From assembly GCA_007135605.1 (NCBI GenBank), contig SLIN01000043.1:1-44086 (forward strand): DNA of 44,086 bases, given 5' to 3'. The notes below the pieces were generated by a model, which saw nothing but the letters and a program-made list of their open reading frames with translations, did not search any database and was not told where the DNA came from. This DNA is from Spirochaetales bacterium (GTDB lineage Bacteria; Spirochaetota; Spirochaetia; DSM-27196; SKKC01). Below are positions 1 to 44,086 of the stretch, piece by piece; position 1 is the stretch's first letter; every line of letters begins with the position of its first letter. The translations under genes and the position numbers were made by a program.

Positions 1-116
1 GGAATCGCGACCTGCGCCGGCGCCGCCATTGTCTCGATTGGGCGATCGGTCGTGAGATCTTTCTCTTCCGGCAGGTGCAAGCCGCCAATCGGGAATTTCT
101 TCAGTGTTTCTGCCAT
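1..116 (-). CDS. rnfC: RnfC-like electron transport complex subunit, N-terminal fragment truncated by the window edge
   Basis: Minus-strand ATG at 116-114 preceded by AAGGAG; translation MAETLKKFPIGGLHLPEEKDLTTDRPIETMAAPAQVAIP... resembles the RnfC N-terminus (F-x-G-G-hH-P-x-x-K). Absent from the supplied ORF track because it is open at the edge. Confidence 0.7.
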   Translation of the reverse strand, partial: MAETLKKFPIGGLHLPEEKDLTTDRPIETMAAPAQVAI

Positions 117-351
117 GCAAGGCTACTCCTTGGGGGCGAAGCTCGACTCATCGTCCGCGCCATAGTACCGACGTCGGCGGCGTGTGTATATCGCACTCGG
201 CTCGACAGCCCCGAATTCGTCATAGTTTCCGCTCGACGAAATATTCGCGGACATCAACAAAATCGATATTTTTCTATCTACTACCAGAAAGTACCGCGCC
301 GTGCAACCGCTGTAAAGGGTGTGCGGAGAAATAGTAGTACCGGCGCATGAC

Positions 352-357
352 TATAAT
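352..357 (+). promoter_or_regulatory. Possible -10 box TATAAT upstream of rplU
   Basis: Exact TATAAT in an intergenic region, but no good -35 at 16-18 bp. Confidence 0.3.
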
Positions 358-372
358 ATCAGACTCGGATGT

Positions 373-400
373 GGCGCCGTCCGCCCGGCGCCGTCCGCCC
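373..400 (+). repeat. Perfect tandem duplication of the 14-mer GGCGCCGTCCGCCC
   Basis: Two identical 14-bp copies (373-386, 387-400) ending 2 bp before a -35 box. Confidence 0.9.
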
Positions 401-402
401 GG

Positions 403-432
403 TTGACCCTCGTTCGCGTTGCATTGTATATA
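403..432 (+). promoter_or_regulatory. sigma70-type promoter for the rplU operon
   Basis: TTGACC (403-408), 18-bp spacer, TATATA (427-432), upstream of rplU. Confidence 0.6.
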
Positions 433-471
433 GACTGCTACGCCATTGAACCAATTATGTTGAGAGGAATT

Positions 472-786
472 ATGTACGCACTCGTAGAGATTGCCGGCAA
501 GCAGTATAAGGCCGAAGAAGGTGCGCTCCTTAAGGTTGACAAGCTGAACGCGAATGAGGGGGATACGCTCAAGCTCGATTCGGTGCTGCTTCTCAACCAG
601 AAGGGAAGCGTTGCCGTGGGTAACCCGTTCATCGACGGTGCGGTTGTCACCGCGACGGTGGAAGGCGGCGGGCGCGACGACAAGATTACCGTCTTCAAGT
701 ACAAGCGGCGAAAGCGATATAAGCGAAAGCACGGACACCGCCGGCACTATTCACTTCTACGAGTGCGAGATGTGAAAGGCGCGTAG
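472..786 (+). CDS. rplU: 50S ribosomal protein L21
   Basis: MYALVEIAGKQYKAEEG...KRRKRYKRKHGHRRHYSLLRV; internal start at 472 of ORF 319..786. Confidence 0.97.
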   Translation: MYALVEIAGKQYKAEEGALLKVDKLNANEGDTLKLDSVLLLNQKGSVAVGNPFIDGAVVTATVEGGGRDDKITVFKYKRRKRYKRKHGHRRHYSLLRVRDVKGA

Positions 787-804
787 ACGCTGATTTGCGG
801 CGAC

Positions 805-1170
805 GTGTTTACGATAGACGTGATTACCGTAACGGTGGAGATCGCAAACGAAACGGTCCGACGGCTTGAGTCGCTCGGACACGCGGTAACGGGTGTTTCG
901 AGAACCGATGAGGCGGAGGGGAGTATACCGTGCGCGGCGGTATCGTCCTTGCTGCGCGCAGCCGCAGCGTCGTTGGCCGAGAGCCCGGCCGTGGATGCGG
1001 TGGGTTCCGCGTCGAGTCCCGGTTCACTTGCGATCAATGTTACAGCGGTCTACGATGAGCGGTGGCTCCGTGGCGTGAGTGATGTCATTCTTGCGGGATT
1101 GCGCGGAATTGAAAGCGACTTCCCGGAGGAGCTTGAAGTGAAGATTATGCATACAGACAGGAGAGTGTGA
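805..1170 (+). CDS. prp: Ribosomal-processing cysteine protease Prp family (YsxB-like)
   Basis: Position between L21 and L27; conserved GHA (His) and CAAVSSLL (Cys) motifs. Confidence 0.85.
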
Positions 1171-1174
1171 GCGT

Positions 1175-1480
1175 ATGGCACACAAGAAAGGTGGAGGAAG
1201 CTCCAAGAACGGACGTGACAGCCATTCCAAGCGGCTTGGTGTGAAGCGATTCGGCGGTGAAACCGTGAAGGCCGGGTCGATACTGGTACGTCAGCGAGGA
1301 ACACAGTTTCATCCGGGTCAGAATGTGGGAATCGGCAAGGACGATACGCTCTTTGCTCGTCTAAGCGGTACCGTAGCATTCAGCCGTAAGAAAGGCCGGC
1401 GTTTTATCTCGATCGAGCCGGTTCAGGTCGCCGGTTCGCATGCTGAAGAACCGGCTCAGAGTGCGAACGCCGCTTCGTAG
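1175..1480 (+). CDS. rpmA: 50S ribosomal protein L27
   Basis: [29 protein letters not shown]...; no N-terminal extension; extra C-terminal tail. Confidence 0.97.
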
Positions 1481-1503
1481 GGGCTATTTCTCAACGGTAC
1501 ACT

Positions 1504-2502
1504 GTGGCTTCCTTCGTTGACGAGGTTACGCTGACACTCGAGTCGGGCCACGGCGGAGCGGGCGCGGTGAGTTTCCGCCGTGAGAAGTACGTTCCGAAAG
1601 GCGGGCCGGACGGAGGCGACGGCGGCGACGGAGGCAACGTAATCGTTCGAAGGCGCGAAAACGTTAAAACTCTTTCCCATCTGGCCGGAAAGAGCTCGCT
1701 CTCGGCGCAGCGCGGACGGAGCGGGTCGGGCCGAAATAGACACGGGGCCGACGGTCGCGATCTCGTGCTCGATCTTCCACCGGGAAGTGTCGTATACGAT
1801 GCGGACACCGCCGAAAGCCTCGCCGACCTCGCCGAACAATCGAGTTATGTGCTGCTCCACGGAGGGCGCGGCGGCAAAGGAAATACGCACTTTGCCACCA
1901 GCACTCATCAGACTCCTCGGTTTGCACAGGAGGGCCTACCGGGCAGGCGGCTGCGTGCCCGTATCGAGATCCGGCTCGTTGCCGATGTCGGGCTTGTCGG
2001 GCTTCCGAACGCGGGTAAGTCGAGTTTGCTCAGCGCCGTGAGCAATGCCCGGCCCCGAGTCGGCTCCTACCCGTTCACGACCACGGTGCCTAATCTCGGT
2101 GTGTATCGCAAAGATCGGCTCGACGTCGTTATCGCGGATATTCCGGGGATAATCGAGGGAGCCGCGGAGGGACACGGGCTGGGATTGCGTTTTCTGAAGC
2201 ATATCTCTCGCACCGCCGGATTGCTCTATCTCATCGACCTCTCCAATCCCGATCCGGTTTCCGATGTTCACACCCTCGAGCGGGAGATTTCCGCCTACGG
2301 GGGAGGGCTCGAGTCGAAACCGCGCCTGCTGGTAGGAAACAAGCTTGATATCGCCGATCCCGAACGTGTCGCCGCGTTTCGCGATGCATTTCCAACCGAT
2401 ACAGTTCTGACGATAAGCGTAGCTACACATCAAGGGTTGCGGAGTCTTGGCGATACGTTGCTCGAGGCGGTTCACGGTACCGGTAATGAACGAGACACGT
2501 AG
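1504..2502 (+). CDS. obg: GTPase Obg/CgtA
   Basis: Glycine-rich OBG domain; G1 GLPNAGKSSLL; GNKLD motif. Confidence 0.96.
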   Translation: MASFVDEVTLTLESGHGGAGAVSFRREKYVPKGGPDGGDGGDGGNVIVRRRENVKTLSHLAGKSSLSAQRGRSGSGRNRHGADGRDLVLDLPPGSVVYDADTAESLADLAEQSSYVLLHGGRGGKGNTHFATSTHQTPRFAQEGLPGRRLRARIEIRLVADVGLVGLPNAGKSSLLSAVSNARPRVGSYPFTTTVPNLGVYRKDRLDVVIADIPGIIEGAAEGHGLGLRFLKHISRTAGLLYLIDLSNPDPVSDVHTLEREISAYGGGLESKPRLLVGNKLDIADPERVAAFRDAFPTDTVLTISVATHQGLRSLGDTLLEAVHGTGNERDT

Positions 2503-3094
2503 ACCCGCACTATTCGGAGGATCATTCGATCCGCTGCATATAGGGCACCTCCATATTGCCGATGCCGCCCTCGCCGGCGGGCGTTTTGATGCAGTTTTCT
2601 TTGTCCCCGCGTTTCGATCCCCACACAAGGCGGATGGTTACGGGGCCCCGGATGAGGCGCGTATCACAATGGTTCGTTCCACGATCGATCGTCGCGCGCG
2701 AATGCATCTGCTGCCGTGGGAGCTTGAGCGTCCAGGGCCGTCGTACACCATCGATACGCTCGAGCAGTTCATCAAAATATATGACGGCGATGAGGAGCCC
2801 GGGCTTATAGTCGGTGACGATTTGCTCGAGCATTTCGACACATGGGAGCGTTATGAGGAGATTCTCTCGAGGGCGACACTCGTTGTCGGGGCACGTCCGC
2901 CCGAGGAGCCCGCAAGTCGATCGCGATATCAGAGACTTAAAGAGCTCGGTGCCCGATTTGTAGAGCTGGACAATGCCGCAATTGCCGTTTCTGCAAGCGA
3001 TATTCGACGAAGAGTGGCTGGTGGATTGCCGTATCGCGATCTTGTTCCCGAGACGGTCTACAACATCATTGAAACGCATCATCTGTACAGGTAA
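2486..3094 (+). CDS. nadD: Nicotinate-nucleotide adenylyltransferase
   Basis: ALFGGSFDPLHIGHLHIADAAL and the C-terminal SASDIRRRVAGGLPYRDLVPETVYNII motif; internal ATG overlaps the obg end. Confidence 0.95.
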   Translation: MNETRRPALFGGSFDPLHIGHLHIADAALAGGRFDAVFFVPAFRSPHKADGYGAPDEARITMVRSTIDRRARMHLLPWELERPGPSYTIDTLEQFIKIYDGDEEPGLIVGDDLLEHFDTWERYEEILSRATLVVGARPPEEPASRSRYQRLKELGARFVELDNAAIAVSASDIRRRVAGGLPYRDLVPETVYNIIETHHLYR

Positions 3095-3118
3095 GGTCGA
3101 CCAGGAGATGGAGCATCC

Positions 3119-4369
3119 ATGAGCGCGCGAGTCCGTATCGACAGTTCGTTGGTGTTTGTACTGCTGATCCTGCTTATTCTCGGCGGTACGGCTCTCTTCA
3201 TATATCTGCAGGTGCGCAGCGATGTGGTTTCCGAGTACGTCGATCGGGAAGAGCAGCTTGTTGTTCTGATGACACTGGCCGACGACAACGATCGACCGTT
3301 GACGACGCAAGTCTTCATCTACGAGCCTACGACCGCTCGAGCGGCGCTATTCGATATCCCCGGTGATACCGGTGCGATTCTGCGCTCGTTGGGACGAACC
3401 GATCGAATCGACGAGTTGCTCGTCAGTTCAGGGATCGAGCCGTATCGCGATCGAATCGGTGAGATGCTCTCGATATCGATACCGTTTTATGTTCACATCG
3501 GACGGTCGGAGAGCGAGGATCTCGTAGATCTGTTACAAGGGATGGATCTATTCCCTGCGGATTCCGTCCAGCCTATCGGTACCGACCTGAATCTTACCGC
3601 AACGGTCGTCGAGAGCAACGGTGGTCTGAATGGAGATCTCCCCATCGGCTTCCCGTCCGGACGTCTTCGGCTGGAGGGGCCACGTGCGCTTGCGTATCTC
3701 GAGTCCTCGGTTGCCGACGAACTGGATACCGATCGTCTCAACCGACGGCAGGGTTTCGTCGAGAGTCTACTCATTCGCCTGAGTGATGAAGCGGAAGTGC
3801 TGGTCGAACCGCGGGGGTTGCGGGTCGTGGAGTCGCTGATCGACACTAACATGGACTCGCGAGCACTGGAATCGTTTCTTCGTGAGCTCGGGCGAATGGA
3901 TACCGGACGTATAGCTCGGCAGAGGATCGCCGGCTCCTATCGGAGTGTCGAGGTCGACGGGGAGGAGCGCGAGCTCCTGTTTCCTCATTTCGAAGGACAA
4001 TGGATACGTGAGACCGTGTCGCAGGTTCGCGACAGCCTTCGTACAAGCAGGCCTACTGAGCCCGATACCGACACAATTGTGCTCGAAGTTCTGAATGGGA
4101 CGACCTCGGTAGGGCTTGCTCGTCGAACACACGATCTGTACCAACGGCTCGGGCTCTTCGAGGTCCACAGGTACGATAACGCCGATTCACACGACTACGA
4201 GCACACGAAAGTCATCGACCGGCGGGGCGACGGCTGGATGGCGAACCGGGTAGCCGAAGTTATACGTGCTCGGAACGTTGTGAACGAGCCGAGCGAGGAT
4301 CCGAACGACCCGGTCGATGTCACCTTGATACTTGGACAGGATTTTGATGGTAGATACGTTCGACAGTAG
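3119..4369 (+). CDS. LCP (LytR-CpsA-Psr)-like protein with LytR C-terminal domain; divergent
   Basis: N-terminal TM; LCP-like segments (LFDIPGDT, GPRALAYLESS, DTDRLNRRQGFV); C-terminal IVLEVLNGTTSVGLARRTHDLYQRLGLFEV. Confidence 0.75.
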   Translation: MSARVRIDSSLVFVLLILLILGGTALFIYLQVRSDVVSEYVDREEQLVVLMTLADDNDRPLTTQVFIYEPTTARAALFDIPGDTGAILRSLGRTDRIDELLVSSGIEPYRDRIGEMLSISIPFYVHIGRSESEDLVDLLQGMDLFPADSVQPIGTDLNLTATVVESNGGLNGDLPIGFPSGRLRLEGPRALAYLESSVADELDTDRLNRRQGFVESLLIRLSDEAEVLVEPRGLRVVESLIDTNMDSRALESFLRELGRMDTGRIARQRIAGSYRSVEVDGEERELLFPHFEGQWIRETVSQVRDSLRTSRPTEPDTDTIVLEVLNGTTSVGLARRTHDLYQRLGLFEVHRYDNADSHDYEHTKVIDRRGDGWMANRVAEVIRARNVVNEPSEDPNDPVDVTLILGQDFDGRYVRQ

Positions 4370-4724
4370 AGGATTCGTGCTCGAGGCCGCTGAGCTGCTT
4401 GATGACCACAAGGGGCGGGATACGGTCGCGATCGATGTCCACGGTATCTCCTCGATCACCGACTATCTGGTGATAACCACCGTAACCAGCAATATGCAGA
4501 TGCGTGGGCTGCTGGAGCGACTTGCCGAGCATTGTGACCACTATCAGGTCGCTCAGCTCAACTCGCATAAACGACCCGATGATACCGGTTGGGTGCTGCT
4601 TGACTGTGAGTTCGTCGTGTTCCACCTGATGACTCGAGAGATGCGCGAATTTTACGAGCTGGAGCGCCTCTGGTTCGCCGGAGAAAAGGTGTACGGTGGT
4701 GCCGTAGAAGGGCGGGCGGAATAG
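4347..4724 (+). CDS. rsfS: Ribosome silencing factor RsfS
   Basis: DTVAIDVHGISSITDYLVITTVTSNMQMRGL...DCEFVVFHLMTREMREFYELERLW. Confidence 0.95.
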   Translation: MVDTFDSRGFVLEAAELLDDHKGRDTVAIDVHGISSITDYLVITTVTSNMQMRGLLERLAEHCDHYQVAQLNSHKRPDDTGWVLLDCEFVVFHLMTREMREFYELERLWFAGEKVYGGAVEGRAE

Positions 4725-4730
4725 TTCGGG

Positions 4731-4747
4731 AGTTTGTCCGACAAACT
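4731..4747. repeat. Perfect palindrome AGTTTGTC-C-GACAAACT between convergent genes
   Basis: 8-bp arms around 1 nt; overlaps the stop codon of the minus-strand gene; shares its sequence with the ends of the 22.3 kb element. Confidence 0.85.
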
Positions 4748-5042
4748 AGTCGTCCGACTCGTCTATGAGTGAGTCGTCGATTTCGTCATCAAATTCGTCA
4801 TCGTCGTCATCACCATCGTACAAGTCTTCGTCCGTGTCGAAATCGTACTCCTCGTCCACGTCCAGACCATCGTCATCGAACGCCTCGTCGTCCGGGTCGA
4901 TATCGTCCAGAGCATCACCGGCGATCTCGTCGTCCATATCCGTATCCACCTCTTCGAAATCATCCGAGTCAAAGTCATCGTCTTCCGGCGGACCCGGATC
5001 TCCGTTCGAATCTGAAGCGTACGGCCGTTCTCGTTGGTCCAT
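4746..5042 (-). CDS. Hyper-acidic low-complexity protein (41 Asp + 12 Glu of 98 aa)
   Basis: RBS AGGAGGGGG 5' of the ATG; canonical promoter upstream; ORF fills the interval up to the palindrome. Confidence 0.75.
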   Translation of the reverse strand: MDQRERPYASDSNGDPGPPEDDDFDSDDFEEVDTDMDDEIAGDALDDIDPDDEAFDDDGLDVDEEYDFDTDEDLYDGDDDDDEFDDEIDDSLIDESDD

Positions 5043-5068
5043 GGGTGCCCCCTCCTGCGTACGACCAA

Positions 5069-5097
5069 ACTGTATGGAGCCGAAGGCCGCGAGTCAA
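5069..5097 (-). promoter_or_regulatory. sigma70-type promoter of the acidic protein gene
   Basis: Minus strand TTGACT (5097-5092), 17 bp, TACAGT (5074-5069). Confidence 0.65.
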
Positions 5098-5135
5098 TTG
5101 CGTAGAGCCCACCGGAACGGGTACGCTGCGTCCCT

Positions 5136-5834
5136 ATGCATCTTCGCGCTGTAGCGTTCGACATCGATGGAACTCTTTACCCCAATCGCGTCATGATGCG
5201 TCGTAGTGTCGGGTTCGGGATACGTCACGCGCGTCTGTTGTATCATTTCGCGAAAGTGCGCAAGGTAATCCGTTCGACTCGTCCGATCGAAGACTTCTAT
5301 CGACTTCAGGCACGGCTCATGGCGGATGCACTTGGACGCCCGGAGGAATCGGTACGTACAGAGATTCAACGGAACATATACGATCGATGGGAGCTCGTGT
5401 TGAAGCGTGTTCCGTTATATGACCAGGTTCCGGACTTGCTTGACGAGCTCGAACGATCCGGACTCCGACTCGGGGTGATGAGTGATTTTCCCGTCGCGCG
5501 CAAAATCGAGCTACTCGGTCTCGACGGGCGATGGGATTGTGCGATTTCCACCGAGCAAGTCGGCTATCTGAAGCCGAATCCGGAGCCGTTCGAAAGGCTG
5601 ATCGAGTGCCTTGACGTAGACCCTTCGGAGATACTTTACGTCGGTAACAGCTACGAGTATGACGTAGTCGGAGCAAGCCGCGCGGGTTTACGCACCGCTT
5701 GGCTCAACGATCGGGGCGGCACGAGTAACGCGACCGAAGCCTCAATCCAGCCCGATTTCACCTTCTCGCACTATCGCGAGCTCCGTACATGGCTGGGCCC
5801 GTATCTCACCTCAGGAACCCAAAGTATACAATAG
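5136..5834 (+). CDS. HAD-superfamily hydrolase
   Basis: AFDIDGTLYPN motif I; GVMSDFP motif II; VGNSYEYDVVGASRAGLRTAW motif IV. Confidence 0.9.
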   Translation: MHLRAVAFDIDGTLYPNRVMMRRSVGFGIRHARLLYHFAKVRKVIRSTRPIEDFYRLQARLMADALGRPEESVRTEIQRNIYDRWELVLKRVPLYDQVPDLLDELERSGLRLGVMSDFPVARKIELLGLDGRWDCAISTEQVGYLKPNPEPFERLIECLDVDPSEILYVGNSYEYDVVGASRAGLRTAWLNDRGGTSNATEASIQPDFTFSHYRELRTWLGPYLTSGTQSIQ

Positions 5835-5973
5835 TAGACACTACACACGGCTTTGCGCCCGGTTCCGCCGGCAGAGCGAATTGGCCTCTATTCTACGCGA
5901 TCTTTCCTTCTCTTACTGGCGATTATGTGCTATATACTATTACTGGGAACATGTTTACTGGGAGAGGGAACAT

Positions 5974-8900
5974 ATGCCGATTACCGCGGGCGACGTTATC
6001 GTCGTCGGGATCGTGCTTGTGGTGCTTGCTGTATACCGGCAGATGGACCGCAACAATCGATCCCTGGAGAAGGTGAAGCGCTTTGCCGACAAGGTGCAGA
6101 GCGATATCGATAATCTGGTGGCAGAGCGTGTTACCGCGCTTCGTGACGTAGCGATAGAAGTCGACGTCAATCAGAAGACTTCACGGGAAATACTCAAACG
6201 GCTCAATGAGGCGGAGCAACAGCTACTCGAGCGCGCCGAGCACGTCGAGTCTATCGGTGAGCGGATCGATGCGTATGATCGGTCATTGAGCGATCTCGAT
6301 GCTCGCACGGCGCAGGCGCAGGAAGGAATCCGCCGCATTCAGGAGGAATCCGACTATATCGACAGCGTCGGCAAGCGCGTAAAGGCGTCACAGGAACGTG
6401 TCACGGAGATCGAGACGCGTCTTTCCGAAACCGAAACGCGATTCGCGGAGCGGAATCGCAACGCCCTTGAGCGCACGCGGGATGAGTTGCTGGGCGATGT
6501 TCGCGAGACCGTTTCAGGCATCGAGCAACGAGTTTCCGAGACCGACGAGCGTGTGACGGCTACATTGGCGGAGCTTGACGATCGCAGCGATGCCGCGAAG
6601 CGGCATATTGATAGTGCGGCATCCGAACTCGAGCAGAGCGCTACAGACGTGATTACACGCGCTGCCGAGCGCCTCGAATCGCTTCGCAGCGACGCCGGCT
6701 CTGACATCGACGAACTGGAACGTTGGACGCGAGAACGCTTCGAAGCGCTTGCTGAACAGGGAGAGAAGCTCACGTCGGCGTCGCTTGAGAAGCTTCGCGC
6801 TCACATAGAACAACGGACCAAAGATAGCGCGGCCGCATTGCGCAGCGACGTAGCCGAGCGTGAGTCGCAACTGAGGTCCGAGCTCGAGACGGAGCTCTCC
6901 CGGGCACGCTCCGAGCTCTCCGATCGGATTAGCGCCGACCGCGAGCATCTGGCCTCGGATTTCGACGAGCGACTCGGCGAGCTTCAGGCGGAAACCGGAA
7001 ATCGGATTCAGAACATTTTCGAGCGGGTTACGGAGCTCGTACGCACTGTGGACGAGACCGAGTCGGAAACGGGTGATCGGCTGCAGGCGCTGTTTCGGCA
7101 GACAACCGAGACATACGATCAGTGGCGGGAAGACGTTACGTCTCGTCTCGACACCGCTCAGACCGAGATGAATGAGCATCTGGAAAAGGTCGAGCAGAGC
7201 AGAAGTAGAGTGCATGAAACGGCCTCGGAGGTTGAGCGCATCTCCGAGCAGATCGAGAGCCGTCTTGAGCGGCAGCGCAGCGAGCTCGATGCACAGGTTG
7301 ACGAGAGAATCGGGACGTGGCGAGTTGAGTTCGACGGTAAGATCAACGGTGCGGCGGATTCGTTGTACGCGGGCTTCGACGAACGGCTCACCCAATCCAA
7401 CGATGCACTCAACGGCCGAATGGAGCGACTCGAGGCGGCGGCGAACGAAATGGAGGAGCTCGAGTCGGCGATTCGGGACAGCATGCAACAGCTCGCCTCC
7501 CGTCTCGAGTCGGAACTCGAAGCAACGGGTGAGTCTCTGCGGTCAAAGCGTGAAGAGGACCTCGCGAGGGCTGAATCGGAGACGCAAAGAATTCAATCGA
7601 CCATGGAGGAGCTCGACGCCGAGCTGCAGCGCCTGAAGTCGAGCGCCTACGAGAATGTGAATGAGAAGCTGAAAGTGTTCGAGGACGAGTTCTTCACCGA
7701 TCTCAGGAATCGAAGTGTGTCGATGGATCGGAAACTCGATGAGTGGCAGAACTCGATGCAAGAGCAGCTGATCTCACTTGCCGAGGAGGCCAGACAGGAG
7801 CGGGCCGAACTCGAACGGCGTTACACAGACGATTTCGAGGAGCACCTGTCCGAACGCGAGCGTGCGCTTCGCAACCATATCGATACTCGTTTCCAGGCGC
7901 TTGAGCGCGATACCGCCGATCGGCAGGAGCAGATCGCGGAGACTGTTCGTAATGTGGACCAGACTCTCGGCGATCTGACGAATCGTGTCGAGCAGCGGAT
8001 CACGGAAGTCGACGGGGCTACCGAGAAGCGCCTGCAAACGGTGGAGTCGCGTGTCGGCGAAATTGGCGAGCGCGCGGAGACAGTTGCGCGTCGTGTAGAC
8101 GAGCGCGCCGAGGACGCTGTCGAGCAATTCCGTGCGGATACCGCATCGTTCCGCGAGGAGATCGAACAGCGCAGGAAACAGGTGGAACTGGAAAGCGAAC
8201 GGAAGCTTCAAGAGCTTCGGCTCTCGATACAGGAAGCGGGGGATACCGCCCGCGATCAGCGGTCCGAGTTGCTCGGTACTATTCAACGGGATGCGGAGCA
8301 TCTGCGGAAGGAAATCGATGATCTCAAGCAGGCGAAGGAAGAGTTCGTCGAGCAGACTCACGCGTTCGACCGGGCCGACGAGCTTAAGGAAAGCCTGGAC
8401 GCAGAGATCGAGCGTCTTTCGAGTGACCTCGATCGTGTTTATGAGAGAAGGGAGGCGATCGAGCGCCTCGATAGTGAGGTATCGGCGATTCGGAGCATGG
8501 TTGACGACACACAGAACCGGCTCAACGGGTTCATGCAGGAGAAACGCCGGATCGATGCGATCGAAGAGGATTACTCCAAGCTACTGAATCTGTCGGAGGC
8601 GGTGGAGTCAAAGCTGGCGCAAGTCACTGGATCTAACGACACGCTTCAGGACTTGCAGGTGAGACTTCGAAAGGTCGAAGAGCTTCGGGAGCAGGTCGAT
8701 CACGGCTTCGCCCGGCTCGAGAAGAAACAGAATGTGCTTAACGCGACCGCCGAGGGGATCGACAAGAGTTTCAACGATCTCGAACAGCTGGAGAATCGCG
8801 TACACACGCTCCACTCGGAGATCGAATCGTTGCCCAAAGAGCTATCGGACGTGCGCAGTCACATCCAGGAGCTCGCCCGCGGCAAAGAGGACGCCGACCA

Positions 8901-9231
8901 TGCGGTCGAGCAGATGAGTCGGCTGGACGATTTGATCCGGGACACCGAAAGCCGGATGGAGGAGCTCCAGAAGGCACGGGAATGGCTCGCGCGAACTGAA
9001 ACCCGACTCCAGGAAGTCGGTGAAGAGGCGAAAGAACAGGTCAAGCTCCTCGGCACGATTATGAAGCAGAGCGGTAAGGAGAAAGTATCAGAAGAGGGCG
9101 CTCCACCGGCAAGCGTTCGGGATACGGTGACGAAGCTCGCACGGCAGGGCTGGAAGGCCGACGAGATCGCGCGTGCCACGAAACTGAGTCTCGGCGAGGT
9201 GGAGTTGATTCTCGAAATGCCGAGAAAGTAG
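5974..9231 (+). CDS. Giant membrane-anchored coiled-coil protein (SpiroCoCo-like) with C-terminal HTH-like segment
   Basis: ATG 5974 with GGAGAGGG RBS; N-terminal TM GDVIVVGIVLVVLAVYRQ; ~1000 aa of E/R/L-rich heptad-like sequence; C-terminal VTKLARQGWKADEIARATKLSLGEVELILEM. Confidence 0.88.
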   Translation: MPITAGDVIVVGIVLVVLAVYRQMDRNNRSLEKVKRFADKVQSDIDNLVAERVTALRDVAIEVDVNQKTSREILKRLNEAEQQLLERAEHVESIGERIDAYDRSLSDLDARTAQAQEGIRRIQEESDYIDSVGKRVKASQERVTEIETRLSETETRFAERNRNALERTRDELLGDVRETVSGIEQRVSETDERVTATLAELDDRSDAAKRHIDSAASELEQSATDVITRAAERLESLRSDAGSDIDELERWTRERFEALAEQGEKLTSASLEKLRAHIEQRTKDSAAALRSDVAERESQLRSELETELSRARSELSDRISADREHLASDFDERLGELQAETGNRIQNIFERVTELVRTVDETESETGDRLQALFRQTTETYDQWREDVTSRLDTAQTEMNEHLEKVEQSRSRVHETASEVERISEQIESRLERQRSELDAQVDERIGTWRVEFDGKINGAADSLYAGFDERLTQSNDALNGRMERLEAAANEMEELESAIRDSMQQLASRLESELEATGESLRSKREEDLARAESETQRIQSTMEELDAELQRLKSSAYENVNEKLKVFEDEFFTDLRNRSVSMDRKLDEWQNSMQEQLISLAEEARQERAELERRYTDDFEEHLSERERALRNHIDTRFQALERDTADRQEQIAETVRNVDQTLGDLTNRVEQRITEVDGATEKRLQTVESRVGEIGERAETVARRVDERAEDAVEQFRADTASFREEIEQRRKQVELESERKLQELRLSIQEAGDTARDQRSELLGTIQRDAEHLRKEIDDLKQAKEEFVEQTHAFDRADELKESLDAEIERLSSDLDRVYERREAIERLDSEVSAIRSMVDDTQNRLNGFMQEKRRIDAIEEDYSKLLNLSEAVESKLAQVTGSNDTLQDLQVRLRKVEELREQVDHGFARLEKKQNVLNATAEGIDKSFNDLEQLENRVHTLHSEIESLPKELSDVRSHIQELARGKEDADHAVEQMSRLDDLIRDTESRMEELQKAREWLARTETRLQEVGEEAKEQVKLLGTIMKQSGKEKVSEEGAPPASVRDTVTKLARQGWKADEIARATKLSLGEVELILEMPRK

Positions 9232-9331
9232 CGCGATCGATGCGTGCATCGGCGGGGTCCCGGCGGTTATTCCGGCCCCGGTCGATCGTTCGTTTCGTCC
9301 GATCTCCGGCCGCTACAGTACCCATACTCAC

Positions 9332-9361
9332 TTGACCCCGCCTCCGGCGGTTGGCTACATT
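9332..9361 (+). promoter_or_regulatory. sigma70-type promoter upstream of grpE
   Basis: TTGACC (9332-9337), 18 bp, TACATT (9356-9361); no CIRCE inverted repeat seen. Confidence 0.5.
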
Positions 9362-9411
9362 ATGACGAGCACCCTGGTACTTCCCAGCACAGAGCAGATA
9401 TAGAGGAATCC

Positions 9412-10095
9412 ATGTCACAGTCGAAGGATCAGCAGAGCGAAATTCGCGATGCTTATGAAGAACAGATGAACGAGGAACAGGTCGCCTCCGGCACAGAGGC
9501 CTCGGAAGACAGAAGTGAGGATACTTCATCAGCCGATGCGGACCGCATTGCGGAGCTCGAGGCGCGGGTTTCTGCCCTCGAGGCAGAGAACAGCGACTTG
9601 AAGGAACAGATTCTGCGCAAACAGGCGGACTTCGAGAACTTCCGAAAGCGGATGCAGCGCGAGAAGGAGGAGTCGGCGAGGTTTGCAAATAAACAGCTGT
9701 TGCTTGACATCCTCCCGGTAATTGATGATTTTGAGAGAGCAATTCAGTCCGCTGAAGAATCGAAAGACTTCAACGCATTCCATGACGGAATCGCTCTTAT
9801 CGAGAAGCAGTTCACGGGGATGCTTGAACGAAAATGGGGGCTGAAACGCTTCGACGCGGAGGGTGAGGACTTCGATCCTCAGTGTCATGAGGCCGTCGCC
9901 GCGGAAACGGATTCGGATACGGATACGCCGAAGGTCCTCGAAGCGTTCCAGAAAGGGTATCTTCTCCATGATAAGGTATTGCGATCTGCTAAGGTCAAGG
10001 TATCCATGCCCGGAGGAACGGCCGACGAGCAGCAGACGCAGCCCGACGGAGACGCCGAATCGGAGCCGGCTTCCGATGACGGCGGTGCGGAATAG
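9412..10095 (+). CDS. grpE: Nucleotide exchange factor GrpE
   Basis: QADFENFRKRMQREKEE, LLDILPVIDDFERAI, GYLLHDKVLRSAKVKVS. Confidence 0.96.
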   Translation: MSQSKDQQSEIRDAYEEQMNEEQVASGTEASEDRSEDTSSADADRIAELEARVSALEAENSDLKEQILRKQADFENFRKRMQREKEESARFANKQLLLDILPVIDDFERAIQSAEESKDFNAFHDGIALIEKQFTGMLERKWGLKRFDAEGEDFDPQCHEAVAAETDSDTDTPKVLEAFQKGYLLHDKVLRSAKVKVSMPGGTADEQQTQPDGDAESEPASDDGGAE

Positions 10096-10128
10096 AATAA
10101 ACTCGGAACTCGAAAGGAGCAGTCAGGG

Positions 10129-12075
10129 ATGGGTAGAATAATCGGTATAGACCTCGGAACAACGAACTCGTGCGTCGCAATCATGGAAGGCGGCGAGCCG
10201 GCCGTTATCCAGAACGCCGAAGGGCAGCGTACGACCCCCTCGATGGTCGCATATACCTCGAAGGGCGAGAGGCTCGTCGGACAACCGGCAAAGAACCAGG
10301 TCGTAACGAATCCGGAATATACCGTGTATTCGATCAAGCGGTTCATGGGCCGCCGTTTCGACGAGGTAAAAGAAGAGATCGGAATGGTCTCCTACAAGGT
10401 CGAGAAGGATAACAACGGCGGACTAAAGGTGGATGTCGGCGAGAAGAAACTCTCTCCACCCGAGATATCCGCGGCGGTGCTTCAGAAAATGAAGGAAACT
10501 GCGGAGGACTATCTCGGTGAATCGGTCACCGAAGCGGTGATTACCGTGCCCGCCTACTTTAATGACTCGCAGCGACAGGCGACAAAAGATGCAGGGCGCA
10601 TCGCCGGGCTCGAGGTCAAGCGGATTGTGAACGAACCCACTGCGGCAGCGCTTGCGTACGGTTTCGGCAAGGAGAAGAACGAAGAGCGCATCGCCGTGTA
10701 CGACCTCGGGGGTGGAACGTTTGATATATCGATCCTCGAGCTCGGTGACGGCGTTTTCGAGGTGAAGAGTACCAACGGCGATACTCATCTCGGGGGCGAC
10801 AACTTCGACCAGCAGGTCATTAACTGGCTTGTTGAGAACTTCAAGAACGATTATGGGATCGACCTTTCGAAGGATCGTATGGCGCTGCAGCGACTTCGTG
10901 AAGCTGCTGAAAAGGCCAAGAAGGAGCTTTCGAGCACTCAAAGCACCGAGATCAATCTGCCGTTCATCACGGCGGATAACTCCGGCCCGAAGCATCTACA
11001 GTATTCCTTGAGCCGCTCGAAGTTCGAGCAGATGGTGGCAGATCTCGTCGAGAAAACCAAAGGTCCTTGTCAGAGTGCGTTGAAGGACGCAGGTGTGGGT
11101 GCGTCGGATATCGACGCGGTTATTCTCGTCGGTGGATCGACTCGAATTCCCGCCGTTCAGCGACTGGTGAAAGATCTCTTCGGACGCGATCCTCATAAGG
11201 GGGTCAATCCGGACGAAGTTGTAGCAGTCGGTGCGGCGATTCAGGGCGGTATCCTCGGGGGCGATGTTAAGGATGTCCTTCTTCTCGATGTTACGCCGCT
11301 TTCGCTCGGGATCGAAACGCTCGGCGGAGTATTCACGAAGCTGATCGAGCGTAATACGACTATTCCCACGCGAAAGAGCCAGATCTTCTCTACGGCAGCC
11401 GATAATCAGACGGCCGTGAGCATCCATGTCCTTCAGGGTGAACGCGAAATGGCCAGTCAGAACCGCACTCTCGGTCGGTTCGATCTCGTCGGGATACCGC
11501 CGGCACCGAGAGGAGTTCCGCAGATCGAGGTCAGCTTCGATATCGATGCGAACGGGATTGTGCATGTTTCGGCGAAGGACCTCGGAACCGGTAAGGAGCA
11601 GAAGATCCGCATTGAATCGAGCTCCGGGCTTTCGGAAGACGAGATCAATCGGATGGTGAAGGATGCCGAGTCCCACGCCGAGGAAGACCGTAGGGCAAAA
11701 GAGGCTGCCGAGGCACGCAACGAGGCCGACAGTCTTATCTACTCAACCGAGAAGAGCTTGAGTGACTACGGTGACAAAATCAGCGACGAGGATCGCCGGC
11801 AGATCAACGAAGCGATCAGCGCGCTGCGCGGGTCGCTCGACAGCGGGGATCCAGACGATATCAAGGCAAAGAGCGAAGCTCTCAAGCAGGCGTCGCACAA
11901 GCTCGCCGAAGAGGTCTACAAGGAGAGTGCCGCTTCTCAGCAGGCCGGGACAGACACCGGGGGCGAGAGCGAGCAGGCAGGTGGTAACGGCCAGAGCGAA
12001 AGTGCCGAGAGTGGCGACAGCGAAAATGTGGAAGATGTCGACTACGAGGTAGTTGACGAAGACGAGAAACAATAA
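10129..12075 (+). CDS. dnaK: Chaperone DnaK (Hsp70)
   Basis: [56 protein letters not shown]. Confidence 0.99.
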
Positions 12076-12086
12076 GCAGGGGTCGG

Positions 12087-13217
12087 ATGGCATCCGTGGC
12101 TAAACGGGACTATTACGAGGTGCTCGGCTTGAATAAGGGGGCGAGCACCGAAGAGATAAAGAAAGCGTACCGAAAGCTCGCGGTTCAGTATCATCCGGAT
12201 CGAAACCCGGGCGATCGGCACGCCGAGGAAGCGTTCAAGGAAGCAACCGAAGCGTACGAAGTTCTTGCAGATGAAGAACGACGGCGCGCCTACGACCAGT
12301 TCGGGTTTGCCGGCGTAGAAGGCATGGGCAATGGTGGCGCCGGCGGTGCGCACGACTTCGGTGACATTTTCTCCGACTTCTCCGATATCTTTGACACGTT
12401 CTTCGGTGGTGGCCGGCGCTCCGGGCGCGGCGGTGCTTCCCGCGGTGGTGCCCGCCGCGGTTCCGATTTGCGCTACGATGTGGAGCTTTCTTTCGAAGAG
12501 GCGGCGTTCGGCAAAGAGATGGAGATCGAGTTCGACCGCCGGACGGCGTGTGACGAATGCGGTGGCTCCGGTGCCGAGGGCGCCGGAGGGCGGCGGACTT
12601 GCGAAACGTGCGGCGGCATGGGCCAAGTCAGGCGTAGCTCCGGCTTCTTCTCGATCGCAACCGCATGCCCGACGTGTAACGGCGAAGGTCAAGTTATCGA
12701 GAGTCCGTGTCGGGTATGTCGTGGAAGCGGAGTGAAGAAGCAGAAGCGCGAACTGAACGTTAAGATTCCGGCCGGTATCGACAGCGGAAAGCGCATCAAT
12801 ATACCGGGGGAAGGAGACGCAGGTCCGAACGGCGGCCCGAATGGGGACCTGTATGTGTTCGTTCGTGTCCGACCGCATAAGTACTTCGAGCGCGAGGGAA
12901 ACGACGTGTACTGCGTTATCCCGATAAGCGTCACGCAGGCGGCTCTCGGTGGTGAAATAAACGTCCCTACACTGGATAAGAAGCGTGTTCGGGTTAAGAT
13001 TCCCAGCGGCACACAGAACGGCAAGATTCTGCGGCTGAAGGGTGAGGGGATTCCGTATCTGAATGCCGGAAGCCGCCGGGGTGATATGTATGTCCGGGTT
13101 CACGTCCAGATACCGGAGAAGCTCAGCGGCAAGGCAAAGTCGCTTCTGAAGGAGCTTTCCGAGGTGGAAGGCGAGGTGTACGACCCGGAACCGGTGCGTC
13201 TGTCACAACTCAAATAA
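12087..13217 (+). CDS. dnaJ: Chaperone DnaJ (Hsp40)
   Basis: J domain with HPD; G/F region; four CxxCxGxG zinc repeats. Confidence 0.98.
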
Positions 13218-13275
13218 CATGTTCAATAGCGGACGGTGTTGCGACGATACTCTGTAATGGAGGTGTTGTCCCGTT

Positions 13276-13752
13276 ATGCAAGTCGCGCGTATCGCCGTCA
13301 CGGTTATCCTTGCTATGATAGGCTCATTCGCTGTTCTCACTGCTCAGGAACCCCCGGAGGTGCTCGACGAGCCTTCCGAAGACGCTCCCGACTATGCGGT
13401 CGATCTCGACGAGTTCGATCCACCGGAGAGTCCGATCTTCTCCGCATCGGATATGGGTGATGAGTGGGAGCTTATCGACACAAACGACGACGGCCGGTAC
13501 GACTACGCTGTGATAGTCGATCGGAGTAATCGCTTGGTACGCGCAGCGATGGATTACTCCGGGGACGGCTCGTTTGACAACTTTTACTACTACGATCGCG
13601 GCGCGTTGACCGTGCACGAAATCGACACGAACGGTGACCGCGCTATAGACCTGCGCATTTTCCTCGCTGATGGGGAGTACATCTCCCGTTACGAACAGGA
13701 CACGAATCACGACGGGACCAAAGACCGGGTGGAGGAGTATGGCGAGGAATGA
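13276..13752 (+). CDS. Secreted protein with four Asp-rich calcium-loop-like repeats
   Basis: Signal peptide MQVARIAVTVILAMIGSFAVLTAQ; repeats DTNDDGRYDY, DYSGDGSFDN, DTNGDRAIDL, DTNHDGTKDR. Confidence 0.7.
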   Translation: MQVARIAVTVILAMIGSFAVLTAQEPPEVLDEPSEDAPDYAVDLDEFDPPESPIFSASDMGDEWELIDTNDDGRYDYAVIVDRSNRLVRAAMDYSGDGSFDNFYYYDRGALTVHEIDTNGDRAIDLRIFLADGEYISRYEQDTNHDGTKDRVEEYGEE

Positions 13753-14473
13753 GTGGGTAACTTCGTTCCGTGCCATCGAGGGATATCTTGAAAGCGATTC
13801 ATCCGGCGAGTTGCTTCTGGAACAGGGCCACGCGCGCGCCGAATCGCTCGCCGTGCATGCTCGACGGTGTAAGCGGGTTCGCGTAGCTGAGGTCTCACGC
13901 TCGAAACTTCGGAGCCGCACCGGAATACGGAACGCACGTATCGCAGCATTTCGATCGACGGGAAGCGAAAAGGCGAGCGGTACGCAAAGATTCGAGTTGA
14001 GCTCGCTGTTTGATGCAGCACCTGAAAGCGTTGTGGTTGCGCTCGATCAGATCACCGATCCTCATAATGTCGGAGCGATCATACGAAGTGCCGATCGTTT
14101 CGGTGCACGCGCGGTAATCTATCCTGCACGCGGAGCCCCGTCGATCGGAGAGACAGTGATGCAGGCGAGTGCGGGAACCGCCGGACACATCAATCACGGT
14201 CCGGTCGTCAATCTGGCACGGAGTCTAAGAAGCCTCGCACGGGCCGGTTACTGGGTGTACGGATGCGACGCCTCCGGGCGCGATATTCGAACCGCTGTGA
14301 TTAACGTCCCGGCAGTTATCGTTCTCGGTAGTGAAGGCAAAGGTATGCGTCCCGCAGTGCGCTCGGCGTGCGATGAGTTGCTCTCAATACCCGGGACAGG
14401 GTTTGCCGACAGCCTGAATGTCTCGGTCGCCGCCGGGATCGTTCTGTACGAGCTTTTTCGCCGCCTCAATTAG
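13739..14473 (+). CDS. TrmH/SpoU-family RNA 2'-O-methyltransferase
   Basis: ALDQITDPHNVGAIIRSADRFGARAVIYP; VLGSEGKGMRPAVRSACDELLSIPGTGFADSLNVSVAAGIVLYEL. Confidence 0.95.
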   Translation: MARNEWVTSFRAIEGYLESDSSGELLLEQGHARAESLAVHARRCKRVRVAEVSRSKLRSRTGIRNARIAAFRSTGSEKASGTQRFELSSLFDAAPESVVVALDQITDPHNVGAIIRSADRFGARAVIYPARGAPSIGETVMQASAGTAGHINHGPVVNLARSLRSLARAGYWVYGCDASGRDIRTAVINVPAVIVLGSEGKGMRPAVRSACDELLSIPGTGFADSLNVSVAAGIVLYELFRRLN

Positions 14474-15738
14474 GAGCCGAATACGCGAGCGGCAATGTCG
14501 GTCCGCGACCAGGCTCCGTCGAAATGTATGCTCTCGGCCAACTCGTATGCTCCCGTTCGTGCCCGAAATACATCGGTGTCCCGGCAAACGCACGTGAAGC
14601 ACCGCCCACCGGCCGTAACGATCTGCGAGTGTTCGTTCGAGCGAGTGCCGGAGTGGAAGATGAGCCGATCCAATGAGCGCGGTGTAACGTAGGCACCGTC
14701 AACGTTGTCGATTGTGACGGGAACGTCCTTCTGGTACGAGTCCGGATAACCGGCACTCGCGACCACGACGCCGACCGAAACGAGATCATCGGTTTCGATT
14801 CGGCAACGGGAGATCGAGCCGTCGATCATCGCTTCGCATACATCCAGAATATCCGCCCGGAGAAGCGGTAGTATGACCTGAGTTTCCGGGTCACCGAGGC
14901 GCACGTTGTATTCGAGGGTGTACGGTCCGTGTTCGGTGAGCATTACTCCGATATAGAGTACTCCTGTGTAGTCGAGCCCATCGTTGCGGAGACCTTCGAT
15001 CGACGGTTCGATGATCGTACGCTTCACCGAACTCCACGTTTCGTCGGCGATCCACGGTACCGGCGAAATAGAGCCCATCCCGCCCGTGTTGGATCCAGTT
15101 CCCCGCTCACCGGACTTCTTATAGTCGGCGCATGGCGGCAGAATGCGGTGTCCGTTCGAATCTATGAGTGCAAACGCGCTCACCTCGATACCGTGCAGCC
15201 GTTCCTCGAGCAAGACCGGTCCGGATTTCAGAGCGGAGTTCGCGAATGGAACCGCGTCGGTTGCAGAGTTGAACTCCCGAACCCCTTTGCCGCCGGCGAG
15301 TCCGTCCATTTTGACCACAACGGGGCCGGGGTTCCCGGAGACGAACGCGTGTAAATCCGACTCTGTTTGCACAACGTCTGCGGCCGCCGTCGGCACGCCG
15401 TGGCGTTCCATGAACGCCTTTGCGAAAGACTTGCTCGATTCGAGCCGAGCAGAGCTCGCCGGCGGTCCGATCGCGGCAATACCGCGATCGGCGAGGGCGC
15501 TCACGACATCCGCTGCGAGCGGCTCTTCCGGTCCCACGAATACCAGGTCAATGCTGTGACGTATCGCCGTTTCGACGACTGCATCAACATCGTTCGCGTT
15601 AATCTCGACATTCGTGCCGAGCTCGGCCGTGCCCGGATTCCCCGGAGCACAGTATAGACCGGTTATTCGGTTACTTCGTACAAACTTCCATGCGAGCGCG
15701 TGTTCTCGCCCACCTTTACCGAGAATCAGAACCTTCAT
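14470..15738 (-). CDS. purD: Phosphoribosylamine-glycine ligase
   Basis: MKVLILGKGGREHALAWKF; LAGGKGV; EYNVRLGDPETQVILPLL. Confidence 0.97.
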   Translation of the reverse strand: MKVLILGKGGREHALAWKFVRSNRITGLYCAPGNPGTAELGTNVEINANDVDAVVETAIRHSIDLVFVGPEEPLAADVVSALADRGIAAIGPPASSARLESSKSFAKAFMERHGVPTAAADVVQTESDLHAFVSGNPGPVVVKMDGLAGGKGVREFNSATDAVPFANSALKSGPVLLEERLHGIEVSAFALIDSNGHRILPPCADYKKSGERGTGSNTGGMGSISPVPWIADETWSSVKRTIIEPSIEGLRNDGLDYTGVLYIGVMLTEHGPYTLEYNVRLGDPETQVILPLLRADILDVCEAMIDGSISRCRIETDDLVSVGVVVASAGYPDSYQKDVPVTIDNVDGAYVTPRSLDRLIFHSGTRSNEHSQIVTAGGRCFTCVCRDTDVFRARTGAYELAESIHFDGAWSRTDIAARVFGS

Positions 15739-15807
15739 CGTTTCCCTCACTCCGACGCTTTACGCATCAACATGTGCCTTTCAGGACGCGACGGGCCGCC
15801 GCAGCAG

Positions 15808-16449
15808 TCACGGCACCCCCAGTGTGGCCCATTCCGGAATCGCGTCCTCCAGTTGCGTGCGGGTCGCCACCTCGGAATCCGATCGAGGCGTGTCCATGTT
15901 GTCCAACAAACCAGTTACAACCACCGGATAAACAGCGTGCTCTATCGCGTGAATGTGTTGCTCGAAATCGTCGAAATCGGTTGCTGCAGCTTTCGAAAAC
16001 GAAACCTGAGCGATGGTAGGTCCGGTGTCGACGCCGTGGTCTACCCAGTGAACGCTCACGCCTGCCCGGCGATCATCCGACTCCCAGCTTCGTTCGATCG
16101 CGTGCAGTCCCGGATGTGCCGGGAGAAGTGAGGGGTGGATGTTCACAATCCGCCCCGAAAAACGGTCAACGAATGATGCCGAAAGGATACGCATGAATCC
16201 GGCAAGAACGATCAGATCTGTATGAAGCTCCAATACCGTGTTCGCGAGCTCACTCTCAGCATCCTCGCGTGAACGATTTCGGTAATGAACGTGAATCGTT
16301 GCATACCCTTCGTTCCGTGCCCAGGACATGACGCCGCTTTCACGACGATCGCTTATGATCGCAGCAACTTCGTGTCGCTCCGGCAGGTGCCGGGCGATTG
16401 CACGTGCGTTGGAGCCGGTACCGCTTGCGAGAATGGCGCAGCTACTCAC
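15808..16449 (-). CDS. purN: Phosphoribosylglycinamide formyltransferase
   Basis: AILASGTGSNARAI; LAGFMRILSASFV; NIHPSLLPAHPGLHAIERS; HWVDHGVDTGPTIAQ. Confidence 0.96.
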   Translation of the reverse strand: MSSCAILASGTGSNARAIARHLPERHEVAAIISDRRESGVMSWARNEGYATIHVHYRNRSREDAESELANTVLELHTDLIVLAGFMRILSASFVDRFSGRIVNIHPSLLPAHPGLHAIERSWESDDRRAGVSVHWVDHGVDTGPTIAQVSFSKAAATDFDDFEQHIHAIEHAVYPVVVTGLLDNMDTPRSDSEVATRTQLEDAIPEWATLGVP

Positions 16450-17395
16450 GTCTTACCGTTCCAATTCGAGTCGCCCGGATACCGGCGCGTTCCATTAATC
16501 GATCAAACTCCGGCGCACTCGGTCGTTCAACCACGATCGCGAGTCCAATTCCCATGTTGAATATGCGAAACATCTCATCATTCGCGATATTCCCTCGGCG
16601 CTGCACTTCATCGAAGACCGGGGGTATCGGCCAATCGTACGTCAGTTCGCATGTCAGCCCGTCCGGGAGCACTCGGTCTATATTCGATGCAAGACCTCCG
16701 CCGGTAATATGTGCGGCTGCCGAAACCCCGGAAATCGACCTGAGGACGGCACACTCCTGTGCGTAGATGCGTGTAGGCGTCAGAATCGAGTGCCACACGT
16801 CGTCGGGCGCATCCGCGAGGGCTCGTCGTGCGAGAGAGAACCCGTTAGAGTGCAATCCACTCGATTCCACTCCGTAGATGTGGTCGTCGCCCGCAATTCT
16901 CTCGTATCTGGGAAGCATCATGTCGCGTTCGACGATTCCGGTAACGAAACCGGCGAGATCGAATTGTCCGCGCCCGTAGACATCTGGCATCTCGGCGGTT
17001 TCGCCGCCGACGAGAGGGCAGTCTGCCTGTTCGCAGCCGGTAACGATCCCGTCGACAATCTCGCGCAACGGTGTTTCTGACAGTGAACCGCATGCGATGT
17101 AGTCGAGAAACTGAAGCGGTTTTGCGCCGCATACCAGCAAATCGTTCACACACATGGCAACGAGGTCGATACCGATCGTCGAATACACGCCGAGTTTAGC
17201 CGCGACGAGGAGCTTTGTCCCGACACCGTCGGTCGAAGAAAGGAGAATCGGATGTTGATATCCACTCAAGTCGAGAGCCGTCCCACCGGCGAATCCTCCG
17301 ATGTCGGGTGAAATCGAGGGAGAATCAATTGACCGGATGTATTCGGCGAAGGCGTCCCCGGAGCGAATGTCTACACCCGAGCTCTTATAGTCCAT
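16442..17395 (-). CDS. purM: Phosphoribosylformylglycinamidine cyclo-ligase
   Basis: MDYKSSGVDIRSGDAF; LLSSTDGVGTKLLVA; AMCVNDLLVCGAKPLQFLDYIACG; GGETAEMPDVY. Confidence 0.96.
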   Translation of the reverse strand: MDYKSSGVDIRSGDAFAEYIRSIDSPSISPDIGGFAGGTALDLSGYQHPILLSSTDGVGTKLLVAAKLGVYSTIGIDLVAMCVNDLLVCGAKPLQFLDYIACGSLSETPLREIVDGIVTGCEQADCPLVGGETAEMPDVYGRGQFDLAGFVTGIVERDMMLPRYERIAGDDHIYGVESSGLHSNGFSLARRALADAPDDVWHSILTPTRIYAQECAVLRSISGVSAAAHITGGGLASNIDRVLPDGLTCELTYDWPIPPVFDEVQRRGNIANDEMFRIFNMGIGLAIVVERPSAPEFDRLMERAGIRATRIGTVRRE

Positions 17396-17399
17396 ATTA

Positions 17400-18908
17400 C
17401 TATCTCTCACCGCCGTCGGTTGCGGGATTTGGTTTGGTGGAACGCACCGTGCGTGGCTCTTTTGCATCGATCGGTTGTAATCGGCCCTCTTTTCGGTCGC
17501 GTGGTTGCGGCGCTCGTTCTTCCGCTGTCAGGGGTACGGTAATCGGGTAGGAGCCGGTAAAACAGGCGTAGCAATACCGGTCAGGTCGGTCAAGCATACC
17601 GCGAAGACGGTCGATGTCGAGGAAACGGACCGAATCCGCACCGACATACTCGGCTATTTCTTCAGGATCGAGACGATTGGAAATCAGTTCTTTCCGCGTC
17701 GGAATATCGATACCGAAGAAACACGGCCAGCGCAGCTCGGGTGAGGAGAGCCGCAGGTGCACCTCGCGGGCCCCGGCGCGGTAAAGAAGGCGAACGAGGC
17801 TGCGGGCGGTAGTTCCACGTACGAGCGAATCGTCGACAAGTATTATTCGCTTATCACGAATAACGTCTTCCACCGGATGCAGTTTCATGCGGACCGCGAG
17901 CTCTCGTTCGGCTGTCGTCGGCATAATGAACGATCGACCGGCGTAATGGTTGCGCGTCAATCCGAAATCGAAAGGAAGCCCGGCCTCTCGCGCATAACCG
18001 ACCGCCGCGCTCGTGCCGCTATCGGGCACGGGAACGACAATGTCTCCGGCGAGTCCGTCATCGGCATCCGCCTGCGCGAGCGCCGCCCCCATACGACCAC
18101 GGGCGGCGTGCACTCCGTTGGCGAAAACGCGGGAATCCGGGCGGGCGAAATAGATGAGCTCGAAGACGCACTGCGCCGGCTGCACCGACTCGTCGGCAAT
18201 ATGCACCGAGCGCTCCCCACTCACGTCCAGAAAAAGCACTTCGCCCGGTTCGAGCTCACGCATCTGACTGCAACCGAGTATTTCCAGCCCACAGCTCTCA
18301 CTTGCTAACACCCGCATGCCGGCCGTGCTCCCTATAAACAGGGGGCGAAAGCCGTGTGGATCGCGGACGGCGATCAAACGGTCATTGTGAACGAGCAGCA
18401 TGGTAAATGCTCCCTCGAGTTGCGACAGCGTTGCCAGCAATGCCTCATCGAATGTTCGGCAACGTGAGCGCGAAATGAGGTGAAGCACGAGCTCGGTATC
18501 GGAGCTCGTCTGAAAGATTGCTCCTTCGTCTACGAGCTCCTGCTTCAGCTGCCGGGCATTCGAGATATTCCCGTTATGGGCAATCGCAATATCGCCCTTG
18601 TTGCAGCTGACGACCATCGGCTGGGCGTTTTCGAGCTTGTTTCCGCCGTGGGTGCTGTAGCGGACGTGTCCAATTCCGACCCGGGTCATTCGGTCGCCGG
18701 AGAGATAGCGTGAGAGGACACTCGAAACCATTCCGAGGTCCTTGAAGGCCACCGTTTTCCCGTTCTTCCGATATGCGATCCCGGCGCTTTCCTGTCCGCG
18801 ATGCTGAAGGGAGAAGAGCGGAAAGAACAACTGTCTCGGGATATTCCTTTCCTGGTCCGAGTATAATCCGGCTACGCCGCAGAAGTGGTGCAGGTCCCCA
18901 TTTGCCAC
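17400..18908 (-). CDS. purF: Amidophosphoribosyltransferase, Fe-S-type, likely GTG start with short propeptide
   Basis: VANGDLHHF|CGVAGLYS; HNGNISNA; CVFELIYFARPDS; CFFGID; CYACFTGSYP. The ORF track's ATG at 18977 lies upstream of the apparent promoter. Confidence 0.93.
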   Translation of the reverse strand: MANGDLHHFCGVAGLYSDQERNIPRQLFFPLFSLQHRGQESAGIAYRKNGKTVAFKDLGMVSSVLSRYLSGDRMTRVGIGHVRYSTHGGNKLENAQPMVVSCNKGDIAIAHNGNISNARQLKQELVDEGAIFQTSSDTELVLHLISRSRCRTFDEALLATLSQLEGAFTMLLVHNDRLIAVRDPHGFRPLFIGSTAGMRVLASESCGLEILGCSQMRELEPGEVLFLDVSGERSVHIADESVQPAQCVFELIYFARPDSRVFANGVHAARGRMGAALAQADADDGLAGDIVVPVPDSGTSAAVGYAREAGLPFDFGLTRNHYAGRSFIMPTTAERELAVRMKLHPVEDVIRDKRIILVDDSLVRGTTARSLVRLLYRAGAREVHLRLSSPELRWPCFFGIDIPTRKELISNRLDPEEIAEYVGADSVRFLDIDRLRGMLDRPDRYCYACFTGSYPITVPLTAEERAPQPRDRKEGRLQPIDAKEPRTVRSTKPNPATDGGER

Positions 18909-18917
18909 GATGTCCAG

Positions 18918-18947
18918 TGTATAGCACCGCCCGGAGACGAGGGTCAA
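18918..18947 (-). promoter_or_regulatory. sigma70-type promoter for the pur operon
   Basis: Minus strand TTGACC (18947-18942), 18 bp, TATACA (18923-18918), about 10 nt before the GTG. Confidence 0.6.
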
Positions 18948-19019
18948 GGACGGCGCCGCGACGCCGCCCCGACGCATGAAGGGTGTCGCGACGTGATGTG
19001 CTACAGCGTCGGAGCGCCA

Positions 19020-19040
19020 TATCCGCGCGTATCCGCGCGG
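19020..19040. repeat. Short tandem direct repeat (ATCCGCGCG)x2
   Basis: ATCCGCGCGTATCCGCGCGG in the purF-tatD intergenic region. Confidence 0.6.
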
Positions 19041-19098
19041 GATTATTCCACTCCTGAGAAGCTCCGAGGTCCGCGGTCACGTATTCGGACGTGACGGC

Positions 19099-19117
19099 GC
19101 CGGATCCCTTCGCCGGC
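19099..19117 (-). terminator. Possible hairpin immediately after the TatD stop
   Basis: GCCGG/CCGGC inverted repeat abutting the stop codon; no U-tract. Confidence 0.3.
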
Positions 19118-19894
19118 CTATGTTTCCTTTATGCCGAATAATCGGAGACTGTTCTGGTAGAGTGTCTCGGAAACCTCTTCAACCGGTTCGTCCCGCAGCT
19201 CCGCGATGAATTGCACGGTGTCGGCAAGATATGAGGGCTTGTTCCGCTTCCCGCGATGCGCACTCGGAACCATGAACGGACTCTCGGTCTCTACGAGCAT
19301 CTGTTCAAGGGGCATATTCCGTGCCGTCTCGTGGAGATTGCGAGCGTTCCGGTAGGTTACGTTCCCTGCGAACGAAATGTAGAGGTTAAGATCGAGCGCG
19401 TTCTGTGCATACGCCCAGTCTTCGCTGTAACAGTGCAGTACTCCACCGCGCTCAGGCAGTTTTTCTTCGAGTATCTCGATCACATCCTGGCCGGCTTCGC
19501 GGTTATGTATCACGACCGGATATCCGAGTCGGTCGGCGAGCTCGAGCTGCCGGATGAAAAGCTCGATCTGGCTGTCCTTATCACCGAATTTCCGGTAATA
19601 GTCGAGTCCGATTTCGCCGATCGCGACGACGCGGTCGAGCTCAACTCCCTGTTCGATCTTCGACTCCCAATCGCGTCCCGGATTTGTTACTTCGGACGGC
19701 GAGACACCGATGCTGAAGTACACATTCGAGGCGGTTCGGAGATTCTCGTAGACTTCGAAGAAGTCGTGCAGATTGTTACAAATGCTGAGAATTCCACGGA
19801 CGCCCTCCTGTTGGGCTTCCTTCACGATGATAAGCTGTTCAATCGGGTCTTCATTGATCAACCCGATATGGGCGTGAGTATCGAATAACCTCAT
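19118..19894 (-). CDS. tatD: TatD-family metal-dependent hydrolase
   Basis: MRLFDTHAHIGL; AIGEIGLDYYRKFGD; PVVIHNREAGQDVIEIL; LVETESPFMVPSAHRGKRNKPSYL. Confidence 0.94.
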   Translation of the reverse strand: MRLFDTHAHIGLINEDPIEQLIIVKEAQQEGVRGILSICNNLHDFFEVYENLRTASNVYFSIGVSPSEVTNPGRDWESKIEQGVELDRVVAIGEIGLDYYRKFGDKDSQIELFIRQLELADRLGYPVVIHNREAGQDVIEILEEKLPERGGVLHCYSEDWAYAQNALDLNLYISFAGNVTYRNARNLHETARNMPLEQMLVETESPFMVPSAHRGKRNKPSYLADTVQFIAELRDEPVEEVSETLYQNSLRLFGIKET

Positions 19895-20083
19895 AGCTCC
19901 GTATGTCCGTTCTTGTCGTCTTGGTTGGCTACCGTTCGAGCGATTTACCGATTCGTACGCCTATACGAACCCCTGCCTGTTCTGCACTGCCTTATTGGCC
20001 GCTTTGTCACGAAACTGCGGTGAAATTAGGTACAGTGAACACAATACGATGTTTGGGCCTCCCCGTCAACTGACGCAATAGCT

Positions 20084-20113
20084 TTGACACCCTCCATGTG
20101 GGCGTGGTAGCGT
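20084..20113 (+). promoter_or_regulatory. Possible sigma70-type promoter for the M23-bactofilin operon
   Basis: TTGACA (20084-20089), 18 bp, TAGCGT (20108-20113; weak -10). Confidence 0.4.
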
Positions 20114-20137
20114 CACTCACTATATCGAGGCGTTCGA

Positions 20138-21160
20138 TTGAAGCACGAGCCTTCGCGATCCAGTCAGTCTGCATGGTCTATGTTCCGTCGCCGCAATAGG
20201 TTGCAGCGGGAAGGGCGTGGTCGGTTCACCGTCATGCTCATTCCCCATTCCGAGAATCGAATCGTCAACCTCAGGATTACAGCGCTCGCGCTGGTGGTGC
20301 TCGCCGTACTCGCCTTCGGTATTGTTTCCGCATTCTTCTACGCGTCGACCATATACAGCACGCGAGCACGATCACTCGAGCGGCAAACGGAGGATGTCGA
20401 GCAAGCGAGGGAAGGGCTCGATCAGGTCCGGCAGTCGGTTTCCGGATTGCGTACCGGGGCCGAGGAGTTCCGAACGGCACTGCAGCCGGCGTTCGATGAG
20501 TTCGATTTGGTCGACGGTGAGACTGAACAGCAAACCGATAGCATCGGTGACTTTGCCGAGCTCGAGCGGCTGCGGGAGGTGGGCGACGAGGAGCTGCTCG
20601 AGAATCTGTATGTTAGCCTCGTCTCCGAGCTTCTCGATGACGTTGCGGACCCGCTCGCCGAGCTTGCCTCGATTATCGAAGCGGAACGGGAGTTTCTGGC
20701 AAATCTCCCGGTAATATGGCCTCTGGAAAGCGGTCGCGGTCGGGTAGAACGCAATTGGGGCCCCGGTACCGATCCGGTTACGGGTGAGTTCTCCATGAAT
20801 CCGGGGGTGAGGGTGTGGGATGTTGCCGGAGCGCCGGTACTGGCGAGTGCCCACGGCCGCGTGCTCCGTGTGGATTTCGACCCCGACTACTACGGCTGGT
20901 ACCTCGATATCGAGCACGGATACGGTTTTCGCACGCGGTATGCTCACCTTCAGCAAATTCGCGTACGGTCGGGCGATCGAGTTACTCAGGGACAGACTAT
21001 TGCCACGGTCGGCGAAACCGGCCGTGTAGTTGAGCCACAGCTCGGGTTCGAGATCTGGCTCGGTACCGAAAACGTCGATCCGGATGCGTTCCTGACGGTT
21101 CGATCGTCACTGAGAGATTTCGCCGGCGATATGCTTCCTGTGGACCTTCGGGGCCCGTAA
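20138..21160 (+). CDS. Membrane-anchored M23/LytM-fold protein, apparently degenerate active site
   Basis: TM then coiled coil then LytM-like GAPVLASAHGRVLRVDFDPDYYGWYLDIEHGYGFRTRYAHLQQIRVRSGDRVTQGQTIATVGETGRVVEPQLGFEIWL. Confidence 0.88.
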   Translation: MKHEPSRSSQSAWSMFRRRNRLQREGRGRFTVMLIPHSENRIVNLRITALALVVLAVLAFGIVSAFFYASTIYSTRARSLERQTEDVEQAREGLDQVRQSVSGLRTGAEEFRTALQPAFDEFDLVDGETEQQTDSIGDFAELERLREVGDEELLENLYVSLVSELLDDVADPLAELASIIEAEREFLANLPVIWPLESGRGRVERNWGPGTDPVTGEFSMNPGVRVWDVAGAPVLASAHGRVLRVDFDPDYYGWYLDIEHGYGFRTRYAHLQQIRVRSGDRVTQGQTIATVGETGRVVEPQLGFEIWLGTENVDPDAFLTVRSSLRDFAGDMLPVDLRGP

Positions 21161-21187
21161 TGCCGGTTGTTGGAGTGAGGCTTAAGC

Positions 21188-21727
21188 GTGGCTCGAAACG
21201 ATTCTAACGATGAACGTCTGATAAACTCTCTCGTCGGTGAGGGAACACACTTTCGCGGTGATCTCGAGCTATCGGGACTGCTTCGGATCGACGGAGATTA
21301 TACCGGCAGCATTAATACCTCCGGGAAGGTGATAATCGGACATGGCGGTCGCGCCGACTGCAGTATCGAAGCGAGTGTTGTCGTGATCGGCGGTATATTC
21401 CGCGGCGAGGTGTTCTGTACGACGAAGGTAATCGTGCTTTCGTCGGCCGTCGTCATCGGGAACTTACACGCCCCGCGAATGGTCGCCGAGGAAGGCACGA
21501 TGGTTCACGGCCATTGCGTGATTACCGGTGTAGAGGAGTTCGAACGCCGTCGACGCGGTATGAAGGGGAGCGGTTCCGCTGTCCGGCAGGGTGTATTCCG
21601 ACCGGCGGAGTCGCTCGGAATCGGCGGTGAAGACGACCCGTTTGCAACGATCGATTACGACCGTGCCGAACGGGTAAGTGCTTCATCGGAGAGCGGGCAG
21701 GGGGCCGGGAACGGCGAAGGAGACTGA
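21188..21727 (+). CDS. Bactofilin-family polymer-forming protein (copy 1)
   Basis: LVGEGTHFRGDLELSGLLRIDGDYTGSINTSGKVIIGHGGRADCSIEASVVVIGGIFRGEV. Confidence 0.93.
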   Translation: MARNDSNDERLINSLVGEGTHFRGDLELSGLLRIDGDYTGSINTSGKVIIGHGGRADCSIEASVVVIGGIFRGEVFCTTKVIVLSSAVVIGNLHAPRMVAEEGTMVHGHCVITGVEEFERRRRGMKGSGSAVRQGVFRPAESLGIGGEDDPFATIDYDRAERVSASSESGQGAGNGEGD

Positions 21728-21733
21728 AACCGG

Positions 21734-22246
21734 ATGCTCGACCGAATTGAACCCGGCAGTTACTTCAACGCATTCAACGCTTCCGGTGAGCGAAAGGCAA
21801 AGGAATCCGATAAAGAACGAACCGACCGCGCGAAGTCGAACGATCGCTCGACAGCCGCTGCTGCGGACAGCGGAACGACACGATCCACGGGCACTTCGTT
21901 CGCCTCGGCAGCGTCGGCCGTCGAGCTTCAGGAAGCACACTCGCTGCTCGACGATATTCACACGCTTGGTGCCGAGCTGAAGCGCAACCCGACGGTGGCG
22001 AACCTGAAAGAGTACCGCCGGCTCGTTCAGCGTTTCATGAATCAGGTCGTCGCGGGTGCGTATGGGCTCGAGCATCGCGAAAGCGGTGCGGCGATTCTCA
22101 AGCGCAAACGCTTTTCGCTCGTATCGCTTGTCAATCAGAAGCTCGATCGCCTCGCCGCCGGCCTCGTTCAGACGCAGGAATCACAACTCGACCTACTCGA
22201 GCAGATCGAAGAGATATACGGCTTGCTCGTCGATCTCATGCAGTAG
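21734..22246 (+). CDS. YaaR/DUF327-family protein
   Basis: LLDDIHTLGAELKRNPTVANLKEYRRLVQRFMNQVV...RFSLVSLVNQKLDRLAAGLVQTQ. Confidence 0.85.
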   Translation: MLDRIEPGSYFNAFNASGERKAKESDKERTDRAKSNDRSTAAAADSGTTRSTGTSFASAASAVELQEAHSLLDDIHTLGAELKRNPTVANLKEYRRLVQRFMNQVVAGAYGLEHRESGAAILKRKRFSLVSLVNQKLDRLAAGLVQTQESQLDLLEQIEEIYGLLVDLMQ

Positions 22247-22335
22247 ACCCGATGCAGCAGAGAACGGCGTTCCGCCGGCGCTTCGACGTTCGGAACACGG
22301 CGCTCCCTGGCGTGGGCAAAACTATCGTCCCCTGA

Positions 22336-22464
22336 GAGTTTGTCGGACTTCACTTCGGAATTGAATATCGGACGTATACACCGACATCGGAATGCATACG
22401 TCTCGGCGACAATATGCGCTAAGCCCTTCCGATATTCAATTCTGCCCATATGTCCGACAAACTC
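22336..22464. repeat. Nested inverted-repeat element (MITE-like or structured RNA)
   Basis: 13-bp ends GAGTTTGTCGGAC (22336-22348)/GTCCGACAAACTC (22452-22464); inner 14-bp arms AATTGAATATCGGA (22359-22372)/TCCGATATTCAATT (22428-22441); core CGTATACA/TGCATACG around CCGACATCGG. Confidence 0.9.
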
Positions 22465-24561
22465 CTAAGCGGATGTGAGATCGTCCTGGTATTGCAGCCG
22501 GTAGAGGTTGTAGTAGAGGCCCCGCTCGGCTATCAGCTCCTCGTGACGCCCTGCCTCAACCAGGTGTCCGTGGCTGAGCACGAGGATTCGGTCGGCGTGG
22601 CGGATCGTCGATAACCGGTGTGCGATCACCAAGCTCGTGCGTCCTTCCATCACCTTGAGCATTGCCTTCTGGATAAGCTGCTCGGTTTCGGTGTCGATAT
22701 TCGCGGTGGCCTCGTCCATGATAATCACGCGCGGATCGTGTGCGAGCACGCGAGCGAAACTGAGCAGTTGCCGCTGTCCGGTCGAGATGTTCGTTGCTCC
22801 TTCATTGAGCTGGGTTCCGTATCCGTCCGGTAGCTGATCGATGAAGCTCTGTGCCTGCACGATACGGCACGCTTCGCGAACCTGCTCGTCGCTGAGGTCG
22901 GCACCGAGGCGTATGTTCTCCTCGATCGTCTGACTGAACAGAAAAACATCCTGCTGAATCGGCTGCACGGTCGACCGCAAATCGGACACTGGGACATCTC
23001 GTATGTCGACGCCGTCGAGGCGTATCGAGCCCTCCTGAATGTCCCACATACGGGTCAACAGGTTTGCTATGGTAGTCTTACCCGCCCCCGTGTAGCCGAC
23101 GACGGCAACCGTTTCTCCCGGCTCGATTGTGAAGGTCATATCCCGTATTACCGGTGTGTCCGCCTTATAGGCGAAGTGCACGTGGTCGAACTCAACTCGT
23201 CCCCGTACCGGCTTCGGTAGCTCGCGCGTTCCGGTGTCCGGAATCTTCTCCTCGTGGTCGAGGATCTGAAAGACCCGCTCGCCACCGGCCATCGCCGACT
23301 GGAGTATCGTGAACTGATCGGAGATGCTCATGACCGGCTGATAGAAAAGCCGAATGTAGTTGATGTACGCGATTACCACGCCGAGGCTAACCCATCCCTG
23401 AACGAAGAAGGTTGCGCCGAAGTAGATGATCACCGCCACCGAAACGTTGGAAAGAAGATCGACTATCGGGCGAAAGGTCGCCATGACGTACATCTCGGTC
23501 AGATTCGCCTTCATGAGTTGCTCGTTGTCGGACTCGAAGCGATCCGCTGTCTGCTCTTCGCGGGTAAACATCTGAACGACACCCATTCCGGAAAGCCGCT
23601 CGCTGAGATAGGTGTTCACGCGACTCACCCAGACACGCACCTGGCGAAACGCCTCACGCGCGCGGCGCCGGAAAAAGACAAACGCGATTATGACCGGCGG
23701 CAGGCTGAGCGCCGTGACGCTTCCGAGATGCAGGCTGAGCAGGAAGAGGGCGATGATCACTCCGACCATTCGGGTCAGATCGCGGATCAGGTTGCTGAGC
23801 ACGTTCTGAAAGAGCTCGTTTATGGTTTCCACATCGTTGGTAATGCGGGTGACCATTCGGCCGACCGGATTGCGGCTCAGGTAATCGAGGTTCTGAGTGG
23901 TAATGTGCCGGAAGAGGGCAAGACGCATGTCCTTCATAATGCCCTGGCCGGTAAGCGCGAGGAGATATACCTGCACGAAGCTCAGGGAGAGCACTACGAT
24001 AAGCACGACGAGAAAGATGCTCGTCATGGTAATGAGCCCGTCGAGATCCTCCGATCGGACCGTCGCGCGGTCGCCGGCCGAAAGCTCACCGAGATCCCCG
24101 AGTCGAATCACCGCGTGGGAGCCATCCGCCGTGAAAAGATCCGGGTGCTGCATAACGACCGCCGCCGTCTCATCATCGACGATACGAAAGAGATAGAACC
24201 GCTCCTCGTCGATGATTCCCTCTTCCATGAGCCGGTCTCGCTGCAGCTCGGTGAGATCGTTGAGTCGCTGTTCGTGCACGTAAACGTACTCCCCGATCGC
24301 CGTCTCGTCGCCGGTGAGCTCTACCGAGGCAAGGTCGTCATCCTCGACAGCTTCCTGCGGGATCCGAACCCACGCGCGTACGAGGAAGTCGTCGACGGTT
24401 CGTTGAATCACGATCGGAATGGAGAGCTCTCCGGCGGTTGCGAGCACGAGCGCCCCGACGGCGATCAGGAAACGCCGGCGGTGCGGCGCAAGAAAACGCA
24501 GTAACCGGCGCATGAGCTCCGGGTTGTAACCGGAAATGACCTTTTCATCATCCATCGTCAT
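22465..24561 (-). CDS. ABC exporter half-transporter (TMD+NBD) with extracytoplasmic insertion; canonical Walker B Glu
   Basis: GYTGAGKTT Walker A; ISTGQRQLL signature; VIIMDEATANID Walker B; extra ~110 aa between the first two TMs. Confidence 0.95.
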   Translation of the reverse strand: MTMDDEKVISGYNPELMRRLLRFLAPHRRRFLIAVGALVLATAGELSIPIVIQRTVDDFLVRAWVRIPQEAVEDDDLASVELTGDETAIGEYVYVHEQRLNDLTELQRDRLMEEGIIDEERFYLFRIVDDETAAVVMQHPDLFTADGSHAVIRLGDLGELSAGDRATVRSEDLDGLITMTSIFLVVLIVVLSLSFVQVYLLALTGQGIMKDMRLALFRHITTQNLDYLSRNPVGRMVTRITNDVETINELFQNVLSNLIRDLTRMVGVIIALFLLSLHLGSVTALSLPPVIIAFVFFRRRAREAFRQVRVWVSRVNTYLSERLSGMGVVQMFTREEQTADRFESDNEQLMKANLTEMYVMATFRPIVDLLSNVSVAVIIYFGATFFVQGWVSLGVVIAYINYIRLFYQPVMSISDQFTILQSAMAGGERVFQILDHEEKIPDTGTRELPKPVRGRVEFDHVHFAYKADTPVIRDMTFTIEPGETVAVVGYTGAGKTTIANLLTRMWDIQEGSIRLDGVDIRDVPVSDLRSTVQPIQQDVFLFSQTIEENIRLGADLSDEQVREACRIVQAQSFIDQLPDGYGTQLNEGATNISTGQRQLLSFARVLAHDPRVIIMDEATANIDTETEQLIQKAMLKVMEGRTSLVIAHRLSTIRHADRILVLSHGHLVEAGRHEELIAERGLYYNLYRLQYQDDLTSA

Positions 24562-24570
24562 GTCGGTGCC

Positions 24571-26310
24571 TTAGTCCTCTTCCTCCAGCCGCTGCAATGC
24601 GGCGATCTCCGCGTAGAAACCGTCTTCGTCCTGTATGAGCTCGGCGTGAGTCCCGTGCTGTACGATCGTCCCGTGCTCGAGCACCACAATCCGGTCGGCG
24701 TTCTTGAGCGTCGAAACGCGGTGGCTTACGATTATGCTCGTTTTGCCGCGACGTTCCTCGAGCAGCTGATTCAGAATCCGTTCCTCGGTTTCGGTATCTA
24801 CCGCGCTCAGTGCGTCGTCGAATACGAGAATCCCGCGGCCGGTGGCGAGCGCCCGCGAAATACTCACCCTCTGCTTCTGCCCGCCGCTGAGGGTTATCCC
24901 GCGTTCGCCGATCTGCGTGTCCCAGCCGGCGGGGAAGTTCTCAACGTCGCGGTCTATTGTCGATATCTCGGCGACGCGAAGAACGGCATTCTCATCCGGG
25001 TGCTCCATCCCGTAGCCGATGTTGTCCCGCACCGACTGCGAGAAGAGGAACGTATCCTGGGCGACCATTGCGAACTGCGAGCGCAACCAGTTGAGATCGT
25101 AGTCGCGCACATCGATATCGTCGAGAAAGACCGTCCCGCGCGGCGGGTCGAGCAGCCGCGGAAGCAGCTTCAGCAGCGTGCTCTTTCCCGAACCGGTGCG
25201 ACCGAGAATGCCGAGAATGTTGCCGGCGGCTACTTCTATCGAGACATTCTTCAGCGCGGGCACCGGCGAACCGGGATAGGTATAGCTGAGATTCGCGATG
25301 CGAATATCACCGGCGACCTCCGGCTGCACACCGTTATCCGGACTCGTTATATCCGGCTCTTCGGATAGAATCTGATTCACGCGGGCGAGACTCGCGCCGC
25401 CGCGCTGGATCAGATTGACGGTGAAACCCATTCCGAGCATCGGCCATATCATCATCTCCAGATAGCTCAATGTGGCCACGAAATCGCCGGCGGAAATATC
25501 CTCGAGCACGACCGCTTCGCCGCCGAAGCGCAGAAGGAGCAGCGACGTGATTCCCGAGAAGAAGGTGACCATCGGGAAGAACATCCCCCAGATACGCACC
25601 AGGCGCATGTTGCGATCCTGGTAGTCTTCGTTCGCATTCCGAAACCGCTCGAGAAAGTAGTTATGTTTCACGAAGCTCTTGATTACGCGAACGCCTGAGA
25701 GCGCCTCCTGACTCTGATCGCTGAGGATGGAGAATCCCTCCTGTACGGCCCGGAAACGCTTCCCGATGATCTTACCGAGGCCGAGGACGAGAAAGGTAAT
25801 AAATGGCAGGGGGATGATGACGATGAGCGCGAGACCCGGATTCTGGATGAAGAGAATCGTGAGAATCGCGATTGTCATCATAATGCCGTCGGTCAGCGCC
25901 ACGAGCGCCATGCCGCTGGCCATGCGGATCGCGTTCATGTCGTTCGTCGCCCGCGCCATGAGGTCGCCGATGCGGTTACGTCCGTAGAAGCTGCTCGAGA
26001 GGGTGAGCAGATGGTTGAACAGCCGGTCGCGCAACTCCTTCTCGATCCGGCGACTTGCACCGTGAATGAAGTAGCGCCAGCCGAAGCGCGCAACCCCGAT
26101 CACGATCGCAACCCCGATCAGCCCGCCCATGAGAGTGGCGACTTTGCGTAAATCTATTTCGCCGGCTGCGATCATATCGACGGCGACCCGGATGAACTGC
26201 GGTATGAGAAGTTGACCGCCGCTGGTGACGAGCAGCATGAGTACGCCGGCAATATAGGCGCGGCGATACCGCTTCATATACGGGAGGAGAGTCCGATATT
26301 CCTTAAGCAT
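24571..26310 (-). CDS. ABC exporter half-transporter (TMD+NBD), partner subunit with degenerate Walker B
   Basis: GRTGSGKST Walker A; LSGGQKQRV signature; GILVFDDALSAVD Walker B with D in place of E. Confidence 0.95.
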   Translation of the reverse strand: MLKEYRTLLPYMKRYRRAYIAGVLMLLVTSGGQLLIPQFIRVAVDMIAAGEIDLRKVATLMGGLIGVAIVIGVARFGWRYFIHGASRRIEKELRDRLFNHLLTLSSSFYGRNRIGDLMARATNDMNAIRMASGMALVALTDGIMMTIAILTILFIQNPGLALIVIIPLPFITFLVLGLGKIIGKRFRAVQEGFSILSDQSQEALSGVRVIKSFVKHNYFLERFRNANEDYQDRNMRLVRIWGMFFPMVTFFSGITSLLLLRFGGEAVVLEDISAGDFVATLSYLEMMIWPMLGMGFTVNLIQRGGASLARVNQILSEEPDITSPDNGVQPEVAGDIRIANLSYTYPGSPVPALKNVSIEVAAGNILGILGRTGSGKSTLLKLLPRLLDPPRGTVFLDDIDVRDYDLNWLRSQFAMVAQDTFLFSQSVRDNIGYGMEHPDENAVLRVAEISTIDRDVENFPAGWDTQIGERGITLSGGQKQRVSISRALATGRGILVFDDALSAVDTETEERILNQLLEERRGKTSIIVSHRVSTLKNADRIVVLEHGTIVQHGTHAELIQDEDGFYAEIAALQRLEEED

Positions 26311-27199
26311 GCAATTCCTCTTCGCGCCACCTCTCGATCTGCTCGCGGATCAGTCTCTCCGCATGGCGGATCCGTTCGTTCAGCGAGTGACGATCGGTCG
26401 GCTCCGGAAGTCGAGCGAGCGTTCGAACTCGATAGATGCTCTGTCCGAAACGGGTGACGATCTCCCTAAGGTAACGCAAGCGGTACCCGCCGTGAACCGC
26501 ACAGACGAGAATAGGGAGTCGGACCTCGTCCATGAGAACTCGGACCGCTCCGCTTCGAAACGGCAAGACCTTCCCCCCTCGTGATCTGGTGCCCTCCGGG
26601 AATACCACCGGAGATACGCCTTTCTCCCGGGCCATTCGCCCGATCCGTCGAATTTCGGAGAGACCGACCTCTACGTTCCCCGAACGCGGCACCATCGCGT
26701 GCTGTTGCAGGCGCAATGCTTCGGATGCTCCGGGGAAGCCGCGTCGCAGCTCCCGTTTCGCGATAAAGCGCAGATCGAGCCGGGGAAGAGCGGCTGCGAT
26801 CGCTACGATATCGATCAGGCTCTGATGGTTGCTAACGACCAAGCACGGAGAGGGCGGGGGCCCGGTGAGCTGTGACGAGTATTCGATGTGAAAGCCGGTC
26901 AACAGATTGGCGACAGCGAATAGCTGCCGGCACCATACGGGGAGTCCGCGCTGCAGATATGAGCGCGCCCAGCGCCTGCTGATCGCGTCGCGCGTCTTCA
27001 TGGAGAGATCCCAGTAGAACAGCATTGAAATCGCGTAGATTACGAAGACGAGTTTACCCAAGGCACTTCCTCTACTTCTTTTTCCGGAACCGAATGGACG
27101 GCTCTCAGTGTGCACGAAATCGACGGAAGTGCGAAGCAGGCGCGGCAAAATCTCGGTCATCGCCCCTTCATCGACCGGATTTGTCACCAGGAACCGCAC
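26303..27199 (-). CDS. 1-acyl-sn-glycerol-3-phosphate acyltransferase family (PlsC-like)
   Basis: VVSNHQSLIDIVAI (HX4D) and VVFPEGTRSRGGKVLPFRSGAV. Confidence 0.9.
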   Translation of the reverse strand: MRFLVTNPVDEGAMTEILPRLLRTSVDFVHTESRPFGSGKRSRGSALGKLVFVIYAISMLFYWDLSMKTRDAISRRWARSYLQRGLPVWCRQLFAVANLLTGFHIEYSSQLTGPPPSPCLVVSNHQSLIDIVAIAAALPRLDLRFIAKRELRRGFPGASEALRLQQHAMVPRSGNVEVGLSEIRRIGRMAREKGVSPVVFPEGTRSRGGKVLPFRSGAVRVLMDEVRLPILVCAVHGGYRLRYLREIVTRFGQSIYRVRTLARLPEPTDRHSLNERIRHAERLIREQIERWREEELHA

Positions 27200-27217
27200 A
27201 ACCGATTTTCTTAAGCA

Positions 27218-27246
27218 TTGACACGAAACGAGTTATCTGGTAGCTT
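27218..27246 (+). promoter_or_regulatory. sigma70-type promoter for rpsT
   Basis: TTGACA (27218-27223), 17 bp, TAGCTT (27241-27246). Confidence 0.55.
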
Positions 27247-27301
27247 TCGCGCTCGTTATTACACTGACATTAATAGCCGACATCGAACGGAGGATTTCAT
27301 A

Positions 27302-27571
27302 GTGGCTAAGAGCTCGGCGCAGAAGCGTCACGAACAAAGCGAGAAGCGAAGGCTGCGTAACCGCAGTGTGCGGAGTAGTGTCCGCACGGGCATTCGCAAA
27401 TTCAACGGGGCGCTCAGCGCGGGAGATACCACTGCGGCGGAAACGCAGCTGGTGAGCGTCGAAAAACTGCTCGACTCCGCAGCGGGCAAGGGCGTGTTCC
27501 ACAGGAACACGGTAGCCCGAACGAAATCACGACTCAATAGGAAACTGAACTCATCGCGCGCATCATCCTGA
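27302..27571 (+). CDS. rpsT: 30S ribosomal protein S20 (GTG start)
   Basis: VAKSSAQKRHEQSEKRRLRNRSVRSSVRTGIRKF...KGVFHRNTVARTKSRLNRKLN. Confidence 0.95.
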   Translation: MAKSSAQKRHEQSEKRRLRNRSVRSSVRTGIRKFNGALSAGDTTAAETQLVSVEKLLDSAAGKGVFHRNTVARTKSRLNRKLNSSRASS

Positions 27572-27635
27572 CGAGTAACTCGTGCCGGCTCTACGGCGGC
27601 AAGCAATCTTTCGTGAAGAGAAAGGAGCGTCAGGG

Positions 27636-27944
27636 GTGTCAGAAGAAAACGGTAAGCTTACGAAGGCCGAGATAGTCGAGAGTATTGCCGAAACCTCACG
27701 GTGCAGCAAGAAGGACATCCATAAGATAATCGATTCCTTCTTTGACGAGGTGAAGACGGCGCTGATTAGCGACAGGACGATAGAGTTCCGCGGATTCGGG
27801 ACCTTCGAGATCCGAACGCGAAAAGGGCGGGAGCGTGCCCGAAACCCGAAGACCGGCGAGACCGTGCGAGTGCGCAATCACGGTGTGGTCGTTTTCCGCC
27901 CGGGCAAGGAGCTGAAGCAGGCTTCCTGGCCGTTGAGGGAGTAG
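27636..27944 (+). CDS. HU/IHF-family DNA-binding protein (GTG start)
   Basis: LTKAEIVESIAETSRCSKKDIHKIIDSFFDEVKTAL...IEFRGFGTFEIRTRKGRERARNPKTGETVRV. Confidence 0.95.
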   Translation: MSEENGKLTKAEIVESIAETSRCSKKDIHKIIDSFFDEVKTALISDRTIEFRGFGTFEIRTRKGRERARNPKTGETVRVRNHGVVVFRPGKELKQASWPLRE

Positions 27945-27952
27945 CCGGGGTA

Positions 27953-29698
27953 ATGGCGTCAAAGTCGGGAAGGAGAAAGAGTGGGCGGGGAGCGCGGTCT
28001 CGAGGCGCGGCGCCAACCTCGTCGCCACGCCGGAATCAGGTCGGCGCGTCCACATCTGCGCAGGCGGATCGGCACGATTCGGTGACATCGGCTCGGGATC
28101 GTATGCCGGCACGGCGCACGCTTTTCGACCTCCTGTTGCTCGCCGTCTCGGCGCTCCTTTTCACCTTTAGTTTCCCACACTTTCTCAGCGACGCAGGGTG
28201 GTGGCCGTTGGCGTACGTCGCAATTGCGCCGGCGGTCTACGTAGTGAACAAGTCCGGCCTGCTGCGGGCAGCACTGTACGGGTTGGTGTACGGCCTGGTG
28301 AGCTACATGCTCCACAACTACTGGATCGGCAGCTTTCACGTGCTGGCGATCCTCATCGTTCCACTGATCTACGGCGTCTACTATGTCGTACTCTTTCCGT
28401 TGCTGCAGCTGGCGAAGCGGTTCTTCCCGAGAAACGGCTATCTCGTGCAAACGGCCATCTGGGTCGGTTATGAGTACCTGCGCACTCTCGGATTCCTCGG
28501 TTACGCGTACGGTATTCTGGGATACTCGCAATACCGGATTCCGGCGCTTGTACGCTTTTCGAGTGTGCCGGGCGTTTTGGGGGTGTCGCTGCTCGTCGTG
28601 CTCCCGTCCATGCTGTTGGCGACCATCTTCTTGAGCGTCAAAGTCGATGATCTCTCCGGTACCGTGCGGCAGGCATTCCTACGGTATCGTATCGACTTCG
28701 GAGCATACGCGGTCGCACTCGCGGCGGCGCTTCTCGTCGGCGGAGTTGTACTGCGCACCGATTATTCCGGCAGCCGGAATTGGCGGGTTGCGCTGGTTCA
28801 GCAGAATGTCGACCCACACCAGGGCGGGCTCGCCGCCTATGAGGAGAGTCTCCGTCGTTCGATCCGCCAGAGCGAGGCGGCGCTCGCCGAGGACGACTCG
28901 ATCGAGACGGTAATATGGTCGGAGACGAGCTTCGTTCCGCCGATCGGCTACCACTCGCAGTTTCGTGAGAATCCGGACACGCTCGCGCTCGTGAATCGGA
29001 TCCGCGCCTTCATGGCAGAACAGACGGTTCCGTATATCATCGGAAACAGCGATGCACGGCGGGAGCGCCAGGAAGACGGGACCGTTTCGCGAGTCGACTA
29101 CAATGCCACGCTCCTCTTCGAAGAAGGTGAAATCGTCGAAACGTACCGGAAGGTGCATCTCGTCCCGTTCACCGAAAACTTTCCGTACGATGGTATGCTT
29201 TTCGGTTGGATGCGTGACATATTGCTTGAGTTTGATACCCATTTCTGGGGTGAAGGCACCGAGTACACCGTTTTTGAGACATCCGATGGAGTGCGATTCT
29301 CCACGCCTATCTGTTTCGAGGATACGTTCGGCTATCTTTCGCGGGAGTTCGTACGAGAGGGCGCCGAGGTAATCGTTAATCTTACGAACGATCGCTGGGC
29401 GAACAGCGTGTCCGCCGCAATGCAGCATTTCGCGATGTCGGTGTTTCGCGCAGGCGAGAACCGGCGGACCATGGTACGCGGAACGAATGGCGGCATTACC
29501 GCCGTCGTTGATCCAAACGGTGTCATTACCGCGATCGACGAACCGTTGGTCGAAAGCTACCTGATTGCCGACGCGCCGGTATATACCGATTCGCAGACGG
29601 TGTATACCCGATTCGGTGACTGGTTCGCCGTCATCGTGCTCGCCGGTGCGGCGATCGCCATGATATTCGGAGCGGTGCGCGACGGACGAAGACGGTAG
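27953..29698 (+). CDS. lnt: Apolipoprotein N-acyltransferase (paralog 1)
   Basis: Multi-TM N-terminus; nitrilase-like domain: VIWSETSF (E), YRKVHLVPFTENFPYD (K), ICFEDTFG (C). Confidence 0.93.
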   Translation: MASKSGRRKSGRGARSRGAAPTSSPRRNQVGASTSAQADRHDSVTSARDRMPARRTLFDLLLLAVSALLFTFSFPHFLSDAGWWPLAYVAIAPAVYVVNKSGLLRAALYGLVYGLVSYMLHNYWIGSFHVLAILIVPLIYGVYYVVLFPLLQLAKRFFPRNGYLVQTAIWVGYEYLRTLGFLGYAYGILGYSQYRIPALVRFSSVPGVLGVSLLVVLPSMLLATIFLSVKVDDLSGTVRQAFLRYRIDFGAYAVALAAALLVGGVVLRTDYSGSRNWRVALVQQNVDPHQGGLAAYEESLRRSIRQSEAALAEDDSIETVIWSETSFVPPIGYHSQFRENPDTLALVNRIRAFMAEQTVPYIIGNSDARRERQEDGTVSRVDYNATLLFEEGEIVETYRKVHLVPFTENFPYDGMLFGWMRDILLEFDTHFWGEGTEYTVFETSDGVRFSTPICFEDTFGYLSREFVREGAEVIVNLTNDRWANSVSAAMQHFAMSVFRAGENRRTMVRGTNGGITAVVDPNGVITAIDEPLVESYLIADAPVYTDSQTVYTRFGDWFAVIVLAGAAIAMIFGAVRDGRRR

Positions 29699-29743
29699 GG
29701 CGGTTCACGCACGTGCGGTGCTTCGCGTCGCCGTGACCTTACA

Positions 29744-29771
29744 TTGACAAGCGGGAGTTGTCCGATAAAGA
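29744..29771 (+). promoter_or_regulatory. Possible sigma70-type promoter for the response regulator-bactofilin operon
   Basis: TTGACA (29744-29749), 16 bp, TAAAGA (29766-29771). Confidence 0.45.
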
Positions 29772-29786
29772 ATCGGCGACGACGGA

Positions 29787-30527
29787 ATGCACAGAAGCGA
29801 AACGATTTTAATCGTCGACGACGAGCCCATTAATCTCGACTTCTTCGAGGTAATGCTGTCGAAGCTTGGCTTCGACGTATGCCGAGCCTCCGACGGCGAA
29901 GAAGGGTTGCAGCAGGCTCTCGATATGAAGCCCGACCTCATTGTAGTCGACAATATCATGCCGCGTATGACCGGCTGGGAAATGACGCGGGCACTGAAGA
30001 ACGACGCCGAATACGAGACGATCCGGGATGTTCCGGTGATCATGTTCTCGGCCATGGACGATGTAAAGGATAAGATCGAGGGCTTTGAGCTCGGTGTCGA
30101 GGACTATATCACCAAGCCGTTTAACTTCTCCGAGGTTCTCGCCAGAATCAAAGCGGTATTGCGACACAGAGAGATGGCCGAACAGGTGGTGAGACGGGAG
30201 CGGCGAATTGCGGTGACGCAATCGCTGAACAAGTCGCTTGTCTATTTCACCGAGAAGCTTCGCGAACCGATGATCGAGCTGCGGGCTCGTGCGGATACCT
30301 TGCCACTCGATGACCGCCAGGCGCTCGAGGAGTTCGTTTCCGAAGTAAAACACGAGGCCGACTCGACTATCGCCGCGCTCGACGCGCTTCAGAGCGAGAT
30401 CGATGACCTTACCCGGCAGGGTGACGAGATAAGAGAAGAGGAAGTTACCGTCGAGGTACTCGATCGAAAGTATCGAGAGCGGTTTGAGACCGGCAAGAAG
30501 CCGGACACGGACGGTAATCGTGGTTAG
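29787..30527 (+). CDS. Response regulator receiver protein with C-terminal helical extension and no recognised output domain
   Basis: ETILIVDDEPINLDFFEVML...LIVVDNIMPRMTGWEM...ITKPFNF; helical tail. Confidence 0.92.
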   Translation: MHRSETILIVDDEPINLDFFEVMLSKLGFDVCRASDGEEGLQQALDMKPDLIVVDNIMPRMTGWEMTRALKNDAEYETIRDVPVIMFSAMDDVKDKIEGFELGVEDYITKPFNFSEVLARIKAVLRHREMAEQVVRRERRIAVTQSLNKSLVYFTEKLREPMIELRARADTLPLDDRQALEEFVSEVKHEADSTIAALDALQSEIDDLTRQGDEIREEEVTVEVLDRKYRERFETGKKPDTDGNRG

Positions 30528-30741
30528 CGAAGAAAAACGCGCCGCGTGCGAGAAGTTCTCCGAGGGCAGACGTCATTACAAACTTCGAGACTTCGAGCAG
30601 GCGCTCGCTTGCTTCGAGTCGGCGCTCGAACACGATCCGACCGACGGGCCGTCGCAGGTTTATGTGGAGCGCTGTAGGCACTATCTCGAGTATCCGCCTC
30701 CCGCGGATTGGGACGGAGTTTTCGAGATGCAAACTAAGTAG
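30520..30741 (+). CDS. Small TPR protein resembling the C-terminal tail of class III nucleotidyl cyclase proteins
   Basis: GTG start overlapping the preceding stop; KFSEGRRHYKLRDFEQALACFESALEHDPTDGPSQVYVERCRHYLEYPPPADWDGVFEMQTK. Confidence 0.75.
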   Translation: MVSEEKRAACEKFSEGRRHYKLRDFEQALACFESALEHDPTDGPSQVYVERCRHYLEYPPPADWDGVFEMQTK

Positions 30742-30761
30742 GAAGCGGTGAAAGCGGAATA

Positions 30762-31187
30762 ATGGCACGAAATCAAGGCGGAAAGGCGCCGCGTACTGCG
30801 ACGCGAATCGGTACAGGTACGCTGCTCAAGGGAAAGCTGCGTTTCCGTGAATCGTTAAGCATCAGTGGTACGTTTGAAGGCGAGATTGAGTCCGACGGGA
30901 TGCTCTACATTCATGAGAACGCGGTCGTCCGCGCGGATGTACGTGCACGAGCGATCGTCATCGGCGGCACCCTTCGCGGGAATGCACACGCGACGGAACG
31001 CGTCGAGATGCTTCCCGCAGCGAAGATGTACGGGAACGTACGGACGGCGCGAGTGCGGATCGGCGAAGGGGTCATTTTTGAAGGGAAGTGCGAGATGATC
31101 AAGAATGTGAATGCGGTCGATATTTTTGCCGTTCCCGCAAACCAGCTTCGGAAGAGCGTACAGGGCGTCTTTCAGTCGGAGGGGTAG
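30762..31187 (+). CDS. Bactofilin-family polymer-forming protein (copy 2)
   Basis: IGTGTLLKGKLRFRESLSISGTFEGEIESDGMLYIHENAVVRADVRARAIVIGGTLRGN. Confidence 0.93.
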   Translation: MARNQGGKAPRTATRIGTGTLLKGKLRFRESLSISGTFEGEIESDGMLYIHENAVVRADVRARAIVIGGTLRGNAHATERVEMLPAAKMYGNVRTARVRIGEGVIFEGKCEMIKNVNAVDIFAVPANQLRKSVQGVFQSEG

Positions 31188-31358
31188 TGGCCGCTCTCCT
31201 GAAGTCGGGAGACACCGTCGTCATTCCCGGATACCAACGGGAGGGCACGTTGCAGCGACCCACAGCGACATACCTGGAAGCTCGCGCATAGTGCGGAGCG
31301 GTTTCGGGGGTTGCCGCATCTGACGGACGGAGACACGGCAACGAAACCGGCGGTGTAG

Positions 31359-31387
31359 TTGACAGACGCTCCGCTTAGAGCTATGAT
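31359..31387 (+). promoter_or_regulatory. Near-consensus sigma70 promoter upstream of the rho leader
   Basis: TTGACA (31359-31364), 17 bp, TATGAT (31382-31387). Confidence 0.75.
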
Positions 31388-31393
31388 TTTGTC

Positions 31394-31627
31394 AGGTCTT
31401 GAGTGGAGGTTCCGCCTCCCGCTTGAGCTCAGTCAAGCCTTTGCGGCGGCTCCCTGCGAACATCGTGGATTTCACATAACGGTATATAAAAACGGGGCTA
31501 CGCTATAGCGTTCCCTGCGCAGGGTGATCACAAACGAGAGCATTTCCCGATAGAAGTAATTACCCGGCTACGAGCAAGCATGAACCGAACCCAAATCGAT
31601 GACAATGCAGAACACCTGGAGTGTTGA
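31394..31627 (+). ncRNA. Candidate structured rho 5' leader or independent sRNA
   Basis: Approximately 240 nt after a strong promoter without a convincing ORF; hairpin CTTGAGTGGAGGttccgCCTCCCGCTTGAG; alternative hairpin CTTGAgctcagTCAAG; palindromes CGCTATAGCG (31501-31510), CCCTGCGCAGGG (31513-31524), GTGATCAC (31524-31531). Confidence 0.45.
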
Positions 31628-33358
31628 ATGGCATCAATGCGAATAAGACGAAATGCACACGACGGTTCCGATGGGAGTGTTCCCTCGGACGACACACAGC
31701 ATGAGTTCGAAATGACCACCGAAGGTGGAAGTGACGAAACGACCGACTCCGACGAGCACGATTCCTCCAAGAGTCGAGCGACCGTTCGGAAGAAGCGGGT
31801 GCGCGCCACGAAGTCGAAAGATGACTCCGACTCGGACAATGGGGGCGCAAGCGACAACGACGAGGGACGGGAACGAGCATCGGAGAGCTCACCCGAGGCC
31901 GGAACGAACGGAGACGGCGAGGAGCGCCGCAGCGGAAACCGAAGTCGGTCCGGGCGACGGAGAGGTGGACGCAATTCGAGCGGTGGAGGCAATAACGGAG
32001 GTGGCGTTCCCACACCGACAAGTCCCCCGCCCACGTTGAACACCGGCGATTACCGCACTGCTACCGACTGGGAGTACGACGGCAAGGCGCTGTCGATAAA
32101 CGACCTCATCTGGATGAATCTCAAGGATTTGCGCAGTTTCGGTGCCAAGTTCGGTATTAGCCACGACAACCTGATTTCCATGAAGAAGCAGGAAGTTGTG
32201 TTCGCCATTCTGAAAGCGCATACCGAACGGAACGGTAACGTATACGCGTACGGTTCGCTGGAAATCCTCCCGGACGGATACGGCTTCCTGCGAAGTCCGC
32301 AGAACTCGTACCTGTCCGGTCCGGACGATATATATATTTCGCCGTCACAGATCCGTTTGTTCAACCTGAAGACCGGCGATACGGTCTACGGGCAGATTCG
32401 CCCCCCGAAGGAGGGAGAGCGATTCTTCGCGATGCTTCGCGTCGAGACCGTCAACTTTGACAACCCGAGTGTCGCGCAATCTCGAATCCCTTTCGATAAC
32501 CTCACGCCGCTCTATCCGGATATTCGACTTAACATGGAGACGGCGAAAGGTGACGCTGCGACCCGCATGATCAACCTCTTCTGCCCCATCGGCAAGGGGC
32601 AGCGCGGCCTGATCGTCAGCCCGCCTCGTACGGGAAAGACGGTGTTGCTGCAGAAGATAGCCAACGCTATTACGGAGAATCATCCCGAGGTGTATATGAT
32701 CGTTCTGCTCATCGATGAACGACCGGAAGAGGTCACCGATATGCAGCGGAACGTGAAAGCGGAAGTAGTTGCCTCGACGTTCGACGAGCAGGCTACCCGC
32801 CATGTTCAGGTCGCCGAGATGGTGCTCGAAAAGGCCCGGCGGCTGGTTGAACACAAGAAAGATGTGGTTATTCTGCTCGACTCGATCACTCGACTCGCGC
32901 GCGCCTACAATCAGACCGTACCGACGAGCGGCAAGATCCTCTCCGGTGGTGTCGACTCGAACGCCCTTCACAAGCCGAAACGCTTCTTCGGCGCTGCTCG
33001 GAATATTGAGGATGGCGGTAGTCTCACCGTCGTTGCGACCGCGCTGATTGAGACCGGCAGCCGCATGGATGAAGTCATCTTCGAGGAGTTTAAAGGCACC
33101 GGCAATATGGAGATTATCCTCGATCGCCGGCTGGCCGATCGGCGCCTCTTCCCGGCGATCAATATCAAGCGCTCCGGAACACGAAAGGAAGATCTGCTCC
33201 TGACCGAGGAGGAGCTGAACAAGATGTGGGTCCTGCGGAAGGTGATCAACCCCATGGACGACGTAGAGATCATCGAGCTGCTTGTTGACAGGCTTCGGAA
33301 GACCAAGAACAATGACGCGTTCCTCAGATCCATGAATACCTCGACGGTCGGCGAGTAG
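31628..33358 (+). CDS. rho: Transcription termination factor Rho with long disordered N-terminal extension
   Basis: [80 protein letters not shown]-terminus rich in D/E/S then [16 protein letters not shown]. Confidence 0.98.
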
Positions 33359-33384
33359 GATCGGACGTTTAAGGAGACAGCATC

Positions 33385-33633
33385 GTGAAAAAAGGAATAC
33401 ATCCCGAGTATCGACCGGTGGTTTTCAAGGACAGCTCCACCGGAACCATGTTTCTCACCCGCTCGACGGTGGAAACAAGCGAGACGGTCCAGTACGAGGA
33501 CGGGAATGAATACCCGCTCTTTACCGTGGAAATCTCGAGCGCCTCACACCCGTTTTACACCGGGAAACAGCAGCTGGTAGATACTACCGGTCGCGTGGAA
33601 CGCTTCAAGAAGCGCTACAATATCAAGAATTGA
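33385..33633 (+). CDS. rpmE: 50S ribosomal protein L31, Cys-free type B-like
   Basis: [29 protein letters not shown]...[26 protein letters not shown]. Confidence 0.95.
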
Positions 33634-35329
33634 TCCGGCGCGAATCGCGATACGCAACAGCCGCGACCGCCGCAGCGGTTGCGACGATCATTATCCAGGC
33701 AAACAGATCGCCGATGCGGTGATAGACTGTTAACGGTTCGTCAGCGTAGATCGGTACTTCCACCGACAGCGAAGCGGCCTCGAACATCGGTAGCGAGGCC
33801 GTTTGCGCCCCGGTGCGGTCGACGACTCCCGTCAGCCCGGAGTTCGTAGAGCGTATGAGTGCCCGGCGAGCTTCGATCCCGCGGAAACGCGCTGCGACGA
33901 AGTGCTGGTATTGGGCGGAGTTCGTCTCCGACCAGGCGTTGTTGGTCAGATTTACGAATACATCGGCCCCGGCATGAGTCATTTCGCGCACAATCGGGGC
34001 GAAGGCATCCTCAAAACAGATCGGCGCCGCACCGGCCACCGTACCGTTACGGGCCGGTAGCTCGAATACCGTTTGTTCGCTCCCCATTGCCCATACTGCC
34101 TGCAGCCCGACAACCTCCCTGAAGAAGCGGCGCACGAATGGAAGCTCCCAGAACGGAATATGCTCGGCGAACGGAACGAGCTGCTGCTTCCCGTATCGTT
34201 GGAGTATCTCTCCGGTACCGGGTTCGATCAGCAAGGCAGCATTCCACGCCTCGCCGCTTTCGCGATCGATCACGTACGGACTGCCGGTCATAAGCGGTAT
34301 CTCGAGATCGGCTATGAAGTCGGTAAGCGGATAGTTTGCGGGAGTCCGGCTGTAGTACCCCTCCTGATACTCTGCATACGGAAGAGAGAGCGAATTTTCG
34401 CTCCAGACGAGCAGGTCGTGTTCGTTACGCTCGAGTCCGTCCAGCGATAGACTCTGCAGCTGCTGAACGGTATGCCCGAGATTGCCGGGTGCCCATGAGT
34501 CGGTGTTCTGCTGTACGAGAAGCGCTCGCAGAGTATCGGTGGGCTCTCTCGATTCATTCAGCCGCTGCCGGCCGTAGGCGAAGGCGACGACGAAGAGCCC
34601 GGCGGCGACAACGAGGTGGGCGACCGCCGGTGCGGTAGCGTGCGTTCGGAGCAAGCGGGTTGCCCGGCGCGGGAGCGTGCCGGTTGCCGCGATGGATCGC
34701 TCCTGCGGCTCGAAGTGCCATGCGGCGCCGACGGTTCGGCCGGAGAGAAGCGGTTTCTCCCGGAGGTCGCCGACCCACAATTCCGCCAGGGCGGCGTTCG
34801 CGTAGACCACGAGGAAGGTCAGTCCGTATACACCGGTGACATCGGCGATTTGCATCGCCGGAAGAACGTCGCCGAATGAATAGGCGGCGAGACCCCACGG
34901 ATATCCGAGATAGCCTATGCTCTTCAATAGCTCGTAGCCGGTCCACGCGGCGGTGAAAGCAAGCGGACGGATGTGGCGGGGCAAGCGGAGAATGGTATAC
35001 AATACCGCGGCGAGAAGAGCATTATATCCGATATAGCCGACGGTAGGCCCGCCGAGAGTCCAGGCGGAGAATTCCCCGAAATTCGCGAGCCAGTAGTTGG
35101 AGAGCATGGTCGAGATTGCGCCGAATACCGCCCCGGCACGTATGGCGGAGCGCATGTCGGCGGCGAAGAGAAACGCCGCATAGAGCGGTATGAGACTTAC
35201 GATGCCGATGACGGGGCTGCCGTACGGAAGGAATTCGTTTGGAAGCGCCGCGGAATAGGTCACCGCAGAAAGAAGTGCGAGCGTGGGTGCCCTCATACGC
35301 ATACAAATGATATACTGCTTTTCCGGCAT
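33623..35329 (-). CDS. lnt: Apolipoprotein N-acyltransferase (paralog 2)
   Basis: Multi-TM N-terminus; [11 protein letters not shown] (E), [16 protein letters not shown] (K), ICFEDAFAP (C). Confidence 0.92.
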
Positions 35330-35403
35330 TCAGCAACGGTAGCCGAATATAGTCTACTATGAGAGTCACTTCAGTGACGGAAGAATGTTTCATGTAGCAG
35401 GGG

Positions 35404-36615
35404 ATGTTGATGGCAGACAGCGACGTACGGATGTTACACAGCGCCGAATACAACGCTCCGCCGAAGGTCGTCGCCTTTGCTCCGGGCGTCGTACACCTTC
35501 TCGGCGAACACGTCGAACGCGCCGGTGTTCCGACTCTTTCGTTGGCGCTCAATCGGGGGGTTCATGTCGCCTTGAACCCTCGCCGCGACCTGAGTCTTCG
35601 CTTTTACGCTCCCGATTTCGGAGAACGGAAGCGTACCGGCGTGGCGAGCATTAAGCCTCGACGAGAAGATCGCTGGGCGAACGTACCGAAAGGTGTTATC
35701 GCGTACGCGCTCTCGCGCGGCCATCGTATGAAAGGGCTCGACATTACGATAATGGGCGACGTCCCGATAAGTCGCGGTCTGGCATCAAGCACAGCGGTAT
35801 GCGTCGCGATGGCGCTCGCTCTCGAATGTCTGCTCGATTTGCCGAGGGGTAGTATCGATGCGGTGCGCGCGGCGGAATATGCCGAAAGGGAATACGCGAG
35901 TATGCGTCCGAGCGAGGCGGACGCGGCAATCAGTTCGCTTGCCGATCCGGGCCCGGTCGTCATCTATCGACACGGCAGTCGAAGGATCGAGCCGGTCGGC
36001 CCCATCCCGAGTAGTGCGGTGCTGCTGCTCGTTGATTCGCGGGTTCCGCCCGAACCGGACGACGAGAAAGATTTCGGAGCGCGTGACAGTGTGCTGCTCG
36101 GTTGCGCGGATGTCGATCCCGACCGAGCGGTATCTTCCCCCGATAACGGCACGGACGGTCAGGAGAATGCCGGCGGAGGTAATCAGGTTCGCGACGTCAA
36201 GAACGACCTGAACGACCAGCTCGAACAGTTGCCGCCTCGTGAGCGGCGAACGTGCCTGCATGTGATGAACGAGGTGGAACGGGTCGAGCTTGCGAAGGAT
36301 GCGGTTCTGAAAGGAGATGCGAACGCCCTCGGCCGCCTGATCAGCCGGTCTCATGAGAATATCGGCGATCTGCTCGAGCTCAGTTGCCCGGAGCTCGACT
36401 GGCTTGCGAAGCATACCCGCGACATTCGGGGCGTGTACGGAAGTCGTCTCACCGGCCCCGGCCTCGGCGGATATCTTGCGACGCTGACCTCTCGCGAAGC
36501 TATGGAGGCGATCCGCGAGCGTCTGAACGATTACGAGCGGATTTTCGGGTTCGAAACGGACTGGATTGAAGTTGACAAAGGTTACCCCGCACAGGTTCAC
36601 GAAACGGCGAAATAG
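35404..36615 (+). CDS. GHMP-family kinase, galactokinase-like and divergent
   Basis: APGVVHLLGEHVERAGVPTLSLALNRG; GDVPISRGLASSTAVCVAMALAL; SRLTGPGLGGYLATLT. Confidence 0.8.
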   Translation: MLMADSDVRMLHSAEYNAPPKVVAFAPGVVHLLGEHVERAGVPTLSLALNRGVHVALNPRRDLSLRFYAPDFGERKRTGVASIKPRREDRWANVPKGVIAYALSRGHRMKGLDITIMGDVPISRGLASSTAVCVAMALALECLLDLPRGSIDAVRAAEYAEREYASMRPSEADAAISSLADPGPVVIYRHGSRRIEPVGPIPSSAVLLLVDSRVPPEPDDEKDFGARDSVLLGCADVDPDRAVSSPDNGTDGQENAGGGNQVRDVKNDLNDQLEQLPPRERRTCLHVMNEVERVELAKDAVLKGDANALGRLISRSHENIGDLLELSCPELDWLAKHTRDIRGVYGSRLTGPGLGGYLATLTSREAMEAIRERLNDYERIFGFETDWIEVDKGYPAQVHETAK

Positions 36616-36647
36616 CGATACAGTATGCTCTGGCTGGGTAGGGGAGC

Positions 36648-37391
36648 ATGAATATTCTGATCACCAACGACGACGGGATCGAGAGTCCGGGTCTGCAGGC
36701 CCTCGTCGAAGCGCTCTCGTCGGACCACCATGTAGATGTCATCGCACCCGATGGGGAGCGCAGCGGCATGTCGCACTACCTCACGATGAAGGGTGCGATT
36801 CGCTGCCGCAGGATCGACGGCCGCGGTTATGTGATCAGCGGCTCACCCGCCGATTGTGTAATACTCGGCGTGCTCGGCGTACTCGATTCCAAGCCGGATG
36901 TCGTGCTTTCGGGCATTAATCTGGGCGCAAATCTCGGAACCGATGTCGTGTATTCCGGTACGGCAGCCGCGGCTCGTCAGGCCGCGTTCATGGGTATTCC
37001 CGGAATCGCCGTAAGCTTGACCGATGCCGAACCTCCGTGCAATTTCTCTCCGCTCGTACGCTTCGTCTCACAGAGGCTCCACGAGCTGGTCCGCCTGTGG
37101 GATCGCGAGCATTTCATCAACATAAATGCACCGAACCGCGAAGGCGAGGAGTTGCCGGTCGTTCTTACACGATTGTGCCGGAGGCACTATGGGAATCGAC
37201 TTCGCAACCATGCGGGCCGGAATGGCGAGATGTATTACTATCTCGACGGTGCTCCAACCAATAACGGGGTAGTTCCAGGCACCGACTGGGCTGCGGTCGA
37301 AGCAGGCTATATTTCGCTGTCGCCGGTCTCGATACACCCGGTTGAGTATACCGATGTCGGCGACTATCGGGAGGCCGAGTTTCTGGTCTGA
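36648..37391 (+). CDS. surE: 5'/3'-nucleotidase SurE
   Basis: MNILITNDDGIESPGLQAL; APDGERSGMSH; GSPADCV; VLSGINLGANLGTDVVYSGTAAAARQAAFMGIPGIAVS. Confidence 0.97.
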   Translation: MNILITNDDGIESPGLQALVEALSSDHHVDVIAPDGERSGMSHYLTMKGAIRCRRIDGRGYVISGSPADCVILGVLGVLDSKPDVVLSGINLGANLGTDVVYSGTAAAARQAAFMGIPGIAVSLTDAEPPCNFSPLVRFVSQRLHELVRLWDREHFININAPNREGEELPVVLTRLCRRHYGNRLRNHAGRNGEMYYYLDGAPTNNGVVPGTDWAAVEAGYISLSPVSIHPVEYTDVGDYREAEFLV

Positions 37392-37397
37392 CGGAGG

Positions 37398-38069
37398 GTG
37401 ACAGGAGTGGACGAAGCGATCCGCCTGTACGAAGAGGGTAAGTACGAGGAAGCACTCGATGCCCTTTTGAATCTGGACGTTGACTCCGACCGGTACTCGG
37501 AGCTCTCATACTATCTCGGCCTCTGTTATACCCAGCTCGAACAGTACGACGAGGCGTTACTCTATCTCGAGCAGGTGGTGACCGCCGAGGTTTCCTTTGC
37601 GAAGATCTACCAGAGTCGCATGATACTCGGGTACATATACGCGATAACGGGTCGGTACCGTCTCGCGGAGTTCGAGTTCGCACGTCTGCTCGAGGATGGG
37701 TACGAGTCACCCAAGGTCTACTGCGCTCTCGCGTACAACCAGTATCATCAGAACAACATCGCCGCGGCGGTCACAAATCTTCAGAAAGCGTTGCAACTCG
37801 AGCCGAAGAATCCGACTGCGTTGAACAATCTTGGATTCGTGCTCGCCGAGAAAGGGGCGAAGCCGGCGCTTGCCGTTCGGTACTGCAAGGATGCCCTGTC
37901 TGCGAACCCGGAAAGTGCAACCTATCTCGACAGTCTGGGATGGGCCCTCCACAAGGCGGGTAACACCGATCAGGCGCAGAAAGTGCTGCGGCGTGCTCTC
38001 GAGCTCCGCCCCGAGGATCAGGAGATCCGTGAGCACCTCAGCGTGGTTACCCGCGAGGAGGCAGTGTAA
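37398..38069 (+). CDS. TPR-repeat protein
   Basis: Repeated TPR helices, e.g. ALNNLGFVLAEKGAKPALAVRYCKDALSANPESATYLDSLGWALHKAGNTDQAQKVLRRAL. Confidence 0.9.
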   Translation: MTGVDEAIRLYEEGKYEEALDALLNLDVDSDRYSELSYYLGLCYTQLEQYDEALLYLEQVVTAEVSFAKIYQSRMILGYIYAITGRYRLAEFEFARLLEDGYESPKVYCALAYNQYHQNNIAAAVTNLQKALQLEPKNPTALNNLGFVLAEKGAKPALAVRYCKDALSANPESATYLDSLGWALHKAGNTDQAQKVLRRALELRPEDQEIREHLSVVTREEAV

Positions 38070-40147
38070 TGCGGCCCCGATTCCGGTGCGGTCAGTTAGC
38101 TGCTATCGGCGTTCCAATGATTATGCTCCTCTCGGCGTTACCCGTCCTGGTTTCGCTCGTACCGCAACAAGTGCACGCGCAGAGCGTCGACTTCGATGAG
38201 CTCGAGGCTGCCGAAGAGTTCGGGTGGGGCGTACGCGCGTTTCATCGGGGATACTTCCAGGATGCGATTCGAAGCTTCACTCGATCGCTCTCGCTCGATC
38301 CGGAAAACGAATTGACTCGCGAGTGGCTCGGCCGTGCGTACTTCCGGGCCGGTCTGGAGCAAGCAGCCATGAGCGAGTGGGGCGGCCTGCTGGATCGAAC
38401 GGCCGGGTCGCTCTACATCGAGCAGCTACTCGATCAGCTGACACAAACGCAGCTGGTTGATCCGGACGCCATGGCGACCGAGCCGTATGTGAACGCGCGT
38501 GAGATCGATGGTCGTCGCGGTGAGATCGACGTTTTTCGTAGACCGACGTCGATTCTCTCTCGAGACGACGGATCGCTGCTCGTAGTTTCGTTCGGAACGC
38601 ACGAAATCAGCGTCCTCGATGTGAATGGAGCACGAATCGGCCGGTGGCGCGGCGGTGCGATCGGGTTCGACGCTCCGTACGACATAGTGGAGAGCGGAGG
38701 CGACTATTTCGTTACCGAGTTCAGCGCGGACAGGATTTCACGGCTCGACCGGAACGGAAACAGGATCGCTACATTCGGAGAATCGGGACTCGGCAACGGT
38801 GAGTTGATCGGCCCGCAGTATATCGCTGCCGATGGTCACGGCTACCTCTACGTTAGCGACTGGGGTAACCGGAGGATCGTACGCTTCAACGAGGAGGGAG
38901 AGTATATCCACGCGTTCGGCGATCGGGCGCAGGGAGCGTTTCCCGGCTTACGGGAGCCGACCGGCGTTGCGTGGAGTAACGGTACCGTCTATGTAGCCGA
39001 TTCGGCTCACAATGCGCTCTTTGCCTTCGACGAGAGCGGTAACTACCTCGAAACGCTCGGCGAAGGGAGGGTCGACGGAGTCGAAGGAGTTTCGGTCTTC
39101 TCCGACCGCGAGCTGCTGCTCGGGCGGCGTGACCGGGTCGATCTGATCGATGTTGAGCGCGACACGATTCGCTCGATCAGTGAGCTCGACGGAGCGGGGC
39201 GCCGGGTAGTAAGCGCGATGCGTGAAGTGAATGGCGATATCGTTGCGGTCGATTTCGATGCCAACACACTCTACTACCTTACCGAGCGCCCTGCGCTCTA
39301 TACCGGATTGAGAACGCAGGTCGAGCGTATCGACAGCGATTCGTTTCCTACCGTCGTCGTAGATGTCCGCGTCGAGGACAGGAATGGAAATCCGATCGTC
39401 GGTCTGCGCGGCAACAATTTCGTTATCACCGAGGAGGGCGGTGCGGTTCACGATACGGCACTCATATATGCGGCCGACCGCGACACGAATCCCGCCGTGT
39501 CGCTGCTTGTCAGTCGGGAAACCTCGATTGAGGGTATGCGTTCCGAAGTTGAGCGTACGCTGAGAGGAGTGCATGAGTCGGTGAGCGAGGTCGGTGAAAT
39601 CGGGCTGATACTATCCGGCCGCCAACCGATTGTCGCGCAACCTCCGACCGCCGGGACAGCCAGGTTCGTAGAGGACGGAACGGCCGCGGGAGCGTATGAC
39701 GGTGAACATGAGTTCGATAGAGCCGTCAGGCTCGCTGCCGGCGAGCTCATGCGTGCGCGCGGTCGACGGAGCGTCACCTATCTCTCCGACGGCACGCTGC
39801 CCGACGACGCGTTCGACACATACGATCTCGTCGAGGTAGCTTCCTATATGCGAAATAACGGCATTCGCTTCGACCTGCTGCTGGTTGGCGGCGGTCAAGC
39901 CGACGATCGTCTCGAATACCTCGTGGATGCTACGAACGGAATGGTTGTACGCCCCGAGGGGCCTCGCGGTCTACTGCCGTACGAAGAAGCGGTAATCGCG
40001 CGGCCGAGCGGCCGTTACGTGTTGCGTTTTAGGACGCCTCGAGACGGCGACTTCGGTCGTCGATACCTTCCGTTGGAGGTCGAGGCGGCACTCGGCCGTC
40101 GCACCGGCCGGGCGGAAAGCGGATACTTCGCTCCCTTTGAGTTCTAA
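38069..40147 (+). CDS. Exported TPR + NHL-type beta-propeller + VWA-like protein
   Basis: Signal-like N-terminus; TPR AFHRGYFQDAIRSFTRSLSLDPENE; NHL-like GYLYVSDWGNRRIVRFNEEGEYIHAFG; C-terminal VWA-like fold. Confidence 0.82.
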   Translation: MRPRFRCGQLAAIGVPMIMLLSALPVLVSLVPQQVHAQSVDFDELEAAEEFGWGVRAFHRGYFQDAIRSFTRSLSLDPENELTREWLGRAYFRAGLEQAAMSEWGGLLDRTAGSLYIEQLLDQLTQTQLVDPDAMATEPYVNAREIDGRRGEIDVFRRPTSILSRDDGSLLVVSFGTHEISVLDVNGARIGRWRGGAIGFDAPYDIVESGGDYFVTEFSADRISRLDRNGNRIATFGESGLGNGELIGPQYIAADGHGYLYVSDWGNRRIVRFNEEGEYIHAFGDRAQGAFPGLREPTGVAWSNGTVYVADSAHNALFAFDESGNYLETLGEGRVDGVEGVSVFSDRELLLGRRDRVDLIDVERDTIRSISELDGAGRRVVSAMREVNGDIVAVDFDANTLYYLTERPALYTGLRTQVERIDSDSFPTVVVDVRVEDRNGNPIVGLRGNNFVITEEGGAVHDTALIYAADRDTNPAVSLLVSRETSIEGMRSEVERTLRGVHESVSEVGEIGLILSGRQPIVAQPPTAGTARFVEDGTAAGAYDGEHEFDRAVRLAAGELMRARGRRSVTYLSDGTLPDDAFDTYDLVEVASYMRNNGIRFDLLLVGGGQADDRLEYLVDATNGMVVRPEGPRGLLPYEEAVIARPSGRYVLRFRTPRDGDFGRRYLPLEVEAALGRRTGRAESGYFAPFEF

Positions 40148-40236
40148 ATTTATCCGGTACTTTTCGGACGGCACTCGAGGAGTGTATATTCAACGATATC
40201 GGTATAGCATAATCCCGCACTGGGGGAGTAGTCGTA

Positions 40237-40551
40237 ATGGCGAGTCGAGATCACTACGATGAGGGGCAACTTCAGGAGAAAAAGGATGAGAAGCTCAAGG
40301 CACCCGACATGTATCGGGTGGTTCTCCATAATGACGATTACACGACGCAGGAGTTCGTCGTCGAGGTTCTCGTCAAGGTGTTTCACAAGAGTGTAGTGGA
40401 TGCGACGAGGATCATGTTGAGTGTGCACCGTAACGGTATCGGGCAGGTCGGGGTTTTTACCTATGACATTGCCGCAACGAAGGTACGGCAGGTCCATCAG
40501 ATGGCGCGAGAGCGGGAGTTCCCGCTCAAGTGCACCATCGAGAAGGCATAG
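40237..40551 (+). CDS. clpS: ATP-dependent Clp protease adaptor ClpS
   Basis: PDMYRVVLHNDDYTTQEFVVEVLVKVFHKS...AREREFPLKCTIEKA. Confidence 0.97.
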   Translation: MASRDHYDEGQLQEKKDEKLKAPDMYRVVLHNDDYTTQEFVVEVLVKVFHKSVVDATRIMLSVHRNGIGQVGVFTYDIAATKVRQVHQMAREREFPLKCTIEKA

Positions 40552-40566
40552 CAGCCGTGCTGTTCG

Positions 40567-42936
40567 GTGGAGTGTAAGCGAATGAGAGTGAATCAGGAAG
40601 TTCAGGATGTCCTGAACGCCGCCTATCAAGAGGCGAAGCAGCGTAGCCACGAGTATCTTACGCCGGAGCATGTTCTGTATGCGGCGTTGCACTTCGAATA
40701 TCCGAGGGAAGTGCTCATCGAATGCGGAGCGGAGCCGGATGCGGTACGAAACGAGATCGACGAGCATCTGAAGACCCGTGTCCCGAGTGTCGACGATGTT
40801 GAGCCGACGCAGAGCGTCAGCTTTCATAACGTGATCGAGCGTGCGGTGTTTCATACTCAGAACGCCTCAAAGGACGAGGTAGATCTCGGCGACATTCTCG
40901 TCTCGATTTTTGATGAGGATGAGAGTTTCGGTAGCTACTTTCTGCGAAAATCCGGTATTTCGAGACTGAATCTTCTCGAGACGATCTCGCATGGGGTACA
41001 ACCCGACGATTTCGAGGACGGCGAGGTCGATGCCGAAGACGACGAGGAGGAGTCGACCGGCACCGGGCGGAAACGCAAGGACCCGCTCGAACAGTTTACC
41101 GATAATCTGACTCAACTCGCCGCCGACGGCAAGCTCGAACCGGTAATCGGGCGTGACGACATCATCGAGCGCACGGTACAGGTGCTTTGCCGCCGGCTGA
41201 AGAACAACCCTGTGCTTCTCGGCGATCCGGGAGTCGGCAAGACGGCGATCGCAGAGGGGCTCGCGCAGCGAATAGCCGACGAGAGCGTGCCGGCTCTCCT
41301 CAAGAGCTATACGATCTTCAGCCTCGATATGGGTCGAGTTCTCGCGGGTACCCGATATCGCGGCGATTTCGAGGAGCGCATGAAGCAGGTCATCAGCGCC
41401 CTCCAGAAACGTGAGAAAGTGATCCTCTTCATCGACGAGATTCACACCATCGTCGGCGCCGGTGCCGTGTCGGGCGGTGCAATGGACGCGAGCAATATGC
41501 TGAAGCCGGCCTTGAGCGCCGGAGATATTCGAGTAATCGGAAGTACCACCTACGAGGAATACAAGAAGTATTTCGAGAAAGATCGGGCGCTCAGTCGACG
41601 CTTTCAGAAAATCGAGGTCCCCGAGCCGAGTGAGGAGGACGCCTACCAGATACTCATGGGACTGCGATCGAAGTACGAGGATTACCACCATGTGCGTTAC
41701 AGCGATGACGCGTTGCATGCGGCGGTGAACCTGAGTGCGCTCTATATCACCGACCGTCATCTGCCGGATAAGGCGATCGACGTTATGGATGAAAGCGGTG
41801 CGTTTATGCGTATGAAGACATTCCGCGAAGGCGAGGAAGAGGGCGATCCGGTAACGATTCTCGAGGGTGATATCGAGAAGGTGGTTAGTAAGATCGCCAA
41901 GATACCTGAACGTACCGTGAACGCGAGTGAAGGGGCTCGCCTGCAGAATCTCGAGTCAGACTTGCAGAACGTGGTTTTCGGGCAGGACAGCGCAATTCGC
42001 CTCGTCGTGGACGCGGTGAAACGTTCGCGCGCCGGATTCCGTAAAGGCGATAAGCCGGTGGCGAGCTTTCTGTTCGTCGGACCGACCGGCGTGGGCAAGA
42101 CAGAGCTCGCACGGCAGCTGTCGGAGACTCTGGGTGTCGGAATGCATCGCTTCGATATGAGCGAGTTCCAGGAGAAACATACCGTCAGTCGCTTGCTCGG
42201 ATCTCCTCCGGGCTATATTGGCTATGAAGAAGGCGGCATGCTGACTGATGTCGTGCGCAAGACGCCCCACTGCGTGCTTCTCCTCGATGAGATCGAGAAG
42301 GCGCATCAGGACATATTCAATGTCCTCTTACAGGCCATGGACTACGCTACGATCACCGACAACACCGGCAGAAAGGCCGACTTCCGCAATGCGATAATTA
42401 TCATGACGAGCAATGCCGGCGCACGTGAGATCGGTAAACCGATGATCGGGTTCGGTCAGCGGTCGGTAACGAATCAGGCAATCGACGACGCGGTCGAGCG
42501 GATCTTCAGTCCGGAGTTCCGCAATCGGCTCGACAAAGTGGTCGTTTTCAATGCGCTCGGTCAGGATATAACCGAGAATATCGTGCTCAAAGAGATCAAC
42601 GAGTTCCGTGAGCAGCTTGCCGAAAAGCAGGTCACCCTCGAGCTTACCGACGAGGCGCTCAGCTGGCTTGCCGAACGGGGGTATAGCGAGGAGTTCGGCG
42701 CACGGAATATCTCCCGGCTGATCGAAGAGAAGATCAAGAGCTACTTCGTCGACGAGGTTCTTTTCGGCTCCCTCGCACGAGGCGGCACCGCGCGGGCGGA
42801 AGTCGTTGACGATGATGTGGTAGTACGGACCATCGAGTCCTCCGGCTCCGAGGCGAGGTCGTCGGGCGAGGACGAGAACGAGGGAGAGTCGTCGGAGCGG
42901 AAGGCGCCCGAAGACGAATCGGCAACTGTCGAGTGA
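40567..42936 (+). CDS. clpA: ATP-dependent Clp protease ATP-binding subunit ClpA
   Basis: Clp N domain; [36 protein letters not shown]; ClpA-type organisation next to clpS. Confidence 0.97.
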
Positions 42937-42959
42937 TTGGCGGTCGGTAATGAGCGTTC

Positions 42960-43688
42960 GTGGCTGAAGACTACGATTTTCCGTGGCTCGACGAGCACGA
43001 CCGTTTTGCCTTCCCGCCGGTAGAGACCGCCTCGCCGGAGGGTATTGTCGGTGTCGGAGGGAATCTGAGCCCCGGCATGGTACTCAGTGGCTACCGGCAG
43101 GGAATCTTCCCATGGTATGCGCCGGGCGAACCGGTTCTGTGGTGGTCACCGGATCCTCGTGCGGTGATACTGCCCGATACGCTACACGTACCGAAATCGA
43201 TGCGGAGAATTCTCCGCCGGCGTGAGTTCACCCTGACGATCGACCGTGCGTTCGAGCGGGTGATCGTCGAGTGTGCAACCGCCGAGCGGGATCACGACGG
43301 CACCTGGATTACCGACGAGATGAACGACGCGTACGTAAGGCTGCACCGGCTGGGATATGCGCACTCGGTGGAGGTGTGGCACGGATCGGAGCTGGCGGGA
43401 GGACTGTACGGCATCGGGCTCGGAGCCGCGTTCTTCGGCGAAAGCATGTTCTCGCGTGTCTCGAACGCATCGAAGGCTGCATTCATCCCGTTCGCGCGGG
43501 CGATGTTTCGCGCCGGCGTGCGCTTTATCGACTCTCAGGTGTACACAGACCACATGGCGCGACTCGGTGCGGTGGAGATACCGCGCAGTCGCTTCGTTGC
43601 CCTTTTACACGAGGCTCTATCCGTGCCCGACCCGAAAGGAGCGTGGACCGCACGCGAATCGTTGCTCGAGGAGGCGGCGAAGCCGTAG
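42960..43688 (+). CDS. aat: Leucyl/phenylalanyl-tRNA--protein transferase
   Basis: FPPVETASPEGIVGVGGNLSPGMVLSGYRQGIFPWYAPGEPVLWWSPDPRAVI; GLYGIGLGAAFFGESMFSR. Confidence 0.97.
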   Translation: MAEDYDFPWLDEHDRFAFPPVETASPEGIVGVGGNLSPGMVLSGYRQGIFPWYAPGEPVLWWSPDPRAVILPDTLHVPKSMRRILRRREFTLTIDRAFERVIVECATAERDHDGTWITDEMNDAYVRLHRLGYAHSVEVWHGSELAGGLYGIGLGAAFFGESMFSRVSNASKAAFIPFARAMFRAGVRFIDSQVYTDHMARLGAVEIPRSRFVALLHEALSVPDPKGAWTARESLLEEAAKP

Positions 43689-43753
43689 CGTCTCGGCATT
43701 CGATGGCCGATCGCCGGAGAGTTCCCGGCCGCGGTCGTACCGCGTTGGAGACG
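43689..43753 (+). terminator. Possible stem-loop terminator region between convergent aat and kinase genes
   Basis: CGTCTC (43689-43694) pairs with GAGACG (43748-43753); inner hairpin CGCGGT-cgt-ACCGCG (43730-43744); no U-tract. Confidence 0.35.
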
Positions 43754-43805
43754 TGTCGCTTCCGGGACGGGTAGTGTAGGTCCGGATCGCCCCGTGCTTT
43801 CCGAG

Positions 43806-44086
43806 TCAGTACTCGAATGCACTGTCGCCGATGAATTCACGAAGAATGCTCTGATCGGGTACCTCGCTCGAAGGAATCGGCGTGAAGTTGTCGAGAAAGT
43901 GCATTAGTCGGATCGCCTCGTGATACACTGAATCGTACGGTTTCACCTCGCGCAACAGCGGTTCTGCATACGGTTTGAGCACTCCGAGCTCATAATCGAG
44001 TGCAGAATTGAACGCGACGTTCGCCTTGCTCTGATACGGGAATATGTTTCGATCTTCGCCGCGTCGAACGCTCGGCCACATCTCGA
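43806..44086 (-). CDS. C-terminus of a uridine-kinase-like nucleoside kinase, truncated by the window edge
   Basis: WPSVRRGEDRNIFPYQSKANVAFNSALDYELGVLKPYAEPLL...VPDQSILREFIGDSAFEY; frame open to the edge. Confidence 0.7.
   Translation of the reverse strand, partial: EMWPSVRRGEDRNIFPYQSKANVAFNSALDYELGVLKPYAEPLLREVKPYDSVYHEAIRLMHFLDNFTPIPSSEVPDQSILREFIGDSAFEY

Follow-up and report, generated by a model that had tools for sequence, protein, structure and literature searches.

A perfect nested inverted repeat of 129 bp occupies positions 22336-22464 of the window, the whole stretch of 44,086 nucleotides that was analysed. It belongs to a dispersed repeat family with a 4-bp target duplication, empty orthologous sites in related genomes, and ends and targets like those of IS1182-family elements. 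We consider it very probable, judging from the sequences, that this is an IS1182-type MITE, which would be cross-mobilised in trans by an IS1182-family transposase into a CTAG-like target. The preliminary description had offered a non-autonomous miniature mobile element as one of two readings, and the dispersed copies, the empty sites, the 4-bp duplication and the ends that match full insertion sequences (ISs) bear this out.

Architecture of the element and its insertion site

The element begins with the left terminal inverted repeat GAGTTTGTCGGAC (22336-22348, plus strand), a perfect 13-bp complement of the right terminal repeat (22452-22464, minus strand). A left bubble of 9 non-complementary nucleotides, TTCACTTCG (22349-22357, plus strand), leads to the left inner arm GAATTGAATATCGG (22358-22371, plus strand), which is perfectly complementary over 14 bp to the right inner arm (22429-22442, minus strand). 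The arms enclose a 57-nt core with a small hairpin (22372-22428), and the right bubble TGCCCATAT, also of 9 nt, completes the structure (22443-22451, plus strand). An alignment of 52 copies covers both bubbles and shows the left one to be conserved in subfamilies A and B. The lengths given previously for the perfect outer and inner arms are correct; the spacers, reported as 10 nt, are in fact 9 nt each, the core is 57 nt and not ~55 nt, and the unit, taken as AGTTTG...CAAACT (22337-22463), is GAGTTTG...CAAACTC and spans 22336-22464.

Four inverted repeats with perfect 13-bp arms within 150 bp occur in the window; each of five equally long Markov sequences has none. The predicted folding energy of the element is -57.9 kcal/mol, compared to -29.1 ± 4.0 kcal/mol for shuffled sequences (z -7.2; 0 of 200 shuffles). 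Its perfect 13-bp ends, together with a length too short for a transposase gene, are as in other MITEs.

The element is flanked by convergent genes, with a DUF327 gene to the left (21734-22246, plus strand; Pfam PF03885) and an ABC exporter gene to the right (22465-24561, minus strand; Pfam ABC_membrane and ABC_tran). The stop codon of the ABC gene, TAG, is the complement of 22465-22467 and touches the right arm of the element, as the preliminary description had stated. It was most likely the insertion target: it lies within CTAA (22465-22468), which forms the right half of the target duplication, and the left copy, CTGA (22332-22335), is one change away from CTAA. In the sister genome G001, the orthologous intergenic DNA does not contain the element. 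The neighbouring genes are syntenic (83.5% identity for DUF327; 95.6% for the ABC protein over 457 aa) and the empty site is a single CTAAG, within which the ABC stop is already present. The element therefore most likely inserted onto a pre-existing stop codon, an event that would have left the exporter protein unaltered.

Distribution and subfamilies

The preliminary description held that a single copy, lacking occupied or empty sites elsewhere and lacking covariation, would argue against a repeat family, and proposed a comparison with the element's own and related spirochaete genomes. A 141-bp query finds the element in about 40 places in its own genome, at 71-100% identity and mostly across ~130 bp. 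Further copies are present in two congeneric genomes and in G036, which belongs to another family of the same order; the similarity search detected none in the other 57 relatives. These genome-wide counts combine the genome similarity search with 231 kb of retrieved loci. The same distribution results from a covariance model trained on 52 copies, with which the window copy scores 159 bits: of 46 genomes from the order, 4 carry the family, namely three congeneric spirochaete MAGs and G036, which has two copies. Match counts of this model include both strands, so they exceed copy numbers, and its E-values are rough. In a pattern scan of named genomes, which may omit the host's own records, all matches came from the CSSed and B1Sed series of spirochaete MAGs; from the isolate names, we take these to originate from soda-lake sediments. 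A pattern search of viral contigs found no copy of the element.

Within subfamilies A and B, nearly all 129-bp copies have in common the outer arm GAG[C/T]TTGTCGGAC, the inner arm AATTGAATAT[C/T]GG, the left bubble given above and TGCCCAYAT as the right bubble. The cores diverge strongly between A and B; the window copy belongs to A. A third subfamily (L091:85-212, L110:816-942 and L122:1474-1602) keeps the outer and inner arms and differs in the bubbles and core. Short forms of 23-65 bp also exist, and those of 23-44 bp are reduced to the outer arms and some of the bubble sequence (L106:1512-1554, L113:539-582, L116:1432-1474, L126:438-480 and L094:1143-1165). At one orthologous pair (L054 and L107), G002 carries a 128-bp element and the host MAG G000 a 44-bp form without the inner hairpin and core. 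We read the short forms as palindrome deletions. Two further pairs, L017/L178 and L031/L181, were discarded as short forms in the sister genome after alignment showed other host sequence.

The two copies in G036 are located at L033:633-761 and L036:1410-1538. The L033 site is present in the congener G032 as a single CTAG beside an orthologous neighbour gene of 73% identity, and the contig carrying L033 therefore belongs to the G036 lineage. The L033 copy was probably acquired by transfer between families, an argument that covers this copy only.

Insertion generates a 4-bp target duplication

The flanks of 63 copies were compared with shuffled flanks. Direct matching between left and right flanks exceeds shuffles only at a length of 4 (134 matching letters versus 118.4 ± 5.9, p 0.006), and inverted matching is not above shuffles. 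The consensus of the duplication is CTAG/YTAR, although it has decayed in most copies. Position -4 on the left is associated with +1 on the right (p 0.0004), and -1 on the left with +4 on the right (p 0.014); this position-specific association disfavours a TA duplication of IS630 type.

For each of 20 insertions, the left and right flanks were fused into a query for searching the relatives. Several unoccupied sites are continuous across the junction and contain one 4-bp target each (L064, L019, L005, L013, L020 and L048). The L064 copy is flanked by CTAG...CTAG and its empty site has a single CTAG; the equivalent sequences are CTGT...CTAT and a single CTAT for L019, and CTAA...CTAA and CTAC for L005. 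For L033, the junction-spanning site in G032 lies outside the host's family. The search for empty sites proposed in the preliminary description thus yielded junction-spanning orthologous sites, including the window's own in G001. Two pairs in which one genome lacks the element (L021/L096 and L041/L067) were not accepted as clean empty sites because of divergence in the intergenic DNA; L032 was set aside because both relatives seem to hold remnants.

The 6-bp duplication originally read at the window copy (CCTGAG/CCTAAG) has to be shortened to 4 bp, CTGA/CTAA, in agreement with the flank statistics and the empty sites. The adjoining outer base at the empty sites of L064 and L019 mismatches the terminal base of the element, which is inconsistent with a duplication of 6 bp.

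The ends and targets resemble those of IS1182 elements

The left terminal repeat of the element is nearly identical to the ends of IS1182-family elements. Among the DDE transposases of the relatives, two lie between nearly identical inverted ends. G004:C122 (L206:4-1672) has the ends GAGCCTGTCGGAC and TAGCCTGTCGGAT, and its protein scores above the cut-off of the IS1182 equivalog model. G012:C24 (L210:180-1789) has the ends AAGTCTGTCGGAC and GAGCCTGTCGGAG and TTAA/TTAA flanks; its reading frame is broken in two, and each piece matches the same model below the cut-off. An IS1182 element of Methylobacter (NZ_CP091426) has the ends GAGTCTGTCGGAC and CTAG/CTAG flanks, and the same flanks surround ISAzo2 and IS1182 elements of Pseudomonas and Komagataeibacter, whose ends are CAGCCTGTCGG. 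All five annotated plasmid IS1182 elements that were inspected are enclosed by CTAG/CTAG. The end of our element matches that of the Methylobacter element at 12 of 13 positions, and its GAGC form matches the G004 end GAGCCTGTCGGAC equally well (12 of 13).

Since IS1182 elements carry nearly the same ends and CTAG or TTAA targets, an IS1182-type transposase is the likely mover of the family. The sequence shared between the element and the IS1182 elements amounts to ~13 bp, and the proposed assignment rests on these short ends plus the target. In the host MAG G000, a profile search found no match to DDE_Tnp_1, DDE_5, DUF772, DDE_Tnp_1_2 or Y1_Tnp. Among the transposase families searched for, none with matching ends was detected in G000 or its two congeners, and an IS1182-type IS in G001 (G001:C177) was rejected as a partner, since the 13-bp repeat matches neither of its ends. 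G000 is 89% complete and split into 373 contigs, and G001 and G002 are likewise incomplete MAGs. As no autonomous partner was found in the incomplete G000, we class the element as a MITE with IS1182-type ends and do not regard its descent from any one IS as proven. Viral contigs contained no relative of the G004 transposase.

A separate locus in G036 (L199:1488-2024, G036:C108) contains five copies of GTAT[C/T]GGTCGGAC, 126 bp apart, beside a broken transposase. This array is probably a tandem repeat.

In the mechanism that we propose, another element would supply an IS1182-family DDE transposase in trans, which would recognise both GAG[C/T]TTGTCGGAC ends and insert the MITE at a CTAG-like (YTAR) target, duplicating its 4 bp. 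Insertions that survive would be those in intergenic DNA or exactly on the stop codons of genes. The inner palindrome may matter for transposition or stability: a second transposase contact and protection of the palindrome are possibilities for the conserved bubbles and inner arms.

Stop codons at the element edge

A gene stop codon is found at the edge of 19 of the 64 full copies, based on gene calls made with a simple longest-ORF method. CTAG is strongly depleted in 231 kb of G000 (window 1-44086 plus the loci), where it occurs 16 times versus 156 expected from trinucleotides, with only two occurrences within coding sequence. Of 105 non-coding YTAR sites away from elements, 20 lie at gene stops, which predicts 12 of 64 copies compared to the observed 19 (p 0.027). 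Special targeting of stop codons was therefore rejected, as this background explains most of the abutment. It is a trait of the family that arises mostly from the target sequence and the loss of harmful insertions, because YTAR contains TAA or TAG and CTAG is nearly absent from genes. At L041:1511-1638 (G000:C158), the element itself provides the stop, and the G001 orthologue extends a few residues further.

The family illustrates clearly how insertions are steered to stop codons by a 4-bp target that the genome avoids within genes. A palindrome abutting a stop codon is easily mistaken for a terminator; here, the target preference explains the pattern.

Alternative explanations

It was proposed in the preliminary description that the element could be a long structured RNA ending two convergent transcripts. 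A bidirectional terminator or 3'-end stabiliser of the DUF327 and ABC transcripts, kept for that role, would be in line with the very stable predicted fold and the convergent genes, and similarity between species is higher in the element than in its flanks at two of the three shared sites compared. The stems also show compensatory changes between subfamilies, from T-A to C-G at column pair 4/127 of the outer stem and from C-G to T-A at 34/97 of the inner stem, and covariation in the core hairpin is above shuffles (0.203 versus 0.119 ± 0.013). However, the core signal is modest and comes mainly from one pair, and the stem covariation does not prove an RNA role, because palindromic transposon ends produce the same signal. 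The element has no Rfam match and no T-tract; the only terminator-like site, at 22187-22210, lies outside it. In G001, both genes are intact at the site without the element. The convergent context fits such an RNA and some pair covariation is present, but terminator features and an Rfam match were not found, and we regard this role as quite unlikely. Slightly different is the idea of a gene-end accessory, in which purging of the target from coding sequence would direct the element to stop codons, and the inner palindrome and bubbles would form a bidirectional RNA 3' end. Selection would preserve such an element, and it would have been transferred among families of presumed soda-lake spirochaetes; we think this scenario unlikely.

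Mobilisation by a transposase of the IS5, IS701 or IS630 type instead of IS1182 has some precedent, as MITEPsy1, thought to derive from ISPsy2 (assigned to IS5 with a question mark), duplicates CTAG or YTAA (PMC3189936). At perfect CTAG sites, duplication of TA would fit equally well if the element had one additional G/C at its ends, but the flank associations described above are as expected for 4 bp, not for TA by itself. IS1182 members from different phyla have matching ends. PF13546, expected for IS701, was not found in G000, G001, G002 or G036, nor DDE_Tnp_1 in G000, G001 or G002, and we consider such an origin very unlikely. The short, dispersed, extragenic palindrome is also reminiscent of REP/BIME sequences spread by a Y1 tyrosine transposase (RAYT), and the left junction often reads TAGGAG, recalling the GTAG foot of REPs. 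Here the base preceding TAG is mostly C or T and not G, a 4-bp direct duplication is present, and Y1_Tnp was not found in G000, G001 and G002, the three genomes of the genus; we consider this origin extremely improbable. An IS1182-type MITE accounts best for the ends, the targets and the empty sites.

Comparison with known systems

The element represents a new, high-copy MITE family of a kind that is already known. It adds to the few described IS1182-type MITEs a high-copy family found so far only in spirochaete MAGs, and, with its junction-spanning empty sites and a hairpin deletion in situ, it offers a useful natural setting in which to study MITE insertion and decay.

The closest precedents are MITEPye1, for the IS1182-type MITE, and MITEPsy1, for the CTAG/YTAA target. 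Paracoccus yeei carries MITEPye1, an IS1182-type MITE of 159 bp with 4-bp repeats and a stem-loop fold (PMC11578231). Compared by description, both elements lack an ORF, have IS1182-like inverted ends and 4-bp direct repeats, are intergenic and form a long stem-loop. MITEPye1 is longer and present in 1-3 copies per chromosome of an alphaproteobacterium, whereas the 129-bp element described here has ~40 copies and a nested inner palindrome. MITEPsy1 of Pseudomonas syringae, which was trapped in the act of transposition, targets CTAG or YTAA and duplicates 4 nt (PMC3189936). Like our element, it is about 100 bp long and has no transposase of its own, but its ends GGAAGGTCTGAAAAAGCC resemble ISPsy2 and not IS1182, and the family here is known from sequence alone.

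Full IS1182 elements, including ISAzo2, the Methylobacter element and others inspected, share the [G/C]AG[C/T]CTGTCGG ends and CTAG/CTAG flanks, and 4-bp repeats are reported for the IS1182 member ISPse1 (PMC3281130). In contrast to the MITE, these ISs carry a transposase gene and measure ~1.45-1.65 kb, and its inner palindrome was not found at their ends. Assigned to the IS1182 family and thus to the same broad transposase family, IS1272 replaces inverted-repeat targets without duplication (PMC5678879), a target replacement that our empty sites do not show. REP/BIME sequences (PMC3733652) are similarly dispersed extragenic palindromes, but the family described here differs from them in its 4-bp duplication, its DDE-type ends and a genus in which no Y1 transposase was found.
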